Positions 1 through 64,000 of a stretch of DNA of 64,000 bases are shown piece after piece; within the stretch, counting starts at the first letter, position 1; every line of letters begins with the position of its first letter. A program made the translations under genes and the position numbers. Source of the DNA: Deuterostichococcus epilithicus (taxonomy: Eukaryota; Chlorophyta; Trebouxiophyceae; Prasiolales; Stichococcaceae); assembly GCA_033439295.1 (NCBI GenBank), contig JAVTLE010000005.1, forward strand, positions 1,910,501 through 1,974,500, in the 5' to 3' direction. The notes under the pieces were generated by a model. The model saw only the letters and a list, made by a program, of their open reading frames with translations, did not search any database and had not been told where the DNA came from.

Positions 1-1
1 G

Positions 2-737
2 GGTCTCGACGGCCACTACGGCCACCTCATAACGCCGCTGCGGGGGCACCTGCTGCAGGTGCCCGCGGCGGCGGCGCACAGCCTGCCGCGCCTCAAGCGC
101 GGCCTTATGGAGACCAAGTACTGTCATGTGCGTTTTGGCATACATTCCGGCATTGGATGTTCAAGTGTAGGAATTTCTGAATCTTTTCAAAGCAACGCCC
201 TGCAGTGGTCAGGGCACGTTGGCTCAGTGTCGTCGAGCCAGAACACTGACATCTGCCTCAACGTTCATATAGCATTACTCGGACCCGCGGCGGCCACCGT
301 TGGATCCGGCGGTGGCGATCGAGCAGCGTGCAGCCAACCTGGATATCACTTTCACGGCGACCAGCAGTGCAAACGGAGACCTGCTGCTGGGCAGCTCCCG
401 CGACGCGGTGGGCTACGACAATAGTGCGGACGACAGCATTGTTCGAGCCATCGTGCAGCGCAGCCTCCAGTACCTGCCGGGTCTGGACGCCAGCGCTGCG
501 CTCGCTGCGGCCGTTCCGCGGGTCGGCCTGAGGCCGCATGGCGCCGGGGGCCTGCCCTTTGTGGGCGTTGTGCCAGGCGTTGATGGCCTTCTGCTGAATG
601 CTGGCCATTCGGGGTCGGGGCTGCTGCTGTCGCCGGTGTCGGCGGGAATCATAGGACAGCTGGTGACTGGTGCATCGATGGCAGGATCGATTGCTGATGA
701 GGAGGCAAAGGCAGCTCTGCTCGTGCCGCCGATGTGA
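2..737 (+). CDS. FAD-dependent oxidoreductase (DAO family), C-terminal part
   Basis: Two exons are visible, 2-118 and 273-737, joined by a phase-0 GT-AG intron; the 5' part lies outside the window. The joined ~193 residues read as the C-terminal half of a D-amino-acid-oxidase-fold flavoenzyme. Seen in sequence: a beta-strand-rich substrate segment, then VGLRPHGAGGLPFVG and, about 15 residues on, NAGHSGSGLLLSP. These are the conserved C-terminal motifs with which this family closes over the FAD and substrate. Glycine oxidase/ThiO, sarcosine oxidase and other amine oxidases share these motifs, so the substrate cannot be named. The protein ends in VPPM with no peroxisomal SKL-type signal. It is convergent with the DUF760 gene; the 291 bp between the two stop codons hold only 3' UTR-like sequence. 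Confidence 0.8.
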
Positions 738-1028
738 TCGGAGGCACAAAGGCATTGGTGTGGATATTCTTGGCATTTCCACCTGTTGCTGCTTACTCAC
801 GGTCAGGTCACTTGCTGATATCTCTCGACGCTGTGAACAACCACAATATTCGGATGCCGCTACTACTGTACATGTCAGGGCGTCGCACTCTGGTCGAGGT
901 AGCTGAAACACAATTATGTTTTGCAAGCGCTTGCATGTCAAGCATGCTGCTCCGGCAATCTGAGGGAGGTCGGGCTGCCAAGACCCAAACATGCCTGGCA
1001 AAATGGCAGAGTCGTCTTCATCGCGAAC

Positions 1029-3246
1029 TCAATAGTCTTCAATCGGATGGTCAAGTTCGTCAAGGCTGGATTGGATGTCGTACCGGACCTACAACCACGA
1101 GTGGAGCCTCGGTGTTTGAGAGTGCGCAATTTGGCTGTGTCGTGAACATGCAACAAGGACGGTCCAGCACCCAGCGGATGTTCAAGCTAGTCAAAGTCTT
1201 GCTCACCTCCAAGCTCCGCATCATGTAGCCAACGATGATCGTCCACATCACTGTGCATCCCACAAGCACAAGACCTCAGTATCTGGAGCCAGACAGTGCC
1301 GCAGGCACAAGCCTTGCAGAGGCACAGCACCATCACTGCGCAATGACCTTGGCAGCAGCACTACCGCAATTGACACGAAGCAGGCTCACGCTGAGGCGCA
1401 AGCTCCTGGACGTTGTACTCTGTGATGGCTTGCAAATCCGAAAGCTGATTCGAACCTGCACAGGTGGGGCAAAGGCATTAATCTCAGGCGCTGACAGGGG
1501 CCACACCATCACACATGCTTCCCAGCCTGTGCAGCGGACTTGCTGCCGCACCTTGCCGCAGGACCCCTTGACTCAGCTCATTCAGAGGCCCAAGAAAGGA
1601 TGGTCCCAAACAAGTGCTGCGGGCGGCACGCACCCATGCAGCGGTCGATGAAGGCGGTCATTGAGTCCAGCACCTCCTGCGACGCACCAGCTGTCAGCAG
1701 CTCCGAGTCCTTGCCCAGGCTTTGGATGTAGTCCAGCAGCTCGTTGTTGTTCGGCGACGACCCCGTCAACCGCACGCTGGCCACCTGCACGACAGCAGAT
1801 GCATTCTTTTGTCTCTACACATTGCCGAGCAGCATGGTCAGTTCCGTGAAGCAACAGCAACGTTTGCAGCACGGCGTTGACAAAGTTGTGCACAGCATAT
1901 TAGTCAAAGTCAAATGACGAGCAGCTGTGCGGCCGCGCCTGCTGCTTGAGGCTGCGGATTTCCGCCTCCAGGTCCTGGATGTACTGCGCCGCGGGGATCG
2001 CCTGCGGCCCACGCTCGAGGTGCCAGCGCAGCACCTCCCCCTGCACCCGCGTTGTCTGCGTGCCCGGCGCCCACAGGTCCAGCGCCTCCTCCTCTGCTGC
2101 CGCCGCCAGCTTGCCATCGGCCGCGCCCCCACCGTCGCCTGTTCCCAAATGTAATAGAAGATGTAAAGCAGGCCCTGTGAGCCATTCGCTGATTGCCTGA
2201 CGTTTGGCACTCAAGGCTCCCAAACCACACCCCCATCCATCCCCCCATCCACCCCTCCATAAGCGGTGACACGTGAGGCACCCGCACGTGCTCAGTGAAG
2301 ATCGTGACAGCACAGACGTCTGCCACGATGCAGGGGCGGGGGCAGTATTGACAGTGCACCTGCTGGGAGGACCGGCAGGATGAGCGCGCCGCGCAGCTCC
2401 ATCCGGAACAGCGCATTGCGGAACATGTAGCCTGCGATGATGAAGGGCGGTGCTAACAGCTCAACCTTGCAACACGCCCACATGCAAGCACTGGAGTGGC
2501 AGCAGCAACTAACACACAAACAAAGACACAAGACAGGCCCACCTGCCATCATGTGGCTGTACAAAAGCTGCGCAAAGCTCTCGGCACGCGAGCTGATCTG
2601 GACATTGAAGAACTGGGGAGGCAGCGTCCCCAGGCTACCACGCACTGTCGTGCGCATTGCGTCGACGACCGTTGCTGGCGCCTGCGCTGCAAGCCAGACT
2701 CATGAAGGCGCGGTGTGCGGTTGCATGTCCACGATGCCCTGTCACCATCCAGACCGACGGTGCAGGCACACAAAACTCCATGACCAATATTGTGTTCTCA
2801 CCTGTTCGCCGAACTTCTCTATCAGCGACGGCTCCACCATGCTGACGTATTCGGACAACGCCGCCCGCTTGCTCATGGTCTGCGGCCATGCGCATGACTC
2901 TCAGGCGGCCATCACACAGAACCGAGATATGGTGGCACGATCACGGCAAGAAATACTTCGAGGTCTCTCACAGCAGATACTGTCCGCAGTATTCCAGGCT
3001 TGCTTTGTGTAAGGACCCTCGCTCTTTACCCCCAGCAGGCGGATGGGTCTATCCGTCAGCACCGACCTGGGTGTCAACAGTTGAGCTCCAGTTGGCGTCG
3101 TACTGCGCTTGGCACTGGCACCTATGCCTGCCACGGCGCGGTTGCTGCTGCTGCTGCCTTAGCGGGCAGGCTGACAGTGCACGTGCACCTGCCCGCAGCT
3201 GGCCGAAGCCCGCGGAAGACTGCATCAACCCGCTGAGCTGCTGCAT
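1029..3246 (-). CDS. DUF760 family chloroplast protein
   Basis: Nine exons on the minus strand: 3246-3067, 2879-2802, 2681-2543, 2431-2360, 2138-1939, 1784-1634, 1455-1390, 1250-1207 and 1088-1029. Phases agree throughout and give 329 residues, a normal length for the plant DUF760 (PF05542) family. The first 60 residues are Arg/Ser/Ala/Gln-rich and look like a chloroplast transit peptide. Two copies of the family repeat follow: VSMVEPSLIEKFGE then GTLPPQFFNVQ and MMAGYMFRNALFRMEL; and NELLDYIQSLG then MWTIIVGYMMRSLEV. Between them is WAPGTQTTRVQGEVLRW, a family hallmark. The molecular function is not known in plants. Intron 5 (1938-1785) must use a GC donor to keep frame with the homologous exon 6. 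The transcript end is convergent with the FAD oxidoreductase gene. Confidence 0.85.
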
Positions 3247-3601
3247 CTAGCTATCAGTTCACTGTGCTTGCGTGCAATGCAAGTCGTGTCAAGCTCCAAG
3301 CCAGCCGTCCGAGGCCAGGTGCCCTCGCCGAGAAGGCGTCACTCGGCAGCAAACCTACGAGACCTGCGAACTGCGCTCGACCCGCACCAGCAACAGCATC
3401 GCCTGGGGCCCAGTGCGTCGGCCACGGCGCTCGTCAAAGTGTGAGCGCACCAGGCAAATCTTGGACCAGATGTCCAGAGGTGCATGCATGATTTTGGGTG
3501 TTTGCGCTAGCGTCCCACCCGGGGTGAAAAGCTCTCGCCCTTCCGGAAGAGCAGAGCGCCATACTGCACAGCACCAGCCCATCGAGCGGTCGGTGACCAG
3601 C
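3247..3601. promoter_or_regulatory. Divergent intergenic region
   Basis: About 355 bp separate the ATG of the DUF760 gene (minus) from that of the small secreted protein (plus), so this stretch must hold both promoters and 5' UTRs. I see no coding homology, no clear TATA box and no repeat. Confidence 0.4.
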
Positions 3602-4270
3602 ATGACAGGCACCAAGATTGTTCTGCTCGTCGCGCTGCTTGCGCTGTGCACGTCAAGCGCGCTGGACACAGGTGAAAACCAGCACATCTCGGCAGCATTC
3701 ATGCACGCACAAAATTAGCCCAACGGCCCTTCATATCGGCCCTGCATGATGCATGATGTTGGCAAAGTTATCCACACATGTTGCGCACACAAGTAATGAC
3801 CGTCTGCCGTGTCATGATGCCGCAGTGCCACTTACACTCCTGACAGCATGACCCCGTTTACTCTCCAAAGTTGGCTCTCGTCCCACAAGGTGCTATCCAA
3901 TGCACTTGCAGACCATCTGATCCAGCAGCAGCAAGGGATTGCGGCGCCGAACGCGTGCGAGGCCGGCAGTGAGGGCGACTGCCTTGGGCAGGCAGGCTGC
4001 GCGTGGTGCAGCTCTGCCGCAGTCGGCGACGCCTGCTACACCCAGGTGCGCAGACGTGCAGAGCCCTTCAATGCAGGAGTGCTGCACTGCTAGTTTGTAC
4101 ACTCCTCAGACGCAAGGACTGCCTAACCTGCTTCACTGCTCGCCCACATCGCCGTGATGGCTGTGCAGGAGGACGCGGCCAAGTTGCCGGCCGCGATCTT
4201 TTCGTGCAAGACCGCCAGTCTGGCCGCTCTCGGCCGCCTGTCCAGTGACTTGTCGGTGTACCAGCACTAG
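3602..4270 (+). CDS. Small secreted cysteine-rich protein, unknown function
   Basis: Three exons (3602-3671, 3912-4045, 4169-4270) join in phase to about 101 residues. The start at 3602 opens a textbook signal peptide: MTGTK, then the hydrophobic run IVLLVALLALCTSSA. The mature part is short and carries six cysteines spaced C-x7-C-x5-C-x2-C-x8-C-x15-C, including the CAWC pair, followed by KLPAAIFSC and an Ala/Leu-rich tail ending YQH. There is no membrane anchor or ER-retention signal, so export or delivery to a lumenal compartment is likely. The CxWC spacing recalls PSI-type disulfide domains, but that is only a resemblance. I do not recognise a named family. Exon borders are good GT-AG sites and all phases match, which supports a real gene despite its size. 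Confidence 0.65.
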
Positions 4271-4308
4271 ACGGACACTACACGCAGCTGCCAGCAGCAG
4301 AGCAGCAC

Positions 4309-6012
4309 ATGACCGACAGGGCCCTCGGATCCAGCCCCGCCGTTTCGTCGGCCAAGAAGCGCCGACTGAATGCACTCCAGCAGCGCCTCGGCAGCAAGCA
4401 AGAGTCGCCGAATTTGCGCACAGAGGGTGAGCCGCCATCACCAGCGGATGTGAGCAGGCTACTTCGGTGCTGCGATGGCTGGCAGGGTGCCTTACTGAAC
4501 ATGTGCGGAACGTCTAGAGAGACGCAGCCTGTCTCCTCGTCCTTGCAGAGGATTTGCGAGGCAGCTCCGGCAAGAAGCCGAGGGTGACGACACCCAAACA
4601 GCAGCCTCACAAACCTGCTTTACCAGCGGGCTTCCCATACGAGCCGCTGGATTGCACGCGCTTCAGCAACCCGGTGGCCGGGCGGCTCGAGGTTGGCATT
4701 CGTTCGTTCGTTCGTTCGTTCGTTCGTTCGTTCGTTCGTTCGTTCGTTCGTTCGTTCGTTCGTTCGTTCGTTCGTTCGTTCGTTCTGTCATGCGAGCCAG
4801 TCGTACAGAGTGAAGTGCTGTTCACTGTGTGCCTGGCAACATTGCGTGTGGGGAGCTCGGGAACCTCTGACATTGTCATCTGATAACGCCCGCGCAGAAG
4901 CCAGCGAGTGACAAGAACGCCGCCGCCGCATTTCTGAACCAGCTGCTGGCAAACACAGCGGGCGCCGGCAGCGGGCAGCAGACCGTCAAGCAGAAGGTGA
5001 ACACGGTGCTTTCACGGTCAGTTTGCAGCAACAGACCCGAAAGCGCATGCTTGAAAGCCGTGGTGGCCCTGCTGACAAGCCTCCGCACGTCCAGTTCGTT
5101 GTAGCACACAACATGTCGGCGGGACACATCCTCCTGCAATTCGTGGCGACGCTCAACGCGTCTTTGTCGAAACGAACAGGTGCAGGACCGGGTCCTGCAG
5201 CTGGACAACCCCCCCAAGCCGGCCAAGGGGCCGCGGGGGCCTAGGCCGCGCCCGACCTTTGCAGCGTCCCGGCGCGCCAACTCCAAGGAGCTGTCTCGCA
5301 TCCCAACCGACCAGCGACGGTGCCGCATTGTTGATGTGTCACACTCCCGGCCTGCATCCGGCCTGCACTCAAGCTTCATGCTCCCCTGATATAAACAGGC
5401 AGGATGTATGCGGCACTCCTTGCAACACAGACCTACTTCCATCTCCGTCATGTGTGTTCAGATCCCATCCTTGCAGGTTGGTGTTCTCTCTGCTTGCTCA
5501 GGTACGAGCTGTATCAGCCGCTGAACAAGCTGTGGCAGGCGTATGTGTCGAAGCTGCTGCAGGCCCGCAATTTCGAGGAGCACCTCCTGACGGTGCGCAT
5601 TCTGTGCAGCCCCTCTTGCGCCTTTTATGGTGCAAATGTAAAGCAGTTTTGAGGTGCTTCCTGTCACTGTGAGGTACAAACCCAGAACCCCCTTCGTTGT
5701 CCTGCTTTGCAGGCGGATCTGCACGGGTGCCAGCTGAAAGTGCTGGCCAGCAAAATTGCGCGCCATGTGGGCAAGCAGGGCATCGTCATCCGGGTGTGTG
5801 CCACTTTCCCACAAGCTAGGTTCAAATGCGAGAATTCGGTTGTGCAGCAACATGAGCCGAACATATCCTGCCTGCAGGATGGGCAGCAGACTCTGATGGT
5901 GATAACGGCTGATAATCAGCTGCTGCGGCTTGCAAAGCAGGGCAGCAAGTTCGAGGTGCCGCTCTATGCTGCGCATGCCATGATCCTGAACGGGGATGCC
6001 ATGGCATCGTGA
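4309..6012 (+). CDS. POP4: Ribonuclease P/MRP protein subunit POP4 (Rpp29)
   Basis: Seven exons with consistent phases (4309-4426, 4549-4691, 4898-4996, 5180-5319, 5502-5592, 5713-5793, 5878-6012) give 268 residues. The C-terminal ~110 residues are the Rpp29/Pop4 Sm-like barrel: LYQPLNKLWQAYVSKLL, then ADLHGCQLKVL, HVGKQGIVIR and ITADNQLLRLAKQGSKFEV. This matches the family order W-x-Y, DLHGA, G-x-x-GIV and the final K-x-GS-x-F strand. The basic, low-complexity N-terminus is typical of eukaryotic members. The protein is a core subunit of nuclear RNase P (tRNA 5' maturation) and RNase MRP. It starts only 38 bp after the stop of the secreted-protein gene, so the two may share regulation or overlap in UTRs. 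Intron 2 carries a long TTCG microsatellite. Confidence 0.88.
4699..4785 (+). repeat. (TTCG)n microsatellite, ~21 units
   Basis: An uninterrupted TTCG tetranucleotide tract of about 87 bp lies in the second intron of the POP4 gene, beginning 7 bp after the 5' splice site. It is open in several frames on both strands and would translate to a repeated FVRS on the plus strand, but it lies between two well-supported exons and is not coding. Confidence 0.95.
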
Positions 6013-6220
6013 GCCTGCTGCATGAGCATTTCTTGGCAAATATTGAGTGCAAGAGAAGGTTGTGACATCGGGGAGCAACAGGGTTTGGGAACGCAGGAGT
6101 CTCGACTGCATGCAGCCGCTGATGTTAAATTGTGAGCAGAAATCCTCTTGAGCCACAATGAGTCGATCAAAGATCACAAAGTGTGCAGCCAAACACCCTA
6201 GGTATGTAGCAAGACATGCA

Positions 6221-7118
6221 TCATGCTAATGCGCTGCCCAGAGGAGGCGACATCTCAACTGCCTTCTGCAGCGATGTGTCTTCCTCATTGTAAACTCCGC
6301 TGAATCCAGGCTGAGCGCGCCGCCATCTGAAGAAGTCCTTGAGCATCAGGGAGCTCTCCTCGCCAAGGACACCTCGCCGCACCTGTGGATGTGTCGTGAG
6401 CGAGCTTCTGTGCGTGTCGTGCCAGCAGGGGGCATCGCCCTAACATCGCATATCATATGTATTTGACTGTGGTGTGCGCCGGAAAGCAGTGGTCACAAGA
6501 CAGCCAGCCACCTCCATGTCTGGATGGAAGGGATGCGGCCTCCGGCAGGGCTGCAAGCCTCGACACCCAGGTGAGCTGGAGAGCAGGTCCACCCAGCTGC
6601 CGTCAGCACCTGCGAGCGATGCCGCATGCGACTTGAGCAGTCCAAGAAAAGTACGACTGGGCAGTGGGTGAGGCCTGCCGATGCGCTGAAAGATGAACTA
6701 CAGCAAGTAGCGCCTCACAAGCCTTACCTGACAGGCCATTGCGGGCGCCATACACCAGCGTCCCCACTCGCGCCTGCAGCATCGCGCCGGCGCACATGGC
6801 GCACGGCTCCAGGGTCGAGTAGAGGGTCGTGTCCAGGAGCCGCCAGCTGCCGAGCTGTTTTGCCGCTTGCCGAATGCACAGGATCTCGGCATGCGCGATC
6901 GGGTCACAGTTGCCCACTGTGCTGTTGTGCGCCCGAGCTACTACCTCGTCTCGGAATACGAGCACAGCACCCACCGGCACCTCCCCGGCTGCTGCGCCCT
7001 GCAATTCACAGTCAGCTAAGCTCAGCGGCTGAGTTGGCAAGGCGGAGCCAACAATGTTGACCTTTGCACAGAAGTGCTCGACCTGTACCTTTCGCGCTTC
7101 CTCCAGCGCCTTTGCCAT
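6221..7118 (-). CDS. TADA: tRNA adenosine deaminase, TadA type
   Basis: Four exons on the minus strand (7118-7089, 6998-6728, 6609-6512, 6382-6221) join in phase to 186 residues. The deaminase zinc site is complete: HAEILCIRQAA supplies the His and the catalytic Glu, and PCAMCAGA supplies the two Cys ligands. PVGAVLVF and the C-terminal ADGSWVDLL, HPFHPDMEV and RGVLGEESS segments are those of bacterial/plastid TadA, which converts A34 to inosine in tRNA-Arg(ACG). That points to an organellar, probably chloroplast, enzyme rather than the eukaryotic ADAT2/3 pair. The start at 7118 is the first ATG in frame. Organellar import would need a transit peptide, and one or more upstream exons within 7119-7552 are likely. 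The gene is convergent with POP4 (208 bp apart). Confidence 0.87.
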
Positions 7119-7830
7119 GAATAGACGGTCGAGCTTCTCTTGCCTGCAGCCACTCTGACACCGGCAACACAGGAGCGCTCGTCAGTGTCGATGCGCTGCC
7201 TGCGCCAATGATCTGCCTCCGGCAGGTGGATACATCCGGCGGGAGGCGCTAGCTTCACCTCTGATTCCAAAGCTATCTCCGCTCCCTGCGCCTGTGTCTG
7301 TGCACACCGCTCCTGCTGCAGCGCGACCGCCGGTGCTGTCACAGCCCGCACCGCTGCAGCGCGTGTGCCCCCGCGCTGCCACAGGCCGTCAGATGCTGGG
7401 TGTGTGTGCACACGTTCGCATTTGTCAAAGTCTCGCAGGCTGATCAGTTGTGGAGCGGGTCTGTGCGTGTGGCCCAAAGCAGCACCCTGAGCCGCAGACA
7501 GCATTGGATGGGCCCCCGCGCGCAGCAGCTTGGCAACGCGCAACGCTTGCATGTACTAAGCGAAGACAATGACAATGATCTGAGCAAGGTCACCAACGAT
7601 CGTGTAACATGTTGTGGGACGCATCTGCCTCGCTGGAGTGCATTTCTTCCGACATGCGCCGAGTGGATCCGGCATTTCACCCTTGAGCCGTTCATTCACA
7701 GCAGACCTCGTGCACTGTTGGGATTTCTGTTGGTGTGTTTCATGAACCACCTGTGCGCAGCGCGTCCGCAAAAGTTGCAACCTCCTATGTTGGCTTGGTC
7801 CATTACAAGCACCTGAGCAGCATCGGCACA
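7119..7830. promoter_or_regulatory. Divergent spacer between TADA and DDX42, with a possible TADA 5' exon
   Basis: The 712 bp between the first TADA methionine (7118, minus) and the DDX42 ATG (7831, plus) include a long minus-strand frame open from 7552. It begins MQALRVAKLLRAGAHPM and is rich in Arg, Ala and Ser, as chloroplast transit peptides are. It could be the true first exon of TADA, but I cannot place a splice pair that joins the frames. The rest is promoter/5' UTR for both genes. Confidence 0.35.
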
Positions 7831-14668
<6,838 letters not shown>

Positions 14669-14863
14669 AGATCTCGTCACATGTCGTCACACACTTATTG
14701 AGATTGCTGCCGTGTGAGCTGCAGATCGAACCAGGTCACCCCCAGAAGTAAAATCCCTACACCCATTGCAGTCTTCCAGTTTCAGGAAAAGCCGGTCAGA
14801 ACAAAGCTTGTCACACTTTCGGTCTCATGTGACCCTCGCAAGCTCGTCTCGCCAGCTTGTGCA

Positions 14864-16415
<1,552 letters not shown>

Positions 16416-16533
16416 CTGAATGCAGACCAGAGTCGAGAGGAAACACTACTTAGCTTGCTGCATTTTCCCAAGCGAATTTCGAGCTGTGCAACGCAAGTAC
16501 CAGCGCCCCAACACTCCGCAAGCAGCGTCAGGC

Positions 16534-18441
16534 ATGGCGTTAGGCGGCAGGGCGGCCACAGGCTGGTCGCCCAGCACGCCGACCCTCGACGAGCTGCAAA
16601 ATGACTACCGGATGTCCCTGCTGCCGGAGCTGCAGCTCCTCTCCAGGCGCGTCACCACATCAGACGCGCCTCATTGCTACCACGAGGCTGCTGCGTGCGC
16701 GTGGCTGTTACCATACGGAAATTATGAACGTTTCTGCCGTTTCTATGACGCGCCACAACCATCCGAGCAGGCAGCACAAGGGCCCGCCGAGCTTGGCGGT
16801 TTTGCGGGTGGCGCAGCTCGACGCGGGCCGGCTGGATTTTGAGCTGGCCAGTATGCTGCAGGAGCAGCTGCGCAAGGCGTTTGCCTTCTTCCGTCCGGTG
16901 ACTTTCTGCTCGCGAGCCCTGCGACCTGGCATGTACATTGCTCCACGTCACCACGGCGCCAAGGCGAACGGGGCGCTTCGCTGCTTGCGCAGGAGCTCAT
17001 CAGCGCGCTGGAGCCAGAACTGAAGCTGGTGCTGGACCTGCTGGTGAGCGGCCAACCTCGTGCACATCCAGCAGTCGCAGAAGGTGCATGTCGCTGCATT
17101 TCCATGGCCGCTGCTCCTTGTAACCATTGCGCGGCGTATGCTGCAGATTTTCAGCTGCTCGGTGTGGGTGGGCCGCCCGACGCCGGGCGCAACTCTCATG
17201 AACCTGCGGTATCGCGACGAGCGGGGCCTCGGCAGCAGCCGCGCCACCGCAAAGTCGCAGCCACAGCAGCAGTCCCCAGCGGCGGCGCGTGCCAGCGAGC
17301 CCCTGGTGAGCCGCAAATACTCGCTGTTATCTTGGCGGAGCATTGCACCCACCGCCGCGATTTTGGCACAAGCATCATGGCCGCATTAATGTGATGCTGT
17401 TTCCATCACAGCGCCTCAACTTGACTGCACGTGCGCAGGCGGACGGGCGGACGGGGGTGGAGGGGCCCGGCCTGACGACCGGCCAGCGTGCGGCCTATGG
17501 GCTCCTCATCCTGGCGCGCTATGCTTGGGGCCGCGGCGGCAGCATCGTATCGAGGCGTGCCGACAGGGCGCCCCCCGGGGCGTGGGCGCCGCGTGCTTGG
17601 CGCATCATGCGGCGGACGGAAGCGGCGGAGAAAGTCGCGTCCGTCCTCAACACGCTGGTGTTCCTGCGGCGCGGCGTGTACAGGTGAGGCCAGGAGCAGT
17701 ACCCGAATGTCGGCACAGGAACAGGTTGAACAGGACAGATCAAGCTCTGCAAGGCGGCAGGCTGATGCACAGGGATATGGCCGGCCTCTGGTGCAGACCC
17801 AGCACCGTTCACGCTGTGGTTCCTCTCACACTTGCTGCAGGAGCATCAGCGAGCGGGCGCTGGGGGCGCGGCTGGTGCTGCAGCAGGCGTCACTGGCGCG
17901 GGCGCTGTCCTTCGAGTACCTAAATCGCCAGCTGGTGTGGCAGGAGCTGTCGGAACTGCTGCTGTTCCTGCTGCCGCTGCTGAATGTGACGCAGCTGCGC
18001 CGCCGGCTGCTGGCGCACCTGCCGCGCATCATCGGCAGCAGGCGGGCCGCGCCAGCATCAGGTGCTGCTCGGTCTCCACCGAATGCCGACTCAATGCACC
18101 ATTTGTCAAGCCTACAGTGTGCTCAGATGCACAGCAGCCCCAGCCAGGCATTCGGAGGCAGCCGTCTGACTGGCGGCGCGTGCTCCAATGCAGAAGGGGG
18201 CCAAGTGGAAGTCCGCCGTACCGTCAACACCGCTTGCGGCGTCTGCAGCTCTGCCGTGATGCCGCAGCCGTACGCTGCACAGCCGTGCGGTCACCTGTTC
18301 TGCTACTACTGCCTGCGTAGCCGCACAGAGGCGGATGCGCAGTTTGGCTGCCCCCTGTGCCATGAGCGCATCGCATCAATGAAGCCAGCAATGACGCCGC
18401 TGGGCAGCAGCGGTGGTGCAGTTGTGGTGTTGAACTCGTGA
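16534..18441 (+). CDS. PEX2: Peroxin-2, RING-type E3 of the peroxisomal import machinery
   Basis: A multi-exon gene starting MALGGRAATG. Recognisable blocks are RVAQLDAGRLDFELASML (about 16807), ELISALEPELKLVLDLL (about 17000), GATLMNLRYRDERG (about 17189), a long exon at 17440-17684 ending LVFLRRGVYR, and FEYLNRQLVWQELSELL (about 17910). This is the Pex2/Pex12 membrane domain. The final exon carries a C3HC4 RING: CGVC, PCGHLFCYYC and CPLC, with all zinc ligands present. PEX2 works with PEX10 and PEX12 to ubiquitinate the receptor PEX5 at the peroxisome membrane. The first intron is unclear: either a GT site after LLSRR or a GC site two codons earlier. The stretch between the membrane domain and the RING (18060-18210) stays open and may hold an intron. 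It is divergent from the Nudix gene. Confidence 0.85.
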
Positions 18442-18667
18442 ACTCTGAAGTGATGCACCGAGGTCAGCTGGTGAGCACGTGCTTCAGTGGCCTGTGGGTG
18501 GAGAGAGTCGATTGCAGAGGGAAGCTGGACTGTTGGAAGCAAGACCTGCGTGTAGGTATGTACAGACATGCAGGCAGGCAGAGAAGTTTGTTTCACTAGA
18601 GTCCCAGGCACAGTTCCTCTAATGATCCGATCTCAGCACACAAGGTCGTTCACACCGCAAAGTTTGC

Positions 18668-21600
18668 CTACAGTTTGAGGTCTTGCAATGATGTTGATGC
18701 GCCATTTGCCGCTGCTGCTGAATTGCTGCTGCCGCCTGGCCGCGTGATCACGACAGTGACTGTGCAGCTGAGGTCCTCGCTCCTGAGCAGGGACTCGTCC
18801 TCTGCAATGACGTCCGCGCCCGACGGCATGCTGTCTGCTGGCTGGGGGATAGCGCCCAGAGTGCTCCTGCACGAGATGCCAGCAATGATGGGTCACCACA
18901 GGCCAGCTTCCTCAGAATCGTTACCTGAGCATGCATAGACATCATGGACAAGTCGTGCCATAGGCCACCACGCAGCGCACCTGATGAGGTCGGCCTCGCT
19001 CTGCACGACTGACTGCAGCGTTGCCTGATCCTCGCCTGCACCAGACGAAAGCAGTCTGTGAGTCGACTGGGGTCACCGCCAGCTCCCCATTAGTGACACA
19101 GCGCACTGTCCTAGCAACATGCGCCGAAATCGCCACTCTCAAGCCGCAGCAGAGCAGGGGCTGAGCGCATATGTGCTTGATGGCACGACGCAACCTTCGC
19201 ACGAGTCACGAAGCTCTACGCAAAGCGGCAACTGCAGCACTCACCGCCGGAGGTGCGGTAGAAGATGGCGACGGCATCCGTCGCGACCAGGCCGGCGCGC
19301 TTGCGCAGCTTCTGCACCCGGTTGAGCAGCTCCCGCGCTAACCCCGCTGCCGCAAGGCCCGCCTCCGGCCGCAGGTCCAGCACCACCAGCAGCTCCCCAT
19401 CGCCCGCGGCGTCCATGTCCTCGGAGCCCACGCCCTCTGGCGCCTTGAAGTCCCGGAGCACCTGGGTGGGATGCCAGCCGAGACAGGTTTGGGTGCGTGG
19501 CGAGGACCAAACACAACAGGTTGCCAGAGCCAAACACCCCGCCCTCTCTCCCGGCGAGCCGTCCATGCGGTGTGGGTGGCTCAGACCAGTGAATGCAACC
19601 CAGAGGGTGGAAGCTGCAAAGCTGCAGGAAAGCAACGGCGAGCAGCACCTTGATCTCGCCCTCGACGTAGGTCTGGCCGTTCAACGTGACGCTGCCCTCG
19701 CGCTCGTAGGCGGCGATCTGCTCAGCAGCCATGGCCTTGATGGCCGCCGCCGCATCCTTCATGCCCTTACCCAGCGACTTGCCGAGCCGCGCGCCGATGG
19801 CCTGCAGCAGAAGGTTTCACGCATTGATGCTAGCTGAAGTTCGAGAGAGCCGCCCACACACCAGTATTATTCAATGAGTATGGCGCTCGCGCATCCAGCA
19901 GCACAGCACAGCAGGGGAAGCGGGAGGGCGGCGCCTTCCAATCGGGCTCGGCGCGCAGCTGCGCATACTGCAGCGGCTGGTCGCACGTCTCCAGACTGCG
20001 CACGTTGAGCTCCTCTACCACATACTCCCGCAGCTCGCCTGCAATGAAGAATTTATCGGGTTTGTGAGACCACAGGCTGTCAGCACCGACCCGATGCATG
20101 GCTCCACCACATGATCTCGCAGCTCGCCTACAGCCCGGCACAGACGCTGTGTGAGACAAGAGGAATGCAAATGCATGTGGTGTTTGGTAAGTGGGCACCA
20201 GCTGCCTGCTTGCCTGCAGCGCATCATCAACCGCTTTGTGAGACCACACGCTGCTACAATCCCATTAAGATTTGTGTGGTCCAATGGCTGAATGCTGTAC
20301 ATGAAGGCAAAGGTGCGGCAACCCATCAGGGTGTGTTGTGGCTCAGCGGCCGCTGCCTGCCAGGGAGGTTTCATGTTGCTGGTCAACACGCCGATGCGCA
20401 TTGGCCTGCCGTCAGGCTGACCAGCAGCACTTCCTGGTCGATGTTTTTCGATGATGGCATGGTGCAAGAGACTGCAGGAAGACCCACCGGCCATGTCATC
20501 CAGGAAGGAGGGCTCCGTGTGCACGACGACCAGGCTGCGCAGTGGCACCTTGAGCGGCTTCTTCTTCTGGTCCCTGATGACGCGCCCTAGCTCGATGACC
20601 TGCTGCATGCGCTGCACGCTCTGCGTGCCACCAAACGGCAAAAGGAGGTCAGCGTTCTACAAAACGGGGGAGACTGTCGCGCGGCGGGTCGCAGGGTACC
20701 CTCGTGACCTGTCTTGGAGGCATGGGAAGACTCCGTCCCTGTGCATGCAGATTGGACATGCAAGTGATGCTCGAACACGCCAAGCAATTGCCTCACGCCC
20801 AGCACAGATGCTGCTTAAGTTGTGATGCAGACCTGCTGGATGTGCTGGTCCGCGGGCAGCGGCTCCGTCGCCGCCGGGACGTCGCAGAAGTGCACGCTCT
20901 CCGGATTGGCGTCCGAGTCGCCGTCCTGACACCGCCGCAGGTTCTGGTACATGTGCTCCGTCAGGAACGGCGTGAAGGGTGCCATCACCTGTCGCGGCAA
21001 AGGATCAGTGTGTGGGGGCATCGTGTGATCGCATCGGACTCTGGGTGCGCTGGACCGACAGCATTCACCAGGCTGGTGCGCATGCCTGCAGGCAGCACAG
21101 TTGTGCGATGGCAGGGCCTCAACACCCTGATGCAAAGAGTGTGAACAGTCAGCACAAGCATATGACAACAGCCTATCGTAGATACGGCCTGAGAGCTTGA
21201 CGAGACAAACGGAGTTGGCTTGCACCTTGCACAGCGTGAGCAGCGTGGTGTACAGGGTGCACAGCGCGGTGAGGGTGTCGGCGTCGCCAAGCTTGCCCTT
21301 GAGGCGCTTGCGGTTGTAGCGCACGTAGATATTGGTCAGCTGGTCGATGAACTTGACCAGGTAAGGCACCACGGTGTACAGCCGGTAGCTGTCCATCTCC
21401 TTCCTGCATCCGTACTGACACACTTTGATCAGAACATCAGCACCGACACGACTTGTTCAGAGCAAACATGATGTTAGAGTCCAGCTCATGCCATGAGCCC
21501 GCCTGTGGTGCCCAACACCGCTGCATGTGGCCTCTCCTGCGTGAACACGCTGCAGCGGCAGCCTGCTCAGCGGTGCCAGGGCTGGCTGCTGGCAGACAAT

Positions 21601-24600
21601 GTGCTGGCCAGGTGCTGACTCCCAAAAAAGTATGGACCCAGAGTCGGACCTGACATAGTTGACCAGCAGCCGGGTGGACGCGGAGATCCAGCGGTCCAGC
21701 ACATTGGTCGCGCCGTCTGCGATGTCCTGCACAGTAAACGGAGAAGGCAAATTGACAAGAGTGCATGGAAGAAACCCACTGTGACAGGACACAGAGGTGC
21801 TGCACCAGGCTGCAGGTGTGCGGCGGCGCGATGGCAGGACAGCAATCAGCTGCTCGCTGCATCACAACATCGAGCTGAGAGGCGCGACATCGGCGTCGGG
21901 CTGTCAGACAGTACGAATATCGTTAGATATTGAGCTCAGTGGTCATCACACAATTGAAGTTGTCATCACTCAGCGCCAGCCGCCAATGCTACAACACCCT
22001 GTCATGCATGCCTGCAGTCCGCTCAAGGATCACAGTTCGAACGCACAAACGTCTGCAGGGCCCATATAAGATTCGTTTTGAGGAACCACAGGTCAAACAA
22101 GGGCACCTGGGACGGCTGGAAGGCGCGGCCGGTGGCCTGCTCCCAGCGCTGCGCATTCTGCACCAGGAAGCGGTAGGCGTTGTACCAGGGCAGGAAGACG
22201 TCCTTGACGATGGCGAAGACGCCCGCCTCCTCGAAGCGCAGTGACTCAGCGCGCACGACCGGAGAGTCTATCAGGTACAGCCGCAGCGCGTCCGCGCCGT
22301 ACTTGCTGATCACCTCCACCGGGTCCTGTTCGCAGCAGCCAGCACGGCGATATGTCGCCGTGAAGCTGTTGCATTGCACTGTGCCAGTGCCAGTGTCAGT
22401 GCCAGTGCCAGTGCCAGGCAGTGCATGTCGCCAGACAATAGACTGCATGTGGGGGTGCCAGCATGATTTTGACGCGGATTTGACACAGCTGTCCTGTGAC
22501 ACAAAGCAATGAGGCAGGTGCAAGTGTATCTCCCTGACGTGGGCACGGCTGAATACCGCCAACAACGGGGCAGCAGGGGCATGCGGTTGAGACAGACCCC
22601 AGCCACACTGAGATTGCTCGGCTGCAGTCAAGATGGCAGCGCCACAAGCAGTGCGCAAGCGCACCGGGTAGTTCTGCAGCCGCTTGCTCATCTTCTTGCC
22701 GTCGGCGGCAAGCACCAGGCCATTGCACACCAGGTTCTTGAACGCCGGCTTGTCGAAAAGTGCAGTGGACAGCACCATGAGCGTGTAGAACCAGCCGCGC
22801 GTCTGATCCAGCCCCTCCGCCACAAAGTCTGCCGGGAAATTCTCCTGTTGCAGGGCGCACCTCGAACACGTCAGCAATGTTCTCTCTGCTTCACCAACTT
22901 TGGCCCCAACAACCCGCGAAGATTTCAATGGCAGCATGCCGCAGCATGCACACATGTTTTCATGAACGGCTGGCACCAGACAGTCGCCACACCTCTGTGT
23001 CAGCGATCGAAAAGGAGGGACGCACCAGGAAGAACTCTTTGTTCTCGAAGGGATAGTGGTTCTGCGCGTAGGGCATGGAGCCGGACTCGAACCAACAGTC
23101 AAACACAGCATCATCGCGGCGCAGCACGCCGTTCCCCTCCCTCGACGGGATGGTCAGGTGGTCGATGAAGTGCCGATGCAGGTCGTCCACCTGCGACCAC
23201 GGGTAGCTGCGTCATATCGCGGCGTCACGATTGCATGCCAGCTGCAGCAGAACACAGTAAACAGTATGGCTAGAGACGAGTGAGAGACAAGCAACCCCGC
23301 AGCCTTGTGCACGGGCAAGCAGCCATCTGTTGTGCGAAGATGTCAGTGAGATACAACCGTGCTACTGCGCCCCAGTGGGAATTGTGGGACGTCCAGCGGG
23401 CACCCCCAGCACCAGCGACGCAGCACCTTCTCGCCGGTGAGCTCCTCCAGCTCCGCCTTACTGCTGATGACGACCACCTCGTTCCCGTCCTCGCTGGCCC
23501 AGATCGGCAGCGGCGTCCCCCAGAATCGGCTCCTGCTGATCGCCCAGTCATTGGCGTCCTGCAGGCATGAACGCAACGGCTCAAGCTGTGCTGACCCCAG
23601 GTGCAGGCGGCTGCCACGCGGTGGTGCTGTGTGTTCTCGAGACCTGGGACACGAAAGATGGTACCGAAGCAAGCTTCAGGCTGCAGGAGGTTTCGGCAGG
23701 CGTTTCCAGGACGCAGCTGAGCCTGGACTGCACACTGACACCAGTCAATCATGGGTGGCGGCTCAGACCACACCTGGAGCCAGTTGTGGAAGCGCTTCTC
23801 CTTAATGTAGGTGGGCACCCACTCCGTCAGCGTGTTGTTGGCCACCAGCTGGTCCTTGATGGCCGTCACCTTGACGAACCAGCTGGGCACCGCCTGCGGT
23901 TGTAGTCAAGGAACCATGCTCAGATCAGCACATCCAAATTCAACACGTTTGGCGACAGGCCAAGCGTTTTGATCGCCACTCATGACACACGCAGCCCTCT
24001 TCAGGGTCAAGTGACCGGTTGCAGGCGGCAGCCTGCATCATCGTGCCGGGTCGCATGCAAGCCGTGCAGCGGAGTTGTTGGCAGCGCCCACCCTGTAGAT
24101 GAGCGGCGTGTCAGATCGCCAGCAGAAGGGGTAGCTGTGGTGCTCCACCGCCACGTTGAGAATGCGGCCTGCCTCCTTCAGCTTGGCGATGATGGGCCTG
24201 TCGGCGTCCTTCACGAACCTGCCCGTATGCACAACAAAGACAAGACGATTAGCAGGGGCAGTCATACACTCTGCCAATGAAAGGGACCGAAGTTTGTTGG
24301 ACAAGTGGGTTGTTCAGCATGCTGACCCGTTGACAATGCATGCCGCTCCGCAGGGAAGGACCGGTGGTTCGACCTGCACCGTGGACAACCAGGAAGAGAG
24401 CACTCGACCCGCAGAGGCGAGGACCCCTGCAAGGCAAGGGCTCTCACATGCTCTCGAATTCGGGGACCACCTCCGTAAAGCAGCCGTCCGCGTCCAGCGG
24501 GCAGGGCAGCTCGCCGCCCTTCTCCACAATGCCTGCGACAGATAGAGGGTTTGAGAACGTTGGCCGATGATGCCAGCTGGGCAGGGTCAGGGAGAGTTCA

Positions 24601-27432
24601 GCCAGGCTACTAGGCTCAGATATGCGGGCCATGCAACGCGCCAAGCCAAGCAGACAGCAGTGTGCGCGACCGCCAGCCCGCCACCTTTGGGTGGAAGCTG
24701 CCTAATAGGTGAACGCCACACCGTACTGGATGCCAATGCGGTAGTCGTCCTCGCCGAATGCTGGCGCATTGTGCACAACGCCAGTGCCGCTGTCGGCCTT
24801 GACGTAGGTGTCGCACAGCACGCGGAAGGCACCACCCGCCTTGAAGTGCGCGAAGTAGGGGAACAGCGGCGTATATGTCTTGCCCTCCAGCTCCTTGCCC
24901 GGGAACTTTGATAGCACCTGCAGACGATTCAGGAGCACCTAAGCAGCTGCGCTGGCTCACAACACTTCTAGCTCCCAGAACCGCAGCGGAGCCCTGCCGC
25001 AGAATCACATGCAGGTGACTTGTCAATGCGAGCTACAGGCAGAAAGCACGCTGTTGCCAGAGCCGCAGGCCCCGGTGCGCCCCCGCTTGGCAGACAACCT
25101 TTTTCCTGCCTTGTCGCAGGTGAGCACCTCGAAGGGCGGCTGCTCGGGGACGTCGGCCATGCCCTTCTTCTTCTTGCCAGCAGCCTTGGGTACAGCGCCT
25201 GGCAGCTCCGCCAGCCGCGCCTCCAGCAGGATGTACACCGCGCCGGTGGCCGGGTTCTTGACCTGCGAACGATGCCATGCAAGCGCATCGGCCAATAGCA
25301 GAGTGGCAGGTGAGGGGGTAAGGCCAGCAGGCCATCGGCGTCAGCTCTGCGGCCAGCAGGCAACCGGCAAGCCGAGACAAGGGTCGAGAGCATACCAAAT
25401 GGCTGTCTTGCTTGAAACCACATTGGCAGAGCAGCCGCCATGCGTGCTCGCTCCAGCTGGCACCTCCTGAGGGGCACTGCAGCTGCCATACTTCTGTATT
25501 CCAGGTGAAGGATGGCCGAGGCGGCACGTGTTGTTGCCAGAGAAGGATTTTTGTCTCTAACAAACGCACTCGGACGTAGGTCATCTCCGGGTGCACGCAC
25601 AGCGACATGTTGCTGGGCAGCGTCCAGGGCGTCGTCGTCCACGCCACCATCTGCGCGTCGTCGGGGTCGTCTTCCAGCTGGAATGCCACCTGCTCAGCCA
25701 TGGGCCGCAGGCTGTCTGTGCCGCTGCAATGGAGGTGCGAAGCGATGCGGACAGTCGTGGACCTCTGAGCATGCCGAAAATAACTGGTGTGAGGCGCAAG
25801 TATAAGCGCAGCAGGCACATGGCAAATGCTTGACGAATGGAACGAGGGCACTCGTGCGGCCCCCTACAAAAGGCTCGCGAGTGGACAGCCTCTGGATCAC
25901 GAAGCAGGATGGGCCAGAGCGCCGCACCGTGACGGCGGGGTCGTCCACATCCTTGTAGTTCTGGCCCGCCTCGAAGTTGGACAGCGTGGTGCTGCATGCC
26001 GTCGAATACGGCATCACCTGCAGTCCGGGACAAGCGAACTGGGCGGTGTCCGCGCAGCACAATCACTCTGCTGATCCGTTGATGACACCAATTGGCCGCC
26101 AAATGCGCTTCAGGCAGCGATACCACACAACGTGCTGCTGCTGCTGCCGCCGCCGCCGCCGACAACGACGCCGCTGCCACGGCTGCTGCCGCTGCTCAGC
26201 CTGTACGAGACTGTACTGCTGCACTCCTTCATCGGGAGGGGACACACCTTGAAGCCCTTGTAGACGAGGCCCTTCTTGTACAGCTCGCTGAAGGCCCACC
26301 ACACGGACTCCATGAAGGTGGGGTCCAGCGTCTTGTAGTCGTTCTCGAAGTCGATCCAGCGGCCCAGGCGGTGCACCGTCTTCTCCCACTCGCCCGAGTA
26401 CCTGACGAGAGCAGCGATGGTCAGGAGCTTCCATGTGTGTACCCAAATGGAGGGCAGACATACATGAGTTTATAAGTACACAAGGTTTATTTTGCCTGTG
26501 GAACATCAGGTCTGCGGAACATCAGGTGATGATGACTCGGTGTCTTCACAAGGTGCAGCTGACGGCGTGTGTTCTTTCCTGGAGCAACCACCACGGAAGC
26601 CTCGTGGTGTACTGACCTCATGACGATGCTCCGGCACTCCTCGTTGTACTTGTCAATGCCCAGCTTCAGCACGTCTTCACGCGACTTGATGCCTGCAGGC
26701 ATGGCGCAGGGCATCGGCCTGCCAGCCTTCGAGTCTGGAGATCTGATGCCGAGGGGCGGTCAAGACGCCCGCGCGGCATCAGGGGCCAGCCGCAGCCCGT
26801 GCAGGTTACATGAAACGGCAAACAATGCCCAGGACTGTCGCTTGCTCACCCAGCTTCTTGTCTATCTCATACTCCACTGGCAGGCCGTGGCAGTCCCACC
26901 CAAAGCGCCGGACCACATGCCGCCCCGTCTGGCTGGCGTATCGCGTCACAATGTCCTGCGAGGGGAGGTTTCACAAACATACTGGCAAGTCCATCGGGTA
27001 TTTGACTGCGGCCCTTGCCTGGAAGGAGTTTCAGGACATGTATTCCCAGTCAGCCAACGCGCCAGCCGCGGCAGCGCCTCACCTTGATGCTGCCCGCCAG
27101 CAGATGGCCGTAGTGCGGCAGGCCGGTGGCAAAGGGCGGACCGTCATAGAACACGAACTCCTTCTTGCCCTCAGTACGCCGCAGCTGCTCCCTGCAATGA
27201 TGCACAGCGGACAGCATTGGCGGCTCGTGGAAACAGCGGCGGGTGCCTGGTGAAACTAAGTTGGACCGTCAACACAGGAGTGTCATGTCGGACGAACAGT
27301 CCCATCAACAAGGCTTTGGATTGCCTACTTGAAGGCGTCAGCCTTGTCCCAGAAGGCCAGTGTCTGCAGCTCCTCCGCGGGGAAATCGAACTCCTTGCCC
27401 TCGCACACGGACTGCAGCGCGCCGCTGGGCAT
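18668..27432 (-). CDS. IARS1: Isoleucyl-tRNA synthetase, cytosolic eukaryotic type
   Basis: A long minus-strand gene of more than 20 exons. It begins [18 protein letters not shown], followed by [14 protein letters not shown], the usual N-terminus of cytosolic IleRS. The class I signatures are present: HYGH (27115-27104, inside [16 protein letters not shown]) and KMSKR (22694-22680). Between them lie CP1 editing-domain pieces and [28 protein letters not shown] and [13 protein letters not shown]. Downstream are the anticodon-binding helices and the eukaryote-specific C-terminal extension ([31 protein letters not shown]). The stop is at 18670-18668. The enzyme charges tRNA-Ile and edits mischarged valine. 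Introns contain short satellites, for example a GCCAGT hexamer tract near 22381-22425. I did not fix every splice site, and the start could lie slightly upstream. Confidence 0.9.
22381..22425. repeat. GCCAGT-type hexamer repeat in an IleRS intron
   Basis: About seven imperfect copies of GCCAGT (one reads GTCAGT) lie in an intron between the KMSKR exon and the following one. A simple repeat with no coding role. Confidence 0.7.
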
Positions 27433-28077
27433 GGCGACCTCAGCCCGCCTGTCCTGCACGCAGCCACGGTCGCACAGATGTCAGGGTTGGCACGGCTGCA
27501 ACTTCCCAGTGCCGGGCATGCACATGCATGTCAACATGCAAGGAATGGTTCATGTTCGGCCAGGGTTCGTCGAGACACACGAGTGCTTCGTTCTGTACCT
27601 GTGCCAATGGCTCTCTCCGTTTGCAAGCCTACACTTTTCTGTTGAAGGGGCTGACGGCTGAGTGCCTGCTGTAATTCAAGTGTCCGATATCAACGGCGCT
27701 GCAGCGGCACGGCTGCAGCGCTCAAAACCAAAGACGCGCCAGCTCAGCGTTAGAACATATCTCAACACCACTGTATGAATGCACGGCGTGTTTTGCGATT
27801 GGACAGTTTTCTCTGACGGGGTAACAGCCTTTCTGTCCCTGACGATCATGTAATCCAGCACAGTTGCCTGAAGCGAGGTGCAGCGCTGGATTTTAAGCGA
27901 TTTTGACGCCGCCAACACTCCTATCAATAACAGTGCTCCTGTCTCGTGCATCTGCAGAGTCGCACCCCTGGATCACCAACATCCGTGGGGTCGGGATCTG
28001 CCTCAGCTGCGCCGCTGAACAGGTGTTCAGAAACAACGAGTGTGTGAAAAGGCCACGTCGAGCACGTCATTAGTACG
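27433..28077. promoter_or_regulatory. Divergent spacer between IleRS and the DUF2358 gene
   Basis: 645 bp between two start codons on opposite strands. The part after 27660 is visibly more AT-rich than the exons. I see no gene, repeat or convincing TATA box; it must contain both promoters. Confidence 0.4.
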
Positions 28078-29845
28078 ATGGCTGGGCAGGTTGCTGCGCA
28101 TGCGCGGCCGCTGTGTAACAGCAGGCTGCCATCCCGCGTGCCCGCCGCGCGACCCGCGCACCAGCACAGGCAGGCGCGGCCCAGGCTCTACGTCCGCGCG
28201 GCACAGTCAGACGAGAAGGAGAAGGATCAGCCGGGACTGGGCCTAAAAGCCGCATGGGCTGCGGCAGAGCAGTACGGGAACCTTGTGGGAGGCAAGCGGG
28301 AGTCCCAGCAGCCGGCAGAGCGCAAGGTGTGTAAATTCACCACGGCGGCGCTGCAGTATGGCACAGAATTGCAAGTAGCGTGCATTGGGAGTGTCAGCAG
28401 TGCTCACGCACGTGGTGGAACTCACACACACTCGTGCCCAAGCAGTGTCTCTCATGCATGCATGTCGCCGCAGAAGCACATCAGCCGGGAGGATGCCATC
28501 GCGAGCATCAAGTCCGACTACGAGTCCAACTACTTCGTCAGCGGGGATGGGGAGCTGGCAGCGTACGACCCTGACTGCCTGTTCAAGGACGATTTCGCGT
28601 CCTTCAACGGAGTCGGTCAGTACATTCGGCGCGTACGAACTTGCATGCCGATTTGGGTTCACGTTAATTGCAGTGACGAGTGACGTCCGCGATGCGCCAG
28701 ATTCCTGCTGGCATCAAGGCTCATCTTCTCGTGCAGAGCGCTTCAAGAACAACGTCAGCAACCTCGGCGGCCTCACGTAAGTACCTTGCGCTGTGAGCTG
28801 GTAGCTGGAACAGCATCTCTTGCCCTGAGCTGCCCAGACGATTGAGAATATGCGCTGCAGGGAGAATGTCAAGCTTGATGTGGGTGGTTGGGAAGAGAAG
28901 GAAGACTCCGTGAAGGTGAGGCCGCCTGGTGATGCATGGAGGATCATGCAAGCCTGCAGCATCGTGGCCCGATCCTTTCCTGTCCAAATGGGTGCCAGCC
29001 CATGTCGATCCACTGAGGAGGTGTTGAGTCACCGAAGGCCAAGTGGCGGTTCAGCGCCATCCTCAAGCTGCCCTGGCGGCCGCGCCTGGCGGCAGCGGGG
29101 GCCACGACCTACGTGTTCGACAAGCAGACGGGGCTGGTGGTCGAACACATAGAGGAATGGGACGTCGAGGCGCAGAAGGTGGTCGTGGCAAATTCTCGGC
29201 CCCTTCCCTCCGCAAGCCCGCCCGCCTGTGCAGAAGTCGCCTCGGATCGTCACAGCCGTTCGTGAGCTTGCTGCTGGTCGTGGTGCCAGGTGATCCAGCA
29301 GCTCCTGAAGCCTGCCTCAAAGCCGACCACCGATGCGGAGCGGTTCATGGACAGCCTGTCACGAGGTGGGTCGCTCACTCATGCGTGGGAGGTAAACAGC
29401 ATCAAGTTGCCGCGCTGTGGCAGATGGACCAGTTTCTGTGGCGTGACAGCCGGCCCACATTGCTGACAGGCAACCTGGCTTTTGCGCAGGGCAAGTCCTG
29501 TCCGCATGGGCAGTCATCTCAAACTACGCCATCCTGCCCTCTGGCGCCGTCATTGGAGCCATCGCAGCGGCACGCAAGCTGGGAGGGGAGGGCTCTTATG
29601 AGGTAGGCTACCATTCTACAGCATCGCCATGGCTGCGTGGACGTCCTCTGATATGCAGCTGCACCTGGCGAAGCCGCGCCAGCGTGCATGGGCAACATAT
29701 CAGACATGCTCCACAATGCTCTGTCCTGCAGGGTGCCCTGTTCGACATCCTGGCCTTCACTGCTTGGGGAGTGTTTGCAGCCGCGTTCCTCTCAGAATTC
29801 ATCAAGGTCGCCACCCCCAAGGATGACCGCGGCAGCAGGTGGTAG
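28078..29845 (+). CDS. DUF2358 chloroplast protein with C-terminal membrane segments
   Basis: Eight exons (28078-28326, 28474-28615, 28737-28776, 28861-28915, 29038-29178, 29290-29365, 29490-29602, 29732-29845) are fully in phase and give 309 residues. Residues 1-45 are Arg/Ala/Pro-rich with few acidics, as expected of a chloroplast transit peptide. The NTF2-like DUF2358 (PF10184) domain follows: AIASIKSDYESNYFVSG, DPDCLFKDDFASFNGV, RFKNNVSNLG, KWRFSAILKLPWRPRL and VVEHIEEWDV. After it come two hydrophobic stretches, VLSAWAVISNYAILPSGAVIG and ILAFTAWGVFAAAFLSEFI, which could anchor it in a thylakoid or envelope membrane. The biochemical role is not known. It is divergent from IleRS and convergent with 6PGDH. 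Confidence 0.82.
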
Positions 29846-30297
29846 CGGACCACTGTATTCTCATCGCACCAGGGTCTATGGGCATGCAGTTGCACGGCTG
29901 TTGAGCTAAGAGCTGGGTCTTCAAAGTTTCTGATTTGGAAGGTTTGAGTCTATTCTGAATGTACTTTACTGGCCCGAATCACCCAGCGGCAAATGCACAT
30001 CATTCGCTATGCCCCCTGGCAGTTCAAGCATGGCGAGGTGGAACCTACACTACCTACCTAGGTACCTCAAGAGCCCAACGATTCCAGGAGCGTGGGTCAC
30101 ATTCCAGCAGGCAACAGCAGCACTGCCGAACAGGAACCATCCAAGATCGACGATGCGGCTTGCCTACCGTTTCGATCATTCCTTTGTCTGAAGTGAAGAC
30201 TCTAGTAACCCACTACAGCAGACGCTTTTATCCATGGCGGTGAGCTCCGAGGCAAAGGTACAGAATGGTGGCTGCCGAATGCTCTGCAGTCCCATCT
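29846..30297. other. Convergent 3' spacer
   Basis: 452 bp between the stop codons of the DUF2358 gene and 6PGDH, presumably both 3' UTRs. I find no coding similarity, repeat or RNA gene. Confidence 0.5.
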
Positions 30298-33200
30298 CTA
30301 GACCTTGTACCCTGAGGTGGTGATGGAGTCAGCAGACTGGCCGGCGGACCACACGGTGTGGAACCAGCCATCCTGGCCATCGTTGCGCTCGTAGGTGTGG
30401 GAGCCAAAGAAGTCACGCTGCGCCTGCACCAGGTTGGCCGGCAGGTTTTCCCGCCTGTACTGGTCGAAGTAGCTGAGCGACGTGCTGATGCCGGGCGTCG
30501 CGATGCCTGCACGACGGGGTAGCTTTGCGACGTTAGCATTTTGAATGGCCATCCAACGAATCATTTCGAAGACAGCTGGGTACCTTAGTATCGCGAATCC
30601 ATCGCGCGTCAATCACGTAAGGTCGGAGGCATGTGCGCAGCTGCCACCAGGTGTTCCGCCACACTGCGACTAGCCCTTCCAAAAGTGCTTGCTGGCGACT
30701 TCAGATGGTATGAAAGCATGAAAAAATGCGCCCCGAAGCAGGATACAGCTTGGCTGAAGTCCAAGGAGACGGTGCTGGAATTTTTGCGAGTTTGGAGCAA
30801 CAAGTCATTCTGCCCTTCACGCAGCTTTTGCGCACCGCCAGAAGCTGCGCATTAGGGCTTGTGCTTGGCCTCAGTGGATGTATATGCGCGGCAGTGCGCA
30901 TATGGTAACATGTATATCTCTTTGTAATGATTAGACAGAGACTCAGCCCTGGCGAGGCAAGTGTTCAGTGAGACAGCACCAGCGACGCACCGGCGTCAAT
31001 GGCCTGCTTGACGACGCGGCGCCACGACTCCTGGTGGTCCGTCAGCTTCTTGGCGAAGTACTCGTCCATGAGCAGGTTCTCCAGAGCCGGGTCGCGCTCG
31101 TACGCCTGCTTGATCTCGTCCAGGAAGTTTGCGCGGATGATGCAGCCGCCCTGCGGCATATTGGCAGAGACACGCAATCAACAGGTGTTCACATCCTAAC
31201 ATGGACACACATCTGGGCAGACCCAGGCTCTACTGCGGCAGAGGGAGCTGAAGGTACACTGCAGGTCGATGAACATAATCATGTATGTCATCACACCGGC
31301 CTGTGCACATGCAGGCTGCCTGCCAATACCACTTCCGCCAAAAGAGAGAAGTGGCGGCGCCGCTCACCTTCCAGATGCGGGCGAGCGCGCCCAGGTTGAT
31401 GTTCCAGTCCTTGGCGGCGGACTTGGCCTTGATGATGTTCATGCCCTGTGCGTAGCTGCACACCTTGGCAGCGTACAGCGACTTGGCCACATCCTCAATC
31501 AGCTGCTGCTTGTCGACGCCCTGCACCAAACGAGAACCAGGAGTCGATGCTACGGCAAGTCTCAAGTGATGAGCCACAGACAGGTTGGAAAGGCATCTTG
31601 CGAAATGAATCGACAGCATCAGGGCTGGCACAATCGGCAGGGGCCGCGCGCCATGGCAGCGCGCCATCAGCGGCCACACAAAGCGCATCTCACTCAGCGT
31701 GCCTGCTCCCCACCCATCAGCCCCCCTCCACCCCCTCTCCCTGTCCCCCAACCCCCCGGGGGCGCAGCTGACAGCCCCGTCAGAAGCGCGCACCTCGAGT
31801 TTCTTGGGCGGCGCGAGGCCCAGCGACTCGTAGTACTTTGCGGCCGCCACGCGCTGGTCCTTGAGACCCGACAGGAAGCGGCCGTCCAGCGCCGCCTCGA
31901 TGGTGGGCGCTGCCACCGACAGCTCGGCCGCCTGCTGCACCGTCCACTTGCCTGCGGGAGAGGGAGGGGCGAGCGCTCAGGGGCTGCAGCGGCCATGTTG
32001 CGAGGGCTGCCAAAGGCCAACTACAGCGGTCAACCCTGCCTTCTCCGGTCCAGAAGCAACCACCTCTGCCGCCCGCATTGGTTGGCACCCCACTCCCGTG
32101 CGTGGCAGATGCGTAAGACATGCATTGCTGAATTGCAGGGACCAACGATGCCACTCTGCCGCACAGCCTGCCGCCAGTTGCACACGGGCTTCTTGCAGGC
32201 GGAGAAACACACCGGTGCCCTTCATTCCAGTCTTGTCCAGGATCTTGTCGACCAGGAAGCCGTCGCCCTTGTCGTCCTTCTTCGGCAGGATGAGCGACGA
32301 GATCTCGATCAGGAAGCTGTCTAGGTCGCCCTGCATCGCGCGCGATGTCAAGGTGACAAAATTTGATTTGAGCAGCAGGCGCTCTGGCTTTAAGAAACAT
32401 GGGCACTCATTGCACCCCCGCCGCCATGCCAAGGGGCCAGTGGTGCACAGCTGTGCACAGGCACACCCTCATGCAGACTGTTGCTGGAGTTCACAGCAGC
32501 ATTTCCAGTTTGGGATGGGCCCCGGGTGGTGCTCCCGGGCCCCCACACATCATGCAAGGTGCAGACACCTTGTTCCACAGCGTGAAGGTCTCCGCCAGCT
32601 CGTCGTTGGTGAGGCCGCCGACCGTGCGCAGCACATCGTACGCCTCCGAGATGAGCTGCATGTCGCCGTACTCGATGCCGTTGTGCACCATCTTAACGAA
32701 GTTGCCCGAGCCGCCCGGGCCGATGTGCATGACGCACGGCCCATCGTCCACCTGCAGGTAACGGCCTCCCTGCTTGAGGCGCGGCACATCCTCACACAGC
32801 AAAGGCAGCACCGCCAGAGCAGCTGCACTGCGCATGTCGGAGCATGAGGGCGAGCATTCGCACGTGAAGCACACAGGATAGGGAATGTTCACCTGAGCCG
32901 CCACCTTGGTGACGATGGGCTCGATGAACTTGTAGGCGTCAGCATCGCCGCCGGGCATCATGGAGGGGCCTACACAGCGGGCGCAGGCTGCTGAAGCATT
33001 CTGCTTTCGAGGGGATTTTCCTGGCCGGGCAAGTGTCAGACCAGCAGACGGTGTGCAACCAATGGCCAATGCGCCACGCAAAAGAGCAGCTCACCATTGC
33101 GGGCACCCTCCTCGCCGCCAGACACGCCCATGCCCATGTAGCGAATGCCCTTCTCTGCAACCGCTGCTGCTCTCCGCTCGGTGTTCTCGTACCTGCATCA

Positions 33201-34069
33201 GATTCACATATCAGCACGCCAGAGAGACACATGCTTGAGTGTGTGGGTGCGCATGGCAGAGCGCAGCCACATGCAAGAAGATGGGCGGAGGCAGCTGCCA
33301 CAACCGGGCCGCATTCCAGGGACACACAGGACTAAACGCACGGTCTGCAGGTCCATCAGGGTTGCACGTAGCAGTTCTCAACGGGAACAACTGCCGAGAT
33401 CCTTCCGTCCAAGTCCATGGCAGCGAGATGTCGCACCACTCGTTGCCGCCGTCGATTATAACGTCCCCCTCCTCGAGGTACTCAGTCAGCAGGTCAATTG
33501 TGGCGTCCACCGGCTTGCCGGCCATGACCAGCATGATCACCCGCCTGCGAGTTTTAGAATGCATCATGCAGCGGTCCCGGAGGCGCCAAATTGATTGGAT
33601 CCAAGTGGTCCAGGCAGCTGTGTGCGTGCGCTGGCCACTGATGTTTGCTTGCCAGGCTGGCACATGCGGAGACGCCGCCGAGCCTCACCTGGGCTTCTCC
33701 AGGGACTGCACAAACTCCTTCATGTCCTCATAGCCGTGCAGCTTCTCGCCCAGGCCTATAGCGGCACAAGAGGCACGTTCGACGTCCTGACCAGATCACC
33801 ACGATACATCGAAAGCAATCATGAAGGCTGCCCACCCGACTTCTTGGCCCGAGCCACGGCAGCCTCCGTCTTCGCATAAGTTCGGTTGAACACGGAGATG
33901 TTAAATCCCTTCTCCGCGACGTTCAAAGCCAGATTCTGCGGAAAGACACACACCATCAACTCTGCCCTAAGATCGCACAGCAGAGCACGTCCGGAACGCG
34001 GGCTGGTTCTCATCGCAGGCGCACCTGCCCCATGACGGCCAAGCCGATCAGCCCGATCTGGGACGTCAT
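30298..34069 (-). CDS. PGD: 6-phosphogluconate dehydrogenase, decarboxylating
   Basis: A minus-strand gene of about a dozen exons starting [15 protein letters not shown], the Rossmann NADP-binding loop, followed by [19 protein letters not shown]. Later exons give [42 protein letters not shown], the substrate site [20 protein letters not shown], the signature [11 protein letters not shown] continuing in the next exon as [11 protein letters not shown], and the C-terminal [14 protein letters not shown] and FHTVWS. The stop is at 30300-30298. The enzyme oxidises 6-phosphogluconate to ribulose 5-phosphate, CO2 and NADPH in the oxidative pentose-phosphate pathway. No transit peptide precedes the visible start, so a cytosolic enzyme is likely unless a 5' exon is missing. 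It is divergent from the SBPase-like gene. Confidence 0.92.
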
Positions 34070-34718
34070 TGTGGAGGCGCCGGTGCTGCGAGTGCACACA
34101 GCCGTTTGCACAACACGCTAGGACCATCCAGAACGGTGCAGGGGCTCACTCCACTCCAGAGCACTCTGCTCACCTGTTCTCGCTCTGTAGGTCAGTCGCC
34201 GCGGCTGCTGTCGTATGCTTGGCAGCACCGCGTGAGTGCTTTAGCGTAAGCTGTGCACGCTGCAGGCGGCAGGGCAGCGGGGTGCGACCGTGTAGGGCGG
34301 GACAGCGGCCAGAGGGCGCGAGAGGACGGTGCACGGTTCCGGACAACGGCAGGGTCAGCTGCATGGTCGAAACAGGGTATAGATGTTCCACAGCCAGCCT
34401 GCCACTGTGCACAGCGAACGATCTGCAGGCTGCCGCAAGTATCTGGGGGAGATGTGAAAAAAGTGACTCATTTGTGCTGCGTTTCGGCCTCTTTGTGCCA
34501 CCAAGTTGCCTCTCTCGCACGAAGGCGTAAATTGTAAGAATCGGTGCCTTCGTGCTTTGCTCAGAAGGCCACACGCATCACACGATCGGCCTTCGACCTC
34601 CTGCTGGTATACTGACCGGGTTTCGTCAAGGTTGGGCCCACCAGGTGCACGACCACAGCTTGCGCGTTACTAGCTTGGTCGGTGCACCACGGGCTACCTA
34701 AGAGCCATCTGGAACGAC
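34070..34718. promoter_or_regulatory. Divergent spacer between 6PGDH and the SBPase-like gene
   Basis: About 650 bp between the two start codons. The final 100 bp before the SBPase-like ATG have a short open frame (ending GYLRAIWND just before the Met), so an additional 5' exon of that gene could begin here. No repeat or clear motif is seen elsewhere. Confidence 0.35.
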
Positions 34719-36361
34719 ATGGATCAGCTGCGGCGCGAGCTCGAGCCCGACCTGGTAGGTTTGCACCGACGGTGACACCAGCGCGCCTGGGGAGCCGGCG
34801 CGTGTGGCTGATGTGATTGTCTGACTGCGCAGGCCGCAGTGGTTCAGGCAATCACCAACTCAGTTTCAACAATCGCGGTAGGTCCGAAGTGTGATTGCGT
34901 GGAGTTCCTGGAGTGTGTGGGGCTCCCAAGCGTGGCGCTTGCAAGAATTGAATGACAGCTGCAAATCGCAGGCGCTGCTGCGGGACCCGAACACAGAGCG
35001 AGCGGGGTCGACGAACGACTTTGGGGACGAGCAGCTCGTGGTGAGCGGCAAGTGATGCGATAGCTGCACACTGCTGCAGCGGCGGTATACAAATGTGCTG
35101 TTCCCTAGTGCCGACGATAGCATCATTCGTGACAGGCAGACGTAGCCTCCGACCGAATCGTCTTTGACGCCCTCAGAGCCTGTGGCGCCGTCGCAAGCGC
35201 CAGCTCGGAGGAGACGACGAGCGTGCAGAAACTGGGTGGCTCCAGTTACTCGGTGAAATCATTGCCCTTGGCGGTCCAGCTGTGCACGAGACGCAGTCCA
35301 CAGCCACTGATCCATTATGGTTTGGCGTGACGTGCGTCACACCTCACAGGTCTCGTTTGACCCGCTGGACGGCTCCAGCATCATCGGCGCAAACTGGGCG
35401 GTAAGTCGCCAGCAGAACGAATGCAGCCTTGATTACATGATTGCCCAAGGTTCCTGGTAACACAAACAGCCGACTTACGTGACACGACAGCATGATTGCC
35501 CAGGTCGGCAGCATTTTCGGCATCTGGAAAGGCGACCAGCTGCTGGGCCAGACGGGCAGGAGCCAGGTCGCCGCTGCGTACGTCGTCTATGGCCCGCGCA
35601 CGCTGCTGGTCATCGCACGACCAGTCTCGCCGGCAGGCGAGCGGCCATGCCTGGCATGTTCAATGTCGCTACTGTATCTGCAGAGCAGCGCCAAGCTCGT
35701 GGACAGCAGAGGCCTGGCACCCGACCTCCCATGTGGTTGACCACTCGCAGGTCCGGACCAAAAGGTGCAGGAGTTTGTGCTCAGATCGGACGGCAGCTGG
35801 GCGCTGACCCGGGACGGCATCACGATCGGCGAGAAGAAGGTCTTTGCTCCGGCAAATTTGCGCGCGACCGCCGACAATGCCGCCTACAGGCAGCTGGTGC
35901 ATGGCTGGATGGATGCGCGGCTGACGCTGCGCTACTCAGGCGGCATGGTGCGGCTTGCAGCTGCGGCTCTTGGCGTGCTCCTGCTGCAGGGCTTGATTTG
36001 TGACCCTCTTCCATGTCCTGCTCTGCTGGCAACTGTGGCATGCAGCCTTCTGAGACCCCGACCTCCTGATGATGCTGCAGTGCGTGGGCTGCAGGTGCCT
36101 GATGTCCACCACATCCTCGAGAAAGGCGGCGGCGTGTTCTGCAGCCCAGCCTCGGTGTCGGCCAAGGCCAAGCTGCGACTGTTGTATGAGTGCGCGCCAC
36201 TGGCATTTGTCGTGGAAGCAGCGGGCGGCGCGTCGTCGTGCGGCAGCGGCTCCGTGCTGAATGTGACGGTCGACGCCGTGGATGCACGGTCCATCATCAG
36301 CCTCGGCTCGAAGCAGCTAGTGGCGGCGTCTGTTCCAGCGCTGCAGAATCGACAATCCTGA
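34719..36361 (+). CDS. Sedoheptulose-1,7-bisphosphatase-family sugar bisphosphatase
   Basis: Eight exons (34719-34754, 34833-34877, 34972-35040, 35136-35252, 35350-35400, 35504-35636, 35751-35947, 36095-36361) keep phase and give 304 residues. The metal/substrate core is clear: NDFGDEQLV, SSEETTSVQ, FDPLDGSSIIGANWAVG, TGRSQVAAAYVVYGPRTLL, LRATADNAAYRQLV, LRYSGGMVPDVHHI and KAKLRLLYECAPLAFVVEAAGG. The GR-x-QVAA-x3-YGPRT block is the SBPase rather than the FBPase form. SBPase hydrolyses sedoheptulose 1,7-bisphosphate in the Calvin cycle. The chloroplast enzyme normally carries a transit peptide and N-terminal regulatory cysteines; neither is visible here, so a paralogue or a missing first exon are both possible. 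The sixth intron (35637-35750) has a GC donor. Confidence 0.82.
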
Positions 36362-36838
36362 AATCGTTGGGCTTCGTCTTATGAATACCCGACCGGAACG
36401 CCCTCCTGCGCTGCACACCCATGCGCAACGCCTGTCGCTTTGCGTTTCTGAAATGATACGTGGCACGTAGAGGGTCATCATCGTCCTAGTGCCGAAAAAC
36501 CATACCGATGGTTCTGCAACAGTTTAGTCGGCACAGCTGGCTGTTGTACCATTGCACGCCATCAGGAAGGCCCAATTCGACGACTGCTTCCTGCTGCTGG
36601 CCGCCCTGCAGCACCAGCTTCCGATCCCTGTCCATGCTGCATCGCGCTGGCCCCGAGCGATTGAACCTGCAACCGCCAGAGCCACAGATGCAGAGTTTCG
36701 GAAAGGTTAACATCGAGCAGGCATGCACAGGGTGCCGTGACCCCCCTGCCTCACGGCCATCCTAAGTCTCGGAGCTCGAACCTTAAGAAATCTGAGCGGT
36801 GGTCGCCAGCCAGGCAGACCGCAGCGCTGCCGGGGCCC
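36362..36838. other. Spacer between the SBPase-like gene and NUP98-96
   Basis: 477 bp between a stop and the next start on the same strand: 3' UTR of one gene and promoter of the next. Nothing recognisable apart from short open frames without homology. Confidence 0.45.
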
Positions 36839-39800
36839 ATGGCATTCTCGTTCGGCGGCGGTACGTCACGCAACGCAGACCGTGCATGAATATTAGTCTC
36901 GGCCGACTGATTCAGCGATCCAAGTGCGCACGGTGTTCATGCAGGCTTCGGCCAGAGCCAGCCTGCATCGTCGCCTTTCGGCAGCACGCCTGCCTCCCCC
37001 TTTGGACAGCCCGCGGGCGGATTTGGACAGGTAGGGGCCCTCCACCAAGGTTGGACACTGCAAGACTGTGCTTTGTTGTGCCGTCATGAGGCTGGCTTGA
37101 CTGTCCGCAGGGCTCGTCGCCGTTTGGAGCAACGGCTAGCACGGTGCGGTCAAGTTTGTGTCTGCCGAGGATCGAGGCAGCCTTGTGCAACACAACTGCG
37201 GCATCTTGTCCTCATCCTCTACAAGTTTGCTGACACTGAATCTTGCGCTGCGCAGCCGGCCTTCGGAGCGGCGTCCGCACCTGCCTTTGGGGCGGGCTCG
37301 ACGCCGGCCTTTGGCTCAACGGCCACACCCGCCTTTGGCGGCGGAGGCGCTTTCGGGGTGCGCACCCTTGAGTTTCTGGGTTGCACTGCAACTCAGATGC
37401 CACTTGTGAACAGGCCTCCCTGTCACCAGAACCCAATCGGAACGAGATTTTGCATATGCGCAGGCCAAGCCCACGGCAGCCTTTGGGGGATTTGGAGCCT
37501 CCTCCACGCCCAGCCTGTTTGGGGCAGCATCACCACAGGTGTGCTTGGTGCCTGCTCGCTACCTTCTATGCGAGGGTCCTCTTTCAATTGCACCTGGACC
37601 CGGCTTACAAACGTGTGTTGGCATTGTGCCGCACGCAGCCTGCGTTTGGTGCTGGCAATGCATTTGGGGCGGCCTCTGCCCCGGCATTTGGTGCTGCGGC
37701 GACTCCCGCGTTTGGCGCCTCCTCGCCTTTCGGCAGCAGCAGTCCAGCGTTTGGGGCCGCGAGCACGCCAGCCTTTGGCGCGGCCAGCTCGCCCGCCTTT
37801 GGCGCCACCAGCGCTCCGCTGTTCGGCGCGGGCGGTGCTCCCGGGGCGTTTGGCTCCGCCCCCTCCTTTGCCTCGCCAGGTGTGACCTTCTACGAACCTC
37901 CAGTGTCTTGCGGTGACTCATATCTGTTGGTGCTGTGACTGTCGGATCAAAGCCGCAGGTGCTGTGACTGCCGGATCACAGCCGCACCAGAATATCAAGG
38001 GGTGTCTTGACGATTGAGCGACACCCATGCAGCTTTTGGCGGGGCGGGCGCGTTCGGGGGCGGCACCGCGGCCACCGGCACGCGCGCAGTGCCCTACACC
38101 AAGACCACGGACCAGGATCAGACGACAACAGGCGCCGGCGGCGCGAAGCAGACGGTGCACCTCAACTCCATCAGCGCCATGAAGCAGTACGAGGGCAAGT
38201 CGCCCGAGGAGCTGCGCTGGGAAGACTATGCGGTGCGCCTTCCTGCCTCCCTCCATCTGCTCCTTCTTCGGCCTGTTGATCAGGCCTCTCCCTCCCATGC
38301 ATTGCCTGAGTTGTGCTGCGCCGGATTGCATAGGCTCATCAAAACCCGACACGAGGCGCGCATATGGCGCTCAAGCAAGCTCGCTGATGACAGTGCGAGT
38401 TGCATCTGTGACAGGCTGGCGTCAAGGGTGGCACCGGTCAGCAGCCGGCTGCAGGCGGCTTTGGCCAGCCCTCGCAGGGCTTTGGCGCTCCGGGGTCGCC
38501 CTTTGGTGCGCCTGTTAGCAGTCCGCCGGCCTTTGGAGCCGGCGGCTTTGGCGCGTCGCAGCCTGCATTCGGGGTGAGAACGCTGGCCGTCATGCCCGGA
38601 GCCATCTTCTTTTCTAGAGTCTGAGACTGCTGTCCAGCATGCCCTCTGCCTCTCTTGCATCCCCGTCCATCGCCCTCTGCTCATGGCTTCATCTCATACG
38701 CCTCGAGTCTGAGCTAGATTCATAAATGTGGCAGCAGGCACAGCAGTCGTCGCCAGCCTTTGGGGGTGCGTTTGGCTCTACCACGCCGGCATTCGGCACA
38801 TCGCAGCCAGCATTTGGGGCGCCAGCTGCCAGCCAGGCGGGCGGACTGTTTGGCGGCGCCTCTACTGCACCCTTTGGCAGCACCTCCACAGGCGAGATCC
38901 AGAGCCTGGTGACTGTGCCCCAATCGAGCAACACAGCCTCAGCTGTGTGGTGTCTCCGAGGCATGCTGTGAAGTGCATCCTCAGAAGGCACATGAGGAGC
39001 ATGCATTGTTGCAGGCTTTGGGGGCGGCTTTGGTGCCAGCGCGCCAGCCTTTGGCGCCGCCGCTAGCACGCCAGCCTTTGGCGCCGCCGCCGCCAGCACG
39101 CCGGCTTTCGGCGCCACCAGCACCTTTAGCAGCAGCTTTGGCGCATCCAGCGCCCCCGCCAGCGGCGGCTTTGGCTTTTCGGCGCCGGCCTTCGGCGCGA
39201 CGGGCGGCGGATCCTTGTTTGGAGGCTCCGCGCCGGCGACGCCCTTTGGCAGCACGGCATCAACGCCCGCGTTTGGCGCAACCTCGACGCCGGCTTTCTC
39301 GTTCGCGCAGAGCTCGCCGGCCTTTGGTGCTACGGGCTCCACGGCGTTTGGGGCCAGCACGCCGGCGTTTGGTGGCGCTAGCACGCCGGCCTTTGGAGGC
39401 GGCGGAGGTGCGTGTCATGCAACCTCAAGTTGCCGTGTGTGGCTGGCGACCAGTTCTGCCTTGAGTCCTGGGTTCTTCGGCACTGCAGTGCTGCCCGTGT
39501 GTCATGACCGCCCGCGGACCTGGAACACACCCTCCCGCTACCCTTGCAATGCGCAATGCAGGTCTGTTTGGAGGCACCGCCCAGAAGCCGGGCGGCCTCT
39601 TCGCTCCCAGCTCCACCTCCTTCGGCACTCCGGGCGCCTTTGGCACGCCGCCGTCGGCATTCCCTGCCGCGTCCACGCCTGGTGGCCTGTTTGGCGGCGG
39701 CAGCATCTTATCCAGCCCCGGCGCCAGCAACTTTGCGCTAAATCCCACGCAGCCGCAGCAGGCCCAAGTTGGCCCCTTGCCAGGTAGCCGCGGTCGTGCA

Positions 39801-42800
39801 TTCGCCAGGACTCTGACTGGCTGCTTGAGACAGTGATGCCTGCTGCATGAGTGCTGCTGCAGCATGCGGTGAACTCTGATTTAGCTCAAATGCAGCTCTG
39901 CATCGGACCAGTCGAAGCTTGTTCTGCCATCTGAAACGAAGCCTCAATGCACGGGAATTGCAGGCGTTGCAACGACCCCGTACGGCACGCTGCCGGCGGC
40001 GCCGCAGGTCGGCGGCGATCAGGCCTACCCCGAGCACCGTGTGGGCCTCACGCAGCGACCGCTGGGGCCCATGGTGGGGCGCTCGGTGATGCGGCCCACC
40101 GCGCTGCTGACGCCTCGCTCCATCACGCCGCGCACCGGCGTGCGCCTGCGCACGCCGCGCCCCCGGTCCGTCAGCAGGTGCGCAGATGTGGTTGACTGTC
40201 GCGGGGTGTGCTGGCTGCCCATCATGCTGCAGCTTCCTTAAGCCAGGTGGGTAATGATGAAGGAGTCCTGGAATTGGTTTCCCTGTAGTGGTGAATTTGC
40301 AATGGAACAATCTCCCACCGGCAGATGGAGATTCACCTTCCAGGGGATGCTGAACAACACTCGGTGCTGTGCAGGGCGGCCGGCCCGGACGGGGAGCATG
40401 CTGATGGCGCTGGCGCCAATGGCAATGGCGGCGACGTGGCCGGCAGCCAGCCGGACCCGCGCCGCTTGTTTGTCCGCGACCCACTGCCCAGCACGGCGGC
40501 CGCCGGCGAGTCCACCGCCAGCCCCGCGTCCGGCGAGGCCGGGCGTGATGGCAGCAGCAGTCGCGGCGCCGGCCGCCGCCGCAGTAGGGACGATGACCAG
40601 GAGGAGACAGAACTCCAGCCGTCAGCCGACAGGACACAGCCTGGTGGCGGTGGCGGCGAGCGGCAGTCGCAGCGTGCGGGCAGCGGCCGCCGCAGCGGGG
40701 AGGCGCGTCGCGATGAGCGCCGGCCAAGGGACGGCCATGACAAGCAGGGCGATGGCTGTGAGCAGGAGCGTCGCCAGGAGGCCGGCAACGGCGCCGCCTC
40801 CCCCCGCCACCAGCGCTCAGCGGACCTGAGCGATGACGAAGTGAGCTGCGCATGTTGCTGTGAGAGCTCATGGCAAAATTCCGTCCGGAAGGCAACTGAA
40901 ACCCCAGCGACTTGCAGTGCTGCAACAGCTGGCCCGCTAGCTGTGGTCGGTGTCATGCTGCCCAGTCCTGGACACCCTGAAAGCATCTGTCTTGTCGCCG
41001 ATCCACTAAGTACTCGGACGAGCCTGCCCTACTCCAAACCCGCAGGTTGCCGAGCTGCTGCCGCGGCTGGAGCCGGGCAGCGACTACTACCTGCAGCCGT
41101 CTCTTACGCAGCTGGCGGCAATGGCGCGCGATGAGCCGGCCTCCCTGGCCGGCGTGGCCAACTTCACAGTCGGCCGCCCCGGCGTCGGCAGCGTGCGCTG
41201 GCTGGAGGAGGTGGATGTTCGCGGCGTGGACATTGAGGCCCTCGTGCGGCTGTCGCGCGGCGGCGTGGAGGTGCGGGCTTCTGTTCGGCTCTGCATGTCT
41301 CGCAAGTGGCTGGCTTCCTCCGGCTGGCGGCCTCTGGCTTGTATCAGCAGCGCGGCCCAGCTTGCTGTGGCGGGCCCCCGCCTTCTGTTCACCTCACGGC
41401 GCGCTGTTGGGAACTCGCTGGCATGATCTTATCCATCCCTCATGGCTGGTTGAGGCATTGTGTCGGAGTATTGATCCCTGCGGTGCCTCAGGCAGTTGCG
41501 TCATGCGCACCTAATGAGCAGTGGCTCTGCCTGCAGGTGTACCTGGATGACGCCAGCAAGCCGCCTGTTGGACACGGTCTCAACTGCCCAGCCCGGGTAC
41601 GAACGTCCTTTCACTCATTATTTCCTGGATATCTGGATCTTGGTGATACGCCTCTCACTGGTTGCAAGTGCCTGACTTTGCCAAATGCCTGACAACCTGT
41701 ACCACCTGCATGATACACTGCAAATTATGATCTGACACATGAAAGGTCAGCACCACAAACCAACACAGCCTGACCTGCTGTGCTGCGTCTGCAGATCACA
41801 CTATTGAAGGTGCACAAGATGGATGAGGCCACCAAGAAGCCGACCACGGACCCGGCAACCATCGAGCGCTTCACCACCAAGCTCAAGAAGCTTGCTGCCC
41901 GCCAGGTGGGGATGAAACTGCTGCATGGGCGAGCGCCTTTCCTTTGAATGCATGCTCGTGTGCCCAAGTGCTTCATGCTGGAAGCAGCAGCAGGTTTGAC
42001 TCGCATCAACACAGCCAATTCGATGCCGGCATGTCGTCACCTCAGTCTGTTCCTCACAGCCTTTATCATCACGATCTAACACCTGATGCATCGTGATGTG
42101 CACCGTAGGGCGCCACCTTCGTGAGCTACAGCGCCGAACGTGGCGAGTGGCGCTTTGACGTGGAGCACTTCAGCCGCTATGGCCTCATCGACGCGGACTC
42201 TGACGAGGAGGACGCAGATGGCGCGGCAGCAGCCAAGATCGGCAGGCCGCAGGCCGCCGCGGTGCCGCAGCCGCCCATTGAGGAGCAGGACAGTGACACA
42301 ATGCAGGAGGGTGAGTGCCAAGCTGCCGGACATGGCTGTCTGAAGCGCATGGCGAGCGCTGGAGCGACATATGATTGCGGTGCCCTGCTTATCGCCACAA
42401 GACTGCAGCCACAGCCATACAGCGCGATTCTGGGCAGATATCTCGCCAGGGATCACGAAAGGCCCTTCCAGCGTTGCATCAGGCACGAGTGTTTGCACGA
42501 ACATCTGCTCAGGCTGTGGTGCATAAACCGCCAAGCTGCCGCTCTGGAACCGCAGGCGATGAGGACGAGGGCCTTGAGATGGCGGCTGGGGAAGAAGATC
42601 TGGAGGAGGAAGCGGATGCGGAGGGGGCGCTGCTGCAGGCGCAGCCCCCGCGCGGCGCCGACGCGGCGCGGCCGCTGCCTGTGTCGCTCTCGGCTTCGCT
42701 GGGCCTGGAACCGGCCCGGCTGTCCTCCATGCGCAACTCGCTGTTTGAGGACCGCAGCTCCAGACTGCTGCAGGCGAGCCTCCTGTCGGAACTGATACTC

Positions 42801-45800
42801 CCCACTCTCCTCCGTCGCTCCGTCGCCTAATGGAGCAGTGCAGCAGTCGCGGGGCTGGCCCCTTTCATGCTGCAGGGCGTTGCTACAACAGCAAAGGCTT
42901 GATGTGGTGCACTCTCGTCCTGGAGCAGGCAACAGTCAAGCTCGTGTGCTGGTGCGCCTGCAGAGGCGGCGAGGCGGGCAGCAGGATTTTGGTGAGGCCG
43001 CCGGCGCAGATGCGCCAGCGCCGGCGGCCCCCCCACCAAACACCTGGCGCCAGCCGAAGCCCGCCATCCAGCCTCCGCGCCTGCCACGCGCGCAGGGATC
43101 GCCGCTGCCGCGGTCTCTGACGCCGCCACTGGCACTGCCGCCGCCCAGCCCTTGTGCTGCTGCGTCCAGCACGCAGCAGCAGCATCCAATGGCCTCATCG
43201 CGCAGCCTCGTCGACATGGGGCTGCTGCTGGGCCACAGCAGCCGCTGCGGCTGGGGAGCCGGCGGCGTTCTTGCCCAGATCAGTGAGCAAGCTGAATTGT
43301 CAATGTGTCTGCTGCTTGCATCTTACTATCATTGTTCTCCAGCCTTTGACCCCGGCTTTCTTGCTGCATGATGACACGCCTTGCAAGTCACATTGCCCCG
43401 AATCTGTGGCATACACCGTGCTGACACACTGCGCCTTCAACACCAGGTGGCAGCGGCAGCCGGCAGCGCATCGTGCTGCGGCGGCTGGACGTCACCGCCC
43501 GCCTGCAGGGTCAGGGCGGCGCGGCGGCCGCCGCCGACCGCGCCCGCGGTTTGTGGCGCGACGCACTCGAGGTGCACGCCGCCCACAGCTCGCCGGACCC
43601 GCAGCCCGCTGACCATGCGGCAACAGCCGCCGACGGCGCAGGCGGAGCGGGCAGCGGCGCTGCAAATGCCCTGGCGGTGCCGTGCTGGAGCCTCAAGTGC
43701 AGCCGGGAGCGGCAGCTGCAGCTGCTGTGCCTGCGCTTCACCACGCTGTGCACCGACTACCTGACGCAGGTGCCCCCATCCGTGCCAATTTACTGTTCGG
43801 CGCTGTCTTTTGTTTCTGCCGCGTCAAAGCTACTTTTACCGACTGTCACACCGCCCTCATGTCTGAACCGAAGCCGCCTGCACACTCTCAAAGACAATGC
43901 GACGCGAACACCTGACATTGTGCGTGGCCCTTGCGGATGCTGATGCAACATACTCGCCGCTGCAGCCCCTGGCTGGGCATCTCCGGCTGATGGCTCCGGC
44001 TGTATCCCCACTTTGTTCAGTCGAGGAGCTCACTTTTGGAATGAGTATGCTAAACTGTGACGACATGTTGTACCATACAGGCAATCATGAAGTTCTTGCC
44101 TTGCAGAACGCGCTGCAGCAGGGCCTGGAGCGCACCTGCTACCACCATGAGGCGTGGACATGGGACTTGCTGCGCGTCCTGTTTGAGGCGCTGCCCGGGG
44201 ATGAGCAGGCGCCAGGTGGGCACGCGATGAGCCGCCTTGCTGTCTTGGTTGCACTGTGCTCACATGCAGACTCTTCTGGCGCGTTTGCCACTTCCCATGT
44301 GCGAAGTCTCCCTGCGGCAAGGCTCCGAGACCGCGTCCTACCATCCCCACCTGTCACCTCCGCTGGCACAAGGGCAGCATTCGGAATGGTGAGCGACTAG
44401 TTAACAGCGTTCCTACCCTGCGCTGCAGGTTCCATGCTGGAATCTGGGCAGGCCGAGCATAACTCGGATGCCGTGGACCCCAACTCAGCGTCCAGTCTTG
44501 CGGCGTTCCAGCGGCGTGCCGGCCTCAGCCACTGGCTCCAGGTTGCCACATCTCGTTGCGAGTGCAAGCGAGTTTGATCAGCTCGTCTCGAATGCTCGTA
44601 CCTGCTGCAGTGAACTCGAGACGCCTGCTGTGTGCGAGCGGCGCACGCCGGCACCTGCACACCACCTCTGCTGCGCAGCGCCTTACTGAGCCTGCCAGCG
44701 CTGGCAGTGCAGGTCCAGGCCAGGAAATCTGGTAAAGCCGCCCTGATGCTGTCGGATATGAAGGCCTCGGGAGCTGTCCCATCATCCTGTGTACCATGCT
44801 CGCAGGATTTTGCACAGGTGCACCTGGTTGAGCGGCTCCGGGGCGGCGCGAGGGGCGCCGACGCCGTCCTGGCGGCGCTCAGCGGGCACCAGCTGGGCGC
44901 CGCTACGGCGCTGGCGGCGGCGGCCGGAGACGTCCGCCTCGCAGCCCTGCTGTCCCAGGTGCTGCCCCTGTGTTGCGCATGGAAGCGGTCATGAAGTCCG
45001 CGCAGTTGATGCACGCAAGTGTGCGCCACGCCGCCTCAATGTATCTGCAGAGGCGCTGCGCTCGTGCTCCTCAGATCTCACATGATTGGCACAGTCGTCT
45101 TCACAGCCTTCGGTTTCGACCAAACCGCCGTCATAGCTGAGCACGTGGAGGCCTTGCAGTACCCTTTCCCATGCTTGACAACCTGCGTGCCGCTGCCCAT
45201 CCCTGCAGGCCGGCAAGCGGGGCGTCAGCACGGCGGACGCCGCCGCGCAGTTGCGCACGTGGCAGGAGGCGGGCATGGAGGAGCACATCGATGCCAGCCG
45301 GCTGGCGGTGTACCGCGTTCTGGGCGGCGAACTAGATGCGGTGGTGCCAGCCCTGCAGCTGCCCTGGCGCCTCGCCCTCGGCATGCACCTATGGTGAGCA
45401 TCGTTGCCGCCCTGCTGCACTTGGTGGCTCAACCTTTGCAAGGGTGCTGAACGTCCGCCGCAGCAAACAGCACAGCTACCAGGCTGGCTGGCATCTGCGT
45501 CTCAGCCGTACAGCATGTGCGCACCAGCCAATTGGTGCCCCTGCCTCTGCTCAGGCGCATCTGCACCTGCCTGCAGGTATGGGCAGGGCGGCAGCACCAC
45601 AATCCAGGCGGCGTTTGACGGCTTTAACGCCTCAACCGGGGCAGGCGCTGCCCCGCTGCCGGCGCCACTGCATGCCGAGCGGCACGGCGGCGGCGGCGGC
45701 GGTACGGATGCCGGCTGCGAGGGCGGTGCCACCGACGTGGACCTGCAACTGCTGCGCCTGTATGCGGGGCGCACGGGTATGGGCGGCGAGGTGGGGCGAT

Positions 45801-47498
45801 TGAATCACTCGGAGCCACCCACTTTAATGCCAGCGCTGCTCATGAACGATCAGGCATTGAAGGGGTGCCGTTCATCTGGGGCAGCTCGATCACACAGACT
45901 CGTGAAACAAGACCTTGTCTAAGTTGCACCGGAGCTCGTTACAATCACAGAGCTCAGTCCCGGGTGCCAAACCGCAGGACCTGGCAGCGCTGCTGGCGCC
46001 ATGCGGCTACACACGCGAGCCACTGGACGCGCGGCTGGGGTGGCTGCTGGCCGGCGTACTACGCGCAATTGGCGCTCTGCCGCCCGCCGCGGACCGCCTG
46101 CCACAGGTGCGGCTGCCGACCCTGCCAACTACAGAAGGCGCTGTCACGCCAGTTAGTCCAGCCGCCGTAAGTATGATCCAGGATCCAGAGCGTTTGCACT
46201 GCGATAGGTCAGTTCTCGCCGATCAGTCTGCCTTCAACCAGATCTCGCCAAGCAGGCACGATGACGAGAACTTCCCATTCTTCCCATTTGCTCGCTGGGC
46301 AATGCACAGGTGGCCATGGTCACGACAGCGGCGATCGCGCAGCTGGAGGCACTCAGCCTGCCCGAGTGGGCGATGTACGCGGCGCTGCACCTGCCGGATG
46401 CGCTGCAGCGCGGCCGCGCAGTGGGCGAGCTGCTGACGCGACACACGCCCGAGTGGGCCGCCGACGCGGGCAAGCGCGAGTTTCTGACGCAGCGGCTGCG
46501 CATCCCGGCGGCGCGTCTGTCGGACGCTCTGGCGCTGTGGGCCCAGGTGCGGCGCCAGTCCGCCTTCCTCACGCCTTCCCAGCCTTGGTGGTTGACCACG
46601 TGTCGTGGAATATCAGTGCGACTCACATGTGCTCGTGCAGCCGGCAGAAGGTTGCAGGCTTGTGCGTCCCCGCCGTGAGGTGCCAGTTGCACACAGCCCT
46701 CAACCCTAATGCGCGCACGTCGCCCTGCGGCGCCAGTGCAGACACCAAAGCACCTCCTGAGCAGCCGAGCGCATCGTGCCCAGGCACGGCACGCCACGGG
46801 CGTGCAGCTGGCGCACCTGGCGGCGGCGGGGCCAGGGCAGCTGGCGCAGGCGCGTGCCATAGCGGCTGCGGACGTTGCGCCGCTCCTGGTGGTCTCGCGG
46901 CGCCCTGCAGACCTGCGGGCACTGCTGCGCCGCCTGCGCGCCCTGGAGCCGCAGACAGCGGGGCCACTTGCGCCCTACGCCGCCTACCTCCGCATGCTGG
47001 TGCGACCCCGCTGCACAGCCTCGGCCGCCTGCGACTCACAGCGGCAAAGCGGCGGGCATGCCTGCTGATTGTTGCCCCGATGGCCTGTACCTGTTCAGGC
47101 TTCAGGCTTGGCGCAGCATCCCTGACGTTGTGTTGATGTCACATCAAGGTTTGGCGCCAGTACCTGACCAGCGCAGGCGTGTTGACCTGCATCCTGACGG
47201 CAGTCTGATGTGGCTTTGTGCACAGGACCTGGGCGTGGGCGGCGCCGCTGGCGACGTGCAGGAGGCGGCCTGGCTTGGGCAGCTGCTGCAACCGCCAGCC
47301 ACGTCGGCGGTGGCAGGCAGCACCACCAATGCCGCGCTGTCCATCATCGCTGCGACCTTTGCCGAGTGGGGACATGGCTCGGACGCTGACGGCGCAGCGG
47401 CGACAGAGTGGCATGCGCTGCCACTCAGCCAGGCAGACCTGCTGGACCAGCTGCAGCTGGCAGCAGCGGCGCTGGCGGAAGTCGTCGATGTTGCTTGA
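36839..47498 (+). CDS. NUP98: Nucleoporin NUP98-NUP96 precursor
   Basis: A large multi-exon gene starting MAFSFGG. The first ~3 kb encode an FG domain with more than fifty FG dipeptides by eye, mostly PAFGA and PFG rather than GLFG. It is interrupted by a GLEBS segment (about 38070-38235: HLNSISAMKQYEGKSPEELR) that binds the mRNA-export factor RAE1/Gle2. At about 40020-40180 lies the basic linker with TPRSITPRTGVRLRTPRP. The autoproteolytic domain follows (41045-42300: SDYYLQPSLTQLAAMA, FTVGRPGVGSVRWLE, ITLLKVHKM) and ends in VEHFSRYG, where cleavage between F and S (42171/42172) would release NUP98 from NUP96. Downstream, SASLGLEPARLSSMRNSLF and many Ala/Leu-rich helices to the stop at 47498 are the NUP96 scaffold part of the Y complex. 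Exon borders in the NUP96 half are approximate. Confidence 0.9.
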
Positions 47499-48174
47499 CA
47501 ACGAAAGCAGCATATAACATCCTCGGAAAGCCAGCTTGTGCATATGAGATGGCGGCGGCAGTCGCTTGACATAGCAGCTTGCATGTCAGCAAGTTGGTGT
47601 CGGTAGCAAATATCTTGTTGATGAGTGAGATCATTCTTTACCTGCGGTACTTGGTGGTCCGTTACCGGTGAGCAGTCTTATGCATGGCTGGGCTGGTCTG
47701 TGTCAGGCGCTTGTGAACGCATTGCTCTTTGCCCGGGCTCACTGCGGCACCTAGGCTGGCGCTCGCTCGGCGCTGTAACCAGCTTTCCGACAGCTAATAT
47801 CAGCTGCCTTCTGTTGCGTCAAAGAACCGACGGCAGTGGTCGACTGGTCGCGCGAAGTCGGTCGCAGCACTACCCGTCCAGTCTTTACAGCTGCAGGACA
47901 CAGGAGGCAGGAGCTGAATTTCAGATGCCCTGGGGCAAGCAGCAGAGTCCCACCGGGAAACCAGACTGACGGAGTGCATGTTGATGGAAAGTCTGCACCT
48001 GGCCCTAGGCCGTGTGTGCACGTCTGATTGGAAGAGCTAGAAGTGCTGCACGCTTCAGTTGTCGACCGTGCTGCGCCACTTGCTTGCAGCGAGCGAAACG
48101 CGACAGCAACGTGGCTCAGCGGCTGACTGCCATCACTGTCGCACCTGGTCTGTCGCATTCTGTAGTTGGCAGCC
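47499..48174. other. Spacer between NUP98-96 and prohibitin
   Basis: 676 bp between a stop and the next ATG on the same strand. Moderately AT-richer than the exons around it. I see no gene or repeat; it holds the NUP98-96 3' UTR and the PHB2 promoter. Confidence 0.45.
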
Positions 48175-50449
48175 ATGGACAACATGCGAAAGGCAGGAGC
48201 CCGCATGCCGTCCGGCAATGCGGTGGGTGGTCTCGCGAGGGTGCTGCTGCTGGGCGGGGCAGCCGTCTACGGTGTCTCAAACAGCCTGTTCAACGTGGAG
48301 GGTGGCCACCGCGCCATCGTGTTCAACAGGCTAACCGGCATCAAGGACGAGGTGCGACCAAGCTGCGTGCACTCATGGACATGCCCTGCACAACGCTCGA
48401 GGTGCACGTCAACGCGACTCGATGGCCGAGACCATCTTCGTTTGCTTTCATGCAGGTGTACGAGGAGGGCACGCACATCATGATCCCCTGGTTCGAGCGG
48501 CCCATCATCTACGACGTTCGCGCGCGACCCAACGTCATCCAGAGCACGTCGGGCTCTCGCGACCTGCAGATGGTGCGCGCCGCGCTGCTGCACTGCATGC
48601 AAGAGATGCATGCAACCCCCTGTTCTCTCCGACGCGCTCCGTGCATGTGTGGCGCTCTACATGCGAAGCAGCAGCGACGTGCTGGCTCGCTCGAGTGACA
48701 CGTTGCTGCATGTGGCAGGTGAACATCGGGCTGCGGGTGCTGACGCGGCCGGTGCCGGGCCGGCTGCCAGAAATCTACAGGACGCTGGGCACCGACTATG
48801 GCGAGCGCGTACTGCCTTCCATCATCCAGGTATGACACTGCAGTTCCAGGCACTTTGTTGTGCTTCAGTGCCGCTGATGCATGCAGATCAATCATGCGAG
48901 GTAATCAAAGATACAGTCTGTTGAAAGCGATGTCATGTCTACCCTCTGTGTGGCCAACAGGAGACACTGAAGAGCGTCATTGCGCAGTACAATGCCAGCC
49001 AGCTGCTCACGATGCGTGAGGTACGCCAGCCACTTCCAGCACATGCTTCGGCAGATTTGACCCTCTGACCGTCGGACACGCTGCTAATGTCGGCGCAGCA
49101 GCAGCAGTAGCTGCTGCTAATTGCTGCTCCCGCCGCAACCGCTGCTGCTGCTGCTGCCGCCGTCGCTGCCGCCGTTCTGCTGCTGCTGTTTCCGCTGCTG
49201 AGAGCATCATGACAAGGACCCAGCAAAGCCGAAACATCTCTGAGAGCATGAGCTGCTGAACTTCCTCTGCTGAACTGTAAACAGGCTGACTCAGGCCGCC
49301 TCCCATGTCTCAGGTCGTCAGCAGGGACATCAGGAGGATCTTGACACAGCGGGCGCACTTCTTCAACATCGTGCTGGACGATGTGTCCATCACCAACCTG
49401 ACCTTCAGCCGCGACTACACCGCCGCAGTCGAGTCCAAGCAGGTTGCGCAGCAGGACGCGGAGCGCGCCAAGTTTGTGGTGCGCCACCGATGCCTTGCCT
49501 GCCTGCCATCGCTGCATCCGGTGGCTGCAAGGCGACCGCAGACATGACTTTGACTTGCGCCGCCGCATCTGACGGCTGCAAAGCATTTCGCTGAGTCTAA
49601 AGGCTGGCCGCCCATGACTGCGGGCAGCAAGCCTCACAGCATCCTGTGTGCCGAGCAGACTCGCTGTGTGCCTGCCGCATGAGTGTAACGCGAAACGCCC
49701 ATGGCTGTCCGGCACAATCGAGAACCGTGGTGATGGGCCCGTTGCGTGCGAACTGCTGTGCAGGTGGACAAGGCGGAGCAGGACAAGCAGAGCGCCGTCA
49801 TCAGGGCACAGGGAGAGGTGTGCCGTCAGTGCATGCCAAGGGTTTGGTCTCAACCTTGTAGCTGCTTAGATGCCCTGCGCTGCTACATCTCACTGGCCCA
49901 GCATGCACCGACCATGGCGGTTCGTGAAAGTTGCCGCGGTTGTGGGTGCAAAGCCTGCCTGCGATTCACTTGGCTGATGCTCGAATGCCGCTGCCTGGCA
50001 GGCGCAAAGTGCCAAGATGATCGGCGAGGCTATTCAGAACAACCCTGCTTTCCTCACACTGCGAAAGATCGAGGTAAGAAGCAACACTGCAGTTTTTGAG
50101 GGTTACTTTCATGGCATTTGCTGGCCAGTCTGCCTGCATTGGCAATAGAGGAAAATTGCGTTCAATTGAGCCTGATGGCAATCTTGCCTACTTGTTGCGC
50201 AACGCAGGCGGCACGCGACATTGCCAACACCATCGCGCAGTCGCAGAACAGAGTGTTCCTGAACTCAGACAGCCTGTTGCTGAACCTGGTAAGGCTCTCA
50301 AGCTGCTTGATGTGCTTGGGTCTTTGCTGCAAGGTGTTGCGTCAGCAAACGCAGTGCGCCCTCAATGTGCATATGCGTCCTATCACTAATCACGCCTCGC
50401 ACTTGCAATGCAGGCTGACATGGATGTGTCCGGCAAGATCAAGAAGTAG
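48175..50449 (+). CDS. PHB2: Prohibitin-2 (mitochondrial inner membrane scaffold)
   Basis: Nine exons (48175-48351, 48456-48572, 48719-48829, 48961-49020, 49314-49478, 49764-49817, 50002-50073, 50208-50288, 50414-50449) are in phase and give 290 residues, the usual PHB2 length. The N-terminus has one hydrophobic anchor ([19 protein letters not shown]). The SPFH/PHB domain follows: [72 protein letters not shown] and [21 protein letters not shown] coiled coil then runs through [23 protein letters not shown]1 and PHB2 form a ring in the inner mitochondrial membrane that stabilises respiratory complexes and m-AAA protease. The start at 48175 is the first ATG in frame; another lies three codons later. 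Confidence 0.92.
49098..49195. repeat. CAG/CTG-rich imperfect palindrome in a PHB2 intron
   Basis: A run of GCAGCAGCAGCAG is followed after a few bases by GCTGCTGCT and then further CTG/CCG triplets, within the fourth intron of the prohibitin gene. The two halves can fold on each other. A simple-sequence feature of no evident function. Confidence 0.6.
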
Positions 50450-50574
50450 GCGATCAGATTGGTGCATATCTATGACACGCATTGCCAGCCCCCGAGGTTG
50501 CTCTGAGCTTCCTAGTAGTACCGGTTTATGTCTGGACTCAGGGACTTGTATCTGGCTGCTGTGCACCTCAGTCA

Positions 50575-50579
50575 TGTAA
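50575..50579 (+). terminator. Possible polyadenylation signal of PHB2 (TGTAA)
   Basis: TGTAA, the usual chlorophyte polyadenylation motif, occurs 126 bp after the prohibitin stop codon. I do not find it after most other genes in the window, so the assignment is tentative. Confidence 0.35.
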
Positions 50580-50741
50580 CATTACGCCATGATGCATCAT
50601 GAAACTTCGGATGTACCGTCTAGCAACCTAGCCACAGGCATGCTCTAGCGTCACCATGGCGGCACGGACCACCTTTGTGAAATCAGGAAAGGCTGGCGCG
50701 GCGTGCTCCCAGCAGACTAACCAAGACCAGGACTCCAATTC

Positions 50742-50940
50742 CTGGGTTTACCCGCGGGTGCTGTGGCACATGACTCTATGACTGGACATGGTTGCCGATG
50801 TCGTTTTGGTCTGCTCGACGCCCTTTCCGTTTGTTCCCTCAGCTTGTCGCTTGCTGCTGCGCATTCCGACCGCCTTCGGGCCTGTGCTTATAGTCAGCCA
50901 CTTGACTGCACAGTATGTAACCAAGTCCAAGTCCAAGTCC
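50742..50940 (+). mobile_element. LINE 3' end fragment (5'-truncated)
   Basis: The last ~200 bp of the LINE 3' UTR seen intact at 63205-63398, ending in CCAAGTCCAAGTCCAAGTCC. Strong 5' truncation is usual for target-primed reverse transcription. This is the first piece of the repeat island and lies about 290 bp downstream of the prohibitin gene. Confidence 0.85.
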
Positions 50941-51020
50941 TAGTGCCTCGGTGGCACGGAGCGCATTTGAAGAATCAGGGAAAATCCGGTGCACACTTCA
51001 AACAGGCTCCAGATATTTTT

Positions 51021-51098
51021 CTTGGAACTTGGACTCGGTTACATACTGGGCAGTCAGGCAGCTAGATGTAGCACAGGCCCAAAGGCGGTCGGAATGGA
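51021..51098 (-). mobile_element. Degraded LINE tail, inverted
   Basis: A diverged minus-strand copy of the LINE terminus. The reverse of the CAAGTC tail is followed by a GGTTACATACTG...GCACAGGCC block with several mismatches to the intact copies, so it appears older than its neighbours. Confidence 0.6.
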
Positions 51099-51114
51099 CA
51101 ACAAATGGCGCAGA

Positions 51115-51296
51115 AGGCGCCTTGCTTTCGGGACTTTTGGGGTCGGCATGGGAGTAGCTGGCGATTTCTTTTTCTGTGTTTGGGTGCTGGAGTGGTGTGT
51201 CTCAGCGCTCGCGGATTCTTGCAACGGGAGCGGCTAGCTCAGATGCCAGAGGTACTTCAGACATGTTGCGTAGCCAGACATCCCGCAAACGTCTCT
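51115..51296 (+). mobile_element. LINE 3' UTR fragment
   Basis: About 180 bp matching the start of the LINE 3' UTR (compare 62868-63035), including GAGCGGCTAGCTCAGATGCC. It diverges noticeably from the younger copies. Short minisatellite-like CCACCCGCC sequence and another inverted tail remnant (about 51355-51381) follow it. Confidence 0.65.
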
Positions 51297-51450
51297 TGCC
51301 ACACGCCGCCCGCTACTCGCTACCATTCGCCACCCGCCACCCACCACCCGTCTTTGGACTTGGTTACATACTGTGCACGCACCTGCAGCAGCCTCCCACC
51401 GCCTCCCGTGCTTCCTCGCCATCACCGGGCCACAGCGCAGCGTCCACACT

Positions 51451-51870
51451 ATGTTGACCCGCAGTGGGGCTCAGCCCCCCGGCGCTGCGCCACGGCCACA
51501 GCCGCTGCCGCCGCCGCAACAGCCTCCGCCACCTGGGCAAGCCTCGCCCTCGCCAGCGCACACCAGTGCTGCTGAGGCAGCCAAGTACCGCGCCTGCTGG
51601 GAGCAACTCTGCCGCACCAACATCCGCAAGGCCGATGTCGCTGTCCCTTGGCGCGCCTTGCACTGCCAGCTCCGCACGCCGTCCTTCCTCACCTGCTGCC
51701 GCTATAAGAGCACCGCCGTCGACATGTCGGGGGACACCCCCATGCAGAAGGCCTGCTGCCGCTGGCCGGCTTGTCGCACCCCGGCAAGTCAACTGTGGGT
51801 GTGCTTAAGCTTGATGCCCTCTCTGTTGCTGCTGCTGAGCTCGCGCTGTGTCTTGCTGCCGTCTTCATGA
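51451..51870 (+). CDS. Chimeric open frame, probably part of a broken LINE copy
   Basis: An open frame starting MLTRSGAQPPGAAPRP with a Pro/Gln-rich N-terminus and then AAKYRACWEQLCRTNIRKA and several Cys residues. From 51783 the DNA is LINE sequence (the stretch coding GKSTVGVLKLDALS elsewhere) but read in a different frame. At 51868 it runs straight into the tail of an inverted LINE. I do not recognise the first 110 residues; an ORF1 fragment of this LINE family or captured host sequence are both possible. It is unlikely to be a functional gene. Confidence 0.3.
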   Translation: MLTRSGAQPPGAAPRPQPLPPPQQPPPPGQASPSPAHTSAAEAAKYRACWEQLCRTNIRKADVAVPWRALHCQLRTPSFLTCCRYKSTAVDMSGDTPMQKACCRWPACRTPASQLWVCLSLMPSLLLLLSSRCVLLPSS

Positions 51871-52558
51871 CTTGGACTTGGACTTGGTTACATACTGTGC
51901 AGTTAAGTGGCTGACTATAGCACAGGCCCGAAGGCAATCGGAATGCGAAATAGCAAGCGGCAAGCTGAGGGAACAAACGGAAAGGGCGTCGAGCGGATCA
52001 AAACGACATCGGCAACCATGTCCAGTCATAGAGTCATGTGCCACAGCACTCGCGGGTAAACCCAGTAAACCCCGCGCAGACATACAGGACCAGTTGCGCA
52101 CAAAGCGCCGAGCTCTCTGGCTCGCTGGGACCAGAAACGCCGTGAGGCGCCTTGCATGCTGGTGGAAACAGGCCAAACACATAAGCCAAGGACTGAAAAT
52201 CACATGCTAGGCCTAACCTCCCGCTGCCAAGGCTACGGGATGTCTGACTGCGCAACATGCCTAAAGTGCCCCCGGCATCTGAGTTAGCCGCTCCTGTCGC
52301 AGGATTCCGCGAGCGCTATGGCTCACCACTCCGAAACCCAAACACAGAGAATGAAATCGCCATCTACCCCCATGCCGACCCCAAAAATCCCGACAGCAAG
52401 GTGCCCTCTGCCTCGAAAGCATGATGATGATAGGCCTCATTGAGAGCTCGAGCCCACGCCCTCTAGCTCCGCGCAGCGATCGGCGCAATGCCGCAGAAAC
52501 ACCCCCAAGCTGGCAGGGTCCTGCTGCATGAACGCCTCGACTGTGGCGTCGCCCCGGC

Positions 52559-52824
52559 TTGGGGGTGGTGGAGCGTGAAAAGTGAAAGAACCTTTGACCG
52601 GAAGGTTGGTTGTGAAAGTGGAATTAAATCCACTTATATACACAACCAAGAGATGATGGGGAGTGTCACCCGAAGGTGATCGACAGCGATGGGTGATTGC
52701 CAAAGCAATGCGAAAGCAGGGCAGTCATATGTATGACTATGACCCAATTCACTCCTTTTTTTTGTCCGCATGAGTCGTGAATCGAACTCGCGACCTCATG
52801 GGTATTTTTCCGTTTTCCAACCAC
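52559..52824 (-). repeat. Hairpin-rich ~266-bp repeat, copy 1 (SINE-like?)
   Basis: Runs from TTGGGGGTGGTGG to TTTTCCAACCAC and matches the copies at 55493 and 57893 over its whole length. It interrupts LINE coding sequence after CCCCGGC. Read on the minus strand it would form C(UUCG)G-capped stems (TCACC/GGTGA at 52666-52679 and ATTGC/GCAAT just after). A box-B-like GAGTTCGATTC lies near its right-hand end. It carries no ORF. The strand given is the one on which the box B and UUCG loops read correctly. Confidence 0.75.
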
Positions 52825-52864
52825 TTGGGGGTGGTGGAGCGTGAAAAGTGAAAGAACCTTTGAC
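52825..52864 (-). repeat. Partial second unit of the hairpin-rich repeat
   Basis: The first 40 bp of the same repeat (TTGGGGGTGGTGG to CCTTTGAC) follow directly on the complete unit in the same orientation, after which the LINE resumes with GGTTGAACAAC, where intact copies read GGCTGAACAAC. This makes a 1.15-unit tandem. Confidence 0.8.
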
Positions 52865-52951
52865 GGTTGAACAACTCCACGTGCTGGAGGCGCTGGTCTA
52901 GCAGAGCAGAACACCCCCAGAGCATGTGCTCTGCGTCATCAACCTCGCCGC

Positions 52952-53393
52952 TGGAGCGGCTAGCTCAGATGCCGGGGGCACTTTAGGCATGTTGCGCAGT
53001 CAGACATCCCGCATCCTTGGCAGCGGGAGGTTAGGCTTAGCAGGTGTTTTTCAGTCCTTGGCTTTTGTGTTTGGTCTGCTTCCACCAGCATGCAGGGCGC
53101 CTCACGGCGTTTCCGGTCCCAGCGAGCCAGAGAGCTCGGCGCCTTGTGCGCAACTGGTCCTGTATGTCTGCGCGGGGTTTACTGGGTTTACCCGCGGGTG
53201 CTGTGGCACATGACTCTATGACTGGACATGGTTGCCGATGTCGTTTTGGTCTGCTCGACGCCCTTTCCGTTTGTTCCCTCAGCTTGTCGCTTGCTGCTGC
53301 GCATTCCGATTGCCTTCGGGCCTGTGCTATAGTCAGCCACTTGACTGCACAGTACGTAACCAAGTCCAGTCCAGTCCAGTCGAAGCACCTCGA
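52952..53393 (+). mobile_element. LINE 3' UTR fragment with altered tail
   Basis: About 440 bp of LINE 3' UTR in plus orientation, from GAGCGGCTAGCTCAG to a tail in which CCAAGTCC has become repeated CCAGT. It separates two minus-strand LINE pieces that would otherwise belong to one copy (51868-52951 and 53394-54660). Confidence 0.8.
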
Positions 53394-54660
53394 TGGGAGC
53401 GGACATGTAGGTGAGCTGTGGCGCCGCCACCGCGCCGCGCGCGGTGGTGTACACCACCACCTTCGTCTTCTTGCCGTTGACGGTGAGCCGCCAGCGCTTG
53501 CTGTAGGCCTGCAAGAGGTCCAACTGCGCCTGCAGGCCGGCGACGGTGGTGGACACCAGTGCCAGGTCGTCCGCGTAGAAGAGTGCCGGCGTCTGCACGC
53601 CGGACAGTGTGGGAAGGGCGAAGCCGGCGGAGCCGGCTTCGAGCTCAGCCTGGAAGTCATCAATGAAGATGCCTAACAGGGTTGGAGAAAGTGGGCAGCC
53701 CTGTTTCACACCTAGCAGGGAATCGAACGTGGCAGACATGCCGTCAGCAAACTGCACCCCCATGGGCACCTCCGCATACAAAGCCTGCACCGCCCGCAAG
53801 AAGTCCCCATGCACCCCGATGCGTTGCAGTTTGTGCCACAGCAGGTCACGTGGAATGGTGTCATATGCTTTTTTGAAGTCAACGTAACATACATACAGCG
53901 GCTTTTTGTCTGCACGGGCTCGCTCAATGAGCGTGCGGAGCACAAACACCTGGTCAGTGGTGCGGTGGTCCCTCCGGAAGCCAGCCTGTCCGCGGGCACG
54001 CAGCCCGTGGCGCTCGGTCCACTCCATGAGCCTCTCGTTGAGCATCGCTGCGTACAGCTTTGCTAAAAGAGAGCCCACCGCGATGCCGCGGTAGTTGCCA
54101 GGGTCAATAACGTCGCCACCCTTGTGGATGGGGGTGATGCCGCAAAGCGCCCAAGCGCGCGGCAGCGCCCCCACCCTCTGGCAAGCATTGAAGACGGCAG
54201 CAAGACACGGCGCGAGCTCAGCAGCAGCAACAGAGAGGGCATCAAGCTTAAGCACACCCACAGTTGACTTGCCACCATGCAGGGACTCAATGCCCTTGGT
54301 GACAGAGGCACCTGTGAACTGCACATTCAACTCGGAACCGTCTGCGGCTGGTGGCGCGGCGCCGGCGTCGGCTGTCGGGTCCTCTTGCACATCAGAAGGG
54401 ATGACGGGCTGCTGCCCCAGCAGATCACGAAAGTAGTCAGCCATGGCAGCATCAGGCACAGCGCAGACACGCTTCTTGGCAACTTTGAATTTGCCCCAAA
54501 AGCGTGCCGGGTTGGCCTGGGCCAGAGTGAGGAGGGCGATGGCCTGGCTGCGCGTCCAGCGGCTCAGCTTGCGCCGCAGCGCGCGCTGGTACTCAGCGCG
54601 CGCCGTGCGAGCCGCGTGCGAACGCGGATCGCTGCGCATGGCCTGCCACCCGTCACCTGA
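53394..54660 (-). mobile_element. LINE reverse-transcriptase segment, inverted
   Basis: An uninterrupted frame on the minus strand codes the pre-RT linker (RSQAIALLTLAQANPARFWG) and most of a non-LTR reverse transcriptase: GNYRGIAVGSLLAKLYAAML, GLRARGQAGFRRDHRTTDQ, YVDFKKAYDTIPRDLLW, GVKQGCPLSPTL and the catalytic FYADDLALV. It ends abruptly at PIEVL, where the plus-strand tail piece begins. Its 5' end is cut by the minisatellite at about 54660. No endonuclease is attached. About 1.1 kb that should link it to the zinc-knuckle piece at 52951 is missing. Confidence 0.88.
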
Positions 54661-55895
54661 CGCTTACCACCTGCCACCTGCCACCCGCCACCTGCCACCT
54701 GCCACCATCTTCTTTACTAACTTGCCACCTGCCGCCTGCCGCCGCCACCTGCCACTTGCCACCTGCCGCCTACCACCTGCCACCTGCTTCTTTGTTGGCT
54801 TGCCACCCAGCACCCACCGCCCGTTACCCGCCGCCATCCGCCACCCGCCACCCGCCACCGCCACCCGCCGCAGCCCACCACCCGGCACTCCCCACCATCC
54901 ACAGCTCACNGCCACTTGCCGCCGCCACCTGCCACCTGCCACCTGCCGCCTACCACCTGCCACCTGCTTCTTTGTTGGCTTGCCACCCGACACCCACCGC
55001 CCGTCACCCGCCGTCATCCGCCACCCGCCACCCGCCACTTGCCGCAGCCCACAACCCGGCACTCCCCACCATCCACAGCTCACCGCCACTTGCCGCCGCC
55101 ACCTGCCTACCTCCTGCCTACCACCTGCCACCTGCTTCTTTGTTGGCTTGCCACCCAGCACCCACCGCCCGTTACCCGCCGCCACCCGCCCACCGCCACC
55201 CGCCGCAGCCCACCACCCGGCACTCCCCACCATCCACCGCTCACCGCCACCTGCCGCCGCCACCTGCCACTTGCCACCTGCCGCCTACCACCTGCCACCT
55301 GCTTCTTTGTTGGCTTGCCACCCGACACCCACCGCCCGNCACCCGCCGTCATCCGCAACCCGCCACCCGCCACAGCCCACCACCCGGCACTCCTCACCAT
55401 TCAGTGCTCACCGCCGCTTGCCGCCGCCACCTGCCACTAACCTGCCGCCTACCACCTGCCNCTTTGTTGGCTTGCCACCCAGCACCCACCACTTGGGGGT
55501 GGTGGAGCGTGAAAAGTGAAAGAACCTTTGACCGGAAGGTTGGTTGTGAAAGTGGAATTAAATCCACTTAAATACACAACCAAGAGATGGTGGAGTGTCA
55601 CCCGAAGGTGATCGATAGCGATGGGTGATTGCCGAAGCAATGCGAAAGCAGGGCAGTCATATGTATGACTATGACCCAATTCACTCCTTTTTTTTGTCCG
55701 CATGAGGAATCGAACTCGAGACCCCATGGGTATTTTTCCGTTTTCCAACCACCGCCTGTCACCCGCCGCCATCCGCCACCCGCCACCCGCCACCGCCACC
55801 CGCCGCAGCCCACCACCCGGCACTCCTCACCATCCACTGCTCACCGCCACTTGCCGCCGCCACCTGCCACCTGCCACCGTTGACCCTTCACCCGC
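54661..55895. repeat. Tandem minisatellite with ~167-180-bp higher-order units
   Basis: Built from short CCACCTGCCA/CCACCCGCCA motifs arranged in at least five longer units. Each unit contains the landmark CTGCTTCTTTGTTGGCTTGCC, found at 54784, 54964, 55132 and 55299 and in a damaged form near 55455, so the period is about 167-180 bp. Unresolved bases at 54910, 55339 and 55461 mark assembly difficulty. A hairpin-rich repeat is inserted at 55493-55752, after which the CCACC motifs resume. Long open frames on both strands arise from the composition and are not genes. Confidence 0.9.
55493..55752 (-). repeat. Hairpin-rich repeat, copy 2
   Basis: A ~260-bp copy of the repeat at 52559 and 57893, here inserted in the minisatellite. 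It keeps the 9-bp TTGGTTGTG/CACAACCAA stem and the two CGAA-loop hairpins (UUCG on the other strand). Its tRNA-like end is slightly shorter and on the minus strand reads GAGTTCGATTCC, close to the RNA polymerase III box B consensus. Confidence 0.8.
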
Positions 55896-56268
55896 CGCCC
55901 AGCACCCATCAAAAACACCACGCCCTCGTTACACAAGCAATCAACATACACGGCGAAGCGTCTGCCCATGCCCTGGAGTCCGGCAACGCGCTCAGCGGCA
56001 CGTTCGACAACCAACCAACAACAGGGATCCCTCAGCCGCAATTTTTCTGTGGCTTCTCGTTTCTTCTCAAATCTTGCACACGCATTCTGTACATATTCAT
56101 GAGCACACCCACCGTGATTGTGCACTGATTGCTCTTGCATCGCCAGCGTCAGCGATTTTCGGAACGTTAACAGCTGTCAGCAGATTTTTCGAAAGTTTCC
56201 GCGCTCTGCTCAGCTTGCGCTTACGCACAACGTCCTGATTGCTCCACGCTTGCTGCTGCACTTGCATC
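55896..56268 (+). other. AT-richer leader before the LINE/chimeric ORF
   Basis: About 370 bp that is clearly less GC-rich than its surroundings and unlike the minisatellite. It precedes the ATG at 56269 and could be a LINE 5' UTR or a captured host promoter/5' UTR. No repeat of it is seen elsewhere in the window. Confidence 0.35.
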
Positions 56269-57892
56269 ATGAGCACAGCCACGCGCTCACGCCGCCCTGA
56301 CACGCTTTCTGTGCAGCTTGTGGCTGACTGTCGCTTGGCCACGTCAGCAAGCACCAGTCGCACAGATCTGCAGCGGTTAGCCAAGAAATACTCTGTCTCC
56401 GCGCGTCCAGGCGCATCGGAGGAGACGATTCGGGAGCAGCTTCGTCGCCACTTTGCATCGTCTGGCGTGGAGACGACAGCAGCTCCGGCAGCGGCAACTG
56501 CAGCAGACCTGCCTTCCTTCCCTGCCCCTCATGCCAGTGACGCATCGTCATCCCTGTCCTGCGCGCCTGCATCGCAGCCCCCCACGGAGCCACAGCAACA
56601 GCCAGCCGCTCAGCAGCGGCTGCAGCACGCTTCGGAGCGGCGTGCCTCCGCATTGCAGAACCTGTCCGAGTCTAGCACGCACGTGAGTGGCTCCAGTTTG
56701 ACTACTTCTGACTACTTTCGTGATCTGCTGGGGCAGCAGCCCGTCATCCCTTCTGATGTGCAAGAGGACCCGACAGCCGACGCCGGCGCCGCGCCACCAG
56801 CCGCAGATGGTTCCGAGTTGAATGTGCAGTTCACAGGTGCCTCTGTCACCAAGGGCATTGAGTCCTTGCATGGTGGCAAGTCAACTGTGGGTGTGCTTAA
56901 GCTTGATGCTCTCTCTGTTGCTGCTGCTGAGCTCGCGCCGTGTCTTGCTGCCGTCTTCAATGCTTGCCAGAGGGTGGGGGCGCTGCCGCGCGCTTGGGCG
57001 CTTTGCGGTATCACCCCCATCCACAAGGGTGGCGACGTTACTGACCCTGGCAACTACCGCGGCATCGCGGTGGGCTCTCTTTTAGCAAAGCTGTACGCAG
57101 CGATGCTCAACGAGAGGCTCATGGAGTGGTCCGAGCGCCACGGGCTGCGTGCCCGCGGACAGGCTGGCTTCCGGAGGGACCACCGCACCACTGACCAGGT
57201 GTTTGTGCTCCGCACGCTCATTGAGCGAGCCCGTGCAGAAAAAAAGCCGCTGTATGTATGTTACGTTGACTTCAAAAAAGCATATGACACCATTCCACGT
57301 GACCTGCTGTGGCACAAACTGCAACGCATCGGGGTGCATGGGGACTTCTTGCGGGCGGTGCAGGCTTTGTATGCGGAGGTGCCCATGGGGGTGCAGTTTG
57401 CTGACGGCATGTCTGCCACGTTCGATTCCCTGCTAGGTGTGAAACAGGGCTGCCCACTTTCTCCAACCCTGTTTGGCATCTTCATTGATGACTTCCAGGC
57501 TGAGCTCGAAGCCGGCTCCGCCGGCTTCGCCCTTCCCACACTGTCCGGCGTGCAGACGCCGGCGCTCTTCTACGCGGACGACCTGGCACTGGTGTCCACC
57601 ACCGTCGCCGGCCTGCAGGCGCAGTTGGACCTCTTGCAGGCATACAGCAAACGCTGGCGGCTCACCGTCAACGTTAAGAAGACGAAGATGGTGGTTTACA
57701 CCACCGCACGCGGCGCGGTGGCGGCGCCACAGCTCACCTACATGTCCGCCCCCATCGAGGTGCTTGACACGTTCAGGTACCTGGGGGTTGACCTGCACAG
57801 CACGAAGCCATTTGCTTCGAGCGCAGCGGACCGGGCGGCGTCCGCCCGACGCGCCGCGCTCGCGCTGCATAATCGCTGTCGTGATCTCGGGC
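56269..57892 (+). CDS. Chimeric LINE ORF: SAP-like N-terminus joined to reverse transcriptase
   Basis: From the ATG at 56269 an open frame gives MSTATRSRRPDTLSVQL, then TDLQRLAKKYSVSARPGASE and TIREQLRRHFASSG, which has the look of a SAP-type DNA-binding helix pair, then a Ser/Ala/Gln-rich linker. At DYFRDLLGQQ (about 56710) it switches to the LINE frame and runs through the reverse-transcriptase core, including YVDFKKAYDTIPRDL and FYADDLALV. The linker and endonuclease that precede DYFRDLL in an intact LINE are absent, so this is an internal-deletion product. The frame ends a few codons into the repeat inserted at 57893. Whether the SAP-like part is the LINE's own ORF1 or a captured host exon is unclear. 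Confidence 0.6.
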
Positions 57893-58158
57893 TTGGGGGT
57901 GGTGGAGCGTGAAAAGTGAAAGAACCTTTGACCGGAAGGTTGGTTGTGAAAGTGGAATTAAATCCACTTATATACACAACCAAGAGATGAGGGGGAGTGT
58001 AACCCGAAGGTGATCGATAGCGATGGGTGATTGCCGAAGCAATGCGAAAGCAGGGCAGTCATATGTATGACTATGACCCAATTCACTCCTTTTTTTTGTC
58101 CGCATGAGTCGTGAATCGAACTCGCGACCTCATGGGTATTTTTCCGTTTTCCAACCAC
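57893..58158 (-). repeat. Hairpin-rich repeat, copy 3
   Basis: The clearest 266-bp copy, inserted in the LINE ORF; compared with the intact LINE at 61936-61950, five bases (TGCAT) are missing at the insertion point. Stems visible: AACCTT 57923-57928 with AAGGTT 57936-57941; TTGGTTGTG 57940-57948 with CACAACCAA 57975-57983, enclosing AAGTGGA/TCCACTT (57950-57969); ATTGC/GCAAT with a CGAA loop (58030-58043); and AGTCATA/TATGACT (58057-58072). Read on the minus strand the CGAA loops become C(UUCG)G. Box-B-like GAGTTCGATTC lies near 58120 on the minus strand. Confidence 0.8.
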
Positions 58159-59612
58159 GATCCTGCACTGCTCATGCATCTTTTTGACGCACTTGTGCGC
58201 CCGGTGATGCTGTACGGTGTGGAGACTTGGGGGCCTGGGGCGCTGTGTGGCAAGGCCAGCGGCATGGAGGCTTGTGAGAAAGTGCAGAGGAGCTTTTTGC
58301 GGGCTCTTCTTGGCGTGCGTGCAGGCACGCCCAAGGCGGCGCTACTCGGCGAGGCGGGCCGCTTTGAGGCGGCGCACACAGCAGTGACGCTGATCTGCCG
58401 CTTCTGGAACCGGCTGGTGGACATGCCTGACGCGCGGCTGACCAAGCAGGCGTTCCTCGAGAACGTCAGCATGGCCGGCCGCGGCGGCGGCATCCACTCG
58501 GCCTGTTGGGCTGCCCAGGTGGCCTCGTTCCTGGACTTCATGTCCCCCATTGTTGACGGTGTGCCGCAGCACATCGACCCTGACGCAGCCACGGCGGTGC
58601 TGCAGCGCCGACACTTTCAGTCGGTGAATGGCAGCGATGCCCGCAAGGTACGCGAGTGGCTGCAGATTCGGGGCCCTTTGGCTTTTGGTGCCTACGAACC
58701 AGCTATGTATCTGCAGGCGGTGGCCTCCAGGACCGGCCGCGTTCGGCTGGCGCAGTTTCGCACCGGCTCCCATTGGCTGCGGGTGGAGACAGGGCGGTGG
58801 GCCGGCCTGCCGCGCGAGCAGCGCAGCTGTCAGCGCTGCGACAGCGGCGAGGTTGATGACGCAGAGCACATGCTCTGGGGGTGTTCTGCTCTGCTAGACC
58901 AGCGTCTCCAGCACGTGGAGCTGTTCAGCCGGGGCGACGCCACAGTCGAGGCGTTCATGCAGCAGGACCCTGCCAGCTTGGGGGTGTTTCTGCGGCATTG
59001 CGCCGATCGCTGCGCGGAGCTAGAGGGCTGGGGCTCGAGCTCTCAATGAGGCCTATCATCATCATGCTTTCGAGGCAGAGGGCACCTTGCTGTCGGGACT
59101 TTCGGGGCCGGCATGGGGGTAGATGGCAATTTCATTCTCTGTGTTTGGGTTTCGGAGTGGTGTGCCATAGCGCTCGCGGAATCCTGCGATGGGAGCGGCT
59201 AGCTCAGATGCCGGGGGCACTTTAGGCATGTTGCGCAGTCAGACATCCCGTAGCCTTGGCAGGGGGAGGTTAGGCTTAGCAGGTGTTTTTCAGTCCTTGG
59301 CTGTTGTGTTTGGTCTGCTTCCACCAGCATGCAGGGCGCCTCACGGCGTTTCCAGTCCAAGCGAGCCAGAGAGCTCGGCGCTTTGCGCGCAACTGGCCAT
59401 GTATGTCTGCGCGGGGTTTACTGGGTTTACCCGCGGGTGCTCTGGCACATGACTCTATGGACATGGTTGCCGATGTCGTTTTGACCTGCTCGACGCCCTT
59501 TCCGTTTGTTCCCTCAGCATGTCGCTTGCTGTTGCGCATTCCGACCGCCTTCGGGCCTGTGCTATAGTCAGCCACTTGACTGCACAGTATGTAACCAAGT
59601 CCAAGTCCAAGT
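58159..59612 (+). mobile_element. LINE ORF2 C-terminus and 3' UTR
   Basis: Continuation of the LINE copy interrupted at 57893. It codes DPALLMHLFDALVRP to the stop at 59047-59049, including the zinc knuckle CQRCDSGEVDDAEHMLWGC (C-x2-C-x8-H-x4-C by position). A ~560-bp 3' UTR ends in CCAAGTCCAAGTCCAAGT at 59612. The next element starts at the following base. Confidence 0.88.
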
Positions 59613-60209
59613 TCGCAGCCACCGTTCCACGCAGAGCTGGCTAGCTTACTCGTGCGTGCCAGGACGGCTGAGAATGAGGTGGCTCGCTTGCGCGCTCAGG
59701 TAGCGGCGAATGACGCTGACAGGGTGAGCATTGTGGTGCAGGTGACGGAGGTCGTCAGCTTGACGGTGCAGGTCGTGGAGGCGCCCGTGGCGAGCTACGG
59801 CGTTGCGCAGGTTGCTGGCCCCGAGCCCACAGCGGCGCTAGACGGGCCGCACGCCCAGGCCATCTGCCGGGCAGCGCCGCCGACGCCGGCCGTGGCTCCA
59901 CCGCACAGCTCGCAGCTGCAGCAGCCAGCGCCAGCGCCACAGAGCCGGTCCCAGCGAGCCAGAGAGCTCGGCGCCTTGTGCGCAACTGGTCCTGTATGTC
60001 TGCGCGGGGTTTACTGGGTTTACCCGCGGGTGTTTGTGGCACATGACTCTATGACTAGACATGGTTGCCGATGTCGTTTTGGTCGACTCGATGCCCTTTC
60101 CGTTTGTTTCCTCAGCTTGTCGCTTGCTGTTGCGCATTCCGACCGCCTTCGGGCCAGTGCTATAGTCAGCCACTTGACTGCACAGTATGTGACCAAGTCC
60201 AAGTCCAAG
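59613..60209 (+). mobile_element. Internally deleted LINE: ORF1 coiled-coil piece plus 3' UTR end
   Basis: Begins directly after the preceding tail. The first 330 bp code ELASLLVRARTAENEVARLR and similar heptad-like sequence, then a Pro/Ala/Gln-rich stretch, consistent with an ORF1 coiled coil. At about 59943 this joins the LINE 3' UTR at GGTCCCAGCGAGCC, which runs to a CAAGTC tail at 60209. Everything from ORF1 to the 3' UTR is missing. Confidence 0.65.
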
Positions 60210-60213
60210 CCCC

Positions 60214-60816
60214 GACTGGGTCATCTCTGGACTCGACTTTGCCGCCGGCAGCAGCCGCGATGCGGCGCACGCGGCAGTGGCAGACTTTGCCGCCGAGAGC
60301 CTCGGCATGGCTGACGCAGCACCGCTCATCACGGTGCTGCGCGTCAGCGGGCACCGCGATGGCCTGGCGGTCATCCGGCTCGCGGACCGGTCTGTCGAGC
60401 GTGCGATGCGCAGCGCCAAGGCGCTGCTGCCGCACGACTGCCCCGTCAGCATCTACCGCAGCCTGCCGCCGCAGCAGCGCGGCGCCGCCGCGCAGCTGCG
60501 ACTAGCACGTCGCCAGGAGCAGCTGCTCACGCCGCAGGAGGTGGCGACCGCGCGCCGCGCGGCCAAGGCCGCGCTGGACTTCGCCCGACAGCGCATCGCC
60601 GACCAGCGGCGCTCGCCGATTCACCGCGCTTTCCGCCCTCTTCCTGTTGCAGTCCCCCTGGGAGTGCCATCATTCTTCAGTGTCCTGCATGACGAGTCTG
60701 CACCCACTGCATCGCCGGACGCCCAGGCGCCGGCAGAGGGCTTTACCCCTCCGACGGCTGCGGCGGCCGCCGACCCCACCACCATGCCTGCTGCTGCACG
60801 CATCGATGTCTGCTAG
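60214..60816 (+). CDS. LINE ORF1-like protein, C-terminal part
   Basis: An open frame (first internal ATG at 60307) with ISGLDFAAGSSRDAAHAA, LITVLRVSGHRDGLAVIRLA, ERAMRSAKALLPHDCPVSIY and RSLPPQQRGAAAQLRLARR. The pattern of an RRM-like fold followed by a 'x-L-T/P-P-x-x-R-x-x-x-x-L' helix is common in ORF1 proteins of APE-type LINEs, which bind the element RNA. The N-terminus is missing. It ends in AARIDVC 30-60 bp before the endonuclease region. Confidence 0.55.
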   Translation, partial: DWVISGLDFAAGSSRDAAHAAVADFAAESLGMADAAPLITVLRVSGHRDGLAVIRLADRSVERAMRSAKALLPHDCPVSIYRSLPPQQRGAAAQLRLARRQEQLLTPQEVATARRAAKAALDFARQRIADQRRSPIHRAFRPLPVAVPLGVPSFFSVLHDESAPTASPDAQAPAEGFTPPTAAAAADPTTMPAAARIDVC

Positions 60817-60859
60817 GGGTGTTGGGGCCGGGCTGCGCCCGGCGCCGTCCGGTCCCCTC

Positions 60860-61208
60860 ACAGCTCATTGTCCGTGTTGCACCTGAACGTCCATGGCTCT
60901 CAAGAAATGCGTTTGCTATCACGCAGGCCATCCAGGGTGCGGCCTACGATGTTCTGGTGTTCACGGAGACGTGGCTGCGGGAGGGCGCTGACGCGCCGGA
61001 GCTGGCAGGCTACACCGCCATCCTCAATCTGCCTCGGAGCCGAAAGCTTCAGCACGGCGGCACGCGAGGCGGCATCGCCGTCTACGTCGCCGACGCGCTG
61101 GCACTAAAGGTCACGGTGCTGTCGACAGGGCCACAGGGCTGCTATGCCTTACTGCGTCTTGATGGCTGCATCGGGCAGGAGGAGGATGCATACATGTTTG
61201 CATGCTAG
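60860..61208 (+). pseudogene. LINE APE-type endonuclease fragment
   Basis: Two adjacent frames give LSVLHLNVHGSQ and then AAYDVLVFTETWLREGAD, GGTRGGIAVYVADAL and GCYALLRLDG. The LN-x-H-G start, the catalytic FTETWL and the RGGIAVYV motif identify an exonuclease-endonuclease-phosphatase fold. A one-frame shift separates the first motif from the rest, and a stop follows DAYMFAC where the family would continue with YIPP. After about 85 further bases the sequence jumps into the reverse transcriptase. Confidence 0.7.
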
Positions 61209-61269
61209 ATTCCACCAGAGGGCAGCTCAGCTCTAGCTGGGAAGGGACCTGCGGTTTGGAAGGCATTGA

Positions 61270-62832
61270 GTGAGGAGGTTGGGGCCACCTCGCGCGTTGT
61301 ATGTATGTTACGTTGACTTCAAAAAAGCATATGACACCATTCCACGTGACCTGCTGTGGCACAAACTGCAGCGCATCGGGGTGCATGGGGACCTCTTGCG
61401 GGCGGTGCAGGCTGTGTATGCAGAGGTGCCCATGGGGGTGCAGTTTGCTGACGGCATGTCTGCCACGTTCGATTCCCTGCTAGGTGTGAAACAGGGCTGC
61501 CCACTTTCTCCAACCCTGTTTGGCATCTTCATTGATGACTTCCAGGCTGAGCTCGAAGCCGGCTCCGCCGGCTTCGCTCTTCCCACACTGTCCGGCATGC
61601 AGACGCCGGCGCTCTTCTACGGGGACGACCTGGCACTGGTGTCCACCACCGTCGCCGGCCTGCAGACGCAGTTGGACCTCTTGCAGGCATACAGCAAACG
61701 CTGGCGGCTCACCGTCAACGTTAAGAAGACGAAGGTGGTGGTTTACACCACCGCACGCGGCGCGGTGGCGGCGCCACAGCTCACCTACATGTCCGCCCCC
61801 ATCGAGGTGCTTGACACGTTCAGGTACCTGGGGGTTGACCTGCACAGCACGAAGCCATTTGCTTCGAGCGCAGCGGACCGGGCGGCGTCCGCCCGACGCG
61901 CCGCGCTCGCACTGCATAATCGCTGTCGTGATCTCGGGCTGCATGATCCTGCACTGCTCATGCATCTTTTTGACGCACTTGTGCGCCCGGTGATGCTGTA
62001 CGGTGTGGAGACTTGGGGGCCTGGGGCGCTGTGTGGCAAGGCCAGCGGCATGGAGGCTTGTGAGAAAGTGCAGAGGAGCTTTTTGCGGGCTCTTCTTGGC
62101 GTGCGTGCAGGCACGCCCAAGGCGGCGCTACTCGGCGAGGCGGGCCGCTTTGAGGCGGCGCACACAGCAGTGACGCTGATCTGCCGCTTCTGGAACCGAC
62201 TAGTGGACATGCCTGACGCGCGGCTGACCAAGCAGGCCTTCCTCGAGAACGTCAGCATGGCCGGCCGCGGCGGCGGCATCCACTCGGCCTGTTGGGCTGC
62301 CCAGGTGGCCTCGTTCCTGGACTTCATGTCCCCCATTGTTGACGGTGTGCCGCAGCACATCGACCCTGACGCAGCCACGGCGGTGCTGCAGCGCCGACAC
62401 TTTGAGTCGGTGAATGGCAGCGACGCCCGCAAGGTACGCGAGTGGCTGCAGATTCGGGGCCCTCTGGCTTTTGGTGCCTACGGACCAGCTATGTATCTGC
62501 AGGCGGTGGCCTCCAGGACCGGCCGTGTTCGGCTGGCGCAGTTTCGCACCGGCTCCCATTGGCTGCGGGTGGAGACAGGGCGGTGGGCCGGTCTGCCGCG
62601 CGAGCAGCGCAGCTGTCAGCGCTGCGACAGCGGCGAGGTTGATGACGCAGAGCACATGCTCTGGGGGTGTTCTGCTCTGCTAGACCAGCGCCTCCAGCAC
62701 GTGGAGTTCAGCCGGGGCGACGCCACAGTCGAGGCGTTCATGCAACAGGACCCTGCCAGCTTGGGGGTGTTTCTGCGGCATTGCGCCGATCGCTGCGCGG
62801 AGCTAGAGGGCTTGGGCTCGAGCTCTCAATGA
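61270..62832 (+). CDS. LINE reverse transcriptase with C-terminal zinc knuckle (5' incomplete)
   Basis: An uninterrupted 500-residue frame beginning, after the deletion junction, at YVCYVDFKKAYDTIPRDLLW. It continues through GVQFADGMSATFDSLLGVKQ, CPLSPTLFGIFIDDF and the catalytic box, which here reads FYGDDLALV instead of FYADD, then the thumb, LMHLFDALVRPVMLYGVETW, and the C-terminal CQRCDSGEVDDAEHMLWGC knuckle. The earlier RT blocks (GNYRGIAVGSLLAK, GQAGFRRDHRTTDQ) are missing. Identity to the copy at 56710-59049 is very high, so both are recent. Confidence 0.88.
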   Translation: MRRLGPPRALYVCYVDFKKAYDTIPRDLLWHKLQRIGVHGDLLRAVQAVYAEVPMGVQFADGMSATFDSLLGVKQGCPLSPTLFGIFIDDFQAELEAGSAGFALPTLSGMQTPALFYGDDLALVSTTVAGLQTQLDLLQAYSKRWRLTVNVKKTKVVVYTTARGAVAAPQLTYMSAPIEVLDTFRYLGVDLHSTKPFASSAADRAASARRAALALHNRCRDLGLHDPALLMHLFDALVRPVMLYGVETWGPGALCGKASGMEACEKVQRSFLRALLGVRAGTPKAALLGEAGRFEAAHTAVTLICRFWNRLVDMPDARLTKQAFLENVSMAGRGGGIHSACWAAQVASFLDFMSPIVDGVPQHIDPDAATAVLQRRHFESVNGSDARKVREWLQIRGPLAFGAYGPAMYLQAVASRTGRVRLAQFRTGSHWLRVETGRWAGLPREQRSCQRCDSGEVDDAEHMLWGCSALLDQRLQHVEFSRGDATVEAFMQQDPASLGVFLRHCADRCAELEGLGSSSQ

Positions 62833-63398
62833 GGCCTATCATCATCATGCTTTCGAGGCAGAGGGCACCTTGCTGTCGGGACTTTTGGAGTCGGCATGGG
62901 GGTAGATGGCGATTTCATTTTCTGTGTTTGGGTTTCGGAGTGGTGTGCCATAGCGCTCGCGGAATCCTGCGATGGGAGCGGCTAGCTCAGGTGCCGGGGC
63001 CAGTTTGGGCATGTTGCGCAGTCAGACATCCCGCAGCCTTGGCAGCGGGAGGTCAGGCTTAGCGTGTGTTTTTCAGTCCTTGGCTTTTGTGTTTGGTCTG
63101 CTTCCACCAGCATGCAGGGCGCCTCACGGCGTTTCCGGTCCCAGCGAGCCAGAGAGCTCGGCGCCTTGTGCGCAACTGGTCCTGTATGTCTGCGCGGGGT
63201 TTACTGGGTTTACCCGCGAGTGCTGTGGCACATGACTCTATGACTGGACATGGTTGCCGATGTCGTTTTGGTCTGCTCGACGCCCTTTCCGTTTGTTCCC
63301 TCAGCTTGTCGCTTGCTGTTGCGCATTCCGACCGCCTTCGGGCCTGTGCTATAGTCAGCCACTTGACTGCACAGTATGTAACCAAGTCCAAGTCCAAG

Positions 63399-64000
63399 GC
63401 TCGCTGGGACCGGAAACGCCGTGAGGCGCCCTGTATGCTGGTGGAAGCAGACCAAACACAAAAGCCAAGGACTGAAAAACACCTCTTAAGCCTAATCACC
63501 GCTGCCAAGGCTGCGGGATGTCTGACTGCGCAACATGTCTAAAGTGCCCCCGGCACCTGAGCTAGCCGCTCCCATCGCACGAATCCGCGAGCGCTATGGC
63601 ACACCACTCCAACACATAAAATGAAATCGCCAGCTGCTCCCAAGCCGACCCCGAAAGTCCCGACAGCAAGGTGCCCTTAGCCTCGAAAGCATGATGATGA
63701 TAGGCCTCATTGAGAGCTCGAGCCCAAGCCCTCTAGCTCCGCGCAGCGATCGGCGCAATGCCGCAGAAACACCCCCAAGCTGGTTGGGTCCTGCTGCATG
63801 AACGCCTCGACTGTGGCGTCGCCCCGGCTGAACAACTCCACGTGCTGGAGGCGCTGGTCTAGCAGAGCAGAACACCCCCAGAGCATGTGCTCTGCGTCAT
63901 CAACCTCGCCGCTGTCGCAGCGCTGACAGCTGCGCTACTCGCGCGGCGATCCGGCCCACCGCCCTGTCTCCACCCGCAGCCAATGGGAGCCGGTGCGAAA
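63399..64000 (-). mobile_element. LINE 3' region, inverted, running off the window
   Basis: Minus-strand copy with ~315 bp of 3' UTR (63399-63710) and then ORF C-terminal codons to the window end, including the zinc knuckle near 63890. It abuts the plus-strand tail at 63398 and lacks the last ~240 bp of its own 3' UTR, so it did not arise by simple 5' truncation. Confidence 0.82.

Follow-up and report, generated by a model that had tools for sequence, protein, structure and literature searches.

What kind of element is the short, hairpin-rich, non-coding unit that occurs repeatedly in a 64,000-nt stretch of the Deuterostichococcus epilithicus genome (hereafter the window), which of its strands is copied, and by what enzyme? 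Here, we argue, with a probability of roughly 0.8, that the unit is a SINE whose minus-strand RNA is copied by LINE-type reverse transcription with template jumps, the resident Zepp-like LINE being the likeliest source of the enzyme. The unit has those defining features of SINEs that can be tested clearly: it is short and non-autonomous, it is copied from RNA, and it is accompanied by target duplications.

An initial annotation, made from the window sequence, had described three units and a fragment (40 nt), all of which were found on the plus strand at the positions listed below, each unit being bounded by TTGGGGGTGG and CCAACCAC as had been claimed. The strand given for the units and their parts is that of the RNA.

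57893..58158, minus (RNA strand): full unit, probable SINE of sub-family A, within a LINE ORF (sequence and truncation comparison)
58113..58131, minus: tRNA T-arm-like stretch GAGGTCGCGAGTTCGATTC, RNA nt 28-46 (identity to tRNA gene L104)
58113-58121, minus: B-box-like GTTCGATTC inside the T-arm-like stretch
57893..57907, minus: RNA 3' terminus CTCCACCACCCCCAA; adding base 57892 gives ...CCCCCAAG
52559..52824, minus: full unit, probable SINE of sub-family A (sequence comparison)
52825..52864, minus: second, truncated unit, unit positions 1-40, which are the RNA 3' end; abuts the RNA 5' end of the first unit
55493..55752, minus: full unit, probable SINE of sub-family B, 260 nt, within a CCACCTGCC-type minisatellite (sequence comparison)
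56239..57912, plus: LINE ORF (non-LTR reverse transcriptase; RVT_1, E 2.1e-30) cut by the 57893 unit; candidate partner family
59578..59611, plus: LINE 3' end ...GTATGTAACCAAGTCCAAGTCCAAG with (TCCAAG)n tail
60819..61208, plus: LINE endonuclease piece, Exo_endo_phos (E 0.0014; 18.9 bits, under the Pfam cut-off of 24.5)

The 57893 and 52559 units are 98.5% identical, and the 260-nt unit at 55493 belongs to a different sub-family. That the unit is non-coding was borne out, as the 57893 copy splits the LINE ORF, of which an uninterrupted counterpart exists in locus L079. The region 54640-55900 is a CCACCTGCC/CCACCCGCC minisatellite with strong GC skew, split by the 55493 copy.

For the distribution of the unit, the whole assembly was searched (46.8 Mb, 21 contigs, designated C1 to C21), in which RbcS is nuclear, in two pieces and on a large contig, a feature that, with TTTAGGG telomeres, places the host in the green lineage. 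With 40 of 68 candidates scored, there were at least 47 matches, at least 40 of them long and at least 7 short and directly after a long one. The count of three copies thus holds for the window and not for the genome, and the possibility that no copies exist beyond this island is ruled out. In all, near-full copies number about 40 in the genome, alongside many that are truncated. Searching with a diverged copy as query added three older members, 83-88% identical to the young units (C4:1209656, C9:537810 and C15:913216), and a long partial copy 98% identical to sub-family B that was not in the first unit listing (C4:1222819). The 39-row alignment A1, which includes two old copies and, among L032, L033 and L034, only L032, comprises two young sub-families, A (266 nt) and B (about 260 nt), and one old sub-family. 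The unit is accordingly short, 254-274 nt across the alignment, as well as non-autonomous and dispersed in at least 40 long matches. The flank and junction counts below refer to 39 near-full copies, from which L047 (201 nt) is excluded and in which L032, L033 and L034, having the same flanks, represent one duplicated locus counted three times.

The direction of copying was read from truncated copies in the window and loci L070-L089, a total of 244,711 bases in which the clusters were picked by SINE or LINE matches and taken whole. These bases hold 47 pieces, including 23 full units, 7 partial units joined to another unit's end and 3 internal pieces. Among the solitary pieces, 13 retain unit position 1-7 without the other end and one (L077) retains the other end only. 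Since the minus-strand RNA has its 3' end at unit position 1, the truncations lie on the RNA 5' side, with a polarity of 13:1 for the RNA 5' side against the RNA 3' side (two-sided p 0.0018), or 12:1 (p 0.0034) when a segment duplicated between L073 and L082 is counted once. Truncation on the 5' side is the pattern predicted for reverse transcription from the RNA 3' end. A further copy outside this count, L058, also lacks the unit start.

Because the insertions lie in near-identical LINE pieces, their empty sites can be read directly, and in the DNA compared an empty counterpart was found for 23 of the 39 near-full copies examined and for none of the other 16. The flanks overlap exactly by 4-7 bp in 13 of the 23 resolved sites (4 bp in four, 5 bp in five, 6 bp in one and 7 bp in three), 12 of them secure and one, L042, ambiguous, as expected of target duplications of variable length. 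These exact overlaps are upper bounds, and a tolerant comparison finds 3 bp or more in L014, L027 and L030 and 1 bp in L042, whose exact 5 bp overlaps the unit's own end; it also gives 6 bp for L044, a copy that exact comparison left without a resolved site. Other exact overlaps are 2 bp in L010, 37 bp in L036 and 56 bp in L009, the last of which was rejected as a target duplication, its right flank being identical to that of L042. Exact overlap is absent from 7 of the 23 resolved sites. Among these seven, the tolerant comparison finds 4 bp in L016, at most 1 bp in L022 and L023 and 2 bp in L025, while L011 has, by eye, about 4 bp with one mismatch, and a few target bases were lost in L017 and L048. 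The latter is the 57893 copy of the window, where the target lacks about 4-5 bp and there is no duplication. In the empty sites of L012, L013, L015, L019, L022, L042 and L043, the C or AC that precedes TTGGGG proves to be part of the insert, and the RNA therefore ends in ...CCCCCAAG(T). Truncation polarity, target duplications and junctions agree that the minus-strand RNA, favoured by the initial annotation, is the molecule copied.

The RNA 5' end of the unit points to the origin of its transcription. In sub-family A, AGGTCGCGAGTTCGA, which lies close to the RNA 5' end, matches a nuclear tRNA gene (L104; anticodon CAC by our own reading) at 15 of 15 nt and occupies the corresponding position in the T arm. 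The comparison set consisted of 15 distinct nuclear tRNA genes from 20 of 63 loci, all correctly oriented. On the RNA strand, the tRNA score is 15 for sub-family A, reached by 2 of 300 shuffles, and 12 for sub-family B, a weak resemblance reached by 23 of 300; on the plus strand it is 9 in both, reached by 288 of 300 shuffles of sub-family A. The candidate A box, TGGTTGGAAAACGG, is degenerate and a poor match to the consensus, ARAGORN reports no tRNA in the window, and the Rfam tRNA model does not match the unit. From these sequence features, we consider it likely that a tRNA-related head close to the RNA 5' end directs transcription by RNA polymerase III. The minus-strand RNA would start near GTGGTTGG and end in CCCCCAAG, and a TTTT whose end lies 19 nt short of the RNA 3' end could stop the polymerase early.

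The copies are concentrated in a way that links them to the LINE of the window. The 16-nt RNA 3' end, CACGCTCCACCACCCC, has 68 genome matches at up to one mismatch, 57 of them exact, and 64 of the 68 fall in one cluster per contig on 16 contigs (15 of 1.6-4.8 Mb, and C2 of 14.7 kb). Two of the four outside matches are a full copy at C14:1637920 and a truncated copy at C19:1066071; the remaining two, C3:1678764, which has no unit around it, and C5:2334983, are at chance level, as a reversed-pattern control also yields two matches. Of the 67 compared by wider match, 66 are SINE copies, and C3:1678764 is not. The LINE reverse transcriptase of the window has 73 genome matches, and all 66 of those with at least 65% identity lie within the SINE clusters on the same 16 contigs, as do, among the matches listed, 96 of 100 of the LINE 3' tail (112 exact matches in the genome). 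One LINE cluster with few copies elsewhere was consequently found on the 15 large contigs and C2; on C8, C16 (1.06 Mb) and C17, the searches with the unit, the 16-nt 3' end and the LINE reverse transcriptase gave no match. Contigs C20 and C21 are dense in tRNA genes and look like organelle genomes. As this layout is Zepp-like, resembling that in Coccomyxa and Chlamydomonas, the clusters probably represent centromeres. LINE 3' tails also form tandem arrays, at C6:338839-342932 (L080, L081) with a period of ~580 bases and at C15:906919-910038 with 404-472 bases.

The best PDB matches of the LINE ORF at 56239..57912 are R2 and LINE-1 ORF2p chains, and the LINE RNA 3' end reads GTATGTAACCAAG(TCCAAG)n. 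We infer from the shared clusters that the resident Zepp-like LINE mobilises the SINE, the sequence common to the 3' ends of the two being CCAAG, with nothing longer seen. This short match favours an alternative in which the unit is a SINE as proposed and was moved by another LINE, an unlikely but serious contender: it has to be set against the fact that both elements share their clusters on all 16 contigs, and no LINE sharing the SINE 3' end was found among the 67 compared of the 68 genome matches of the 16-nt sequence. Target overlaps of the LINE itself, obtained for 14 of 73 tails and ranging from -3 to 118, are unusable because of nesting. Two further features of the LINE are inverted copies in the window, 53383-54440 against 56708-57765, which are complementary at 98% over 1058 nt, and three LINE 3' tails spaced by 116 bases on the minus strand of L071 at about 4260-4530, which suggest that the LINE too makes tandem truncated copies.

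With the resident LINE as partner, the cycle of the SINE may be pictured as follows. RNA polymerase III would make the minus-strand RNA from the tRNA-related, B-box-bearing 5' head, a LINE endonuclease and reverse transcriptase would nick the target, and cDNA synthesis would begin at the RNA 3' end ...CACCCCCAAG, in the direction indicated by the truncation polarity. The number of G at the unit start differs among copies, as would result if the enzyme slipped on the run of C when copying begins. Once at the RNA 5' end, it would often continue on the 3' end of another SINE RNA, a jump to which the tandems point, and the cDNA end would be joined to the target, often with the 4-7 bp duplication found at the resolved sites. 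The enzyme would most likely come from the resident Zepp-like LINE, which shares the clusters with the SINE and has CCAAG at the end of its tail as well.

Among known systems, the closest is the tRNA-type SINE SINEX-3_CR of Chlamydomonas and its partner LINE L1-1_CR (PMC3747384), the latter since renamed ZeppL-1_cRei, with ZeppL clusters at the putative Chlamydomonas centromeres (PMC8226300). As in that pair, a SINE here stands beside a LINE that clusters at each putative centromere (PMC3747384, PMC8226300). SINEX-3_CR and L1-1_CR are very similar over ~80 nt of their 3' ends and both carry poly(A) (PMC3747384), whereas the ends here, CCCCCAAG and (TCCAAG)n, have five bases in common, so that the two systems are set apart by description. 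The nested LINEs in one cluster per chromosome also resemble Zepp of Coccomyxa subellipsoidea C-169, where such clusters are taken for centromeres and where, to compare by description, SINEs make up 8.8% in the repeat table (PMC3446292). Zepp differs in its poly(A) tail (a table note in PMC3747384), compared with (TCCAAG)n here, and C-169 has 53% G+C (PMC3446292), compared with 57-65% per 2 kb in the window. Short 3' repeats such as (CATA)n, (CAA)n and (ACAATG)n are known from other green-algal LINEs, and (TCCAAG)n is absent from the table of such tails in PMC3747384. In Chlorella, centromeres feature LINE/L1, LINE/RTE-X and Copia elements, and the account of them in PMC11005252 contains no word beginning with SINE. 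The literature searched yielded no description of this SINE family, nor of any SINE restricted to centromere clusters in algae, and a conserved 25-nt pattern was not found in viral contigs. The unit thus looks like a new SINE family of a known kind, with odd, telomere-containing insertion scars, and like a further green-algal case, after SINEX-3_CR, of a SINE tied to a Zepp-like LINE. Here, the SINE itself occupies the same single cluster per contig as the LINE and, if the clusters are centromeres, both members of the pair build them. The template jumps and telomere-containing scars are, moreover, open to base-by-base study through the empty sites.

Tandems are frequent at the RNA 5' junctions: a unit start follows directly after the unit end over at least 6 nt in 17 of the 39 near-full copies and over at least 12 nt in 12, the longest second-unit run being about 103 nt (L018), and the window fragment at 52825-52864 is one of these full-plus-partial tandems. 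Such tandems probably arise when the enzyme, having reached the 5' end of one SINE RNA, jumps to the 3' end of another. A circular, retrozyme-like RNA around which the reverse transcriptase travels more than once would produce them as well, the tandem junction being an RNA 5' end joined to an RNA 3' end, and two copies begin inside the unit and cross that junction (L058, positions 104-266 then 1-19; L077, 50-260 then 3-95). This reading is nevertheless very improbable, given that the self-cleaving motif characteristic of retrozymes was not found, with no match to a ribozyme family in Rfam up to E 10, that 22 of the 39 near-full copies lack an exact match to 6 nt of the unit start behind the unit end (L044 being a near match), and that TTTT, TATTTAG or telomere repeats occupy the same junction point in other copies.

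The telomere sequences at these junctions raise a question of their own within the SINE reading. The host telomere repeat is TTTAGGG, and TTTAGG or TTAGGGTT occurs within 30 nt of the unit end in 4 of the 39 copies (L013, L030, L035 and L043). With the patterns used, the 244,711 bases contain four telomere-like runs, three of which lie at a SINE cDNA 3' end in the sense of the telomere G strand: near L070:7442 (the L043 copy) and at L076:5059 (the L030 copy), both after a TTGGGG start, and at L076:2439, where a truncated SINE copy is followed by three TTTAGGG units. The fourth, near L071:5393, follows sequence that matches no SINE. Counting L013 and L035, telomere sequence is present at five different insertions in all. 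TTTAGGG repeats or a TATTTAGG scrap stand directly at SINE cDNA 3' ends (L035 is C10:1557646-1557904), and the clusters are far from contig ends. Because the junction windows, 30 nt at 46 ends, make up only about 0.3% of both strands, the coincidence of three of four runs with SINE ends is hardly chance, although it was assessed after it had been noticed, and we therefore retain, as a tentative and on balance doubtful idea, that SINE cDNA 3' ends acquire a cap from telomerase, or are lengthened with telomeric or telomerase RNA as template, ahead of joining to the target. A jump onto another SINE RNA would leave the cDNA ending in TTGGGG, which resembles a telomere primer, and TTTAGGG units would then follow in the right strand sense. 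If true, retroposition into the clusters would pass through an intermediate handled like a chromosome end; a jump onto telomeric RNA would leave a scar that looks the same. At LINE 5' junctions, which are unmapped in the 244,711 bases, no telomere run was noticed. Athena and Hebe of bdelloid rotifers are telomere-linked retroelements with ends joined to telomere repeats, unlike the present case, in which the repeats are at SINE cDNA 3' ends in clusters distant from contig ends.

The initial annotation took the density of stems to suggest selection on, or recent transcription of, a folded RNA. The 9-bp stem TTGGTTGTG/CACAACCAA with a 7-bp hairpin inside corresponds to helices 12 and 13 of the predicted fold, and the two minus-strand C(UUCG)G loops are present in the 57893 and 55493 copies, whereas one of them is UUUG in the 52559 copy. 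The minus strand folds better than 200 dinucleotide shuffles (z -4.85), as does the plus strand (z -4.51), and the stems are therefore beyond chance while folding gives no choice of strand. Strong folding could mean that selection maintains a gene for a structured, functional RNA in each cluster, such as a centromeric non-coding RNA, and the presence of one cluster per contig would suit such a gene. Compensatory change is almost absent, though: RNAalifold on 39 copies finds change on both sides in 1 of 70 pairs, in one sequence, and the minimum-energy fold of the 57893 copy in 0 of 83, with 97.7% of its paired cells paired and a covariation score also the same as in shuffles. Substitution is nearly equal in paired and unpaired columns, 37 young copies differing from the consensus in 104 of 5934 paired cells (1.75%) and 78 of 3592 unpaired cells (2.17%). 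In the old copies, 13 pairs are broken and 5 kept by one-sided change (L076), or 3 broken and 6 kept in this way (L086), and the A-U, G-U and G-C variation in columns 33-57 tracks the sub-families, amounting to at most one lineage-level change. Together with the empty counterparts of 23 of the 39 near-full copies, as for insertions, this makes a selected RNA gene a remote prospect. Independent mutation of the stems, named at the outset as the finding that would count against a conserved fold, is closely approached, and it is also expected when dead retroposon copies decay neutrally; in the master RNA, for which the copies are too similar to serve as a test, the fold may still matter. Of the first interpretation, the copied minus-strand RNA, its strong fold and its failure to match any family in Rfam consequently stand, and selection on the fold does not.

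Least probable of all is a non-autonomous DNA transposon, MITE- or Helitron-like, moved by cut-and-paste or rolling circle: rolling-circle copying past the end would also make full-plus-partial tandems, but the ends TTGGGGGTGG and CCAACCAC do not form an inverted pair, the duplications vary in length (4, 5, 6, 7 and 37 bp), the number of G varies at one end, the truncations are polarised 13:1, and the flanks are not the A and T between which Helitrons insert. A MITE was rejected for lack of terminal inverted repeats and of a target duplication of fixed length.

Finally, some copies are themselves composite. By eye in alignment A1, copies L014, L018, L020, L023, L027 and L041 are mosaics of sub-families A and B, which could be template switches between SINE RNAs, and copy L024 (C4:1214344-1214617) has an 11-nt duplication, CGCATTGCTTC, inside the unit, for which slippage of the enzyme is a possible cause.
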